42,459 nt of DNA from an uncultured Pleurocapsa sp. GTDB taxonomy: Bacteria; Cyanobacteriota; Cyanobacteriia; Cyanobacteriales; Xenococcaceae. The notes beneath the pieces are model-generated. The model was given only the letters and a program-made list of their open reading frames with translations. It ran no database searches and was not told the origin of the DNA. The stretch's first letter is position 1; every line of letters begins with the position of its first letter. The position numbers and the translations under genes are program-made. This document shows, piece after piece, positions 1 through 42,459 of the stretch. The stretch spans positions 1 through 42,459 of the forward strand of contig CALLPS010000261.1 in NCBI GenBank assembly GCA_938015355.1. Direction: 5' to 3'.

Positions 1-420
1 ATAGGAATTTTGTCGGCAATAGCTCTACCTAATTTTATCCAGCAAATAGGAAAAGCGAGAGAAGTAGAAATAAAAAATATTGTTGGGACAGTTAATCGGG
101 CGCAGCAAGCATATCATTGGGAAAAGCAAGTATTTGCGCAGGGAGCAGATGACCAAGAATCTTTAAATAATTTATTGGGGATAGGGTTTGATAGTGAATA
201 TATTGATACATATAATATAGTTGCTAACCCTGGCAGTGCTACTGTAGCTCCTAGTAATATAGATTTTGCTGATGATGGCACTAGAGCCTATTCTGGAGGA
301 ATATTTGTATTGACAGGTAATTATTCTTCAATTATTTGTCAGTCTCCAATAGTAGCAAACGGTTTAGTACCACCAGCTAACTCTTCTACTTGTGCAGGTG
401 GTGGCAATCCACTTCAGTAA
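1..420 (+). CDS. Type IV pilin-like protein (G/H family-like), 5' truncated by window edge
   Basis: The frame is open from base 1: IGILSAIALPNFIQQIGKAREVEIKN..., the hydrophobic N-terminal helix pattern (IGIL-AIALPNF) of type IV pilins. Stop at 418-420. Confidence 0.8.
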   Translation: MGILSAIALPNFIQQIGKAREVEIKNIVGTVNRAQQAYHWEKQVFAQGADDQESLNNLLGIGFDSEYIDTYNIVANPGSATVAPSNIDFADDGTRAYSGGIFVLTGNYSSIICQSPIVANGLVPPANSSTCAGGGNPLQ

Positions 421-438
421 TTGTATATAGTTAAAATA

Positions 439-1239
439 ATGATTTCTATTAAATCTAATACATCTTATATATCTAAAATATCTCTATATTTAAATGTAAT
501 CATTACATTAATTATTGGAGTAAGCATTATTAAAAGCCAAAAAAGTGAATTATCTCAATCTAATGTTTTAGATAGTGAAGACTATATCAAGCAAGAAGAA
601 TTTCAGAGAACTAGACTTAATATTTTAAAAACTAGTCCTTCTTTTGGTTTCGATAATTTAGTTGCGGACTTTACTCTTTTGGATTTTATACAGTATTTTG
701 GTGACTACGAAGCCAGAAAAAAATTAGGCTCTAGTCTTACTCCAGATTATTTTGCAGCTATTATTGACTATGATCCGCGTTTTGTTGGTGCATATCTCCA
801 TCTTGCTCCAGCAAATACTATGTTTGCTGGTCAGCCACAAAGAACAGTTTCAATTATGTCAGCAGGTTTAAAATCATTAACTCCTAAAATTGATCAATCG
901 TATTTAGTTTGGACATATAAAGGAGTTGATGAACTATTATTTTTAGGCGATGTTAACGCTGCCCAAAATTCCTATATCACTGGTGCAGAATGGGCAACTT
1001 ATCATACCGATCAAAGAAGTCAAATTATTGGCAATAGGGCTAGAGAAACAGCTCAGTTTTTAGCATCAAATCCAAATAGTAAGCAAGCCCAAGCAAGCTC
1101 TTGGATGATGATTTTTACTAATACTCAAAATCAAACAACCCGTAAAATGGCATTGAAACAAATTCGCTCATTAGGAGGAAATGTAATTATTGAGGATAAT
1201 AAAATAACTGTGGAAATGCCCGATGATAACCGAAGTTAA
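439..1239 (+). CDS. Conserved hypothetical protein with N-terminal membrane anchor
   Basis: Long ORF immediately downstream of the pilin-like gene. ATG at 439 is preferred over TTG at 421. N-terminal hydrophobic segment ISLYLNVIITLIIGVSII. Confidence 0.6.
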   Translation: MISIKSNTSYISKISLYLNVIITLIIGVSIIKSQKSELSQSNVLDSEDYIKQEEFQRTRLNILKTSPSFGFDNLVADFTLLDFIQYFGDYEARKKLGSSLTPDYFAAIIDYDPRFVGAYLHLAPANTMFAGQPQRTVSIMSAGLKSLTPKIDQSYLVWTYKGVDELLFLGDVNAAQNSYITGAEWATYHTDQRSQIIGNRARETAQFLASNPNSKQAQASSWMMIFTNTQNQTTRKMALKQIRSLGGNVIIEDNKITVEMPDDNRS

Positions 1240-1305
1240 ATCCTAGATGTTGGTTATTTAGCTTATGACATACAAAATATTTCTGCTATAAGCTATAAAT
1301 CGACA

Positions 1306-2358
1306 TTACTTAAGCTCTTTTAATTTATCCTCGACATAGTTATATAAAGCCTGGTTATTTTGTTCTTTAAATAGTTTTGCTGCCTGTTGTAGATTCTTGA
1401 CTGCTTTTCGTTTTTGTCCCACTGTTTGATATACCAGCCCTAAATTGCCGTAGGCTTCAGCGTAATTAGGTTTGAGCTTAATTGCCATCTGGTGATCGGC
1501 GATCGCTTTTTGGTATTCTTTGGTCTTGTTATATGCCACCGCTCGATTGTAATAGGCTTCGATATATTGAGGATTGAGAGCAATTGCAGTATTGAAATCA
1601 GCGATCGCCTGGGAATAGTTTTGAGCCGATAAATAAGTAGTTCCCCGATTGAAGTGAGTGGGGGCGTGACGAGAGTTTTGTTTGATGACGTAAGAGTAGT
1701 CGGCGATCGCTTTTTGATAGTCTTTTGTCTTATGATATACATTAGCTCGATTGTAATAGGCTTCGAGATCCTGCGGATTAAGAGCAATTGCCTGATTGTA
1801 ATCGAAAAGTGCCTGGGGATATTGTTTAACTTTGTTGTAGGTATTGCCTCGGTTGTAATAAGCTTCCCCGTCATCAGGTTGGAGTTGAAGCACTGCTGTA
1901 TAATCGGCGATCGCTTGTTCATGCTGTCCTAGTTTATTGCGAGCAATTCCGCGATTGTAGTAAGCATTGTTATCTTGGGGGTTAAGGATAATTGCCTGAT
2001 TGAAATCGGCGATCGCCTGGTGATATTGTTCTAACTTATGATAAACAGTGCCACGATTGAAATACGCCTTGGCATAATTAGGAAACAACTTAATTGCTTG
2101 GCTATAATCGGCAATTGCTTGGGGGAAATCCTTTAATTGTCCATACCCATAACCGCGAAACATATAAGCTAAAGCATCTTGACTATTGCGCTGCAAAATA
2201 GCATCGAGGTCTTTAATTCCTGAATGATAGTCTTCTAAGGTATAGTAAAGTTCACTGCGACGATAGTAAATATCAGTGTTATCAGGATTTGTTTGTAGTT
2301 CTAGATTAAACTCTTCCAGAGCATTCTGATAATCTTGGGATTCCCATTCTTTAGCCAT
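1306..2358 (-). CDS. Tetratricopeptide repeat protein
   Basis: Many successive TPR units, e.g. AYYNRGIARNKLGQHEQAIADYTAVLQLQPDDGEAYYNRG. Confidence 0.9.
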   Translation of the reverse strand: MAKEWESQDYQNALEEFNLELQTNPDNTDIYYRRSELYYTLEDYHSGIKDLDAILQRNSQDALAYMFRGYGYGQLKDFPQAIADYSQAIKLFPNYAKAYFNRGTVYHKLEQYHQAIADFNQAIILNPQDNNAYYNRGIARNKLGQHEQAIADYTAVLQLQPDDGEAYYNRGNTYNKVKQYPQALFDYNQAIALNPQDLEAYYNRANVYHKTKDYQKAIADYSYVIKQNSRHAPTHFNRGTTYLSAQNYSQAIADFNTAIALNPQYIEAYYNRAVAYNKTKEYQKAIADHQMAIKLKPNYAEAYGNLGLVYQTVGQKRKAVKNLQQAAKLFKEQNNQALYNYVEDKLKELK

Positions 2359-2564
2359 AAAATTAAATTCATAATGGGGCTTTGCCCCAGCTATTAGCCG
2401 TTAGCTATTAGCTATTGGCTTTGGTTTTACTGCTAATAACTAGTAGCTGTTTGATAATTGACAACTAGGGTTCGGATCAATTTTTCTTATGAGAAATAAT
2501 CATCAATACTTTGATACTATATATTTCTTTTTATTTTAAAACCATATCTTTTAGTCTGCTTTTT

Positions 2565-3974
2565 TCATGAACACACGATATCAGAATTACTAGAAGCATT
2601 TTCTAGAGTAGCTTGAGTTGGATTGTCATATAATTGTTGAATTTTGTCTAAAGTTTGTTGTGCTCGTTTAGTTTTGCCCTGCTTGTGCCATAATTTTGCA
2701 GCGAGATTTAAATTCTTGAGGGATTTTGACGACTTTTCTTGAATAAAATAAACTAGCCCTCGATTATAGTAAGCATCAGTGTAGTTCGGATCAAAAAATA
2801 TTGCCTGAGTATAGTCTGCGATCGCTTTTTGATATTCTTCGAGTTTTTGATAAGCAATCCCACGATTGTTATAAATAGCAGGGGAGGGGGGCATCATCGA
2901 AATTGCCGTATTGTAATTATCAATTGCCTGATAATATTGCCCGATGCAACTATAGTTAACCCCACGGTTATAGTAAGCATTACCGTAGTCTGGGTTTAAG
3001 ATGAGACATTCTGTATAGTCTTCAATGGCTTGATAATATTCTTGCAAAAAATTATGAGCATTCCCTCGATGATAATAAGCATCTGGGTTCTGGGGATTTA
3101 ACTCAATAGCTTTAGTGTAACTGGCGATCGCTCCTGAAAAGTCCTTAAGTTTGCCGCAGACATTCCCCTGATCTAGATAAACTTCCACCATACTAGGCTG
3201 AAGACGGATCACTTCACTATAGTTTGCCAAAGCATTTGTATAGTCTTGTAATTGGTAATAAGAGTGTCCCTGATGATAGATTGATTGCCAGTCTTGGGGA
3301 TCGAGCAAAATTGCCTGACTATAATCAATAATAGCTTGGCGATAATATTTAAGTTTAAAGTTTGCCTCTCCCCTTGCTTGATAAGCTTGGGTATGATCAG
3401 TATTATGACGAATTACCTCAGTAAAATTAGCAATTACCTGGGTATAATCTGCTAAAACTTGATAAATATTGCCTCGATGTTCGTAAGCCTTGACATGTTC
3501 GGGTTCTAAACTAATAACCTGATTAAAATCAGTAATAGCAGCTTGATAATCCTCTAAAAGTTGATAAATACAGGCACGATTGTAATAACCTTGGACATAG
3601 TTCGGATCTAGTTCTATCGCCTGAGTAAAATCTGCGATCGCTTGTGGATATTCTCGGATAATTCCATAGGCATAACCCCGACTGCGATAAGCTTTAGCTA
3701 ACTCTGGTGCTAATCGAATTGCCTCGGTATAGTCAGAAATTTCCTGATCAAAGTTTTTTGTTTTCCCGTAGGTATAACCTCGAATCAAATAAGTCTCAAT
3801 ATTGTCTGGATCTAACTGAATTACAGTATCAAAATCTTCAATCGCCGCGGAATAGTCTTTTAGCTTGAGATAGATTTCACCTCGTTTGTAATAAGTTTCA
3901 ATGAGGTCTTGATCTAATTTTGCGATCGCCTCGTGATACATTTGTTCAGATTTATTCTTGCTTGACTTAGCCAT
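2565..3974 (-). CDS. Tetratricopeptide repeat protein (paralogue of the adjacent TPR gene)
   Basis: Repeated 34-aa units such as AYYHRGNAHNFLQEYYQAIEDYTECLILNPDYG; same strand as the 1306-2358 gene. Confidence 0.9.
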   Translation of the reverse strand: MAKSSKNKSEQMYHEAIAKLDQDLIETYYKRGEIYLKLKDYSAAIEDFDTVIQLDPDNIETYLIRGYTYGKTKNFDQEISDYTEAIRLAPELAKAYRSRGYAYGIIREYPQAIADFTQAIELDPNYVQGYYNRACIYQLLEDYQAAITDFNQVISLEPEHVKAYEHRGNIYQVLADYTQVIANFTEVIRHNTDHTQAYQARGEANFKLKYYRQAIIDYSQAILLDPQDWQSIYHQGHSYYQLQDYTNALANYSEVIRLQPSMVEVYLDQGNVCGKLKDFSGAIASYTKAIELNPQNPDAYYHRGNAHNFLQEYYQAIEDYTECLILNPDYGNAYYNRGVNYSCIGQYYQAIDNYNTAISMMPPSPAIYNNRGIAYQKLEEYQKAIADYTQAIFFDPNYTDAYYNRGLVYFIQEKSSKSLKNLNLAAKLWHKQGKTKRAQQTLDKIQQLYDNPTQATLENASSNSDIVCS

Positions 3975-4224
3975 GTCTGATTTTTAGAAAAAAGCCCTTA
4001 GATAACTAAACAATCAATCGTACCCCTCTTTTAATAGGTGTCAACAGCAATTAATGATAGATATTTATCTTATTGGTACAGGACTAAAATACCATGACAT
4101 TACTAAAATTCCAGCCAAATTCAACTGATGATATTCGAGGTTAAATCCTAATTAGAATGCAGGAACAAGATATGCTGGCGGTCATTTTTTATTATGCTTA
4201 ATAAAAATTTCTAATTATTTATTC

Positions 4225-5490
4225 ATGAATTGTTATCTAGGCATCGATTTTGGTACTTCTGGAGCAAGAGGAATAGTTATTAATGAACAGAAACATATTA
4301 TTGATACCAGGCAAATAAACTTTTCGACTATTGCCCCAGATAAACTGACTCAGACTTGGCAGGATACTCTGTTTGATTTAATTACTCAAATACCTATTAA
4401 TATCAGAAAAAATCTTAAAGCGATCGCCATTAACGGAACTTCCTCTACAGTATTATTAGCCGATGCTGCGGGAAAACTGATTACTGAGCCAATTTTATAT
4501 AACGATTCTAGGGGGAAAGAAGTACTAGAGGAAATTAAAACTATTGCCCCAGATAACCATCTAGTGATTAGTGCGAGTTCCAGTTTAGCCAAGCTCTGGT
4601 GGTGGCAAACACAGTCTTACTTTGATCAGGCACGCTTTTTATTACATCAGGCTGACTGGTTAGCATCTTTATTACACGGCAGATTAGGTATCAGTGATTA
4701 TCACAATGCCCTTAAATTAGGATATGACGTAGAGCATCTTTGCTATCCCGATTGGTTGAACAATTTACCCTTTAGTAACTTATATCCCCAAGTTTTAGCT
4801 CCTGGTGTATCTATCGGAGCAGTAACAACCTTCAATTGCCGTCATTTAGAATTGCCTCTTGACTGCATTGTCAAGACAGGTACTACCGACAGTATTGCCG
4901 CTTTTTTAGCTAGTGGTGCTAGTCAGCCTGGGGAAGCAGTTACTTCTCTTGGTTCAACCTTAGTTTTAAAGTTATTAAGTCGAACTAAAGTTAACGCCAC
5001 TGAATTTGGTATTTATAGTCATCGCTTAGGACAACTTTGGCTGACTGGTGGTGCATCTAATACTGGTGGAGCGGTTTTGAAGCACTTTTTTACTGACAAA
5101 CAGTTACAACAACTATCGGCAAAAATCAATCCAAAGACAGTGAGTCCTTTACAATATTACCCTTTATTAAAACCAGGCGATCGCTTTCCCCATAATGATC
5201 CTAATTTGTTACCCCAGTTAGAACCTCGTCCCCATGAACCAGAAAAGTTTCTTCATGGTTTATTAGAGGGGATGTCTCGTATCGAAGCTCTAGGTTATCA
5301 AAAGCTGCAAGACTTAGGAAGTGATCAATTAACTTGTGTCTACACAGCAGGGGGTGGAGCAAAGAATACCCTATGGAGTCAAATTCGACAGCGTTACCTC
5401 AAAGTATCAGTTAAGTTATCAACAAATACGGAGGCGGCTTACGGCAGCGCATTGTTGGCTGCTGATCAATCTCTATTATCAAAAAACTGA
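4225..5490 (+). CDS. FGGY-family carbohydrate kinase (xylulokinase / D-ribulose kinase-like)
   Basis: N-terminal phosphate-binding motif MNCYLGIDFGTSGARGIVI; later FGGY motifs GTTDSIAAFLASG and YTAGGGAKNTLWSQIRQ. Confidence 0.85.
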   Translation: MNCYLGIDFGTSGARGIVINEQKHIIDTRQINFSTIAPDKLTQTWQDTLFDLITQIPINIRKNLKAIAINGTSSTVLLADAAGKLITEPILYNDSRGKEVLEEIKTIAPDNHLVISASSSLAKLWWWQTQSYFDQARFLLHQADWLASLLHGRLGISDYHNALKLGYDVEHLCYPDWLNNLPFSNLYPQVLAPGVSIGAVTTFNCRHLELPLDCIVKTGTTDSIAAFLASGASQPGEAVTSLGSTLVLKLLSRTKVNATEFGIYSHRLGQLWLTGGASNTGGAVLKHFFTDKQLQQLSAKINPKTVSPLQYYPLLKPGDRFPHNDPNLLPQLEPRPHEPEKFLHGLLEGMSRIEALGYQKLQDLGSDQLTCVYTAGGGAKNTLWSQIRQRYLKVSVKLSTNTEAAYGSALLAADQSLLSKN

Positions 5491-5604
5491 ATAAAAGAAA
5501 AGTCGATATTTCCCTTGCGATATCTCTCTCTCAATGGAAATCTGTTAACAGTCTAGTAATTAGTATTAGCAGTTAGTAACTGTTCAACCGACTCTTCTTT
5601 ATTA

Positions 5605-6345
5605 CTAAGCTGTAGCTTTGTCTTCTTGAACCAATATTTGATCGGCAGTAGGTAACTCTAGACAGTATCCCGCACCATATACGGTTTTTATGTAGTTAGG
5701 ATGACGCGGATCAGGTTCTAATTTTGTTCTTAGATGGCGGATGTGAACTCGAATAGTTTCAATATCATCATCAGGATCGTAGCCCCAAACTTCTTTGAGA
5801 ATCTCTGGAGGAGCAACAGTCTGTCCATGACGCTGTAAGAGGCAGTGGAGTAATTCAAACTCAAGATGAGTTAATTTCACTGTTCTTTCAAACCAAATAG
5901 CCTCAAAACGTTCTGGAATAAGGGTCAAAGGTCCAAAATTAAGGATCTCGGAATGCTTCGCCGCTTGGGGAATGCGATCTGTACGACGCAATAAAGCCCT
6001 TACTCTGGCTAACATTTCTTCTACTTCAAAGGGTTTAGTTAGATAATCATCCGCGCCAGCATTAAAACCTTCTACTTTATCTTGGGTTTGCCCCAAGGCA
6101 GTAAGCATCAAAACTGGGATATCTGAGGTGCGCTCGTCTCGACGTAATCTTTGACAAACGGTAAATCCATCAACCTTCGGTAGCATTAGATCGAGCATAA
6201 CTAAATCAGGCTGTAACTGTACCGCCAGAGCCTGCCCCTTGATTCCGTCTTCTGCCTGATTCACATCATAGCCAGCCATCTCTAGGTTGATAGAGACTAA
6301 TTCGGAGATTGCAGGATCGTCGTCAATTACTAGTATTCTTGGCAT
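5605..6345 (-). CDS. rpaA: OmpR/PhoB-type response regulator RpaA
   Basis: [28 protein letters not shown]...[67 protein letters not shown]...[45 protein letters not shown] closely matches remembered cyanobacterial RpaA. Confidence 0.9.
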
Positions 6346-6723
6346 ATTAAATATGATTGGATTTATTTTTGATAAAAAAGCGACGCAGTGCGTGCCTTTG
6401 TCCGACTTGATACAGTTGCATCAAGAAGGGATCATTGTAACTTTTTGATTTAATACAAAAAACTAGGACTTATAACAGATCCTCACATGATTATAAGCAA
6501 AAATGCTCATTTTGCTTAAGCAAATTATCTAATTATGAATATTTGTAAGGTTTTGTTGCTTATTTGACCAGCCTTTCGCAAATTATTAAGTTTATATGTA
6601 GTTTTATTTCAATTCCAGTTTGGACTAATGGGGGCAGATTCTTAGAGAAGCCGAAACAGTAATCTTCTCGATAGATTTGCTTAAATGCTTTTGATGTTAT
6701 GCCCTTGTATATCAAGGATTTTT

Positions 6724-6770
6724 TGCCTGATTAGCTGAGTACATGGGGCTGACGCGAAGCTAATCAGGCA
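6724..6770. repeat. 13-bp perfect inverted repeat (stem-loop)
   Basis: TGCCTGATTAGCT (6724-6736) and AGCTAATCAGGCA (6758-6770) are exact reverse complements separated by 21 nt. Confidence 0.85.
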
Positions 6771-6967
6771 GGGAAAAGCCTTTAGTATATTTATCTAAAC
6801 TTTAAAGGAAAATACTGACTCTTCATAAAATGTTTACCTATTAAGTTAAAAACTAGGCAATTATAGTAATTACTTAAATACAACTGCAAACAAAAAAATA
6901 ATTACCAAAGTTAAGTTTACTAGTTGTAATTAGTTAACTTTATTATTTAATCAAAATTTTTAATAGT

Positions 6968-7417
6968 ATGATTGAACTTTTATACTTTGCATCTCAAATT
7001 CAATGCGGTATAGGTGGCGAATTTTTAAACATTAGAGTTGATGTTTATCAAAACCAAGAGCTAGTCAAAACTATGACCGTAGAAGATCGTGTTTTACTAC
7101 CTGTTGATTCTATCGATGACCTAACTTTTGAATATAGTATTATCAACAACAATACTGAATGCACAAGTCTGGCTAACCCCACGGAATTAGTCTTATCTCC
7201 TGATGATGCTTTACCTAATATTCCTGGTTTTGATAATCAAAATTCAATTTCCAGAATTCTTGATGGTTTAAATGAATATCAAGAGCTATTTTTAGTTGAA
7301 CTTGGTACAACTGACACAGGAAGTTCTGCCTATGATTTACAAGATTTTATGGTAATAGTAGATAACAATCCTAACGTAGATGAAATTTCTGAGGTTAGCA
7401 GTCTTTTTGCCGACTAA
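6968..7417 (+). CDS. Hypothetical protein
   Basis: 149-aa ORF, MIELLYFASQIQCGIGGEFLNIRVDVYQNQ..., no recognised family. 3' end overlaps the 3' end of the convergent gene by 4 nt. Confidence 0.5.
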   Translation: MIELLYFASQIQCGIGGEFLNIRVDVYQNQELVKTMTVEDRVLLPVDSIDDLTFEYSIINNNTECTSLANPTELVLSPDDALPNIPGFDNQNSISRILDGLNEYQELFLVELGTTDTGSSAYDLQDFMVIVDNNPNVDEISEVSSLFAD

Positions 7418-10113
7418 TATCTAGATTTTAGATACTTGATCGCACTACTGCGATCGCAGATTATACCGTCAAGAGTAGCGGCTAAAATATCATCTAAAAT
7501 ATTTTTATATAATGGCCCTGGTTTAAACCCCAGGGTTTTTAAGTCGTTGCCATTTAGTAAAGGTTTTACTAGAGATAAGTGAGCAATATATTGCCAAATT
7601 AAACGGCGATTTTTTTTATTACTTCTCGCTGCCAAGAGAATTAATTGTAGATATTTATAAGGATGTAATAACTGATAGATTTCGCTAGGAAGATTACATT
7701 TAATTAATTGAGTTGCCACTTTAGTTTCTAATATCTCTAACTGTTGCAACCTTTGTAAACTGTCTTTTGATAATTGCAAATTATCCGCAACCATCATTCT
7801 AGATTCAGGAGGTAAATGAGCAATTAGAGTTTCCAGTCTAATCAGCCAATGCTCAGTGATTTTTGGTTCAAAGTACCCTAACCATTTCGAGACGCAATGT
7901 ATCTGCCACTCTAAAGCAGGAGTTAGGGTCAAATCTTGATGTAAACAACTCAATGCATCTAATTTATCGAGTAACTTTAGAGCTGGTTTCCAATAATGCG
8001 CCTGAAGAATATATTTAAATTCAGCTCTTAATCTGGTGGTTAAAGCAGGAGTTTGGCGATCGCTAATTCTCAATTGCTCATAGACACCACTTTTGATGGC
8101 GTAGCGAATGTATTCTTCTGTTTCCGATTCGATCGCAAAACCGAGACGTACGGCAAATCGAACTGCTCGATAAATTCGCGTTGGATCTTCAATAAAGCTG
8201 TTAGCATGAAGCACCCGAACCAGACGCGATCGCAAATCTAATAAACCACCAAAAAAGTCTAGTAAATCTCCTTTTCGAGAAAATTCGCCTCTTTTGGGAG
8301 CTGTTAGACGAACTGCTAGAGCATTAATCGTGAAATCTCGTCGATACAAATCCTGACGAATGGAACTAGCCTCTACTTGAGGATTAGCAGCGGGATAAGG
8401 ATAGAATTCCGTACGGGCGGTAGCAATATCCACCATGAGATTGCCAAAAACAGGATCTCGGTGCCAAGTTAAAGCTGCGGTCTGGAATTCTCCATGGATG
8501 GAAACCCTTACATGGGGATACATTTGCTGAATTACCTCGGCTAATTCTACTCCTGCCCGTTCGTCAGCAGCATGATGGTAGCCATCAACTACTAAATCTA
8601 TATCTTGCAACAATAAAGGTTCCTGATCGCTAGTTAGCAGAACATCTCGAACTCCTCCTCCCACTAAATATAGATTCCAACCACGCTGCTGTGATGCTTG
8701 AGTTATGGATTGAAGTAGTTGCCAGATTACAGATTCTAAACGGTTTTGTAACGTAGGCAAAAGATGAGAAGTTAGACTTTCCTTACTAGCCTCTGGGTTA
8801 ATCTCATGACGCTGATCGTGGAGTTGACGTAAAACATCAGTACGAGTCACGATACCAATCAATTCCCCTGACTCAATTACGGGTAATCGACCTACATCAT
8901 AAGTCACCATTAAGGATTCTATAGCAGGCAAGGTTGTATCAGGCAGAATTGTTTTCAGATTACGACTCATGTAACCTTTCACGGGGGCATGATCGAACCC
9001 ATGATGGATCGCCAAATCCAAATCACGGCGAGAGATAATTCCTACCAAATGATCACACTCATCCACTACCGATAACCCAGAATGACCGTAACGAAATAAA
9101 GTTCTTTGAGCCTGTTCAATAGTAATATCAGGGCGAATTGTCCTCACGGGAGAAGACATTAAATCCCGCGCTGTGGGAGGTTGGGGAATTTGCGATCGCA
9201 ATTGAGTTAATAATTCTTCAAAGATCTGTTCTGGATCAGAGGTGGAGATTGACATAGAAGCTGCTTGAGCATGTCCGCCGCCACCCCAAGGCTGGAAAAG
9301 CTGATTGAGATTGGTTTCTGCTAACCGCGATCGCCCAATTACCACCAGTTTTGGGTTAGAACTTTTTTGAAACTTATGACCCAACAAGATGACATCGCTT
9401 TCGGTGAGATCGATTAACCTCGCGGTTAAAGTCGCTAAGCCGCTCACAAATTGCTCCGTCTCTAACAAGACAGACGCGACAGTATATCCCTGAACAGTAG
9501 AGCGCTGCAAATTATTCAAGGCATCTTTAAACAATTCCTGTAGCTGATTCGATAAACCAGGCTCATTATATTCCGCAATCATCGACAAATTTGCTGACTG
9601 TTCCATCAACCAAGCGATCGCCTTAGCATCACGGGGAGTAGTCTGATCAAAGGTTAAAGAGCCTGTATCCACATGGATGCCTAAAGCCATGGCAGTAGCT
9701 TCAAACGGCGTTAAGGTAATATTCTGCTGCTGTAGTAATTCAGTGATATAGGTGGTAATTGCTCCCACGGCTTCAGTATGAATCTCTGATACAGGAATAT
9801 CCGACTGCAAATCAAGATGATGATCGAACACTTCAATCCAGTTCACATTAGGTAAAGTCAACCACTTCGCTGCGGCACCTAGGCGATCGCTTTTTTGAGT
9901 ATCGACAATATAGATTGTGGCGATCGCTTCAGGAGTAATACTCCGCATTTGAGCAAAGTTAAACTCATCTCGATATAGGGCTAAAAAATTCTTAACCGTA
10001 GGGTGAGCACCACCCGTTAAAACAATCTTTGCTCCTGATTTAAGACGAGATAAACCAATCGCTGAACCCAAAGCATCAAAGTCTACCGTTTGATGGCAAA
10101 GAATTATATCCAT
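7414..10113 (-). CDS. Multidomain DHH phosphoesterase + CBS pair + tRNA nucleotidyltransferase/poly(A) polymerase-like protein
   Basis: N-terminus MDIILCHQTVDFDALGSAIGL with VFDHHLD (DHH) and GGGGHAQAASM (DHHA1-like); middle MSSPVRTIRPDITIEQA...GIISRRDLDLAI (CBS); C-terminus LYLVGGGVRDVLL...DIDLVVDG...RRDFTINALAVRL...DPTRIYRAVRFAVRLGF (class II nucleotidyltransferase). Confidence 0.9.
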   Translation of the reverse strand: MDIILCHQTVDFDALGSAIGLSRLKSGAKIVLTGGAHPTVKNFLALYRDEFNFAQMRSITPEAIATIYIVDTQKSDRLGAAAKWLTLPNVNWIEVFDHHLDLQSDIPVSEIHTEAVGAITTYITELLQQQNITLTPFEATAMALGIHVDTGSLTFDQTTPRDAKAIAWLMEQSANLSMIAEYNEPGLSNQLQELFKDALNNLQRSTVQGYTVASVLLETEQFVSGLATLTARLIDLTESDVILLGHKFQKSSNPKLVVIGRSRLAETNLNQLFQPWGGGGHAQAASMSISTSDPEQIFEELLTQLRSQIPQPPTARDLMSSPVRTIRPDITIEQAQRTLFRYGHSGLSVVDECDHLVGIISRRDLDLAIHHGFDHAPVKGYMSRNLKTILPDTTLPAIESLMVTYDVGRLPVIESGELIGIVTRTDVLRQLHDQRHEINPEASKESLTSHLLPTLQNRLESVIWQLLQSITQASQQRGWNLYLVGGGVRDVLLTSDQEPLLLQDIDLVVDGYHHAADERAGVELAEVIQQMYPHVRVSIHGEFQTAALTWHRDPVFGNLMVDIATARTEFYPYPAANPQVEASSIRQDLYRRDFTINALAVRLTAPKRGEFSRKGDLLDFFGGLLDLRSRLVRVLHANSFIEDPTRIYRAVRFAVRLGFAIESETEEYIRYAIKSGVYEQLRISDRQTPALTTRLRAEFKYILQAHYWKPALKLLDKLDALSCLHQDLTLTPALEWQIHCVSKWLGYFEPKITEHWLIRLETLIAHLPPESRMMVADNLQLSKDSLQRLQQLEILETKVATQLIKCNLPSEIYQLLHPYKYLQLILLAARSNKKNRRLIWQYIAHLSLVKPLLNGNDLKTLGFKPGPLYKNILDDILAATLDGIICDRSSAIKYLKSRY

Positions 10114-10209
10114 GACAGATCCATGACATTGTTAATTTGACGTGAGTTCGACAGATTTTCTTTGTGGTTGAATTTCCAAAGTTAGATAACGAAGTAATAG
10201 ACTTTTCCT

Positions 10210-10262
10210 CAAACTATGCGATGCAAGCCCTTTTCCCTTTTCCCTTATGCAAAACGGTATCC
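10210..10262 (+). repeat. Dispersed intergenic repeat, copy 1
   Basis: CAAACTATGCGATGCAAGCCCTTTTCCCTTTTCCCTTATGCAAAACGGTATC resembles 29855-29910 (CAAACTATGCAGCACAAGCCCTTTTCTCTTTCCCCTTTAACCCAAAACAGTTACC). Confidence 0.55.
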
Positions 10263-10322
10263 GTGATAGATTTCCCTTTTCCCTCGCCAAAACTAGTAGA
10301 TTTTATACTCATCGAACTCACG

Positions 10323-12899
10323 TTAATTTGGCGTTTGAGATTTCCACTGATTACAATCAGGAGTCTGCAATCCAGGCTTGCGAGAAGTGACGACGACGGG
10401 TTTGTCCGTCAACACAACATTACCTTGGGCATCAGTTACCCACCCCTGAATCATAGCAAGTTGCTGTACTCTTTGATCCAAAGTTGTATCCTGATCTGAA
10501 GAAGTTGCATCCTCTCGGGTTACTTCTTCTAAGATCCGCCAGTCTGACCATGTTTGTTCTGGGAGAAAATCTTGTTCAGGATCAAAAGGAAGTCCACCAC
10601 GACCACTAGCAGTAAAGGAACTATTTTGGCTAATTTTACAAAAAGTATTGTTAAATAAATAATTAACATCGACAAAATCTGACGGCAAAGTAAATAGTTG
10701 ATTGGTAGCAGTCAAGACGGGAAATACTAGGTCTACAGTACCTGCTGTGCCAAATTCAGAACTTGCATCAATATCATTAGTCATATTTGGCGGTAGAGCA
10801 TTCCGCTCGACTGTACCGAAAATTCCTTCTGCGTTAATGGTGATGTTACCACCATCGCCAAATACGGCACTAGCCAAAATATCATTATTCTGTTGAGGAA
10901 AAGCAATCACAAAGTTGGCATCAATATCAACATTTCCCCCATTAGCAGCGTTCATAGCCCGAGCTGAAATTAAACTATTTTCTTGGAGAATGAGATTATC
11001 TTCAATGTTTAATTGAATATTGCCTCCTGACTGAAATTCAGTGGTAGCAATAATACTAGCCCCGTTGACTAATTCTACAGAGTTAGCATTAACAGTTAAA
11101 TTTCCTGGTGCGCTAGAGCCAGTACCTTGAACACTGAGGCTAGCGCGATCGCTAATAACTAGTTGATCCGTATTGAGAAATATATCTCCTCCATTCCCTC
11201 CATTATCTGTCTGTGTAGATATGAAGCTAGAAACTTTATCTACTTTATCTATTGGACGAAATCCACTGATTTCAATCTCAGAAGCATCTACATTAATATT
11301 CCCAGAATTCCCCGCAGACGCTGTTGTAGAGATTAGTAATCCTCCATCTTTAATTGTAAGTTTGCTCGTGCTAATATCTACGTTGCCAGCATTACCACTT
11401 CCAAAAGTATTGGCGGTAATCCGACTACTAACACTACCTGTTTTAGGAGAAGTCCCGAGAACTTCTATTGACCCGTTAACATCTAGCTCAATATTTCCAG
11501 CATTTCCAGTACCGAATGGACTAGTTGCAATTGCTGCACCATCTTGTAGGATTATATCTTGAGCAGTAATGCTAATATTTCCTCCATCACTACTACTAGT
11601 TGATAAAACTAATATCTCACTAGACTGATTAATTTCAATTGCTGTATTAATGTCGAATAAGGAACCAATTAAATCTATTGCATTTTCTCCTAACCGCAAT
11701 AGTGGTCTTGAACCTTTGAAATTAATCGAGTTAAAGACGTTCACGGATAAGTCTCCACTCTTTCCCTGGCTTGTTGGAAATGTTTGTAGTTCAATTGCTC
11801 CTCCATCAATTAGTTTTAAATCTTGAGCAACAATTTCAACATTTCCTCCCTTTCCAGTACCAAATGTGTTGCTAGAAATCTGACTGGCAAATGGTAAAAA
11901 GATTTCAAATTGTGCTGCTAGAAATAAATCGATTTTTTCACTTGTGGTATCGCTGCCATTTATTTCTAATAAATCAGATGCCTGAACTTTGATTTTTCCT
12001 CCATCCAGATTACCCAAAGTATTTGATGTGATGGCAGAACCATTAAGAATCTGAATATTTCTGCCCCAGACATTAATATCACCTCCTCCTTCTCCACTGG
12101 TATCAATGGAAGCTAAGTTATCTAATTTAATATCTCGAAACTGACTGACATTTTCATAGTTAACTTTCCATTCTTTAGCAATAGGCTCAAGAGTAACAAA
12201 ACTATTTTCGGCAACACTTCCTAATTCAATATTTCCTGTCGGGGCGGTAACTGCACCACCATCAAAAGTGATTCCATTCCCTATTAATGCCAAGGTGTTG
12301 CCTGGTTCAGTTTCTAATCCTAATTTTATTTGGTCTTGACCAGTCGGATCTTGAGGATTGGGAACTGCAAAATTAGCTCTATTGATAATTTCCCCTGGAT
12401 TGCTACCAAACTGTAATCCTAAAGGCACACTGACAGTTAACAGCGGTTCTGAGTTATCTAGATTAGTACTAAATTCTGTATCATCTTCAAACAATAAACT
12501 CTCGGCAGTAGTTCCAATAAAGGAACCACCGATATCTAAGCTGGCATTTTCTCCAAAGATGATTCCGTTAGGATTAAGTAAAAATAGATTAGCTGTCCCA
12601 TTGCTTTGAATCAAGCCATTGATCTCAGAAATAGATGAACCAGTAACACGGGTAATAATATTCTGAATCGTTATCGCATTATCGAAAGATACCGATCCGT
12701 TATTTGGTATGGAAAATTCTTGGAAACTATGAAATAAATTATCTCCTCGTTGTTCTCCTGCATTGACTGTAAAGTCGCGGTTGTTTTCGGTATTGACTTC
12801 TGTAGAGAGTGTGCCATCTTCAACTATTTGAGCCTTAACTAGCTTAGGGATAAGAATTAAGGAACAAGGAACAACGAATAATAATAGTTTGAGAATCAT
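10323..12899 (-). CDS. Two-partner-secretion filamentous haemagglutinin-like exoprotein (TpsA type)
   Basis: Signal peptide followed by the TPS domain: LFHSFQEFSIPNNGSVSFDNAITIQNIITRVTGSSISEINGLIQSNGTANLFLLNPNGIIFGENASLDIGGSFIGTTAESL, then beta-helix-like Gly/Asn repeats. Confidence 0.9.
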   Translation of the reverse strand: MILKLLLFVVPCSLILIPKLVKAQIVEDGTLSTEVNTENNRDFTVNAGEQRGDNLFHSFQEFSIPNNGSVSFDNAITIQNIITRVTGSSISEINGLIQSNGTANLFLLNPNGIIFGENASLDIGGSFIGTTAESLLFEDDTEFSTNLDNSEPLLTVSVPLGLQFGSNPGEIINRANFAVPNPQDPTGQDQIKLGLETEPGNTLALIGNGITFDGGAVTAPTGNIELGSVAENSFVTLEPIAKEWKVNYENVSQFRDIKLDNLASIDTSGEGGGDINVWGRNIQILNGSAITSNTLGNLDGGKIKVQASDLLEINGSDTTSEKIDLFLAAQFEIFLPFASQISSNTFGTGKGGNVEIVAQDLKLIDGGAIELQTFPTSQGKSGDLSVNVFNSINFKGSRPLLRLGENAIDLIGSLFDINTAIEINQSSEILVLSTSSSDGGNISITAQDIILQDGAAIATSPFGTGNAGNIELDVNGSIEVLGTSPKTGSVSSRITANTFGSGNAGNVDISTSKLTIKDGGLLISTTASAGNSGNINVDASEIEISGFRPIDKVDKVSSFISTQTDNGGNGGDIFLNTDQLVISDRASLSVQGTGSSAPGNLTVNANSVELVNGASIIATTEFQSGGNIQLNIEDNLILQENSLISARAMNAANGGNVDIDANFVIAFPQQNNDILASAVFGDGGNITINAEGIFGTVERNALPPNMTNDIDASSEFGTAGTVDLVFPVLTATNQLFTLPSDFVDVNYLFNNTFCKISQNSSFTASGRGGLPFDPEQDFLPEQTWSDWRILEEVTREDATSSDQDTTLDQRVQQLAMIQGWVTDAQGNVVLTDKPVVVTSRKPGLQTPDCNQWKSQTPN

Positions 12900-13022
12900 G
12901 TTAATTTTTACCAGATGCCTAAGCTAATCTTAAACCTTGACTGTCAGAGGGAAGGTAAGTATTTATAATACAAGTAATTGCCTAAATCTCATCTCTGATT
13001 TGTATCACTTTTCATTTTAGTT

Positions 13023-13499
13023 ATGACTCTCTCCCAATTATTTAATATTTTAAATATCTATGCTATGGCTATTTGGGCTATAGCAATTTTTGCCCCTAAT
13101 TGGAGCATTACTCGAAAAATAATGAGTTCCTTGTTATTTTTAATCCCTTTGATTTGCTTATATATTTATTTTCTAGTTGTTACGTTTGATTTCGAGTCCA
13201 TCACTGTCTTATCTGATTTTAACTTAGAGAATATTGCTCTTCTTTTCTCGCAAGAAGGTACAGCAGGCGCAGGATGGATTCATTTTTTGACGATGGATTT
13301 ATTTGTGGGGAGATGGATTTATTGGCAAGGACAAGAGAAAAAAATTTGGACTGCTCATTCGTTACTCTTATGTCTTTTTTTGGGACCAGTTGGATTGCTT
13401 TCTCACATAATTACCGCTACTTTTTTTGGCAACAATAATAATGATGACTCAGATAACGACGATCCAGAAACCAAAAAAAATAGTAACGTTATTTCTTAA
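13023..13499 (+). CDS. ABA4-like (DUF4281) integral membrane protein
   Basis: Four-helix-type hydrophobic protein with ...GTAGAGWIHFLTMDLFVGRWIYWQGQEK...FLGPVGLLSHII, the ABA4-family pattern. Confidence 0.8.
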   Translation: MTLSQLFNILNIYAMAIWAIAIFAPNWSITRKIMSSLLFLIPLICLYIYFLVVTFDFESITVLSDFNLENIALLFSQEGTAGAGWIHFLTMDLFVGRWIYWQGQEKKIWTAHSLLLCLFLGPVGLLSHIITATFFGNNNNDDSDNDDPETKKNSNVIS

Positions 13500-13592
13500 C
13501 CTGAAAGTAAATACCCTGAGTTCGAGATAAGCTAAAATCCTTATATTTTAGTAGGAGAAAGCTAAAAACTAATAATTAAAACAACTCTAAGT

Positions 13593-14015
13593 TTACATCA
13601 GACGTTTTATTGTTACATCATAAAGACTTTCAATCCAAACTCTAGCTCCACACATCGGATTATCTGGACGATAGACAATACGGCAACCTCCTGGTATTTC
13701 AACCTCATGTCCGTACTGATTAGTATCTCCTCGCTTGACTGTAATTACTGGCTGTCGCTGTTGATGTTTGTGATTATGTTTAATTTTCTGCGTATTAACA
13801 TGAACAATAGTCTTCGCCGGCTTTCGGGGATTTTGCCAACGAGGAGCAGGACCTCTCGTTCCTTTTAAGATAATAGGTCTGCCTTTAAACAGGGGGATAA
13901 GCCACATTTTTCCTGTTTTGTAAGCCCCTTCCACTCTCTTCGTAATTAAGAGGACTCTAAGTCTGGCAGTAGAGATTTTGAGAATTTTAGCTGCTGCTGT
14001 AGTACCTACTATCAT
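13593..14015 (-). CDS. Hypothetical protein with excisionase/MerR-like N-terminal helix-turn-helix
   Basis: MIVGTTAAAKILKISTARLRVLLITKRVEGAYKTGKMWLIP resembles a helix-turn-helix DNA-binding N-terminus; basic linker; C-terminal domain unassigned. Confidence 0.55.
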   Translation of the reverse strand: MIVGTTAAAKILKISTARLRVLLITKRVEGAYKTGKMWLIPLFKGRPIILKGTRGPAPRWQNPRKPAKTIVHVNTQKIKHNHKHQQRQPVITVKRGDTNQYGHEVEIPGGCRIVYRPDNPMCGARVWIESLYDVTIKRLM

Positions 14016-14123
14016 TTAACTCTAGCGTGATCGCAATAGTTTTTCAAATTTGGTTGATCAAGATAATTCCAGGTTACCAATAAAAAATGACCAGGAGTTT
14101 AACTCAATACTTCAACAAATTTA

Positions 14124-15929
14124 TCAAATTACTGGTACATAGGGACCAACTACATTATCTTGAGCCGCAATTATCCCCACCGCAATACCAGCAGCAGCAG
14201 CAGCGTGACCCATTAAGTTACCCCCTGGATATACTTGTCCAGGGCTATTTTCAAATCCATCTTTACCCTGTAATGCCACCCAATCTCCCGCTACAACTAA
14301 GTTGGATATATATGGTTCGGCAAAAAATGGTGCAGGGCGATCGCCTTGCCCGACTTGAAACCCAGTAAAGTTATAGTATCTCCCAATTTGCAACCCTCCA
14401 TTCGGCTCAGGAGTAGCATCAGCTAGCTGAGATAGACCATCAATATCCCGCAATTCTTCTTTGATCGCATCCCATAATTCTTGATCAGAAAGTTCCAAGA
14501 TTAACAACCACAGCTGATCATCAGAGCAATTTTCAACTCTCTCTTTTAAACTGCCATACTTTCTCGCTAAAGTCGGACCTAAATCGTAAGCATGAACTTC
14601 GATCACCCATCTGTCTTCCCCCGCAGGAGCAGCTTTGACCCAAGCGGTATCACTCTTTTCAGTTTTGTGGGCTTGAAAAACTAAGTCTACTGGTTGATTT
14701 TCTGGAGTTTCGATGACATCAGGTCGCTCAGGATTTTCAGGTTTGCCGAGTAAATAGGCGCGGGCGACTACATAAGGCGGTGCGGTTTTTAATTTATTTA
14801 CTACCGACCGTACTTGGTCGAGGTTAGCTTGAGACTGAGGGTTTTCTGTTTTGGTGGCAGCGAAAATCTCTTTGGTGCCTCTAATATCCGTTGCCATTAC
14901 TAGATAATCTAAATCGATACTTTCTCCATTGCTAAAATCTAAACCTGTCACCTGATTATTTTCTAGGTTTATATTATTGACTCGATGTCCCAAATGAATC
15001 TTGACTCCTAAGCTTTCTAAATGGTTGCGAAAGGGCAACATAATTGAGTTGTAGTGGTTGTCTGTCGGAACAACCCGCAACATGGCATCAGGCTTACGAA
15101 TGAAAAAAGTCCACATCAAGTGCAATGCCTGGGCTGCACTAATATCTTCAGTACGATTAAGACTTACTGTAAGTACAGTTGTGATAAAGGTATCAAAAAA
15201 AGGTTTGGCAATTTTGCCTTGGGAATATTCAACCATAGTTAAATGGTCAAGTTTTTTTATTACCTTCTCATGGTTGTAGAAGAATAAAGATAACATTCCA
15301 GGGGCACTCTTCATAGCATCCAAAATGTTTACATTGGGCGATCGCCAGACAATACCCAGCATATTTAATAAATGGGCATTGGGGCTAGCTGTGAGAATTT
15401 CTTGTTCATAATTTTCAAACTCTAACAAGACTTCATCCACTGGTTCAAAGTGACGATCTGCCCCAACTTCAGAGATTTTCTGCATCAAATAATCATAAAC
15501 ATTATTAAAAAAGTGATGCAAACCATGTTCCCAAAACCCAGAAGGAGAAGTATCACTTACTTTTGCCCCTAATCTCCCCCCCAAAAAATCTGTAGCTTCA
15601 TAGATATCAACTTGATAGCCCAGCTTAACTAATTCTAAAGCCGCAATTAATCCACTTAGTCCCGCACCGATTACCGCAACTTTCCTAGTTACTCCTGGAG
15701 GTAATTCTGGCAATCCTTTGGTAACTGGAGGCTCCACCATTCTTCCGAGATCATTTAATAGAAAAGGAGGACATCCTCGCAGGGCTTTATTTAACTTCAG
15801 TAATAACTTTTCCACTGATGGTGGAATCCCTTTTTCTCTGGCAAAAAGAGTAACGTTCTTTTGACCGCCCCAAGCTGTTGTGTTGCCGAAATCAGAGCCG
15901 AAATCAGAATTATGCGATCGCTGTTTCAT
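14124..15929 (-). CDS. FAD-dependent carotenoid desaturase-like (Pds/Zds/amine oxidase fold) protein
   Basis: Dinucleotide-binding motif KVAVIGAGLSGLIAALELVKLGYQVDIYEATDFLGGRLG; WEHGLHHFFNNVYDYL matches the Pds/Zds GLHxFF motif; C-terminal GDWVALQGKDGFENSPGQVYPGGNLMGHAAAAAG. Confidence 0.8.
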   Translation of the reverse strand: MKQRSHNSDFGSDFGNTTAWGGQKNVTLFAREKGIPPSVEKLLLKLNKALRGCPPFLLNDLGRMVEPPVTKGLPELPPGVTRKVAVIGAGLSGLIAALELVKLGYQVDIYEATDFLGGRLGAKVSDTSPSGFWEHGLHHFFNNVYDYLMQKISEVGADRHFEPVDEVLLEFENYEQEILTASPNAHLLNMLGIVWRSPNVNILDAMKSAPGMLSLFFYNHEKVIKKLDHLTMVEYSQGKIAKPFFDTFITTVLTVSLNRTEDISAAQALHLMWTFFIRKPDAMLRVVPTDNHYNSIMLPFRNHLESLGVKIHLGHRVNNINLENNQVTGLDFSNGESIDLDYLVMATDIRGTKEIFAATKTENPQSQANLDQVRSVVNKLKTAPPYVVARAYLLGKPENPERPDVIETPENQPVDLVFQAHKTEKSDTAWVKAAPAGEDRWVIEVHAYDLGPTLARKYGSLKERVENCSDDQLWLLILELSDQELWDAIKEELRDIDGLSQLADATPEPNGGLQIGRYYNFTGFQVGQGDRPAPFFAEPYISNLVVAGDWVALQGKDGFENSPGQVYPGGNLMGHAAAAAGIAVGIIAAQDNVVGPYVPVI

Positions 15930-16165
15930 AACCAGAAGTAGCTTGTATTAAATTGTTATCTTAGCTATATTCTGTATAATAATCTACAAATGTAACTTTT
16001 TGGTGTTCACCATTCATTACTGTTTATTTTTCATAATTTTTTTAGTATTAAAATGTAAATAATTATTACATTAAATGCTTTTTGGCATAATTGCTTGAGC
16101 TTAAACCTAGTAAGAAGTAGAGTTCTAGATTTTGTCTGAATATAAACTTTAACTGGATTCTTATC

Positions 16166-18559
16166 ATGACAGAAGCACCATCAAGCACTATATCAAATAA
16201 TTGTGGTCAAAATTTACCATCAAGATTTCCGCAAACCGTTGTTGCCGTAAGTAGAGAGGAATTTATCGAGCCGATTGAACTGACGATCAAAGATGCAGCA
16301 GGAAATAAGGCTACTCTACCTGAGGATCTTCTAGGTCACTATTTTATGGTTAGTCCTGTAGGATCACCAAATTCTTCTCAGGTAGAAGGGGATGATCAGA
16401 CGGTTTGGGTCAGTAAAGACGGTTGGACTGCTTTATACAACGGCGATGGCATGGTTTATCGTCTAAGTTTTGCCCAAAAAAAAGCTAGTTTAAAAACTCG
16501 CTTAGTCAAAACGCCCTGTTATTTCGCCGATCAAGCCACCGCCGATCCGAGTAACAAACAATACAGCGGACTTAAATTCTATAACCTAGGCATTTCTCGG
16601 GGTTCATTCAACAAGTTGGGTATTCGTAACCAGTTGAATACAGCTTTTGTGCCCTTTCAACTGAGTGACGATGACCATGAACGTTTGCTGATTACCTGGG
16701 ATGTTGGTCGCCCCTACGAAATTGATCCAGAGACTTTAGAAACTCTCACTCCAGTGGGGATGAACGAAAGTTGGTCAGAATTGTTACCAGGTCAACAACC
16801 AATTCCCTTTAAAAACTTGATGGCTTCAGCACATCCTGTATTTGACCGTGATGCCGAAAAATTTTATACCTTAAATGCGGGTCGGTCATTGTGGACGATG
16901 TTAGCTTTGCCGCGATCGATCGACGTTAGGTTAGAGCGCAATTTTGAGGCTTTAAAATCAATTTGGGATCAGTTTTGGCGAGAGCGCAACTTCAATTTTG
17001 CTCAAAGTTTTCAAAATATTTTAGTTCTACTTTATTCCGTTATTTTATATCCCCTCAAGCTGGTAATCTCGATTACAGGAATATTTGTAAAAATTCTGGA
17101 ATTGTTTACTGGTGGCTATGACTTTGTTCATTTGCTGCAATGGGATGGCAAACAAGTCGGCATTACCGAAAAATGGAATATTGTTTTACCAGGAAATAGA
17201 CCCTTAAGCATTAATCAGACTGTCCATCAAATGGGAATTACCGAAGACTATATCGTCTTTGCTGAGACATCATTTAAGTTTTCCCTAGAGAATACCCTCC
17301 CTTATCAGAAAAACCCTTTACTAAGTTCTTTTATCGTTTTTATTACCGATTTTCTCAACTATCCTCAATATCCCAGTACTAACCTGTACATAATTAACAA
17401 AGCAGATTTAAAGTCAGAAACTCCTGGTTTCTGGACAAAATTGACCAACTTTTTCTCTCGTAGCCAATTTAAAAATTTACCAAAAGTTGTTGCCAAAAAA
17501 GTAGAAGTCAGCCCTGAATTTTCTCATTATGTGCTCAACTATGATAATAGTAACGAGCAAATTGTGGTGAATGCCGCCCATTTAGCAGCCTCAGACATTG
17601 CCGAATATATCCGTATTCATGATCGTTCAGCTTATGATGATCGTGACCCTGATGATCTTGAAGACATCTATGATGATCCCGAATTAACCTATCGCATTCA
17701 ACAGCTAGCAGGGAATATAGTCAGCCCTACAGATATTAGTCGTTTAGGACGTTTGGTAATTGATGTCAAAACAGGTGACATTGTCGATCATAAATTAGTT
17801 CCTAATGAATCAGACCGAGACAAGATTAATCAGCAACTTGAAGCTCACCATGCAGACCCAGAAGTTAATCAGATAGATCCTAAGTATCTTCTTACCTGGT
17901 CTACAGCGTTTTATGTTTACTCAGACCAACGACCTACGAAACAAGTTACTGATATTTTCTGGAATAATTGGGGAGCTTGGCCCGACACTCTAACTAACAG
18001 AGCCCTTGAAGCATATCAGGACTATCCACACCGCTTAATAGATCAGAAAAAACTTGTTGACTTAATTTACGAGGGAGTACCTTCAAGTTTATGCCATCTG
18101 CAAATCAAAACAGATTCTATTAAGCTCAACGAAGATAATTATTACCAGTTTAATAATCGTAATTTAGGAACTTCTGCTCAATTCATCCCTCGCCCTAATG
18201 TGGAGGATCAAACTGATGGCTATATTGTCTGTGTTGTCTTAACTTCCGATGAATTCTTATCTCAATCGACAGCAGAAGATAATGATCCAGAGTGGTCACA
18301 AAATAGTGAGATCTGGATTTTTGATGCTGGAAAACTGAAAGATGGGCCTCTGTATAAAATGAGTCATCCTAAACTAAATATCGGCTTTTCCTTCCATACA
18401 ACTTGGATGCCAGAAGTAAAATCTCCTAGCAGACGTTTGGATTATGACGTGAAGAAAGATTATGAACCTTTGGTTGAACAAATAATTTCTAACCAACCTG
18501 AATTAGGGGGCAGTATCCGCCAGTTGTTTGACGAAGAGATTTACCCTAATTTTTCCTAA
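16166..18559 (+). CDS. Large carotenoid-cleavage-oxygenase (RPE65/CCD) family-like protein
   Basis: YNGDGMVYRLSF, LLITWDVGRPYEIDPETLETL, SAHPVFD, VHQMGITEDYIVFAE, PEFSHYVLNYDN and FSFHTTWMPE align by eye with CCD family blocks; four candidate Fe-ligand His are present. 797 aa with a hydrophobic insertion. Confidence 0.75.
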   Translation: MTEAPSSTISNNCGQNLPSRFPQTVVAVSREEFIEPIELTIKDAAGNKATLPEDLLGHYFMVSPVGSPNSSQVEGDDQTVWVSKDGWTALYNGDGMVYRLSFAQKKASLKTRLVKTPCYFADQATADPSNKQYSGLKFYNLGISRGSFNKLGIRNQLNTAFVPFQLSDDDHERLLITWDVGRPYEIDPETLETLTPVGMNESWSELLPGQQPIPFKNLMASAHPVFDRDAEKFYTLNAGRSLWTMLALPRSIDVRLERNFEALKSIWDQFWRERNFNFAQSFQNILVLLYSVILYPLKLVISITGIFVKILELFTGGYDFVHLLQWDGKQVGITEKWNIVLPGNRPLSINQTVHQMGITEDYIVFAETSFKFSLENTLPYQKNPLLSSFIVFITDFLNYPQYPSTNLYIINKADLKSETPGFWTKLTNFFSRSQFKNLPKVVAKKVEVSPEFSHYVLNYDNSNEQIVVNAAHLAASDIAEYIRIHDRSAYDDRDPDDLEDIYDDPELTYRIQQLAGNIVSPTDISRLGRLVIDVKTGDIVDHKLVPNESDRDKINQQLEAHHADPEVNQIDPKYLLTWSTAFYVYSDQRPTKQVTDIFWNNWGAWPDTLTNRALEAYQDYPHRLIDQKKLVDLIYEGVPSSLCHLQIKTDSIKLNEDNYYQFNNRNLGTSAQFIPRPNVEDQTDGYIVCVVLTSDEFLSQSTAEDNDPEWSQNSEIWIFDAGKLKDGPLYKMSHPKLNIGFSFHTTWMPEVKSPSRRLDYDVKKDYEPLVEQIISNQPELGGSIRQLFDEEIYPNFS

Positions 18560-18662
18560 ATTTGATTATATGGACTTAAGTTAAGTATTTTCTTCGTTCT
18601 ACATTTTCGGCTCAGGCGTTGCTATATCATTAATTAGCAATTAATTTAACCATAGGTAGTTA

Positions 18663-19370
18663 ATGACCGAGGCTGATCCTACTCCGCAAGAAATTAAAGC
18701 GATATTCGATCGCATTGCCCCTATCTACGATCAGCTTAATGATCGTCTTAGTTGGGGACAGCATCGTATTTGGAAGAAGATGGCAGTTAAATGGAGTGAA
18801 GTCAAGCCAGGAAACAATGCTCTTGATGTTTGCTGTGGTAGTGGTGATTTAGCCCTATTATTAGCTAGAGAAGTGGGACAAAGCGGAAAAGTTACAGGAC
18901 TAGATTTTTCCTGTGAACAACTGGCGATCGCTAAAAAAAGGCAGTTAGCTAAATTTCCTACGGTCGCTATGGATTGGCTGGAAGGAGATGCCCTCGCTTT
19001 ACCTTTTGGGGATAATCAGTTCGATTGCGCCACTATGGGTTATGGATTACGTAATGTAACGAATATTCCCCTGAGTTTACAAGAATTATTTCGAGTACTA
19101 AAACCTAGAGCCAAGGCAGCTATTTTGGATTTTCATCGTCCTGATCCTGGCTTGGGAGCGGTCTTACAACAATGGTATTTAGCCAATATTGTGGTGTCAA
19201 CTGCCGAAGATATGGGCATGAAAGAAGAGTATGCTTATATCAACCCCAGTATTGAGCGGTTTCCCACAGGTACGGAGCAAATCAAATTGTCTCAAGCGGC
19301 AGGTTTTAGTAACGCTGTCCATTATCCCCTGATAGGAGGCATGATGGGTATATTGGTGTTAACCAAATAG
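18663..19370 (+). CDS. menG: Demethylphylloquinone/demethylmenaquinone methyltransferase (UbiE/MenG)
   Basis: IFDRIAPIYDQLNDRLSWGQHRIWKKMAVKW...ALDVCCGSGDLALLLA...GLRNVTNIPLSLQELFRVLKP, the UbiE/MenG signature. Confidence 0.9.
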   Translation: MTEADPTPQEIKAIFDRIAPIYDQLNDRLSWGQHRIWKKMAVKWSEVKPGNNALDVCCGSGDLALLLAREVGQSGKVTGLDFSCEQLAIAKKRQLAKFPTVAMDWLEGDALALPFGDNQFDCATMGYGLRNVTNIPLSLQELFRVLKPRAKAAILDFHRPDPGLGAVLQQWYLANIVVSTAEDMGMKEEYAYINPSIERFPTGTEQIKLSQAAGFSNAVHYPLIGGMMGILVLTK

Positions 19371-19431
19371 AATAGTAGATTACAATTAACTGTCTGCCGT
19401 CTAATCTTTATCGTCGATTCAACATCTTGTT

Positions 19432-20667
19432 TTGGCACTAGCGAATCTCTGGATATTTATTGTTCCCCCCGTTGCGGGAAGCATCATTGGCTATTTCACT
19501 AACGATATAGCAATTAAAATGCTGTTTCGCCCCTACAAGCCAATCTATATTGGCAAGGGCAAGCTTCCCTTTACCCCAGGCTTAATTCCCAGCAATCAAG
19601 AGCGTCTCGCTCAGAAAGTCTCTGATACCATTATGGGTTCGTTGCTGACCCCAGGAGAGTTACAAAAGTTAGCTCAACGGTTATTAGCAACCGAGAGAAT
19701 TGAAGGGGCAATTCTCTGGCTCTTAAAATTGGCACTAGATCGGGTTAAATCGGATCAAGAGCAAAAAACCGCCAAGATTTTGGGCAACATTCTGCACGAT
19801 CTGTTTAGTCAATCCCTACCTCGACTATTAAAGGTCTTAGCCCGAAAAGAAGACTTCTTAGAAACTCAAATCAATCAAATTTTCGATCAGATTCTGCTTA
19901 ATTTTCAACTAAAAGATGCCCAAGCCCAGAAATTTGCTGACTGGCTTTTGGGCGCAGTAGTGCCCCCTGATACCATTCGTCGCGCCTTGATTGATTTCTT
20001 AAGCGATCGCAATATTCAAATTATTGATGAGGGATTTCGAGAAAAAACAAGTGGTACTTACTGGGTAGTGGCGAATTTATTTGGTTTACGCAATAGTTTA
20101 ATTAGATTGCGCTCTTTTTGTATTGATGAACCAGGAATTACTAATGCTCGACTCGAAGAGTTAACTTTTTCTCTACAAATCCGCGATCGCATTAAAAACT
20201 GGCTGACTAATCTGTCATTACAAAATCTACCTGTTTCTACAGTAAGACAACTCCGTAAAACTGTGAGAGAAGGAGTACGTAACTATATTCGAGAGGAAGG
20301 GGTTAGTGTTATTTCAGGGTTAGGTGACTCTGTGGAGTGGGAAAACTTAGCGGGATTAATTCTCAAGCGGCTCCAATCCTCTCCCACAGTTAACGATTCC
20401 CTCGAAGTCGTGAGTCAAGAGTTAGCTTTAGTTTTAGAGCGATATCTGGAACAAGATTTAGAAAAGCTAGTCGCTAAAACCATACCGATTCTGGCTATCG
20501 ATCAGGTCATTATTGATCGGGTTTCTGCCACTTCTCCCGAAGATCTTGAAAAATCAGTCCAGGGAATCGTCAAGAATGAACTTCAGGCGATCGTCAATTT
20601 GGGTGGAGTCTTAGGCTTTGTGGTCGGATTATTACAAACTGTTATCTTAATTTTTAACCATGTGTGA
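19432..20667 (+). CDS. DUF445 family membrane-associated protein
   Basis: [57 protein letters not shown] is typical of DUF445/YheB-like proteins; TTG start. Confidence 0.85.
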
Positions 20668-20674
20668 GAGAATT

Positions 20675-20770
20675 CCCTATCTTCTTAAGTTAGGGATGAA
20701 TCACGACGCGGAGCTAGTCCTTTAGGGAACTGAACAACGTAGTCCGTGCATGATACCACTACGCATATGG
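20675..20770. repeat. Stem-loop-rich region downstream of the DUF445 gene (terminator or IS end-like)
   Basis: TCCCTA...TAGGGA hairpin (TTCCCTATCTTCTTAAGTTAGGGATGAA), then CACGACGCGGAGCTAGTCCTTTAGGGAACTGAACAACGTAG. Confidence 0.35.
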
Positions 20771-20930
20771 GATGATTTTAACTCTTTAAATTAATCTAAT
20801 CAAAAGCTATTGGCTTATAGCTTACAGCTTAGAGTGAAGCACTTTCGTTGGGCGGGTTCCCCGACTTGAGAAAAGTGCTGAACCCGAAGGGCTACCCAAG
20901 GCTCGTTAATTGTCTTAACCCGAACTGAGA

Positions 20931-21431
20931 TTAACTACACTGATGAAACCAAGCAGTTAAAGCGATCGCTAAAGCATCCGCAGCATCATCAGGACGGGGA
21001 ATATCATCTAAAATTAGCTCCCGTGCCACAGCGGACTGAACTTCTATTTTGCTGGCATTGCCATATCCTGTGAGCGTTTTCTTAATTTCTGGGGGCGAAA
21101 ATTCGACATAAGGCAAAGCAGTCTGACCTAAAACCAACATCAAAACCCCCCTGGCTTGGGCTACGGTAATAGTGTGGCTCATACGATAAAAAAATAATTT
21201 TTCTACTGCCACTAAATCAGGATTAATTTCGTCGATTAAAGTATGTAGATCATCGTAAATAGTACAAAGGCGATCGCCAAACGGAGTTTTAGGGTTGGTT
21301 TCAATGGTGCCAAAGTCATCAAGTTTGACTAAACCGTTATTAGGGTTACTCTGATTAGATGTATGGCAAATAATTGTACCAAAGCCTAAGATGGCAATTC
21401 CTGGATCTAATCCTAAGATTTTGAGTTCCAT
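20931..21431 (-). CDS. ruvC: Crossover junction endodeoxyribonuclease RuvC
   Basis: [19 protein letters not shown]...[30 protein letters not shown]...[18 protein letters not shown]...[17 protein letters not shown]. Confidence 0.93.
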
Positions 21432-21592
21432 TTTCGACCAGATCCGTTTAACCTTAAAATCACCAACTCGTTACATTCCTAATGTACTTGTACTAATTAT
21501 TTAACTCTACCTGACGAGTCGTTTAGAGCATGATGGTATATGTTTATCTTAACGACTCTGGCATAAACCAACGAAAATGTTCTTTACTTGGG

Positions 21593-22933
21593 ATGAAAAA
21601 TTCATTCTCGCGCAAAAAAAATCCTCGTCGCCGCAATCGCTTATTTAAATGGTTGTCTCCTGGATTATTTATTAAACGATGGTTACTCTTGAGTGCCGGT
21701 GGCTTCGTTTTAGCTGTGATTGGTACGGCGATTTGGAGCAAGCTTACGCCGATTTATCGTTTGTTATCATTCACCTCGGAATTTTTAGAGTTTTTAACTA
21801 CTGTTGTTCCTAACTATATTTCTGGCCCGGTTGTCTTAATTCTGGGGATCTTCCTCATTTATTGGGGGCAGTCCCGCACAGTGGGTTCGATCACTGATGT
21901 CTTGGGAGTGGACAAGAATAAGGGGTTAGTGGATATGCTGTTAGACCGTCGTCGTCTTAATCGCGGACCCAAGATTGTGGTGGTGGGGGGTGGTACGGGA
22001 CTGTCTACCTTATTGCGAGGTCTTAAAGAATATAGTAGCAATATTACGGCGATCGTCACCGTAGCCGATGATGGAGGGTCTTCTGGCAGACTTAGAAGAG
22101 AAATAGGAGTATTACCTCCAGGAGATATTCGCAATTGTCTAGCTGCTTTGGCAGATGAGGAAGAATTACTCACGGAACTATTTCAATATCGCTTTGAAGC
22201 AGGAGAGGGTTTAGTTGGTCATAGTTTTGGGAATCTTTTTCTCACAGTGATGAGCGAGATTACGGGAGATTTGGAACAAGCAGCAATGGCCAGCTCAAAA
22301 GTTTTGGCTATTAGTGGTAAAGTTCTGCCTTCAACCCTCAGTGACGTTAGTTTGTGGGCGGAAATGGAAGATGGCAGATTAATTGAAGGGGAATCTAATA
22401 TCCCTGAAGCCAGAGGACGAATTAAAAATATTGGCTGTATTCCTGCTGATCCTCCTGCACTTCCGAGCGCGGTCAAGGCAATTAACGAAGCAGAATATAT
22501 TATTATTGGCCCTGGTAGTCTCTACACCAGTATTATTCCTAATCTGTTGATTCCTGATATTAGAGATGCGATCGCTAATGCGGATGTTCCCCGCATTTAT
22601 GTCTGCAATATTATGACCCAGCCAGGAGAAACAGAAGGCTACAGTGTTGCCGACCATATTCGAGAAATAGATCGTGTGAGCAAGGGCAAATTATTTGATG
22701 CTGTCCTCGTGCATCGCAAACCTCCTAGTACTAAATCTTTAGAGCGTTATGAGTTGGAAAATTCTCATCCCGTTGATCTAGATCGTCAGGAAATTGCTAA
22801 GTTGAACCGCAGGATAGTTATGGCTAACGTTATGGAAGAAGATTTATTGAGGGGTCATGTCCGTCATAGTTCTACCCAGCTAGCCAGAGTCTTGCTGCGG
22901 TGGTACAGTGGCAAGTGGCAACCTAAAATATAA
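21593..22933 (+). CDS. YvcK/CofD-like (UPF0052) family protein
   Basis: [64 protein letters not shown]. Likely start MKNSFSRKK at 21593 (ORF extends to 21530). Confidence 0.9.
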
Positions 22934-23417
22934 GTAGGTGGGTCAAATTAATTAGAAGATGCTTCGGGTATTGGAGTAGTGAGGTAGTGGAGAATACGAG
23001 ACAGGCAAATAATCAACATCAAAATTAAGATCCTAATTTTGGTTTTACGCTCAATTACGCCTACCTACATAATTGGCTCTGATTAACTCTAATTAGCAGG
23101 AAGCTTATTTCTGTAGCTATTGCTTCGGATAATTAGAAAATATTAATGATAGTCAAAAAAATAAAGGGAAGTAACAAAGTAGAACAGTCTAATTAGCCCG
23201 CTTTACTTTGTTATCCCAACTTAAAGTTACTTGGCTTATTTATAATTTATCAATTTAATATAAAGGAAGTGTATTGTACCCTGTCAATTAGTGTAAACTT
23301 TCGATGAACTTTTCCTGGACTGAAAATAGTTAATATTTAGTTGATATTTTCTCCTTGACCCTCAAACTTATTGGTCTTAAGTCTTACAGCCCTTTTTATT
23401 ACTAAAAATTTTGCTCT

Positions 23418-23900
23418 GTGCTGACAATTCTTTTACCCACTCTTGAAGATACTCTGCACCTGGGATATCTGTTGGGAAAACATCTCTCTCCGAAAACAAC
23501 TCTACTGCTAACTGGTAATTTAGGAGCAGGAAAAACCACTTTGGTTCAAGGAATTGCTCAAGGTCTTAATATTTCTGATTCAGTAGTTAGTCCAACTTTC
23601 ACCCTGATTAATGAATATTTAGATGGTCGTATCCCTTTATATCATCTAGATTTATATCGTCTAGAACCTAACCAAGTAGATAGTATCTATCCTGAAATGT
23701 ACTGGGAAGGCATCGAAGTTGAACCAGGTATTACGGCGATCGAATGGTCACAACGCCTCTTAATTAGACCATCAAACTATCTGGAAATTAAGCTTACTCC
23801 TACTCCAACTCAGGAAAGAAAAGCAACTTTACAGTTTTATGGCACGAATACTCAAGATCTAAAGTTTATCCAAAATTTCACGCCATCTGGAACTCCATGA
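23418..23900 (+). CDS. tsaE: tRNA threonylcarbamoyladenosine biosynthesis ATPase TsaE
   Basis: LLLTGNLGAGKTTLVQGIAQGLNISDSVVSPTFTLINEYLDGRIPLYHLDLYRL; GTG start. Confidence 0.93.
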   Translation: MLTILLPTLEDTLHLGYLLGKHLSPKTTLLLTGNLGAGKTTLVQGIAQGLNISDSVVSPTFTLINEYLDGRIPLYHLDLYRLEPNQVDSIYPEMYWEGIEVEPGITAIEWSQRLLIRPSNYLEIKLTPTPTQERKATLQFYGTNTQDLKFIQNFTPSGTP

Positions 23901-24008
23901 TAGATCATGAACTTATATTAAAAAGGATGAAGGAAATTATGCTTGCTCCTTCACCCTGAAACAATAGTTTGCTTGATATATCTTAATTATAAAATATGCG
24001 CGTGATAC

Positions 24009-24125
24009 CTAGTCGATACCCAGCTCGTTACCACGCTTGTACTGCATATAGGCAGCAAAAAACAATCCTAATAAGGTAATAAAAATCAAACCTAGCACGA
24101 TGCCCAAAAGTAGAGGTTCTATCAC
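24009..24125 (-). CDS. petG: Cytochrome b6-f complex subunit V (PetG), 38 aa
   Basis: Reverse-strand translation from [41 protein letters not shown], matching the PetG pattern (xxEPLLxGIVLGLxxxTLxGLFxAAYxQYKRxNEL). Absent from the supplied ORF track. Confidence 0.93.
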
Positions 24126-24377
24126 TATATGTCTCCCTAAAACAAATTATCTAATTAGCTTTTATCCTACGCTAATTTTGGTCTGCCTGTCATCTAGACA
24201 TTATCTAGCTGGAATTTGGGAGAGTAATTCACTTCTTTAATTTAAAGTAGCTTTTTTTCGGTTGAAAATCCCAGAAGCTATGATCTTTCCTTGCCTACCT
24301 TGACCCCTTAGTTTTAAACTATATTTATAAATCATAATAAATATAAGTAAACATTAATATTTTTTCTTAAATAAACA

Positions 24378-24752
24378 GTGGATAACCAGATAGTCCAATC
24401 TAACGCCTGGCTAAACCGCCTTGTATTAACCATTATGGTAATAATGCTTGTGGTTTCTGTTGGCTTTCTGGGTCTCTATTGGCAGAAAGTTTCTGACCCT
24501 TATGCCCAAGAGGTTCTATCTCTGGAGGGAGATATCCAGAACGGATTAGCTATTTTCCAAATTAACTGTGCAGGATGCCATAACTTACAAGCTGATCGAA
24601 ATGTTGGTCCCAGGTTAGAAAATGTCGCTAAGCGAAAATCTCAGCGGCATATTATTACCCAGGTAATTAGTGGGAGAACTCCCCCTATGCCCAAATTTCA
24701 GCCCAGTGAGCAGGAAATGGCAGATCTACTTAGTTACTTAAGCCGTCTTTAG
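24378..24752 (+). CDS. cytM: Membrane-anchored c-type cytochrome, CytM-like
   Basis: N-terminal TM segment, CAGCH haem motif in INCAGCHNLQADRNVGPRLENVAKRKS, and C-terminal GRTPPMPKFQPSEQEMADLLSYLSRL; GTG start. Confidence 0.82.
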   Translation: MDNQIVQSNAWLNRLVLTIMVIMLVVSVGFLGLYWQKVSDPYAQEVLSLEGDIQNGLAIFQINCAGCHNLQADRNVGPRLENVAKRKSQRHIITQVISGRTPPMPKFQPSEQEMADLLSYLSRL

Positions 24753-24763
24753 CCCCAAAAGAT

Positions 24764-25015
24764 CTAAAATCTTTCGACACTACCGAGAAAGACAGGTTCT
24801 ACTCTCATTGCCAAGACACTTTTAGGTCGCAGCACCATATATTCTCCTTGAATATTTTTGATCGGGACGTTGATAAACTCTTCAGAATCTGATTTGGTCA
24901 TTAATTCGGTGCTATACCATTTCTGAAATTCTTGAACCGTATTGAATCGAACTTCTTCTCTGTGGCCACCAGAAATTAGAATGTGGACTGCGTATTCGTC
25001 GGCTTTTCTTGGCAT
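24764..25015 (-). CDS. Conserved cyanobacterial hypothetical protein
   Basis: MPRKADEYAVHILISGGHREEVRFNTVQEFQKWYSTEL... compact 83-aa ORF that looks conserved in cyanobacteria from memory. Confidence 0.7.
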   Translation of the reverse strand: MPRKADEYAVHILISGGHREEVRFNTVQEFQKWYSTELMTKSDSEEFINVPIKNIQGEYMVLRPKSVLAMRVEPVFLGSVERF

Positions 25016-25207
25016 AGGAATTAGTTGAAAACTCTAGTCTCTATCATTCCCATAAAAGCAAGAGAAACAACATTAAGCTAGTAATTTCCTAGTACTTAGA
25101 GTTAAATTAGGATCAGGCGATCGCAGAAAGAGTGATCGGGCTGTGTTCGCGCTCTATTTTGTACCCGCTGCCTATATATTAATAGAAAAGAATTAGATAG
25201 ATCATAA

Positions 25208-26767
25208 ATGACGATAAAACGGGCAGTATTAGCTTTACTAACTATCTTTGCGATCGCTCAAGTTGGCTTTTCTTTAAAAAGCAGTCTAACTCAACCTCAA
25301 ATTCAAAGTCGCTTAGAGCTTTATCAAACAAACCTGATACTCCACGTAGCAGAATTTAAAGCTAATCCCACAGATGATTTTGATCTTAATAGTGCGGTTA
25401 GTTCCTTAGTAGGAGAAAATCCCTACAGCGCAGCTAGTAAAAAATATCAACAAGTCCGCCAGGATTCTCTTACTAGTCGCCAAAATTTCCAATCTCAGCT
25501 ACAGCAGCTTGACAACTCCTCATCAGAGAGTTTAGAAGTTACTAACCAATCAGCAGCCAATAAAAATCAGAAACAACAACTAAAAAAGCAGATTGCTAAA
25601 TTAGAAGAGTTTATTAATGAACTTGATCTTAAACGGGGAATTTTAACTGCCGTACAAGGCAATTCCGCAGAAGCTATTGCTATTTGGGATCAGGCGATTA
25701 AGCGGATCGATAATCCACAGAATCCATCTGCTCAAACAGCTACCCTACTCAAACAGTTATGGCAAGGAAAGTCTCAGCCAGAGAAGGAATCGAATCAGGC
25801 AACCATCACTAATAATTTAGATAGTTGGTTTCGCTATCAAGCTTTAGCTAAATTTGACCAAGTTAATGGTCTAGACAAAAATTTGGTCGCACTGGAAGCA
25901 CAAGAGTTGCAAATTGCTACTAATTCATTGTTCAAACTAGTGGTAATTAGTGGTATTCCTGTTTTTGGCGGCATCGCTGGAGTAATTTTACTGGTTTCAT
26001 TAATTATCCAAAGACTCCTCAAACCAGAAACAGCAATTATTGCTACCAATAACAATACAACTTGGTCAACCCCTTGGGATTGGGAAATAACCTGGCAGGT
26101 ATTAATTGTCGGATTTTTCTTTATCGGTCAGTTTGTCTTACCTTTGCTGTTGGGAATTTTTCAGATTAATCCTGCTAATTCTTCGTTGAGAATCAAGGCT
26201 TTATATGTCTTAGGTACTTATGTTTTGATGGCTGCTGGGGGAATCTCGGTACTTTTCTTTTCGATTAAGTCATTTCTGCCTCTCCCCCAAGATTGGTTTA
26301 AATTTCAGTTCAAATCCAATTGGTTTATTTGGGGTTTTGGTGGCTATTTAGTGGCTATTCCTTTAGTGCTGTTAGTGTCTTTGATTAATCAACAGATTTG
26401 GCAAGGACAGGGAGGAAGTAACCCTTTACTCTCTTTAGCCTTACAGTCCCAAGATAAAGTAGCATTAGCCGTATTTTTTATCACTGCTTCCATTGCTGCA
26501 CCAATTTTTGAAGAGATTATGTTTCGTGGCTTCTTGCTACCTTCTCTCACGCGATATATATCCGTCAGTGGAGCGATTATTATTAGCGGTTTAATCTTTG
26601 CTATTGCTCATTTGAGTTTATCTGAAGTGTTGCCCTTGGCTACTTTAGGCATTGTTCTGGGATTTGTTTACACGCGATCGCGCAATCTTTTGGCTCCAAT
26701 GCTACTTCATTGTCTGTGGAATAGTGGAACTTTGATCAGTTTATTTGTTTTGGGCAGCGGGGTATGA
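25208..26767 (+). CDS. CPBP family intramembrane metalloprotease
   Basis: AAPIFEEIMFRGFLLPSLTRYIS...IISGLIFAIAHLSLSEVLPLATLGIVLGFVYTRSRNLLAPMLLHCLWN, the conserved EExxFR / H / H CPBP motifs. Confidence 0.9.
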   Translation: MTIKRAVLALLTIFAIAQVGFSLKSSLTQPQIQSRLELYQTNLILHVAEFKANPTDDFDLNSAVSSLVGENPYSAASKKYQQVRQDSLTSRQNFQSQLQQLDNSSSESLEVTNQSAANKNQKQQLKKQIAKLEEFINELDLKRGILTAVQGNSAEAIAIWDQAIKRIDNPQNPSAQTATLLKQLWQGKSQPEKESNQATITNNLDSWFRYQALAKFDQVNGLDKNLVALEAQELQIATNSLFKLVVISGIPVFGGIAGVILLVSLIIQRLLKPETAIIATNNNTTWSTPWDWEITWQVLIVGFFFIGQFVLPLLLGIFQINPANSSLRIKALYVLGTYVLMAAGGISVLFFSIKSFLPLPQDWFKFQFKSNWFIWGFGGYLVAIPLVLLVSLINQQIWQGQGGSNPLLSLALQSQDKVALAVFFITASIAAPIFEEIMFRGFLLPSLTRYISVSGAIIISGLIFAIAHLSLSEVLPLATLGIVLGFVYTRSRNLLAPMLLHCLWNSGTLISLFVLGSGV

Positions 26768-26939
26768 TTAATCCTATGGCGTGGATGGTGATTTAATTCG
26801 CTACAAAACTTAATCGACAAGTATAAAAAATTCTTTGATTAGTTCATACTTAAATGTAATTCATTTAACATTGGTTATTAGTTATGTAAACTTGAAAATC
26901 TTTTAGCTGCAATCTATACAGAAAATAAATGATTTAAAA

Positions 26940-27749
26940 ATGAGAAGTATCTTAACCCCATTCATTGCCTGCTTTCTATTATCATCGTCCGTACCCGTAA
27001 CAGCACAATCTGTGAGTCAACAGCAAGATGGATCTAGGTCTTCTTCGGAACAGCAAACTGCCAAGACGGCGAAGGGAGATAAAAATAATGATAGGGGCGA
27101 GTCTCTAGATTTTTCAGGAATGGGTCGTCCAGGACAGCAAACTGCGGGGGAGAGTCGTGGAAGTTGTGCTAATGCTGGTCTAATGGAAGCCTTGCTCCCT
27201 GACTCTGCGTCAGGAAAGACTGTTCAGGGACATCCAAGTTTTTGGGTTCATTTTCCCGATACTTTCCCCCCAGCTAGTCAAGTTGAATTTATTATTCAAG
27301 ATGAAGCCAGAAAAGATGTTTGGCGATCGCGATCAAAGTTGGATCCCAAACCTGGTTATAAAAGCTTTACCCTCCCAGAAACAGAATCTCCTTTAGAAGT
27401 CGGTCAATGGTATCGTTGGTACGTTAAAGTTTACTGTGATTCACAGATTGCTTCTGCTCAATATGTTCAAGGTTGGGTTAACAGAATATCCTTAACTTCC
27501 AAGCTGCGTTTGGAATTACAGGAAAACGAGGAACATTCTCATCTAGTCTATGGCAATCATGTTATTTGGTACGATGCAATCAATCAATTACTCAGCTCAT
27601 ATCAGAATAACCCGACAAATCTAGCCTTAGAACAGGACTGGCACAATCTGCTGGGAGCCGAAGGTGTAAGTTTAGACTTGCTACCTAGTATCGGAGGTAG
27701 CTATAAAGCGGTTCAATCCCTCAATGGTCAACTACCTCCCATTAAATAA
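26940..27749 (+). CDS. DUF928-like secreted protein
   Basis: Signal peptide; GKTVQGHPSFWVHFPDTFPPASQVEFIIQDEARKDVWRS...VGQWYRWYVKVYCD resembles cyanobacterial DUF928 proteins. Confidence 0.75.
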   Translation: MRSILTPFIACFLLSSSVPVTAQSVSQQQDGSRSSSEQQTAKTAKGDKNNDRGESLDFSGMGRPGQQTAGESRGSCANAGLMEALLPDSASGKTVQGHPSFWVHFPDTFPPASQVEFIIQDEARKDVWRSRSKLDPKPGYKSFTLPETESPLEVGQWYRWYVKVYCDSQIASAQYVQGWVNRISLTSKLRLELQENEEHSHLVYGNHVIWYDAINQLLSSYQNNPTNLALEQDWHNLLGAEGVSLDLLPSIGGSYKAVQSLNGQLPPIK

Positions 27750-27865
27750 AAAAATCAACAAGCATTAATGTAGTACAAAATGTGTTGTAAAGACGTTACT
27801 TTTTACTCTTTACTTCTGAACCAATCACTTTTAATGTATATAAGATAACGTTGATACGGCTATAG

Positions 27866-28849
27866 CTATGTTGCCTTTCCTGTTTGAAAAAGACGACCAA
27901 CAATTTCCTCGATGGGTGGATCGCTAACACTTAAATCTTGTATCTCTAGCTGTCCCAGAATCCGAGAAATAGTAGTCGTCAATTCTTCTTTGGGAACAAT
28001 AAAACGCACTTCTTGTCCTTGGATCGATTCGATCTCGCCAAAATCAGCTAACTGTTCAGCAGACCAAGACTGAGATAGCTCTACCTTTACCTGCCGATAG
28101 GGAGCAAAGCGATCAAGTAAGCCATCTAGCAAACCGTCGTAGATTAATCGTCCCTGATGAATTAATAAAACGCGATCGCACAATGCCGTAATGTCTGCCA
28201 TATAGTGACTGGTCAGCAAAATAGTTGCATCATAACGTTGGTTATATTCTTGCAAGAATTCTCTCACGGCTACCTGAGCATTCACATCCAAACCTAAAGT
28301 AGGCTCATCCAGAAATAATACTTGGGGATGATGGAGTAATGCTGCCAATAATTCCGCTTTCATTCTCTCCCCCAAAGAAAGTTTGCGTACAGGCTGATTG
28401 AGCTTGTCTGCAACCCCAAGCATTTCTGCTAATTCCCCCAACCGCTGCTTAAAAACCCGATCGGAAATATCATAAACAGCAGCGTTAATCCGTAAAGAGT
28501 CTAAAGCGGGTAAATCCCAGAGAAGCTGTTGCTTTTGTCCCATGACCAAGCTAGTCTTGCGTAAAAATTGCGGTTGACGACGAAAGGGGACATAATCTGC
28601 CACTCGAACCTCACCCTGGGAAGGATGAATCAAACCCGTCAACATTTTCAGAGTAGTAGTTTTTCCCGCACCGTTAGCCCCCAAAAAACCGACTACTTCT
28701 CCTGGCTGAATTTGAAAAGATACATCTTGAACAGCCTTAATTTCGCGGTAAGTACGATGAAAAAAGTGGGTCAATGTTCCTTTTAATCCTGGCTTTTTGA
28801 TCGCCACAGGATAGATTTTACTCAAATGATCAACGGTAATTATAGGCAC
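27866..28849 (-). CDS. ABC transporter ATP-binding protein (ABC-2 type exporter)
   Basis: Walker A GFLGANGAGKTTTLKML, signature LSLGERMKAELLAALLHHPQVLFLDEPTLGLD. Confidence 0.92.
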   Translation of the reverse strand: MPIITVDHLSKIYPVAIKKPGLKGTLTHFFHRTYREIKAVQDVSFQIQPGEVVGFLGANGAGKTTTLKMLTGLIHPSQGEVRVADYVPFRRQPQFLRKTSLVMGQKQQLLWDLPALDSLRINAAVYDISDRVFKQRLGELAEMLGVADKLNQPVRKLSLGERMKAELLAALLHHPQVLFLDEPTLGLDVNAQVAVREFLQEYNQRYDATILLTSHYMADITALCDRVLLIHQGRLIYDGLLDGLLDRFAPYRQVKVELSQSWSAEQLADFGEIESIQGQEVRFIVPKEELTTTISRILGQLEIQDLSVSDPPIEEIVGRLFQTGKAT

Positions 28850-28963
28850 AAGAAAGGGATGAAGTATTAGGACGTAAAGATGAGGAATAGGTAGCGCTTT
28901 TAGGACTACCCGAACTTTATCATTGAAACAACTCTGGAACCTCAGCCATTAAACTATGCTGAT

Positions 28964-29004
28964 GAACTGACATTGTTCAACTTGTTTAACTGACATTGTT
29001 TAAT
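28964..29004. repeat. Short two-copy direct repeat
   Basis: AACTGACATTGTTCAACTT followed by AACTGACATTGTTTAATTT. Confidence 0.6.
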
Positions 29005-29030
29005 TTTGGGATGAGACAATCGCATTTTCC

Positions 29031-29240
29031 TTAGTGAGATCGCTTTCTCCTAGACAAATTTTGTTTATCTAATTGAGTTTTGCTGGTCTGTTCTGTTTGT
29101 TTGAGACTATCCTCCAATTTCGATTCTCCCATACATCTATATTTTATATCTCGTCCACATACGGTACAGTACAGCCACTGTGAATGTTGATTCCAAGCCA
29201 AAACAACTCGCTTTTGACAATCACGACAAAATCCTTTCAT
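29031..29240 (-). CDS. Small zinc-ribbon-like protein
   Basis: MKGFCRDCQKRVVLAWNQHSQWLYCTVCGRDIKY with two CxxC pairs. Confidence 0.5.
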   Translation of the reverse strand: MKGFCRDCQKRVVLAWNQHSQWLYCTVCGRDIKYRCMGESKLEDSLKQTEQTSKTQLDKQNLSRRKRSH

Positions 29241-29377
29241 CTTTCTGGCACAATTTATGAGTTATCAAATTCAATTTGTACAAAGTTACTGAGATTCTGA
29301 GGATGTAATTACTGAGTAATTAATTAGATTTTGCTGATAACCAACTCAACTATAAAAAGATAATTAATTACAGGTAG

Positions 29378-29659
29378 TTAAAGTCTGCAACAGTCAACCT
29401 GACTGATGGATACAAGTATCTCAAACCCTTATTACGTACGTATAAGTTTTAATTTTATCGTCGCGGGATTGATGCCGAGGAATTACTAGAGATTCGATTA
29501 GTAAATGTCAGTTACGATCTGGTTTTAGCTCAAGCAGAGAAATTGTTTACTCAATTAGATCACAGCTATGAAATATCACAATTGCCTGATAAAGTAACCG
29601 AGGAGAAGATTAATAATCTGGCAATTGAATTAGTAGAAGAGTTTGGTTGGTTAGTTTAA
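29378..29659 (+). pseudogene. ORF remnant interrupted by an in-frame TAA
   Basis: One reading frame gives LKSATVNLTDGYKYLKPLLRTYKF*FYRRGIDAEELLEIRLVNVSYDLVLAQAEKLFTQLDHSYEISQLPDKVTEEKINNLAIELVEEFGWLV*; protein-like composition, no start codon, internal stop at 29450-29452. Confidence 0.45.
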
Positions 29660-29854
29660 AAATTACCTTAGGCGATCGCATCAGCAGAAAACTGCTACTG
29701 TAGTCTTAAGATTGTTTCCTGCTGGTGCAAAATTATTTTAATTCAAGGATTGAAAGGGGAAAAAGTTGGATCATGATCTAGAATTATGACCAGAAACTTC
29801 TGCTGATCATAATACTTTATTGCATAACGGTCGTTTGAATAATTCATTTGTTCA

Positions 29855-29910
29855 CCAAACTATGCAGCACAAGCCCTTTTCTCTTTCCCCTTTAACCCAA
29901 AACAGTTACC
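29855..29910 (+). repeat. Dispersed intergenic repeat, copy 2
   Basis: CCAAACTATGCAGCACAAGCCCTTTTCTCTTTCCCCTTTAACCCAAAACAGTTACC resembles 10210-10262; partial inverted copy at 31282-31316. Confidence 0.55.
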
Positions 29911-29942
29911 TAAAAAACTATGAGTTTCAAACTAGACTGGGT

Positions 29943-31076
29943 TTAGTTATTAGCTGCTGCTAGAGTCTTTTTATAATTTTCTGGGTCAGTTCGGAGATCG
30001 ACATGTAAACTATCAATCCCTTCTTGTTCCAATATTTCCAAGACAGCTAAATTTAATTTTTCCTCATTCGCAAAGTACAGGTTAAGATCTTCAACAAATC
30101 CTCTAATACTAATCACACGAGCATTCTCTTCAATGGCGCCGAAGCGGACTAAGCACTTAGTAGACATGCCTTCAATAGTAGGTATTGCATCTCTAATGCT
30201 CTGACAAATTCTGGCAGTTTTTGCTGCGGAAATACCGTCGATTTTGAGAGTCAAATTAAGTCCCCATGCTAAGGGATCGTTCCCTGTCTTCTGCGACCAA
30301 TTTTGGACGATACCAGTAATCATTTGGGAATTCGGCATTTTTTGCACTGAACCCCAACCAGTTAGTTTTAGTGTAGTACTTCTAAAACCAACCTCAACAA
30401 CTTGAGTAAAACCATCCAGACCACTTACCATGATCCAGTCCCCTTCTTTATATAGCTTATCGGTGTAGATAATTACAGTACAAAACCAATCGTATACAAT
30501 GTCCTTAAACAGTAAACCAATGGTAAGACCTGCACCCCCTAGCAGTCCGACTAATGCCCCCGCCGAAGCCCCTAAGAAAATCTCACTTGCCTTAATGATC
30601 ACAACCATAATGGCAATTGCCTGAAATATCTTGGGTGCAAAGGGTCTGAGCAAGTCATCTAGTTCTGTTTCTGTATGGAGAATCGTGTTTGCCAGAATTC
30701 TACCTAGCAACGAGGCAGCTCGGAACACAACATAACCAGTAATGATAACAACGATAAAATTAAATAGCTTATCCAGATTGGCATTTAATTGAGGCCCTAT
30801 TTCCTGAGCTAAGATAGTCTGTACTAGCCAGAAACCAAATAACAAGATAATCAGGTTTAAGGCTGGTTTTAGAATGTCGATTAATTCATCATCCAGATCC
30901 GTTTCGGTGTTTGCCGTCAGGCGGTCAATAAAACGAAAGATAATATTAGAAATAAATCGCCTAAAAAACTGCGTCACAGTCAGGATCAGGATAACTATGA
31001 TTATCTTGACAAGGGGAATACCACCCAAAAAACTGGCATAATCAAAATTCTTGATTGCATTTACCAACAAGTCCAT
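29943..31076 (-). CDS. Mechanosensitive ion channel family (MscS-like) protein
   Basis: GALVGLLGGAGLTIGLLFKDIVYDWFCTVIIYTDKLYKEGDWIMVSG, the MscS TM3/beta-domain pattern. Confidence 0.85.
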   Translation of the reverse strand: MDLLVNAIKNFDYASFLGGIPLVKIIIVILILTVTQFFRRFISNIIFRFIDRLTANTETDLDDELIDILKPALNLIILLFGFWLVQTILAQEIGPQLNANLDKLFNFIVVIITGYVVFRAASLLGRILANTILHTETELDDLLRPFAPKIFQAIAIMVVIIKASEIFLGASAGALVGLLGGAGLTIGLLFKDIVYDWFCTVIIYTDKLYKEGDWIMVSGLDGFTQVVEVGFRSTTLKLTGWGSVQKMPNSQMITGIVQNWSQKTGNDPLAWGLNLTLKIDGISAAKTARICQSIRDAIPTIEGMSTKCLVRFGAIEENARVISIRGFVEDLNLYFANEEKLNLAVLEILEQEGIDSLHVDLRTDPENYKKTLAAANN

Positions 31077-31281
31077 ATTTTTCCTCTGGTTTATTATTTA
31101 CCTATTAATTTAGTAAGATGACCGTTGATGATTGTAAATCAAAATAGGTTTAATGCAACTAGTAAACTAGATCATCAGAAACAAATTGTGACCACATCAT
31201 CTTGCTAACTTTTAGATAAACCTTTTAATCTAAACTGACATGCCAAATAACTTTCAAGAGACAAATTAATCTGTTAGGTCT

Positions 31282-31316
31282 GGTTAAAGGGAAAGGGTTA
31301 AAGAGAAAAGGGCTGC
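31282..31316 (-). repeat. Dispersed intergenic repeat, partial inverted copy 3
   Basis: Reverse complement GCAGCCCTTTTCTCTTTAACCCTTTCCCTTTAACC resembles the copy at 29855-29910. Confidence 0.4.
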
Positions 31317-31457
31317 TCTATCTTCTTTTATACCTTATTAAAATAATTACTAATATCTATTTACTGAAGATCTAGCGATCGCTCTTGAGAAAAGTAAGCA
31401 GCTTTTTCCAGACTATACTTGCATGTAATGTTTTCTGACCTATATTACTAATACACC

Positions 31458-33107
31458 TTATAAATTTGTGGGAGATTTAGTTTCCTTTCTCTTTTTAAAC
31501 TTGATTTTTTCTTTAGTTGCCCATTCTGGTTTATCAGTAGTTTCGCCGATGGGTATATAAATTCCTTCGCGATCAAATGCTTGTTTCAATAGTTTTCGTA
31601 AAGTTCTTTGTACTCGTAAATGTCTACCAGGTTTAACTTTGGTTTTGGTATGAATGGATAAGCGAATATCGCCGAATTCTTCAATTCCTTCTATTTGTGT
31701 TGCTTCTAAGATATGTTCATTTTCTGCTTTTAGTTGAAGACCAATGGTTTCAATAATTTCATAAACCTGATCTAAATCGCTATTGTAATCAACACCGATA
31801 TCAACAGCAGCATAGACAAACTCTTTAGAATAATTGGTGATCGAGGTGATATCTCCATTCCTGATAATGTAAACTTGCCCGTAAATATGGCGAATACGTG
31901 TTGTTCTCAATTCAATCGCTTCGACATATCCTGATGCTGTATCAGTTTCGACATAATCTCCTACTAAATAATAATTTTCAAATAAGAGAAAGAAGCCAGA
32001 TACAATATCATTAATTAAGTTTTGCGCCCCCAGACCAACTGCTAAACCGATAATACCCGCACCTGCTAAAATCGGCGCTGGATCGATACCAATGGTATCA
32101 AGTGCCGCAATTCCTGCCCCAAAATAAACAAAATATTTGGAAATGCTCTTGATCAGAGGATTAATTGTCTGCCGTCGCTGTAGCTGGATTTCGGTGAGAT
32201 TTTTGGGCTTGAGCAATAATTCTTCAACAAATAAATAAATTACTGAAATTAAGATGCGACTCAAGAGAAAAATCGTGATTAATTTAATCCCGACGGGTCC
32301 CCAATCTGCTAAATTGGCAATAAATGCAATCTGCTGTACCACCAATGTTGCCATTACGACATAAATAATATATTCCAAACAACGCTTGAGAATTGGAATT
32401 AAATGTCGGAGTTGATCATAAAATCGCAACAGATTTTCGGGGCTAGAGTATTTAATACTGAGGGCATCCAGGCTATCAATAATCACGGCAACTACTTTAA
32501 AAAACAGTAATCCGATGGCGAAAATAAGATAGATTCGTAACAGGATATGTAAATATGTAGTGACGATGGGAGGCAATATCAGAAACTGAGTGCAGACAAT
32601 AGCAATCCCAATCCAAGATAAGTTATTGAGATTTTTTTTGAAGGTTTCAAAAAATGCCGCAACGCTCTCATCATTGGCAGAAATATCATCAAAGTTTTGG
32701 GAGAATTCTGATACCCTATCCAGTAAAAGATTAAAACAGCGAAGGGCAATTATTGTCGTAATTATGACACCGAGACTCTTAATAATTCCCCAGGCAAGTG
32801 CCGTCCAAAACTCCTGAGGAATTTTACGTACTAGCTTTAAACTATAATCTCGAACATTTTCACCACGATAAATTAGGAATCCATTAAAACCCAAGATGCC
32901 CAATGATAGCAACAAACTGAATACCAGCAGAACCCCGCGAATATTACGACGAATTACTGGAATACTGATTTGAGTTGCTTGCAGTACAGGGATTTTTAAA
33001 ATTTGTCGATATAGTTTGCCGAGGCACCAATCAACGAGAAAGAAAAAGACGAAAACCAAACTGATTTCCGCTACGATCGTCAGTATATTAATTGTCATTG
33101 TTGCCAT
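31458..33107 (-). CDS. Mechanosensitive ion channel family (MscS-like) protein, second paralogue
   Basis: APILAGAGIIGLAVGLGAQNLINDIVSGFFLLFENYYLVGDYVET, the MscS signature. Confidence 0.92.
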   Translation of the reverse strand: MATMTINILTIVAEISLVFVFFFLVDWCLGKLYRQILKIPVLQATQISIPVIRRNIRGVLLVFSLLLSLGILGFNGFLIYRGENVRDYSLKLVRKIPQEFWTALAWGIIKSLGVIITTIIALRCFNLLLDRVSEFSQNFDDISANDESVAAFFETFKKNLNNLSWIGIAIVCTQFLILPPIVTTYLHILLRIYLIFAIGLLFFKVVAVIIDSLDALSIKYSSPENLLRFYDQLRHLIPILKRCLEYIIYVVMATLVVQQIAFIANLADWGPVGIKLITIFLLSRILISVIYLFVEELLLKPKNLTEIQLQRRQTINPLIKSISKYFVYFGAGIAALDTIGIDPAPILAGAGIIGLAVGLGAQNLINDIVSGFFLLFENYYLVGDYVETDTASGYVEAIELRTTRIRHIYGQVYIIRNGDITSITNYSKEFVYAAVDIGVDYNSDLDQVYEIIETIGLQLKAENEHILEATQIEGIEEFGDIRLSIHTKTKVKPGRHLRVQRTLRKLLKQAFDREGIYIPIGETTDKPEWATKEKIKFKKRKETKSPTNL

Positions 33108-33334
33108 TGTCGATACCTATCCTCGTTGACAAAACTATTTAATGTCGTAGATTTCGTCTCGATATCATGTTGTCTCGATATCTAAACAAATAAGCAAAAA
33201 AATAATGCCGTCTAACTAGAAAATCACCCTGTATACAGGATAATCAAAAAAGCTAGACGACAATCGTCAATAGTCACTTAATAGTCACTTAAATAAATGT
33301 TGGTTGATACCGCAATTTATTATGATATTTTGTC

Positions 33335-33637
<303 letters not shown>

Positions 33638-33841
33638 TTAGTTTACCCTATGCTCCTATTCTGACTCGACGAAAGACGAGATAACTTTAAATTCTGTTAC
33701 AAGCGGCACGAGTTAGATACTGATTTGTTGATTAAGATTAATATTTCTTAAACTACTTTGCCTGATGAGGTTGATCTAATAGTCGTAATTCGCTAAAAAA
33801 TTAAGTAAGCCTCCGCTTCCTTAGAAGATAAATCCCAAAGC

Positions 33842-34303
33842 ATGGTCAATTCTAATTTTAATCGGCAGAAATCAGCAACTTTATCGCCCCAAGTTAAGTT
33901 GCTCAATAGCTACTATGGTCTGATGGAGTTACATCCCTCGGCATCTAATATTGCTATTCGCCGTGCCTATCGCCAACTGAGCAAGAAATACCATCCAGAT
34001 ACTACTGAATTACCATCTCAGGTAGCTACCGCAAAATTTCAAAGACTTAACGAAGCCTATGCCGTACTGAGTAGTCCAGAAAAGCGATCGCTTTATGACC
34101 TCAAAATTGGCTACTCTCGTCTCAATGTAATTCAAGCACCTACATGGTCTGAACCCGATGCTCATCAATACCCCAAGACGGCTTATTTAGACCCCACAGA
34201 TCGTCCTCTTTCTTCAGGAGAAATCTTTGTTTTACTCTTATTAGGACTGACTTTTGTCGGCTGTTTGTTATTAGTCATGGTTATAGCCTATTTACGAGGC
34301 TAA
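33842..34303 (+). CDS. J-domain protein with C-terminal transmembrane segment
   Basis: YYGLMELHPSASNIAIRRAYRQLSKKYHPDTTELP...LNEAYAVLSSPEKRSLYD (HPD motif); C-terminal TM IFVLLLLGLTFVGCLLLVMVIAYL. Confidence 0.9.
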   Translation: MVNSNFNRQKSATLSPQVKLLNSYYGLMELHPSASNIAIRRAYRQLSKKYHPDTTELPSQVATAKFQRLNEAYAVLSSPEKRSLYDLKIGYSRLNVIQAPTWSEPDAHQYPKTAYLDPTDRPLSSGEIFVLLLLGLTFVGCLLLVMVIAYLRG

Positions 34304-34340
34304 ATGATTAACGAGTAATGAGTAATGAGTAACCAAACCG

Positions 34341-34487
34341 AGAACTACTAGAAAGTTTAGAAGATCGAGTACTGGTTAGAGGGTTAATTAACAGACATTA
34401 AAACCAGGAGATTCGATTGTCGTCAATGGGACTCATCGATTAGTTCCTGGTCAATTAGTGCAACTAATGAGAAAAGATTTAATCTGA
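34341..34487 (+). pseudogene. 3' remnant of an RND efflux membrane-fusion (HlyD/AcrA-like) adaptor gene
   Basis: EDRVLVRGLIN in one frame, then after a frameshift LKPGDSIVVNGTHRLVPGQLVQLMRKDLI*, the typical C-terminal LxPGDxVVVNGxxRLxPGQxV of RND adaptors. Confidence 0.6.
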
Positions 34488-34578
34488 AAATCTTGGGAAA
34501 ATCTTAGGGAGCTAAATAGTAGCCTTTTAGCATAATCCAATAGAGCGGATTGTCTTGATTAATGGCTATAATCTCAAG

Positions 34579-34758
34579 CTAGCCCATCGGAAATCCCAGT
34601 GCGGCATTGCGGATATATTCGTTAACGCTAATACCTGCTTTTTTCGCTTTGTTCTGGATTACCTGGGTTTCAGCATCACTTAAACAAACACTAACAGTAT
34701 TACTATCAAATTGAAACGATGAGGTAACTTTGGCTTTGTCAGTAGTGAGAAAAGACAT
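34579..34758 (-). CDS. Small ribbon-helix-helix-like protein (59 aa)
   Basis: MSFLTTDKAKVTSSFQFDSNTVSVCLSDAETQVIQNKAKKAGISVNEYIRNAALGFPMG*; resembles CopG/mobilisation RHH proteins (KAGISVNEYIRNAALG). Not in the ORF track. Confidence 0.65.
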   Translation of the reverse strand: MSFLTTDKAKVTSSFQFDSNTVSVCLSDAETQVIQNKAKKAGISVNEYIRNAALGFPMG

Positions 34759-35167
34759 GGCAAAAAATATCTAGTGGTTACTTTTTTATCTAAACTTTAT
34801 TCACGCAAGAGCGGCTGTGATGTCGATCGTAATCGAAAAATAATTTTTTGTAGTGCAAAAAAAATATTTTCAACAATTTATCAACAATTTTACCTGAAGG
34901 TATCGTGTTAAAGAATGCTATCCAACAAAAAAAATTTAACCTTTCTCTCAGATTTTCTAGTTCCTAGCTAATCCGTTGACGACTACTCCTAAGATGGCAA
35001 AGAAGATCATTCCTTTAGCATCAGTCAACTCAAGATTTAATAGTCGAGTCTCTATCTAATTGCCAAGCTTAAAGCTTAAAGCTTGTTTGAGGGAAGCGAG
35101 TTTTAATTTTAAACTTTTGATGTTATATCCTTGATTAATTCAGTTGATAGAGTTCAGAAAAAAATCA

Positions 35168-36343
35168 ATGCAAACCCTTCCGATCAAGATTGCAGATAGT
35201 ACTCTGCGAGATGGGGAACAACAGGCGGGGCTGTTTTTCTCCCATAAAACAAAATATAAACTTGCTCATTTGATTGCCCAAACTAAAGTAAATTACATTA
35301 ACATTACTCCTTGGGTTTGCGATCAAGACCTAGAATTAGCTAAAGTCCTAGTCTCAGAAGGATTTGCGAACAGGTTATCTGCTGACACGTTAATCGGCAA
35401 ACAGTTTATCGATCTTGCTCAGAAATGCGGCATTAAGCAGATCGTACTGTTCAAAGGGCTTTCAGATCGACTACTCTGGCTACGAGATCCACAGATTCGT
35501 CGGAGGGCGGAGTTTCAAGGAAAAACCATTGATGATCACATTCCCCTCAAGATCATCGAGCAAATCCGTCAAAATGCCATTGATTTGATTGTCGAAAATT
35601 TGCGCTATGCTACTGAGCAAGGATTGAAGGTTGATTTTGCGATCGAGGATGCCTCAAGAGCAGATTTTCACTTTTTAGTCCAGTGTCTTCGTTCTTTTCG
35701 TCCTTATATTCAACACTGTCTCCTTTGTGATACCGTGGGGGTACTTAACCCCGAAAAAAGCTATATCTGGATTAACGACTTAATCCAAAGTGTTCCAGGA
35801 GTTTCTCTGGGAGTACATTACCATAATGATTTAGGGATGGCTTTAGAAAATACCCTCCAGTCTTTGCAGGCTGGTGCTACTTTGGTTTCTGGTACATTTG
35901 GTGGCATTGGAGAGCGAGCGGGTAATGTCGCTTTAGAAGATGTATTAAATGGTTTACGCATTCGTTTTGGTATTGAGGTGGCAGGAATTAACTATGATGC
36001 GATCGCATCTGTCACAGATTATATGGAACAAAGGGGAATTCGTCGTGCAGCCCCCTACTCGAAACAGGCTCAAAGTCACGAATCGGGGATTCATGTTAAT
36101 TCTTTGTTAGTCGATCCTAAAAGTTATGCTGTGTTTCCCCATAATGCGATCGAGATTCTCTTTGGCAAAGGAAGCGGAGCGAGTAATTTCCGCTATTTAT
36201 TTGAAAAGCAATTACATAATCCTCAACCGAAAGAAAAGTATGATCATATGCGTTCGGTAATTAAATCTTTGGCAATTAAACAAGAACGCTATTTTACGGC
36301 AGAAGAGGTTGTGGAGTTGTGGAAAAGTGGCATTTTTAATTAA
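35168..36343 (+). CDS. Homocitrate/isopropylmalate/citramalate synthase-family protein lacking the LeuA regulatory domain (HphA-like candidate)
   Basis: IKIADSTLRDGEQQAGLFFS, GVHYHNDLGMALENTLQSLQAGATLVSGTFGGIGERAGNVALEDVL, SHESGIHVNSLLVDPKSY. ATG at 35168 (MQTLPIKI) preferred; ORF extends to 35144. Confidence 0.88.
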   Translation: MQTLPIKIADSTLRDGEQQAGLFFSHKTKYKLAHLIAQTKVNYINITPWVCDQDLELAKVLVSEGFANRLSADTLIGKQFIDLAQKCGIKQIVLFKGLSDRLLWLRDPQIRRRAEFQGKTIDDHIPLKIIEQIRQNAIDLIVENLRYATEQGLKVDFAIEDASRADFHFLVQCLRSFRPYIQHCLLCDTVGVLNPEKSYIWINDLIQSVPGVSLGVHYHNDLGMALENTLQSLQAGATLVSGTFGGIGERAGNVALEDVLNGLRIRFGIEVAGINYDAIASVTDYMEQRGIRRAAPYSKQAQSHESGIHVNSLLVDPKSYAVFPHNAIEILFGKGSGASNFRYLFEKQLHNPQPKEKYDHMRSVIKSLAIKQERYFTAEEVVELWKSGIFN

Positions 36344-37391
36344 TTCTGCTTTAAACAAATCAGCCTACCGAATTGTCGCTATTCCAGGGTCAGGAATTGG
36401 GCTAGAAGTAGTCCCCGCCGCCTTAACCATTCTGCATCAGGTAGGGAAACTGGAAGGATTTACTTTAACCGTAGATTATGGCTATCTGGGAGCAAAAGCT
36501 CTGGAGAAATTTGGCAGTAATTTCCCCCAAGAAACTGTCCAACTGTGTGAGGGAGCAGATGGCATTGTTTTCGGAGCAGTGAGTCAAGGAGGATTACTAG
36601 AACTACGACAGCACTTTGACTTTTTTATTAATCTGCGACCGATTCGTAGTGAGAATAGTTTATTGCATACATCTAGTTTGCGACCAGAGAAAGTGAAAGA
36701 TCTCGATATCCTGATTGTCAGAGAACTAGTTAGTGGAATTTATTTTGGTAACGCTGGGCGCGATTCAGATGACCAGGGAGATTACGGATATCATACAATG
36801 CACTATAGCGATCGCGAAATTCGTCGTATTGCTCAGGTGGCTTTACAAAAAGCACAGCAACGAAGGGGCTTACTCACCGTTGCCCATAAAGAAAATGCCT
36901 TACCCCATATTCCCTGGACAAGATTGGTAGAGGAAGAAGCTAAAGAATTTCCCGCCGTGAAAGTTATACCGATGCTGGTAGATAATTTAGCAATGCAAAT
37001 GGTGCTTAACCCGCAGCAGTTTGACGTAATTTTAGCAGGGAATATGTTTGGGGATATTCTCAGTGATCTTGGTGGAGCATTAGTCGGCTCAATTGGCTTA
37101 TTAGGTTCGGCGAGTCTTAATGAACAGGGATTTGGTCTGTATGAGGCAATTCATGGCACTGCCCCAGATATTGCAGGAAAAGGTATTGCTAACCCCTTGG
37201 GTACAATAGGCGCTTGTGTATTAATGCTGCAACAATGGGGGGAAACAAAAGCAGCGCAAAGGATTATTACGGCACAAAAAAGACTGTTAGCCAAGGGCTA
37301 CAGGACGGCAGATTTATCACCTGCTGAAGGTGAATTGTACGTTAATACTGCTACCCTAGTAGATCTTTTATTGTCAGAAATACAGAAATAA
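36327..37391 (+). CDS. Isopropylmalate/isocitrate dehydrogenase-family protein (HphB-like candidate)
   Basis: YRIVAIPGSGIGLEVVPAAL, INLRPIRS, IVRELVSGIYFG, GNMFGDILSDLGGALVGSIGLLGSASL, EAIHGTAPDIAGKGIANPLGT. GTG at 36327 overlaps the stop of the upstream gene. Confidence 0.88.
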   Translation: MAFLINSALNKSAYRIVAIPGSGIGLEVVPAALTILHQVGKLEGFTLTVDYGYLGAKALEKFGSNFPQETVQLCEGADGIVFGAVSQGGLLELRQHFDFFINLRPIRSENSLLHTSSLRPEKVKDLDILIVRELVSGIYFGNAGRDSDDQGDYGYHTMHYSDREIRRIAQVALQKAQQRRGLLTVAHKENALPHIPWTRLVEEEAKEFPAVKVIPMLVDNLAMQMVLNPQQFDVILAGNMFGDILSDLGGALVGSIGLLGSASLNEQGFGLYEAIHGTAPDIAGKGIANPLGTIGACVLMLQQWGETKAAQRIITAQKRLLAKGYRTADLSPAEGELYVNTATLVDLLLSEIQK

Positions 37392-37426
37392 CTTATGAAT
37401 AAGCTGCTGAATCAGGATTGTCAAGA

Positions 37427-39148
37427 ATGAATCATATTAAAAATAATCAGGGGAAGATTCTGCATCTGGGAAATGATATTAATACTGATGATATTATCCC
37501 TGCTAAGCGAGGAACTAATGACGATCCAGAGCATTTAAAACAATATGCCTTAGAACATATCATCGGGGTGGGAGAATTGCTCCAATATGATGAAATAGAA
37601 GCAGGAGAAAACTTTGGCTGTGGGTCGAGTCGAGAAATTGCCCCCATTGCCCTCAAAGCTGCGGGAATTAAAAAAATTAAAGCCATATCTTTTGCCGAGA
37701 TTTTCTATCGCAACAGTATTAATATTGGACTTCCTTTAGAAATCATCGGGGATACAGAACAAAATCCAGTAGTAGATGCGATCGCCAATGCTGGAGGACT
37801 GATGGCATATAATCAACAGCGTCTTCAGGGTCAAGTGACCATTCCTCCTGGTGTTACTCCCCCACGTCCGATGACCAGGGTAGAAAAGATGTTAGCTAAA
37901 GCCTCGGGAAATGATTATGTTAAGCCTGGAGAAGGAGTATTTGCCAAGATAGATCTGGCTTTATCCCACGATGCGGTAGCAGGTTCGGTGGCGAAGACAT
38001 TCTATCGGCATTATGGAGAACAAGCGCAATTATGGGACTCCCAACGGGTGGTTTTAGTGGCGGATCACTTTATTCAAGTCCAGGAGATTCGGGCTGATCA
38101 TAAAGTAGACTTGATGTATGACCTGATGATTAAATTTGCTCAGAAGCAAGGTTGTCATTTATTCGATGTGGTTTCTCCAGGGGAGGCAGCAGGCATCTGC
38201 CATGTATTACTACCAGAAAAAGGGTTTATTCGACCAGGAATGATTATTGCGGGAACGGACTCCCACAGTTGCACCTATGGAGCATTAGGCGCTTTTTCTA
38301 CAGGGGTAGGCACCACCGATATGGCGAACATTTTTGCCCTGGGAGATATATGGATTTGTGTTCCACCCACCATCGTCATTGAGTTATCGGGAACCCTGAG
38401 TCCTGAAATTAGCGCTAAGGATATTATGCTATTTATCCTCGGACAACTCGGCTGTGGCGGCGCTACTAGTAAAGTAATCGAATTTACAGGGTCGATTATT
38501 GAGCAATTACCCCTGGATGAGCGCTTGACTTTAGCCAATATGGCGATCGAATGTGGTGCAATGTGCGGCTTAATTGCTACCGACGATGTTACTCGTGATT
38601 ATATTACTAGTCGTACTTCAGTGGGTTTTGAAGAAGTTAAAGCCGATTCCGATGCGGAGTACGAAGCTGTATATGAATTTGATCTGAGTAATTTATCTCC
38701 CCAAGTTGCCCGTCCTCCAAAACCCGATCAGGTAGTGGCTATCAATCAGTTGCAGGAAATTCCTATCACCAAAGCCTTCATTGGCTCTTGTACAGGAGGA
38801 AAACTTTATGATTTAGCCCAAGCCGCCGCCGTCTTGAAAAATCACCAGGTAGCCCCAGGAGTAAGCTTATATGTTGTACCAGCGTCCGTTGAAGTACGTC
38901 AACAAGCCGAACAATTGGGCTATCTTGATATTTTTGAACAAGCTGGGGCACAAATGCTTAAATCTGGTTGCGGAGCCTGTATCAATTCTGGTCAGGGTGT
39001 TTTAGCCAAAGACGAAACTGGAATCTATGCTACCAACCGTAATTTTAAAGGACGCAGCGGTGATCCCACAGGAAAAAACTATTTAGCTTCTCCCAGAACA
39101 GTAGCAATCTCAGCTATACAGGGAAAGATTAGCACTCAAGTTGACTAA
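37427..39148 (+). CDS. Fused 3-isopropylmalate dehydratase-like protein, small (LeuD) then large (LeuC) subunit
   Basis: N-terminus [19 protein letters not shown]...[36 protein letters not shown] (LeuD); C-terminus [35 protein letters not shown]...[12 protein letters not shown]...[12 protein letters not shown] (LeuC, Fe-S Cys). ATG at 37427; ORF extends to 37418. Confidence 0.9.
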
Positions 39149-39189
39149 AGACCGAGGACTAAAGACTCTAAATTAAACTAACAAACTAA

Positions 39190-39260
39190 GCGGGTGACGC
39201 GATTCGAACGCGCGACATTCACCTTGGCAAGGTGACGCTCTACCACTGAGCTACACCCGC
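39190..39260 (-). tRNA. trnG-GCC: tRNA-Gly (GCC anticodon)
   Basis: Reverse complement GCGGGTGTAGCTCAGTGGTAGAGCGTCACCTTGCCAAGGTGAATGTCGCGCGTTCGAATCGCGTCACCCGC folds as a cloverleaf (acceptor GCGGGTG/CACCCGC, T-loop GTTCGAATC, anticodon loop CTTGCCAAG). Confidence 0.95.
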
Positions 39261-39465
39261 ATTTCACCGAATTCCTTTTCTTCCTTATCTAGAAGGTGGA
39301 CTGGTGAGACACACAACCTTTCTGGGCTGTGCTATGTCCTTACCAAGGTTTATTATGCCAAATCTTTCAAAGTTTTGCAAGGAATTCCTTGGATCACTGA
39401 CAAATTACTTAGAATAAGCGGTCAGCATCGGATTGGAATCACAGCTACTTATTCTTCTCAAAGAT

Positions 39466-39498
39466 AAATTGGGGAGAAATTGGGGAGAAATCCCCAAT
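39466..39498. promoter_or_regulatory. Tandem 11-bp repeat overlapping a GAAA-loop hairpin upstream of the integrase
   Basis: AAATTGGGGAG x2 (39466-39476, 39477-39487) followed by AAATCCCCAATCTG; ATTGGGGA (39479-39486)-GAAA-TCCCCAAT (39491-39498) forms a perfect 8-bp stem. Confidence 0.6.
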
Positions 39499-39583
39499 CT
39501 GTAGAACCACCTATTAGCAAAGCTTTTAAACATTCTCCTTCTGTATAGCCCTATCTCAAGCTAAATATACTTAGGAGTTTTCA

Positions 39584-40753
39584 ATGTACTTAGATAACGA
39601 TAATTACAAAGGTAAAATCGGCAAAGTCAATATCAGTAGTAAAGATAATTCAATCAGGATTAGATTTACCCATCTATCAAAAAGATATGAGTTTACGGTG
39701 GCGACTAAAACTGAGGAAGGATTTGTTAAAGCTGTCCAGGTAGCTCAAAATATCCATCGTGATATTGAGATGGGAGAGTTTGATGAGACACTAGCAAAAT
39801 ACTCAGCCAAACATAAAAGGGCTTTAGAAGTTCAAACGAAGTCGCCAAGCTTACTTGACCTATGGAACTTTTATAAGCTCGTCAGCAAAGAGAGAGTAGC
39901 TGCAACTACTAAGAAAACTCATTGGTATCAATATGAGAATAATTACCTTGGGGATATCTTTAAAAAAGATCCTTCCTTACTTGAGTTAGAGAACAGCGAT
40001 AAGTTTATTGCCTACCTGCTGGAAAAATATAAACCCGCCACAATCAAGCCCATCTTCTCTAATTGCTTAATGCCATCGGTCAATCTTGCTGTTAAAAAGG
40101 GAACTATAGAACGCAATCCTTACATGGATGTGGAGCTACCAAAAGGGATAAAAAGCGAGATTGATTGTTATTCCTCTGAAGAAGTGAAAATGATTATTCA
40201 GAGATTTTATGATTCTGAGTCTGATTATTATGGGACTCTCATTGAATTTATTGCCTTAACTGGTTGCCGTCCTGAAAAAGCCATAGCCCTAACAGCTAAT
40301 GATGTTAAATCTAAAGGTGGTAGGAGTTATATCAGATTCAGTAAGGCATATAGTAATCGTGTTCTACTTCCACATACGAAGAACAGAGCAATTAGGTTGT
40401 TTCCCATCAACGAACAGCTTGAAGCTTTAATTGAATTAATTGAGCCAGCTAAAAATGGAGGTACAAAGGAAATCCCGAAAGGTTTATTCTTCCCTAGTCC
40501 TAAAGGAAAATACATTACCTGGAATAATGTAAGAAATCGCCACTGGATACCTATAATTAACAAGTTAAGAGAAGAGGGCAAATTAGATAGATATATTAAG
40601 CCCTATAGTTTACGTCATAGTGCTATTACAAGATGGCTGATGGAAGGTAAATTAGATATTGCCAGCGTAGCTAGATTGTCAGGTAATTCCACTAAAGTAA
40701 TTATGGACAACTACTGGAAAGCAAAGACAGGTTTTGATATACCCTTACTCTAA
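39584..40753 (+). CDS. Tyrosine recombinase / phage-type integrase
   Basis: FIALTGCRPEKAIALTANDV (Arg I), PYSLRHSAITRWLMEGKLDIASVARLSGNSTKVIMDNYWK (HxxR and Tyr box). Confidence 0.9.
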   Translation: MYLDNDNYKGKIGKVNISSKDNSIRIRFTHLSKRYEFTVATKTEEGFVKAVQVAQNIHRDIEMGEFDETLAKYSAKHKRALEVQTKSPSLLDLWNFYKLVSKERVAATTKKTHWYQYENNYLGDIFKKDPSLLELENSDKFIAYLLEKYKPATIKPIFSNCLMPSVNLAVKKGTIERNPYMDVELPKGIKSEIDCYSSEEVKMIIQRFYDSESDYYGTLIEFIALTGCRPEKAIALTANDVKSKGGRSYIRFSKAYSNRVLLPHTKNRAIRLFPINEQLEALIELIEPAKNGGTKEIPKGLFFPSPKGKYITWNNVRNRHWIPIINKLREEGKLDRYIKPYSLRHSAITRWLMEGKLDIASVARLSGNSTKVIMDNYWKAKTGFDIPLL

Positions 40754-40771
40754 TTACAGCAATCTAACTAA

Positions 40772-41278
40772 GTGAAAGATAAAAAAGTATATCAAGTTGA
40801 TACAGGAGGACTAAGGGGTGAATTACCTCTGACTGATTCTCAAAAAGCCAAAATATCAGAGTACATAAAATTAGTAGAATCAGGCGCACCATTTAAAGTA
40901 AGTGTGATTAGGTGGGTTGACGACCTAGAAATGAATATTGCTTATAACCCAGGATTTGATTTACTTAATATTGGTAGTGATGTAATGCCAGCAACTACAC
41001 TTAAAGAGAAAGGCACTCTTACAGCAAATAGTAGACTTACTTGGAAAAGCTCTATTGCACACGAATTAGTTGGGCATAGAGAAGCAGCATTGGCGAGTAA
41101 TACACAATTAGAAGATCCATTAGAGGAAGCTCAAGCTAGTATAAGGGCAGCTAGGTTTGCTCCCTCCCTTTCCTCTACTGAGAGATATACTTTACTTAGG
41201 GATGGTATTACTAGATTATACAAAGCTGGGATTAAAGTCCGTCAAGTTAAAAACATACTTCATATAACAAGTCGGTAG
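40772..41278 (+). CDS. Small HELVGH putative metallopeptidase-like / polymorphic-toxin-domain-like protein
   Basis: WKSSIAHELVGHREAALASNTQLEDPLEEAQASIRAARFAPSLSSTERYTLLRDGITRLYKAG; GTG start 18 nt after the integrase stop. Confidence 0.6.
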   Translation: MKDKKVYQVDTGGLRGELPLTDSQKAKISEYIKLVESGAPFKVSVIRWVDDLEMNIAYNPGFDLLNIGSDVMPATTLKEKGTLTANSRLTWKSSIAHELVGHREAALASNTQLEDPLEEAQASIRAARFAPSLSSTERYTLLRDGITRLYKAGIKVRQVKNILHITSR

Positions 41279-41284
41279 ATAGCA

Positions 41285-41590
41285 ATGAAAAACTTAAACT
41301 ACAAAATACAAGATTGGTTTGAACATCCTAACTTTGGAATAATTGTTAGTATTGCTAATCCTCAACTTGACAAGTTCTCTAAGGATGAAATTAAAGGTCT
41401 AGTTGGCGATTGTATAGCTATCTTAGATGCGGAAACTCAACAAAAGAAATGGATACAAGTATCTCAAGTTGAAGTTTCTACTTCGATTATTGATAAAAAG
41501 AATGTTCATATTTGCTTGGGTAATTCAATTAAGCTTTCAGATATTAAGCCCAATTCAGATATTGTCTTATCTAAAAAAATCTTAGTTTAG
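41285..41590 (+). CDS. Hypothetical protein, candidate partner of the HELVGH protein
   Basis: 101-aa ORF starting 6 nt after the stop of the upstream gene: MKNLNYKIQDWFEHPNFGIIVSIANPQLDKFSKDEIKGLVGDCIAILDAETQQKKWIQVSQVEV. Confidence 0.6.
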   Translation: MKNLNYKIQDWFEHPNFGIIVSIANPQLDKFSKDEIKGLVGDCIAILDAETQQKKWIQVSQVEVSTSIIDKKNVHICLGNSIKLSDIKPNSDIVLSKKILV

Positions 41591-41596
41591 AAAAAC

Positions 41597-41974
41597 CTAA
41601 GATAACTTATCTAATTGTTCGTTAACTGTTGCTATTTGCGACTCAACTTGTCTGAGTTGAGACTTAAGAGTGTCTTGTCTAGAATTAAGCTTGTCTCTTA
41701 AATTACATAGCCTAGTGCGAATAGATGAGATAGGGCGTTCTTGCCTGTTGTATAACTCCCTTTGTATCTGTGTCTCTTGAGTATCAGAAAACTCTACAAA
41801 ATCAGGAGATAAGTGATTGAGATTGTGATTGGGAATAGCGGGTAGACTCTCTACAGCAGGTCTTGAATTTTCCAATTCATAAGCATTCAACTCTTGTTCG
41901 GCTTCTAAGGTATGCACGTAAGGAGTAAAAGACCCTTCATTTTCCATTGCGGGATGTTGATGATAGTTATTCAT
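41597..41974 (-). CDS. Hypothetical coiled-coil protein
   Basis: C-terminal RTRLCNLRDKLNSRQDTLKSQLRQVESQIATVNEQLDKLS heptad-like; no recognised family. Confidence 0.6.
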   Translation of the reverse strand: MNNYHQHPAMENEGSFTPYVHTLEAEQELNAYELENSRPAVESLPAIPNHNLNHLSPDFVEFSDTQETQIQRELYNRQERPISSIRTRLCNLRDKLNSRQDTLKSQLRQVESQIATVNEQLDKLS

Positions 41975-42138
41975 TTATTTTCGTTACTAATTAATTCTAA
42001 AAGTTCTCTTCGGATCAAACCCGTAATAGTTAATCCCTTCCTATGACAATAATTACGTAGTCTGTCTTTGTCTTCTGTAGTTAGATAGGAAACTACTTGC
42101 TCGTATTCACGTTCTTTAGTTTTATATTTACTTGTCAT
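41971..42138 (-). CDS. Small ribbon-helix-helix-like protein (55 aa)
   Basis: MTSKYKTKEREYEQVVSYLTTEDKDRLRNYCHRKGLTITGLIRRELLELISNENK*; stop overlaps the next start (ATGA). Not in the ORF track. Confidence 0.6.
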   Translation of the reverse strand: MTSKYKTKEREYEQVVSYLTTEDKDRLRNYCHRKGLTITGLIRRELLELISNENK

Positions 42139-42253
42139 TTTCTATTGATTTGAAATTATAGATTATAAATCTTTTAAACTCTTCTTTTATAGAATTACTT
42201 AGTTTGGGATTACTTTCTATTTTTAATAATGTTTCATTTAATCGTTTATTCAT
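42128..42253 (-). CDS. Small hypothetical ORF (41 aa) upstream of the RHH-like gene
   Basis: MNKRLNETLLKIESNPKLSNSIKEEFKRFIIYNFKSIENDK*; 3' end overlaps the start of the 55-aa ORF. Confidence 0.4.
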   Translation of the reverse strand: MNKRLNETLLKIESNPKLSNSIKEEFKRFIIYNFKSIENDK

Positions 42254-42344
42254 TTTTTTAGCCTTCTCTATATAGTTCTATATAACCACCTGAAGGGGCG
42301 ACACAAGAGGGTTAAAAGCAAGTCAGGAGAGAGATTGAGTAAAG

Positions 42345-42369
42345 TAGTCTCCCAAAAAATGAGAGACTA
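42345..42369. repeat. Short inverted repeat upstream of the terminal ORF
   Basis: TAGTCTC (42345-42351) and GAGACTA (42363-42369), 11-nt loop. Confidence 0.45.
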
Positions 42370-42399
42370 TTATCAATAATCTTTTTTGTTGAAAACGTA

Positions 42400-42459
42400 A
42401 TGATTCAACTTCCTGAATTATATAGTAAACACCTCAAAAAACAATTTAGTTATTCTCAG
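42400..42459 (+). mobile_element. Start of a probable IS4-like transposase ORF, truncated by window end
   Basis: MIQLPELYSKHLKKQFSYSQ... is open to the window end and resembles N-termini of cyanobacterial IS4-type transposases (LPELYxKHLxxxLxxSQ). Confidence 0.45.

What the first reader, a model, noticed from the sequence alone, without database searches (positions are those of the whole stretch)
40772..41590. Candidate toxin/immunity-like pair directly behind the integrase
The 168-aa protein carries AHELVGHREAALA...LEEAQASIRAARFAP...LLRDGITRL. The HExxxH-type motif and the following LEEAQASIRA segment remind me of C-terminal domains in Rhs/polymorphic toxins. It begins 18 nt after the integrase stop, and an unrelated 101-aa acidic/amphipathic ORF follows 6 nt later, the layout expected of a toxin followed by immunity or antitoxin. 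No secretion or signal domain is present, so it may be a stand-alone effector or an addiction module.
Basis: inference. Interest (0 to 1): 0.62.

Follow-up and report, generated by a model that had tools for sequence, protein, structure and literature searches.

The report
Stand-alone phage-type protease toxin pair
Two small neighbouring genes on a cyanobacterial mobile element look like a toxin and its antidote; the toxin is a small metal-dependent protease whose relatives sit on the ends of phage head proteins as interchangeable weapons, and no family library searched here describes it.

Summary
ORF1 (40772-41278, GTG start, 168 aa) has no Pfam, NCBIfam, PHROG, PADLOC or PDB sequence match. 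In viral contigs the same domain is the C-terminal module of phage MuF/minor-capsid proteins: three PF06152 and two PF04233 fusions, plus two orphan cassettes. In a prophage related to Moraxella phages the MuF N-terminus is 64% identical to two phages whose C-termini are unrelated, the polymorphic-toxin signature. Each copy whose downstream sequence was inspected is followed by a 75-114 aa ORF. In cyanobacteria ORF1 stands alone, behind integrases or a MOBP relaxase (Stanieria conjugative plasmids), and intact copies are always followed by ORF2 or a relative. Where ORF1 is broken in two genomes, ORF2 stays intact. AlphaFold gives ORF1 a minimal zincin fold: HELVGH (HExxxH) on one helix, invariant E119 on the next; the nearest solved fold is MATCAP, another HExxxH protease. 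ORF2 is a small beta-barrel related to one phage partner. Best reading: an uncatalogued HExxxH metallopeptidase toxin domain with its immunity protein, used as an antitoxin-type module by mobile elements. Toxicity is untested. ORF2 is not acidic, and no Rhs link was found.

The parts
39189..39260 (-). tRNA-Gly(GCC), neighbour of the integrase; whether it is the attachment site is not shown
   Evidence: ARAGORN; no att-like repeat found in 39150-42459
39584..40753 (+). tyrosine recombinase (integrase), 389 aa, intact
   Evidence: PF00589 E 1.3e-9, phrog_1 E 2.1e-31
40772..41278 (+). predicted HExxxH zincin-like metallopeptidase toxin, stand-alone form, 168 aa; GTG start directly behind an in-frame TAA
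41060..41077 (+). codons 97-102, HELVGH: predicted metal ligands H97 and H102, catalytic base E98
   Evidence: H97, E98 and H102 invariant in 13 of 13 aligned homologues; one distant relative has canonical HExxH spacing
41126..41128 (+). codon 119, invariant Glu on the next helix: predicted third metal ligand
41285..41590 (+). predicted cognate immunity/antitoxin protein, 101 aa, small beta-barrel
41597..41974 (-). coiled-coil-like protein, 125 aa, convergent neighbour; not part of the pair
   Evidence: only weak coiled-coil hits; not found in the other pair loci
41971..42138 (-). 55-aa ribbon-helix-helix-like protein of mobile-element type; not part of the pair
   Evidence: DUF6290 E 0.007 and NikA-like E 0.05, both below cut-off

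Best explanation
ORF1 is a minimal zincin-type metallopeptidase toxin with the less usual HExxxH zinc motif, and ORF2 is its cognate immunity/antitoxin. In phages the same domain is carried as the exchangeable C-terminal tip of MuF/minor-capsid proteins, which are packaged in the head and thought to be delivered into the cell. In cyanobacteria the toxin-immunity cassette lacks a carrier and lives as a two-gene operon on mobile elements, behind an integrase or a relaxase. There it most likely acts as a stability or addiction module: ORF1 cleaves an unknown host protein unless ORF2 binds and blocks it. Shown here: homology to MuF C-termini, exchange of that C-terminus, conserved gene pair, purifying selection, partner kept where the toxin gene is broken. 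Predicted: zincin fold and metal site. Inferred: proteolysis, toxicity, neutralisation by binding, addiction role.
For: (1) The domain is C-terminal to PF06152 in L027/L028, L035 and L036 (E 5.8e-75 to 1.9e-50) and to PF04233 in L037 and L053 (E 3.4e-9, 3.4e-7). (2) The MuF N-terminus of L053 is 64% identical over 337 aa to Moraxella phages Mcat8 and Mcat5, with unrelated C-termini after it (a phosphoribosyltransferase-like domain in Mcat8, a short tail in Mcat5). (3) L029 carries an orphan cassette that contains a 213-nt copy, 96.7% identical, of part of the MuF-like gene upstream: a displaced toxin tip. (4) A 75-114 aa ORF follows each copy whose downstream sequence was inspected. (5) A model of the ORF2 family ranks the L053 phage partner first, above 4,000 shuffled sequences (E 0.009), so toxin and partner are both shared with a phage pair. 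(6) ORF1 is broken while ORF2 is intact in L004/L023 (nonsense codon) and L010 (remnant of ORF1, ORF2 81% identical). (7) Zincin topology, pLDDT 81; PDB fold matches led by MATCAP (HExxxH) and other zincins. (8) Orphan L052 sits next to YafQ/ParE-type toxin genes, and the Stanieria copy beside a RES-family gene.
Against: No toxicity data. No fold match passes E 0.001 (best 0.045 in PDB, 0.0076 in viral models). Most phage partner ORFs are not detectably related to ORF2. Some phage metallopeptidases are thought to process polypeptides rather than poison the host (PMC5512222). No delivery or secretion domain is present. The family is rare, so the stand-alone form could be cargo rather than a maintained addiction module.
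Confidence: 0.72

Rival explanations
1. ORF1 is a polyvalent-type processing or counter-defence protease of mobile elements, not a toxin. It would act on element-encoded or defence proteins early after entry, and ORF2 would be a regulator or substrate adaptor.
For: HEXXXH zincin domains are described in polyvalent proteins of phages and conjugative elements (PMC5512222); the Stanieria copies lie directly behind a MOBP relaxase.
Against: ORF1 stands alone and is not fused to other polyvalent domains. It is exchanged against unrelated C-termini on MuF, is followed by a small immunity-like ORF, and is lost before the partner.
Confidence: 0.15
2. The cyanobacterial pair is a decaying cargo cassette: a phage toxin tip and immunity gene picked up by mobile elements, kept only for immunity against phages that carry the same tip.
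For: Several broken copies (L004, L009-L012, L019, L021); two loci keep only the partner intact.
Against: ORF1 is intact in six genomes with dN/dS about 0.12-0.16 among close copies, even where the neighbouring integrase is broken (L003/L022). That implies selection on the toxin too.
Confidence: 0.1
3. ORF1 has the fold but another activity, for example metal-dependent chemistry on a non-protein substrate, or metal binding only.
For: Fold-search scores are modest and one PDB match is an HExxH oxygenase (8s5f).
Against: The other top matches are mostly peptidases, and the motif order (H-E-H on one helix, E on the next) is that of zincins; one relative carries the canonical HExxH.
Confidence: 0.08

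Closest known systems
MuF polymorphic toxins of temperate phages (Jamet et al. 2017, PMC5576092)
   Same: The ORF1 domain is the C-terminal tip of MuF1 (PF04233) and MuF2 (PF06152) proteins and is followed by a small ORF; 20% of the putative MuF toxins in that survey carry a metallopeptidase domain
   Different: In the window the domain has no MuF part, lies in a cyanobacterium, and the tip family matches none of the family libraries searched here
HEXXXH zincin-like metallopeptidases of polyvalent proteins (PMC5512222)
   Same: Same unusual motif spacing, same core topology (helix, three strands, two helices), same setting in phages and conjugative elements
   Different: ORF1 is solo with an adjacent partner gene; no match to the Pfam models; identity with the published clade not tested
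MATCAP/TMCP1, human HExxxH tubulin carboxypeptidase (PDB 7z5g; PMC10499314)
   Same: Best PDB fold match; HExxxH motif; third metal ligand in a following EE-containing motif (EEG there, EEA here)
   Different: About 17% identity, twice the size, eukaryotic; E 0.045 is not proof of common descent
Type II toxin-antitoxin modules on plasmids and integrative elements
   Same: Two adjacent small genes, intact toxin gene seen only with its partner, mobile-element setting
   Different: Toxin gene first, no DNA-binding domain recognised in ORF2, predicted protease rather than RNase or gyrase poison

Membership tests
MuF polymorphic toxin (tip domain) | Toxin domain found as C-terminal extension of a MuF/minor capsid protein | tested here: met
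   Homologues in L027/L028, L035, L036 (PF06152) and L037, L053 (PF04233):
MuF polymorphic toxin (tip domain) | Same N-terminus combined with different C-termini | tested here: met
   L053 against Mcat8 and Mcat5, 64% identity over 337 aa then unrelated
MuF polymorphic toxin (full protein) | MuF domain in the protein itself | tested here: not met
   The window ORF1 is the domain alone, no Pfam match; it is filed as a stand-alone relative, not as a MuF toxin
Polymorphic toxin-immunity pair | Small downstream ORF in conserved order | tested here: met
   Intact ORF1 copies and the inspected phage copies
Polymorphic toxin-immunity pair | Partner neutralises the toxin | not testable with these tools
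   Needs expression experiments
Zincin metallopeptidase | Core fold: helix, three-stranded sheet, helix with HExx(x)H, helix with third ligand | tested here: met
   AF2 model H22-37, E45-49, E57-59, E64-68, H91-107, H115-129, pLDDT 81; a prediction only
Zincin metallopeptidase | Significant structural or profile match to a known zincin family | tested here: inconclusive
   Top Foldseek matches are nearly all zincins, but E is 0.045 or worse in PDB and 0.0076 or worse in BFVD; no Pfam match
Zincin metallopeptidase | Metal-dependent proteolysis | not testable with these tools
   Needs purified protein
Rhs toxin tip | Domain at the C-terminus of an Rhs protein | tested here: inconclusive
   No Rhs fusion among the loci found; cellular genomes outside cyanobacteria were searched only once, with a close-relative query
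Type II toxin-antitoxin module | Antitoxin protein binds the toxin and represses the operon | not tested
   No DNA-binding domain recognised in ORF2; binding needs experiment

The most novel reading that the evidence does not exclude
A family of HExxxH metallopeptidase toxins that moves between phage-head delivered weapons and free-standing addiction modules of integrative elements and conjugative plasmids, with an immunity protein whose beta-barrel resembles domain II of EF-Tu/IF2. The antidote could therefore be a decoy of the target, with the toxin cutting a translation factor.
Probability: 0.12. Interest if true: 0.8.

Novelty: new variant of a known kind. Interest (0 to 1): 0.52.

Why it matters
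It adds a toxin domain absent from the family libraries searched here, with a clear predicted active site and four residues to mutate. It shows a toxin-immunity cassette shared between phage head proteins and mobile elements of cyanobacteria; one paper search found no report of a metalloprotease-type toxin-antitoxin pair in cyanobacteria. It also gives a testable role to 'hypothetical protein' pairs on Stanieria conjugative plasmids.

Tried and rejected
Library searches of both ORFs gave nothing above cut-off. tblastn of the domain against the phage collection gave no match; the fusions came only from IMG/VR contigs. The Sinorhizobium plasmid hit (E 0.1) and the photolyase-like hit L048 were dismissed as chance. 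The Pfam matches NCBP3 and UPF1_1B are below cut-off and were rejected. hhalign of ORF2 against two phage partners (A5) failed; only the L053 partner links to ORF2 by profile. Pairwise tests of the other phage partners were at noise level, apart from one isolated pair (L007/L037). An attachment site from the tRNA-Gly was sought and not found. Promoter and terminator scans gave no more than shuffles. The Stanieria relaxase has no match in the window's own incomplete genome. ORF2 had no relative in viral contigs by a close-relative scan.

Full report
What is in the window. The window is the whole of contig C261 (42,459 bases) of an 81%-complete cyanobacterial genome; the nearest named relatives are Xenococcaceae and Stanieria. 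The contig ends 869 bases after ORF2, so the far end of the element is missing. An intact tyrosine recombinase (39584-40753) is followed after 18 nt by ORF1 (40772-41278, 168 aa) and after a further 6 nt by ORF2 (41285-41590, 101 aa). ORF1 begins with GTG right after an in-frame TAA; the copies in L003 and in the Stanieria plasmid also begin with GTG, while ORF2 begins with ATG in the window and L003. Neither protein has a match above cut-off in Pfam, NCBIfam, PHROGs, PADLOC or PDB sequences. ORF2 is not acidic.

Conservation in cyanobacteria. ORF1 has full-length relatives at 84% (L003/L022), 77% (L004/L023, with a nonsense codon), 70 and 69% (Stanieria plasmids NC_019765 and AP017376), and about 45-51% (L007, L008). 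Every intact copy is followed by ORF2 or a relative of it; the L007 and L008 partners are linked to ORF2 by alignment, profile and shuffling tests. The upstream gene differs: an integrase or its remains in the window, L022, L023 and L011, a MOBP relaxase with its MobA-like accessory in Stanieria, and an ABC transporter gene in L007. dN/dS is 0.12-0.16 among the closer ORF1 copies and about 0.14-0.45 for ORF2. In L004/L023 ORF1 carries a nonsense codon and in L010 only a remnant is left, and in both ORF2 is intact. Loss of a toxin before its antidote is the expected order; I found no intact ORF1 without a partner.

Relatives in phages. Scans of viral contigs with ORF1-family alignments found the domain at the C-terminus of phage head proteins. 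L027/L028, L035 and L036 are PF06152 (minor capsid protein 2, MuF2) fusions and L037 and L053 are PF04233 (MuF1) fusions. L053 comes from a prophage related to Moraxella phages. Its MuF part is 64% identical over 337 residues to the coat proteins of Mcat8 and Mcat5, and then the three sequences part completely: the ORF1 domain in L053, a phosphoribosyltransferase-like domain in Mcat8, a short tail in Mcat5. In L029 the domain sits in an orphan reading frame whose start lies in a 213-nt, 96.7% identical copy of part of the MuF-like gene upstream, which itself ends in a different sequence. L052 is a second orphan, next to YafQ- and ParE-type toxin genes. These are the marks of a polymorphic-toxin tip. 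The copies whose downstream sequence was inspected are followed, usually with overlap or a few bases between, by an ORF of 75-90 aa. Jamet et al. found such a small ORF behind 89.4% of MuF toxin genes but 25.5% of short MuF genes (PMC5576092). Most of these phage partners are not recognisably related to ORF2, as is common for immunity genes, but the L053 partner is: it ranks first, E 0.009, above 4,000 shuffled sequences.

Fold and active site. AlphaFold2 on 13 sequences gives ORF1 pLDDT 81 and pTM 0.78: a helix, three strands, the helix with HELVGH (residues 97-102), then a helix with the invariant E119. This is the zincin core described for polyvalent metallopeptidases, of which one set has HEXXXH in place of HEXXH (PMC5512222). 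The best PDB matches are MATCAP, whose motif is HExxxH with a third ligand in an EEG motif (PMC10499314), then an HExxH domain and the small metallopeptidases jannalysin, selecase and abylysin; the viral models matched include M48, lethal-factor, IrrE and SprT-like proteins. Each score is weak on its own; the agreement is what counts. A distant relative (L026) has the canonical HExxH at the same place. ORF2 is a confident small beta-barrel (pLDDT 89), most like domains of translation GTPases such as EF-Tu and IF2/eIF5B (TM about 0.55, best E 0.012). That may reflect a common barrel and no more, but it suggests a target to test.

How it most likely works. ORF1 is a protease toxin, ORF2 its inhibitor. 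In phages the tip is carried by a head protein and, as proposed for MuF toxins, delivered with the DNA. In the cyanobacterial elements there is no carrier and no secretion signal, so the toxin would act in the cell that makes it, and the pair would stabilise the element. The conserved GTG start of ORF1 against ATG of ORF2 would favour excess antidote (inference). A counter-defence role alongside the relaxase, and a passive cargo role, remain possible.

Novelty. MuF toxins, metallopeptidase tips and HEXXXH zincins of mobile elements are known kinds. This domain family, its partner, and its free-standing form on cyanobacterial integrative elements and conjugative plasmids matched none of the libraries, and one paper search for a metalloprotease toxin-antitoxin pair in cyanobacteria found none. 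Whether it coincides with a clade in the supplementary alignments of PMC5512222 could not be checked here. I class it as a new variant of a known kind.

Noticed in passing
L029:1282-5707: A phage contig with a MuF-like protein ending in a different HExxH-bearing sequence (HEVWH) and, downstream, a displaced orphan tip with a duplicated linker: a likely recent tip exchange.
   Followed up: partly
L052:888-3423: ParE/YafQ-type toxin genes lie directly upstream of the orphan metallopeptidase cassette, just before what looks like a phage capsid gene.
   Followed up: partly
window 41597-42138 (-): A 55-aa ribbon-helix-helix-like gene and a 125-aa coiled-coil gene run convergent to the pair and point to a longer mobile element cut by the contig end; GC of 39160-42459 is 35.5% against 39.0% for 1-39148.
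   Followed up: no
L011:543-1686: An integrase reading frame runs straight into the middle of an ORF1 remnant (VQLVGHREAALAGKTQ...), an apparent deletion fusion of integrase and toxin.
   Followed up: no
L024:12826-13317 and 22124-22423: On the Stanieria plasmid the pair is followed by a RES-family NAD+ phosphorylase gene and, further on, a HigA-type antitoxin gene: a stability region rich in toxin-antitoxin-type genes.
   Followed up: no
L026:1486-2168: A distant stand-alone relative with HExxH (HELSH) in another cyanobacterial family, followed by an unrelated 76-aa cysteine-containing ORF.
   Followed up: no
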